From: Candidatus Omnitrophica bacterium UBA5776
GTDB taxonomy: Bacteria; Omnitrophota; Gorgyraeia; Gygaellales; Profunditerraquicolaceae
DNA: 6,745 nucleotides
Assembly (NCBI GenBank): GCA_002418595.1
Contig: DIEK01000083.1
Span: forward strand, 1 to 6,745
Direction: 5' to 3'
In this document: one piece after another, positions 1 to 6,745 of the stretch
How the letters are laid out: every line of letters begins with the position of its first letter
Position numbering within the stretch: position 1 is the stretch's first letter
Notes under the pieces: generated by a model
Seen by the model: the letters and a program-made list of their open reading frames with translations, nothing else
What the model was told of the DNA's origin: nothing
Databases searched by the model: none
Translations under genes and position numbers: made by a program

Positions 1-1
1 C

Positions 2-2686
2 GACGACGTCTGGGAGATGTTCATGATAAGATTCTCCGGAGAAGGGCGCCCCTACTGGAAGAACTACTGGGCGCTGCGCGGGATAACTTTTTCCGTCTCC
101 GAAGGGGAAGTCCTGGGCATCATGGGAGAGAACGGGTCGGGGAAAACGACGATACTCAAACTCATCGGCGGGATCATCCGTCCGGACCGCGGAAGCGGGG
201 AGGTGAAGGGGAAGGCCGCCGGGCTGCTGGAACTGGGAGCGGGATTCCAGCCCGAACTTACCGGAAGGGAGAACGTGCTCATCTGTTCCGGAATGCACGG
301 TTATTCCGGAGAGGCCGCCGAAAGAAAACTTAAGGAGGTGGGCGATTTCGCCCGTATCGGAGATTTTATTAATGCCCCGGTTAAGAATTATTCCCAGGGT
401 ATGTTCGTGCGGCTCGCTTTTTCTTTTGCCGTCAGCCTGGAACCGGACATTCTCCTTATAGACGATAGCCTGGCAGTGGGCGACGGCGATTTCCAAAAAA
501 GCTGTATCGACAAGATAATCTCCTTGAAAGAATCAGGGCGCACGATAATCTTCGTCACCCACGATACCGGCCTGCTGAACAAGATAGCCACCCGGGCGCT
601 GCTTTTAAAGAACGGCAGGTTATTGGAGGATTCGCAGCCGGAACGCGTCGGCGCCCTTTACGCCCTGGTCTGCGGCAGCCCGGAGGGGAAAGCCGCCCTG
701 GAATCCGGCAGGCTGCGGATGGTGTTTAATAACGGGATATTATTCTTTTCATGGGACGGAAGGCAGGTGACTTCCGAGAAAGGGGTATCTGCTTATCTGC
801 TCTGTGCCGGAGAATGGCTTTTTTCTCATTCGGGGCAATGGAGAATAACCGGCGGCGGCGGGAATAGGATAGAGGCGGAGGGGATTTTTTCGGACAAGGG
901 GGTCTCTTTGAAATGGATCATCGAGCTCGCGGAGAATGGCGGCGTCCAGTGGGACATATACGCGTATTCCGAAGACGGCGCGCCTCTTGTGTCCGACTGC
1001 CGGATGGAATTTTGCTTCGACCGCGCCTACAACGAGTGGTTCACGAACGTTTCCCGAGGCGGGCTGGGGGCGGTATCCTCCGTCCAGGCAAGAGAGGCGT
1101 CCTCCGCGTGGATTCGTTATGCCGCGGTAAAGCCGGAGGAAAGGGAAGAAGACCGGGGAGCCGGGCTTCCGGAGGTGGTGGTGGAGCCGCGCAGAGATAA
1201 CGAGGATAGCGACGGAGTGGAGGTGCTGGACGGAGAAGACAATTTCGGCAGGATGATGTTGCGTAGCGCTCACCCTCCTTTGTCTTCGGCCCCGAAATGG
1301 CGTTCCGCGGCAGCGTATTTCTCCGGGAGGATATTCTTCCGCCGGCAGTCCGTTCCGGTGCAGGCTGCCGCCGATGATAATGAAAAGGAGCTGGTCTCCG
1401 GGGACAGCAGATTTCTCTTTCACAACGGCGAGTTGCTTATGATTAGCGCCGGAGTTCCCCTTACTTGTTCCCGGCATATATACGCGGAGATATACGGAGA
1501 CAGGCAGATATACGATTCCCGCGAGGCCGGCTGGAAAGTCAGAAAGACGGGCCCGGACAGAATAGTGGCCTGCGGATTCTGGCCGGGAGCGGCGTTCCGG
1601 CAGCTTTGGGAAATACTGCTGGCCTCCGACGGGACGCTGCGGATTAAGATATGGTTGGTGTGCCGGGCCGTTTCTTTATTCAGAAGGAGAAGGCTGCAGG
1701 CAATGTGTTTGTCTTCCTATTCTTCGTATTTCAGTTGTTTCGGTTCCGGAGAATTCCCCGCCAGATTCTGCACAGAGGAATACGACGTGCTGCAAAGATG
1801 TTTGCCCTGCGGCGACCTGGGAGTTTTAGACGCCAGCGGGAAGCTTCCCACCCTCGCCCTTTCGTTTGAGGAAGAGGAGAATAATTTTGCGAAAATCATG
1901 AATTCCGACCTTTTCAACCGCAGCCGCATATTGAGTGTGGAAAAAGTCGAGCCGGAAGAAAAACTGTTGTTTCCTCCCGGCAGGCACCACTGTTTTTCCG
2001 TTTCCATCAGGGCTTTTCCTCCCGGGACGGACCTTTCCGCGGGAGCGGAACTCCGTTCCGGTAAAGCCGGACTGCTTTTTTCCGGGGGAAGATTCGCGCT
2101 TATCCATGAAGGAAAAACCTTGAGCGGCGATTTGGGGTTATATGTTTCTTTCCGTTCCGGAGGGCGGTGGCACGACTCGGTGTCCAAAACGGTATGGAAA
2201 CTGGATTCCTGCAAAGAAGGGGAGTTGACGTGTTCCGCGCAGTGGAGACAGTTGCCCATAAAACAAACCTGGCGTATTTACGCGAAAGGCAAAGGGAGGT
2301 TCGCGATACAGGTAGTTTTGCTCGTGACCGGGGATACCATACTTGAAAGGCAACAATTCAACCTGGCGCTTCGCGAGGTTTACAGCCGGTGGTCTCATCG
2401 TTCCCGCGGCGGCGTGTTCGGCATGTTCCCGCGCGATACAGGGGACGACTGGCAGACCGTGGAGACGGTTCCCGCCGGCGCGCAGCCGTTAAGCGCCTCC
2501 TGCACGAAGAACGGCCTGCCTGAAGTGAAGCTGGCCGTAGATGAAATAAGGGAAGGATGGAAGTTGGAAGCGGTCAATTCCGACCTCTGTTACCGGTCTA
2601 GAGTGCTGCGTTTGAGTAATGCAGGGGAGACAGCGCTTTCTCCGGGAGAAAGCGTGTTTTTTTCCGGGATGCTGACGATAGAATGA
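2..2686 (+). CDS. Polysaccharide ABC transporter ATP-binding protein, Wzt/TagH type, with a giant three-module C-terminal tail (5' end cut off)
   Basis: Predicted ATPase of an ABC exporter that moves an undecaprenyl-linked or similar glycan across the inner membrane; its permease is not in the window. Residues are numbered from the ATG at 17. Walker A is GENGSGKT at 37-44, the Q-loop glutamine is Q78 in GAGFQPELTGREN, the signature is NYSQGM at 124-129, Walker B is ILLIDD at 145-150, the D-loop region is SLAVGD, and the H-loop is H182. YSQGM and LAVGD are typical of O-antigen and teichoic-acid exporters. The frame stays open upstream to the edge (codons D-D-V-W-E), and only 36 residues precede Walker A, so the true start is probably outside the window. 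Residues about 232-889 are three copies of a beta-rich module, against one binding domain of 150-200 residues in ordinary Wzt proteins. The position of the usual catalytic glutamate is D150. The ATPase call is very secure; the tail's role in binding the exported glycan is inferred from Wzt. Confidence 0.93.
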   Translation, partial: DDVWEMFMIRFSGEGRPYWKNYWALRGITFSVSEGEVLGIMGENGSGKTTILKLIGGIIRPDRGSGEVKGKAAGLLELGAGFQPELTGRENVLICSGMHGYSGEAAERKLKEVGDFARIGDFINAPVKNYSQGMFVRLAFSFAVSLEPDILLIDDSLAVGDGDFQKSCIDKIISLKESGRTIIFVTHDTGLLNKIATRALLLKNGRLLEDSQPERVGALYALVCGSPEGKAALESGRLRMVFNNGILFFSWDGRQVTSEKGVSAYLLCAGEWLFSHSGQWRITGGGGNRIEAEGIFSDKGVSLKWIIELAENGGVQWDIYAYSEDGAPLVSDCRMEFCFDRAYNEWFTNVSRGGLGAVSSVQAREASSAWIRYAAVKPEEREEDRGAGLPEVVVEPRRDNEDSDGVEVLDGEDNFGRMMLRSAHPPLSSAPKWRSAAAYFSGRIFFRRQSVPVQAAADDNEKELVSGDSRFLFHNGELLMISAGVPLTCSRHIYAEIYGDRQIYDSREAGWKVRKTGPDRIVACGFWPGAAFRQLWEILLASDGTLRIKIWLVCRAVSLFRRRRLQAMCLSSYSSYFSCFGSGEFPARFCTEEYDVLQRCLPCGDLGVLDASGKLPTLALSFEEEENNFAKIMNSDLFNRSRILSVEKVEPEEKLLFPPGRHHCFSVSIRAFPPGTDLSAGAELRSGKAGLLFSGGRFALIHEGKTLSGDLGLYVSFRSGGRWHDSVSKTVWKLDSCKEGELTCSAQWRQLPIKQTWRIYAKGKGRFAIQVVLLVTGDTILERQQFNLALREVYSRWSHRSRGGVFGMFPRDTGDDWQTVETVPAGAQPLSASCTKNGLPEVKLAVDEIREGWKLEAVNSDLCYRSRVLRLSNAGETALSPGESVFFSGMLTIE
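710..2683 (+). repeat. Three tandem diverged protein modules (about 225-residue period) in the ABC ATPase tail
   Basis: Three copies cover residues about 232-441, 463-665 and 682-889 of the ABC protein. Landmarks recur in the same order. An opening 'F-x-x-G' strand is FNNG, FHNG, FSGG. A W followed by a basic residue and a hydrophobic one is at W275, W506, W727. A second W is at W300, W531, W752. A Tyr followed three residues later by an aromatic starts at Y338, Y568, Y789. A Leu-Pro strand start is at L384, L610, L834. NSDLFNRSR (629-637) matches NSDLCYRSR (854-862), with the decayed counterpart EDNFGRMML (407-415) in copy 1. A closing FSGxI-like strand ends copies 1 and 3 and is degenerate (FSVSI) in copy 2. 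Copies 2 and 3 are closest to each other. The alternating hydrophobic pattern suggests beta-sandwich folds. I do not recognise a named family. The similarity is at protein level only, so this is an old duplication. Confidence 0.8.
2634..2663 (+). terminator. Terminator-like hairpin and T-run inside the 3' end of the ABC gene
   Basis: A perfect inverted repeat with 10-base arms (CGCTTTCTCC at 2634-2643 and GGAGAAAGCG at 2645-2654) surrounds a single central base. As RNA it can fold into a 9-bp stem with a 3-base loop, and a G-U pair could extend it at the base. It is followed by T, G and seven T residues (2657-2663), the layout of a factor-independent terminator. It lies within codons for A-L-S-P-G-E-S-V-F-F, 20 bases before the next start codon. 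Translating ribosomes would normally prevent folding, so it could act as a polar or partial terminator when translation fails, or alter initiation of gene 2. It may instead be a coincidence of codon choice. Confidence 0.45.
2683..2686 (+). promoter_or_regulatory. ATGA stop/start overlap coupling genes 1 and 2
   Basis: The start ATG of the glycoside hydrolase gene shares bases with the TGA stop of the ABC gene. No strong Shine-Dalgarno sequence is at the usual distance; the best candidate is a weak GGGA at 2666-2669. Termination-reinitiation by the same ribosomes is therefore the likely way gene 2 is translated. This supports the ATG at 2683 over the in-frame GTG at 2704. Confidence 0.65.
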
Positions 2687-4833
2687 TCATACCGGGTGAA
2701 TGCGTGATTGTTGGATCACCGAAAGGCGGCGGCATCCGCGCAGCCGGTAAACCGGCAAAGAAATTTCCCGCGTCCCGCGGACAAGCCGTTTATCTCGCCT
2801 TTTTGTTGTCTTTTTGTTGTTACGGCCAGGGACTGCAGGCGGCGGAGTCTCTGGCGAAAGACTTTTATTCCGCGCGATGGAGGGTAACGGCCGATTCAGG
2901 CTGGGCCGCGTCTTCCGGCGGGGAAGTCGAACTTTATAGCCGGACAAAGAGTCTCCCGGCCAAGCTCCGATATTCATTTAATAAAAATAATCTCTGGCAA
3001 TGGCCGGAAATAACGTTTTCGCTGGACCTTCCGAAGGCAGGGGATTTAAGCGGATTTTCCTGGCTCAAGGCGAGGCTGCGTGGACCGGCGAACGAAGAGA
3101 TGTACCTTGTTGTGACGGTCGAGGATAAGAACACCGGAGCGTTGAAGCCTTGCATATGCCGGATCCGCACGGCCGGCTACCCGGTGGATTACAAACTGCC
3201 TTTTTCGGCGTTTGTCGTCTCCCCGGACTGGACGGTGCGCAACCCCGGTTATTCACCGGATATTGAGTGGAAGAAAGTGCGTTCGATCGGGATGCATAAA
3301 AAGGGCAGCGACGGCGGCAAGGGCAGCATCTTCTGGGAACGTCTGGCGTTTTATAGGGGAGGTTGTCCTTCCCCTTACGATATAGAAAAAGACAGGAGCG
3401 CTTCTCCGCGGCACTTTTTGGTTCCCCTGGGAAAACGCGGAAGAAAAAACGTTTATTCCGGACGCGTGGAGATATTCCCCGCTAAAGGGGCGAGCAGGAC
3501 GGTGAGCCGTTATTTATACGGAGCTAACCTTGCCAGCTGGCTGGATCTGCCCGAAGAGGAACAGGTCAGGCTTTTGAGACCGGCGTTCCTGCGTCTGGGC
3601 GGGCCTTTTCTTGATCGTTATTCCTGGAGCCGCGGGTTTTACACTTTTCCCAGGTCGGCGTTAAGGATGAGGATGTTTCCCCTGGACAGGTTCGTGCGGT
3701 TTTGCCGCGCCGTCGGAAGCGAACCGATGATACAGATAAATGCTTTGGGTTATCGCGGTGAATCCGGCGGCGGCTTCAGTGCGGATAAAGAGGCCGCGGA
3801 GATGGTGCGGTATTTGAACGGCGGTCCGGGCGGCGGCGTAAGGTTTTTCGAGATAGGGAACGAGCCGTTCATCTGGCACTGGACGCATCCCGACCTGCAT
3901 CCGCAGCCTTGCTCTGCGGAAGAATATTCCGTCCGCTTCGAAAAGATAGCCGGGGCCATGCGCCGCGCCCAGACTGAACTGCAAAACGGACGGGATATCA
4001 AGATATTCGCGCCGGCGATTTCCACAGCCTGGCAGGGATGGCGTGACTGCCTGGACGGAGAGGAAAACGCCGTGGAGAAATTCCTTGCCGAGAGCGCTTC
4101 TTTCAAGAATGAAGCAGACGGCAGACCTTTGCTGGACGTCTTGAGTTTTCATCTCTTCAATCGTTTTGCCGCCGAAGGAGGCCGGGAAGCTCAGCACGGC
4201 AACGCGGCCTTGCTCGATGCTACCGCCGTATGGTGGAAGAAAGATTACGTCAACAGTTATGACAAGGCTTTCGCCGCGGGGGACAAACCGGCGGTATTGC
4301 CGCGTTTCAGAAAGTGGATCGCCGATTACGGGCCCGGGCTGGAGTTGGCGGTTACGGAGTTCAATATCGAGTCCGAGTCGATGATAAATTACGATATGCT
4401 CTGGAAGGTATTGTATTTAAGCGACCTTTACGGCATTCTCGCGGAAGGAGGCGTTGATTACGCCGCGCAATTCTGCCTGAATTCATCCGACCAGAACATA
4501 GCGATGCTGGACGATACCGGAAAGAAAACCGCCTTGTATCATCCGTTCAGGCTGTATTCAAATTATTTTTCCGGAGTCTTGATGGACAAAAAAGTCGTCC
4601 CGGAGAACTGGGTGAGCGTGTATGCCTCCCGGCAGGGCGGGGATTATACGCTAATGGCGATCAACAAAGCTAACGAAACCAGGGATACGGAATTTCTGGT
4701 CGGAACGGACAATGGGGACAGCGTGATCTTTAAACGCAGGCTGCCCGCCTTGAGTTTGAGCTGTATCAGGCTGAAAGGCCCCGCTTATAAGGAAGCGGAA
4801 GTATGGGAATATGGCAGAGCACAGATCCATTGA
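2683..4833 (+). CDS. Secreted glycoside hydrolase, clan GH-A (GH44-like), with N-terminal carbohydrate-binding-like domain
   Basis: Predicted 716-residue exported enzyme that hydrolyses a polysaccharide by a retaining mechanism. A basic N-region (KPAKK at 23-27) precedes a hydrophobic core at about 35-49 and a likely signal peptidase I site after LQA (51-53). The cysteines in the core lack a lipobox, so it is probably not a lipoprotein. Residues about 57-225 look like a CBM11/CIA30-type jelly roll (LSGFSWLKARLRG, the strand around VVTVEDKN, and IFWERLAFY). The barrel begins near 275 with FLRLGGPFLDRYSW (302-315). FFEIGNEP (388-395) supplies the acid/base E394, and LAVTEFN (555-561) the nucleophile E559. 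The 165-residue spacing and the following THPDLHP fit GH44 (endoglucanase/xyloglucanase) better than GH39 or GH51, where the spacing is shorter. A small beta domain (about 620-698) closes the protein, as in these families. No sortase or anchor motif is seen. Substrate is unknown; given its neighbours it may trim or release the exported polymer rather than digest food. Confidence 0.88.
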   Translation: MIIPGECVIVGSPKGGGIRAAGKPAKKFPASRGQAVYLAFLLSFCCYGQGLQAAESLAKDFYSARWRVTADSGWAASSGGEVELYSRTKSLPAKLRYSFNKNNLWQWPEITFSLDLPKAGDLSGFSWLKARLRGPANEEMYLVVTVEDKNTGALKPCICRIRTAGYPVDYKLPFSAFVVSPDWTVRNPGYSPDIEWKKVRSIGMHKKGSDGGKGSIFWERLAFYRGGCPSPYDIEKDRSASPRHFLVPLGKRGRKNVYSGRVEIFPAKGASRTVSRYLYGANLASWLDLPEEEQVRLLRPAFLRLGGPFLDRYSWSRGFYTFPRSALRMRMFPLDRFVRFCRAVGSEPMIQINALGYRGESGGGFSADKEAAEMVRYLNGGPGGGVRFFEIGNEPFIWHWTHPDLHPQPCSAEEYSVRFEKIAGAMRRAQTELQNGRDIKIFAPAISTAWQGWRDCLDGEENAVEKFLAESASFKNEADGRPLLDVLSFHLFNRFAAEGGREAQHGNAALLDATAVWWKKDYVNSYDKAFAAGDKPAVLPRFRKWIADYGPGLELAVTEFNIESESMINYDMLWKVLYLSDLYGILAEGGVDYAAQFCLNSSDQNIAMLDDTGKKTALYHPFRLYSNYFSGVLMDKKVVPENWVSVYASRQGGDYTLMAINKANETRDTEFLVGTDNGDSVIFKRRLPALSLSCIRLKGPAYKEAEVWEYGRAQIH
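2799..2820 (+). repeat. Perfect 11-bp tandem duplication in the signal-peptide coding region
   Basis: CTTTTTGTTGT occurs at 2799-2809 and again immediately at 2810-2820. It encodes part of the hydrophobic core of the exported hydrolase's signal peptide (A-F-L-L-S-F-C-C). Because 11 is not a multiple of three, gaining or losing one copy by strand slippage would shift the frame and abolish the protein. Two copies is few for a true phase-variation tract, and the hydrophobic composition favours T-rich codons. Confidence 0.6.
4797..4801 (+). promoter_or_regulatory. Ribosome binding site for the glycosyltransferase-radical SAM gene
   Basis: GGAAG lies 9 bases before the ATG at 4811, inside the end of the upstream gene. 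A second purine-rich match, AAGGAAG at 4789-4795, is farther away. The ATG at 4803 is in another frame. The good spacing and the immediate GT2 strand after the start (D-I-S-V-V-I-P-T-Y-N) support 4811 as the true start. Confidence 0.6.
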
Positions 4834-6715
4834 TATATCGGTAGTGATCCCCACTTATAACCGTAAACGGCTGTTGGAAGAATGTCTTGATTCGGTGTTG
4901 TGTCAGGACCTTCCCGGCGGATCTTTCGAAATAGTAGTGGTGGATGACGGTTCCTCCGACGGGACCGGCCTTTTTGCCGGCGGACCCGGAAAGGACCGGG
5001 ACAATATACGTTATATAAAACAGGAGCGCCGCGGTCCGGCGGCGGCGAGAAATACCGGAGCGGCGCATTGCGGCGGCCGGATAATCGCGTTCATAGACGA
5101 TGACTGCCGCGCCTGTCCCGGATGGCTGCGGGGCATGCTGGAGGCGCACCGGCTGCATTCGTCTGCGGCGGCCGTAGGCGGATATACGCTGTCTGATCCG
5201 GAAGGCGGCATCGCGCAGGAGGTAAGTCAGTTCCTGAGCAACAGCAGCATTGAGATCGACTGCGGCAGAGGCAGGGAACCGATATTTTTCCCTACCTGCA
5301 ACGTCTCTCTTAAGAGAGAAATCTTTTCACGCTGTGAATTCGATCCTTCTTTTCCTTTCCCGGCGGGGGAAGATCTGGAATTCTTCTGGAGGTTGTATAA
5401 ACAGGGGGAGAGGTTGGTTTTTGATCCCAAGATCAGGGTCGTTCACCGCCGCCTCCCCGGTCCGGCGGCTTTCTGCAGGCAGGCGTATCTTTACGGCAGG
5501 GGGAATCTGCTGGTAAAGCGACTTCACCGCGACCATGTGTTGCTGCAGGAGCTAAAGACCGGGCGGTTCGGTTTCTGGGCCGGTATGCTGGTAAATATGG
5601 CGAAGATTCCCAGGTTCGCTTATTGCCTGTGCCGGTTCTTTGCGCGTTCCCGGGGGGAGGCTTACGGGCGATTCAAAAAGGCAGGCGTGTTTTTCTTTTT
5701 CTGCCTGCATAAAATAGCATATATTTTCGGTAATGTCGCGAGGTTCTGCAGCGGCCGCAGGCTTCCTTTTGCCGCTCCGCAACTTTTAATACTGGACGTC
5801 ACGCATAAATGCAATCTGCGTTGCCGTATATGCGATATCTGGAAAAATGCCGGTCGGGAAAAGGATATCTCCGGCAGATACGTCCGAAAACTGTTGAAGG
5901 AAGCGGCATCTTCCGGCATACAAGAGGTGGCTTTTTCCGGAGGAGAAGCCATGCTGCGCAGCGACATACTGGACCTTCTGGCATGCGCCCGCGGATTGGG
6001 GCTGAAAGGAGTGGGATTGCTTTCCAACGGGATTGCCGTGCGGCGTGATTTCGGGAAGCTGGAACCGTTTCTGAGGGACGGGACGGCGGTCCCGGTCCTG
6101 TCCCTGGATTCCCTGCGTCCGGAACTGCATAATTACGTGAGAGACGACGCGCGGGCCTGGGAGAATTCGATTGAGGCGCTCAAGGCCCTGGCGGATTTAA
6201 GAAAAGAAGCTTCGGGAGTAAAATTCAGTGTGATCAGCATCGTTTTCGAGCGGAATCTTGAGGAGCTTGAAGATCTCTATGTGTTCGCGCGCGAGCTGGG
6301 CGCGTGTAATATTCAGTACCAGCCGCTGCTGGCCAACAACCTGAAGATGGCGGAGAGAAAGAACGCGGAGTTATGGGTGAAGCCCGGGAGTTTCGGCAGT
6401 CTGGAACGCGCAGTCGAAAGGCTTATTGCGCGCGGGCGTTCGGACGGCGGGTTCCTGCGTAATTCGGAAGGCAATCTCAGGCTGTTCAAGAAATATTTTG
6501 CCGGTGAGCTGACGCCCGGGGACTGCGTTTGTTCATCCGCCGGCAGGACCGTTCTGGTCGCCAACGACGGGTACTGCCGCACCTGTTTTTCCGCTTACGG
6601 AGATATCCGCAGGCAAAGCCTGGCGGATATACTGTCGGGGCCGCGGATCAATGAGGCCAGGGAACGCGTGCGTAAATGTCCATGGCCGTGCCTGCTCCCT
6701 TGTTTTTGCGATTAA
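4811..6715 (+). CDS. Fusion of family-2 glycosyltransferase and radical SAM/SPASM-like enzyme
   Basis: Predicted bifunctional 634-residue enzyme at the cytoplasmic membrane face. Residues 7-215 are a GT-A glycosyltransferase of family 2: VVIPTYNR (11-18), VVVDDGSSDGT (42-52), metal/nucleotide-binding IDDD (95-98) and GEDLEF (186-191) with the likely catalytic base in E187-D188. Residues about 250-310 contain hydrophobic, aromatic-rich stretches (around 253-278 and 291-309) that probably associate with the membrane. A second catalytic domain starts near 323. THKCNLRCRIC gives the CX3CX2C radical SAM cluster ligands C334, C338 and C341, and FSGGEA (375-380) is the SAM-binding GGE motif. Cysteines at 572, 574, 589, 592, 623, 627, 631 and 633 form a SPASM/twitch-like auxiliary Fe-S region ending at the last residue but one. 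The start is supported by GGAAG upstream; the gene overlaps the hydrolase gene by 23 bases. Donor, acceptor and radical chemistry cannot be read from sequence. The domains are unbroken in one frame, with no sign of a frameshift joining two genes. Confidence 0.92.
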   Translation: MAEHRSIDISVVIPTYNRKRLLEECLDSVLCQDLPGGSFEIVVVDDGSSDGTGLFAGGPGKDRDNIRYIKQERRGPAAARNTGAAHCGGRIIAFIDDDCRACPGWLRGMLEAHRLHSSAAAVGGYTLSDPEGGIAQEVSQFLSNSSIEIDCGRGREPIFFPTCNVSLKREIFSRCEFDPSFPFPAGEDLEFFWRLYKQGERLVFDPKIRVVHRRLPGPAAFCRQAYLYGRGNLLVKRLHRDHVLLQELKTGRFGFWAGMLVNMAKIPRFAYCLCRFFARSRGEAYGRFKKAGVFFFFCLHKIAYIFGNVARFCSGRRLPFAAPQLLILDVTHKCNLRCRICDIWKNAGREKDISGRYVRKLLKEAASSGIQEVAFSGGEAMLRSDILDLLACARGLGLKGVGLLSNGIAVRRDFGKLEPFLRDGTAVPVLSLDSLRPELHNYVRDDARAWENSIEALKALADLRKEASGVKFSVISIVFERNLEELEDLYVFARELGACNIQYQPLLANNLKMAERKNAELWVKPGSFGSLERAVERLIARGRSDGGFLRNSEGNLRLFKKYFAGELTPGDCVCSSAGRTVLVANDGYCRTCFSAYGDIRRQSLADILSGPRINEARERVRKCPWPCLLPCFCD

Positions 6716-6745
6716 GCGCTCCCGGAGAGTTGACAAACTCCGACG
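6676..6745 (+). other. Right edge: possible start of a further overlapping gene (unproven)
   Basis: One frame is open from an ATG at 6676 (directly after an in-frame TAA) to the right edge, with further candidate starts at ATG 6682, GTG 6688 and TTG 6730. It would overlap the radical SAM gene by 40 bases, in keeping with the overlapping style of this operon. Only 23 codons are visible and they match nothing I recognise. The last 30 bases also contain CGGAG/CTCCG arms (6723-6727, 6738-6742) around an exact TTGACA (6730-6735). No T-run follows the arms, and a -10 element would fall outside the window. Confidence 0.15.

Follow-up and report, generated by a model that had tools for sequence, protein, structure and literature searches.

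Does the locus at the start of contig 85 of this genome (1.4 Mb in 131 contigs, 83% complete) encode one enzyme that joins a glycosyltransferase to a radical SAM (rSAM) domain, and on what substrate would the two halves act? We analyzed a stretch of 6,745 nucleotides, here called the window, which is closed by a short run of unknown bases. The contig continues to 10,295 bases and carries beyond the window a B12-rSAM cluster gene and two rSAM genes, the last of which is open at the contig end. The gene in question lies at positions 4811 to 6715 on the forward strand, as do all window features given below, and encodes a 634-aa protein in a single ATG-to-stop frame. In a Pfam profile search, residues 10 to 172 matched PF00535 with 110 bits (cut-off, 23.3), and residues 330 to 492 matched PF04055 with 66.2 bits (cut-off, 29.5). 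The GT2 catalytic domain (residues 10 to 240; positions 4838 to 5530) contains DDGSSDGT at residues 45 to 52 (DDG at 4943 to 4951), IDDD at residues 95 to 98 (DDD at 5096 to 5104), and ED at residues 187 and 188 (5369 to 5374). With a profile score above the cut-off, a DxD motif, and the catalytic ED, this half belongs to GT2. The rSAM core (residues 321 to 505; positions 5771 to 6325) has the CX3CX2C cysteines at residues 334, 338, and 341 (5810 to 5833) and GGE at residues 377 to 379 (5939 to 5947). Together with a profile score above the cut-off, these are the sequence features of the radical SAM superfamily. An auxiliary region follows at positions 6530 to 6709, with the late cysteines arranged as C574-X12-G-X4-C592 ... 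C623-X3-C627-X3-C631-X-C633; judging from these residues, it likely ligates one or two Fe-S clusters.

A protein search with the fusion yielded 528 homologues at an E value of ≤1e-3 from 7,996 scored candidates. The 120 listed homologues covered 94 to 100% of the query at 42 to 95% identity, and both Pfam domains were present in all 120 when the table was read by eye. The copy from a same-genus genome is 95% identical and lies in a single frame. Conservation was assessed in an alignment of 62 of these 120 homologues, all of which matched PF00535 and PF04055. D46, D96, D98, E187, D188, C334, C338, C341, and GGE are invariant in the 62 members, as are the auxiliary cysteines 574, 592, 623, 627, and 631; D45 (59/62), C633 (60/62), and C589 (33/62) are less strict. 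The proposal of the sequence-only reading, that both halves keep their key motifs in one frame, thus holds for the window and across the alignment. The bin of 131 contigs at 83% completeness and the unknown bases at the window end could point to an assembly, frameshift, or binning artefact, but an assembly error is ruled out by the 120 listed homologues of the same architecture and by one-frame copies in 18 of 384 Omnitrophota genomes, so that an artefact has scarcely any chance of being the explanation. Nor was either of the two outcomes seen that the sequence-only reading had said would tell against it, namely, a fusion confined to this assembly or an rSAM half belonging to a housekeeping family. 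The same fusion occurs in many other genomes. The rSAM half stands as a group of its own; its best NCBIfam score is 85.7 bits, where the cut-off is 500. The GT2-rSAM fusion is a real, conserved enzyme family.

The two domains are connected by linker helices at residues 241 to 315 (5531 to 5755), as indicated by fold comparison and hydropathy. In the fold comparison, their counterparts are helices of hyaluronan synthase and PcManGT, and, on that model, they are likely membrane-interface helices. The maximum hydropathy of the linker was 1.51 (19-residue windows, one per 5 residues), and the hydropathy scan revealed no clear transmembrane helix in the fusion. A hydropathy window of at least 1.6 was found somewhere in the protein in 11 of the 62 aligned members.

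The C-terminal cysteines had been assigned to a SPASM domain. PF13186 (SPASM) matched residues 574 to 623 with 21.1 bits, just below its cut-off of 21.5. A match at an E value of ≤1e-3 was found in 14 of the 62 aligned members, and one relative (L088) cleared the Pfam cut-off with 27.4 bits. The canonical SPASM domain has a seven-Cys pattern, CX9-15GX4C ... CX2CX5CX3C ... C. The preceding part, C-X12-G-X4-C, is present in the fusion, but the full pattern is not, as the late part is CX3CX3C and not CX2CX5CX3C. The auxiliary region therefore appears SPASM-like: the conserved auxiliary cysteines stand, the canonical domain does not, and the label "SPASM" is only partly right.

A fusion match at an E value of ≤1e-60 was found in 21 of the 384 genomes of the phylum Omnitrophota. 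Those with a one-frame fusion include G394, where it is cut by the contig end, and G204, where it lies within a longer frame; the remaining three have two frames (G287), a gene broken across two contigs (G279), or the GT half alone (G090). The lone GT half of G090 (L039, 9545 to 10492) is followed by what, judged by eye, resemble a B12-rSAM gene and an rSAM gene. Two peptide patterns were used to scan named genomes for the locus, and of the 32 loci that came up, 27 were named Omnitrophota or "bacterium," 3 were archaeal, and 2 were from Bacteroidetes; the best-matching named contigs were those of Omnitrophota. The Bacteroidetes loci (L071 and L072) match residues 9 to 181 only, which is part of the GT half. 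The archaeal loci (L060, L061, and L067; DPANN) carry the fusion at 36% identity, followed by two rSAM-cluster genes, which in L067 are separated by a GDSL-type gene. L067 looks like archaeal DNA because its contig also carries the archaeal helicase domain PF21280 (104 bits). In L061, a gene for an ABC2 permease accompanies one for an ATPase carrying Wzt_C. The patchy spread of the fusion suggests that its distribution was shaped by transfer or loss. A full-length fusion at 45% identity (P0073) is labelled Patescibacteria by its source.

The genes upstream of the fusion in the window encode a Wzt-like ABC ATPase (positions 2 to 2686; PF00005, 66 bits), whose frame is open at the contig start, and a GH44-like glycoside hydrolase (2683 to 4833; PF12891, 53.3 bits; cut-off, 25.1). 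Because the GH44-like gene shares 4 bases with the Wzt gene and 23 with the fusion gene, the three probably form one transcription unit. Among NCBIfam models, the ATPase is best matched by ATPases for teichoic-acid and galactan export, with scores below cut-off. Its long C-terminal extension (more than 600 aa) is without a Pfam match; Wzt_C, present in the archaeal L061 ATPase, was not matched in the window's Wzt by the Pfam search. Homologues of the GH44-like gene occur in four other loci.

Neighbouring genes were counted in 24 bacterial loci of the 32, after dropping L065 and L069 (broken gene in each), L070 (29% rSAM match), the three archaeal loci, L071, and L072, and were labelled by BLAST against the genes of one locus, L041. 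The usual order begins with a GT4 gene, a WecA-like gene (PF00953), and an FAD oxidoreductase gene, followed by Wzm and a roughly 900-aa Wzt. Next comes the fusion, in some loci with GH44 before it, and then B12-rSAM and rSAM genes along with a GT2 gene. Wzt was upstream of the fusion in 21 of the 22 loci with at least 900 bases upstream, and Wzm was upstream in all 17 loci with 4.5 kb upstream. An ABC2_membrane permease (PF01061) next to an ABC ATPase (PF00005) identifies these as Wzm/Wzt export loci. Downstream of the fusion, one to seven further rSAM genes were present in 20 of the 24 loci (three in L064). The loci without them (L055, L056, L059, and L068) each have at most about 2.5 kb of downstream DNA, and L059 ends in a 98-aa fragment with an rSAM motif.

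A search of the same 384 genomes with the long Wzt gave matches in 55 at an E value of ≤1e-70. The 17 best genomes (E value of ≤2e-100, a cut chosen after inspecting the ranked list) all have the fusion, whether intact, split, or broken, and in most of them the alignment spans nearly all of the window's Wzt. Wzt is on the same contig in 17 of the 21 fusion-match genomes and on another contig in G054 and G050; it was not matched at an E value of ≤1e-70 in G216 and G090. The next in rank were G052 and G013, both outside the fusion list, with eight and seven rSAM matches, respectively, listed on the Wzt contig (contig 7 in each). Therefore, rSAM-rich export islands seem to extend beyond fusion-bearing genomes. 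A 73-residue piece at the end of G052 contig 60 is 55% identical to the fusion C terminus, and this genome may carry a fusion cut by the assembly.

With confidence that is evenly balanced, we propose that the fusion is a membrane-bound enzyme that adds a sugar onto a lipid-linked glycan and carries out a radical modification before export, where substrate and reaction are what we infer. Both halves would work on the same acceptor. The GT2 half would use a nucleotide sugar and a metal for a single transfer, as suggested by its DxD and ED motifs, and would add the sugar onto the lipid-linked glycan on the cytoplasmic side of the membrane, where the inter-domain helices would hold the enzyme. SAM would be cleaved at the CX3CX2C cluster, and the 5'-deoxyadenosyl radical so formed would abstract a hydrogen from a sugar carbon of either the fresh or an acceptor residue, with the auxiliary cluster accepting or donating an electron. 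A dehydrogenated, epimerized, or decarboxylated sugar would result. The covalent linkage would keep the lipid-linked product near the radical site, and where the genes are split, the separate proteins would act together. The rSAM and B12-rSAM enzymes encoded nearby would further alter the same lipid-linked chain, and the Wzm/Wzt-type exporter would take out the modified glycan afterwards. The membrane-bound acceptor suggested by the sequence-only reading, taken as a glycan, fits the exporter beside the fusion and the WecA-like gene that is often there. More tentatively, the island could be a radical glycan assembly line, by which Omnitrophota and some DPANN archaea rewrite the sugars of an exported surface glycan residue by residue on the lipid carrier: the fusion would add and modify, and up to seven further rSAM or B12-rSAM enzymes would make carbon-centred changes that no nucleotide-sugar pathway supplies. 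The rSAM domain might instead act on a lipid close to the transfer site, either the carrier or a lipid of the membrane, and leave the sugar unchanged. This is quite improbable, as lipid-acting rSAM enzymes gave weaker fold matches than BlsE, SuiB, and SkfB and the many other rSAM genes of the island stand among glycan genes.

The two halves also occur as separate genes, a comparison that the sequence-only reading had called for. We found four pairs of full-length separate GT2 and rSAM halves, paired via same-sized contigs except for P0131/P0243, which match L064. The split halves of L064 are adjacent, with an 8-base overlap (ATGCTTGA). Trees of each half were built with 32 fusion rows from the alignment of 62 and, of the three archaeal copies, with L060 (L061 and L067 were left out); they were quick trees with many open forks. 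Within the bacterial fusion clade of the rSAM tree (support, 87), split rows turn up at four separate positions, and the split versions therefore look secondary. At least two fusion/split changes are forced by starred branches in the rSAM tree and at least one in the GT tree. In the rSAM tree, L060 branches at an open fork outside the bacterial fusion clade; in the GT tree, it lies inside the family, with the lone GT proteins P0149 and P0151. The two trees agree (Pearson, 0.76; Spearman, 0.74; 37 rows), with 0.42 as the highest of 999 permutations, which is expected when the halves stay together but also for any stable pair.

Extended versions were found as well. A triple fusion, B12-rSAM-GT2-rSAM, lies in one frame in L054 (8432 to 11944; 1,170 aa), and L088 is the same gene in G204. 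P0108 and P0117 (963 and 976 aa) are GT2-rSAM-rSAM proteins. A distant GT2-rSAM fusion with 27% identity (L010, 1486 to 3056; G027) runs past the stretch covered and is perhaps independent. The extended fusions are the best clue we have to a common pathway for the transferase and the rSAM enzymes. They argue, together with the overlapping halves of L064 and, with the limit just given, the agreement of the trees, against the view that the two domains serve different molecules and that fusion merely couples their expression or location. That view draws on the split genes within the bacterial fusion clade, which indicate that the covalent linkage is not essential, and on the low predicted pTM between the GT2 and rSAM domains; we consider it rather unlikely.

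An rSAM enzyme could also mature a ribosomal peptide that GT2 then glycosylates, as MftC and MftF do in mycofactocin, with the ABC transporter exporting the glycopeptide. MftF is indeed the top NCBIfam model of the GT half, the rSAM half resembles NirJ2, GeoRSP, and peptide maturases among NCBIfam models, and SuiB and SkfB are near to it in fold. However, the scores are far below the equivalog cut-offs (138 of 280 bits for MftF and 47.9 of 265 bits for MftC). A search of 20 genomes for PF05402 (PqqD/RRE) gave 12 matches in 8 genomes and none on the fusion contigs, although the control was positive in 3 of 14, short contigs are frequent, and the profile could overlook divergent RREs. One PqqD match, on contig 16 of G227, has a second long Wzt at a distance of about 14 kb. 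MftB was matched in none of the 20 genomes, but the search control was silent too, so that this count carries no weight. Among 134 small open reading frames (ORFs; 20 to 90 aa) outside called genes, none recurred from one Omnitrophota locus to another, a result that a divergent precursor could escape. An ORF of 47 to 49 aa is common to the archaeal loci L061 (12542 to 12685) and L067 (14984 to 15133); it lies at the end of an rSAM gene and may be a precursor or that gene's end. The absence of an RRE match on the fusion contigs and of a common small ORF argues against a peptide substrate, and the WecA-like and Wzm/Wzt neighbours suit glycan export, so the peptide pathway is unlikely. Because of the negative RRE and small-ORF searches, the low MftF score, the WecA-like gene, and the exporter, the evidence favours a lipid-linked glycan over a peptide as the substrate.

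Both domain families are known, but no description of a GT2-rSAM fusion was found in the literature searched, and the fusion family is undescribed there. Nucleotide-sugar pathways, with late additions of acyl, methyl, or phosphate groups, are the usual explanation for the diversity of sugars in surface glycans. A conserved enzyme for transfer and radical chemistry in an rSAM-rich exporter island would add another layer, namely, C-H chemistry on lipid-linked glycans, for which the fusion and its natural two-gene versions are testable proteins. It would probably let Omnitrophota chemically rework a surface sugar chain during assembly. According to the available text of a study of the phylum, Omnitrophota have not been isolated, are mostly ultra-small, and have host-dependent traits (PMC10066038). 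For this reason, their surface chemistry may bear on contact with other cells.

Among known systems, PcManGT and the Chlorella virus hyaluronan synthase align with residues 5 to 318 of the fusion, that is, the catalytic domain and the following helices, and both are without an rSAM domain. Hyaluronan synthase is processive and has transmembrane helices. The NCBIfam model EpsD, which spans the GT half only, scored 136.7 bits against a cut-off of 370, and EpsB (GH44) scored 32.2 bits against 1,250 for the neighbouring gene; we take both to be exopolysaccharide models of Myxococcus origin. The GT half thus resembles EpsD and the adjoining GH44-like gene weakly resembles EpsB, two parts of one exopolysaccharide cluster type.

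In fold, the rSAM half comes nearest to BlsE (7vob), which is a radical SAM cytosylglucuronic acid decarboxylase; peptide maturases follow closely, and the sequence similarity to BlsE is weak (18% identity). BlsE is described in the accessible part of its report as acting on a sugar acid (PMC3715490). Unlike the fusion, it stands alone without a glycosyltransferase domain and has a small nucleoside as its substrate. The mycofactocin pathway, as outlined in an excerpt of PMC7491314, combines an rSAM enzyme with MftF, a GT2 enzyme. It shares with the fusion the pairing of GT2 and rSAM; in mycofactocin, however, the genes are separate and the substrate is a peptide, and no RRE or common small ORF of that kind was matched in the fusion islands. 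Genes for rSAM enzymes and glycosyltransferases and rfb genes adjoin one another on a plasmid of Brachyspira hyodysenteriae, a locus tied by its authors, in the text available, to lipooligosaccharide or glycosylation (PMC4267127). There, the genes are separate, whereas the fusion is one gene, and the likeness is drawn from gene content. According to the available text of a Cariaco Basin study, the tailoring enzymes of its biosynthetic clusters include rSAM proteins and glycosyltransferases, and Omnitrophota are among the bins expressing clusters (PMC9902471). A glycan link had been called unusual for enzymes of this type, which is a fair description, but BlsE, mycofactocin, and the Brachyspira plasmid, as far as these partial sources go, provide precedents.
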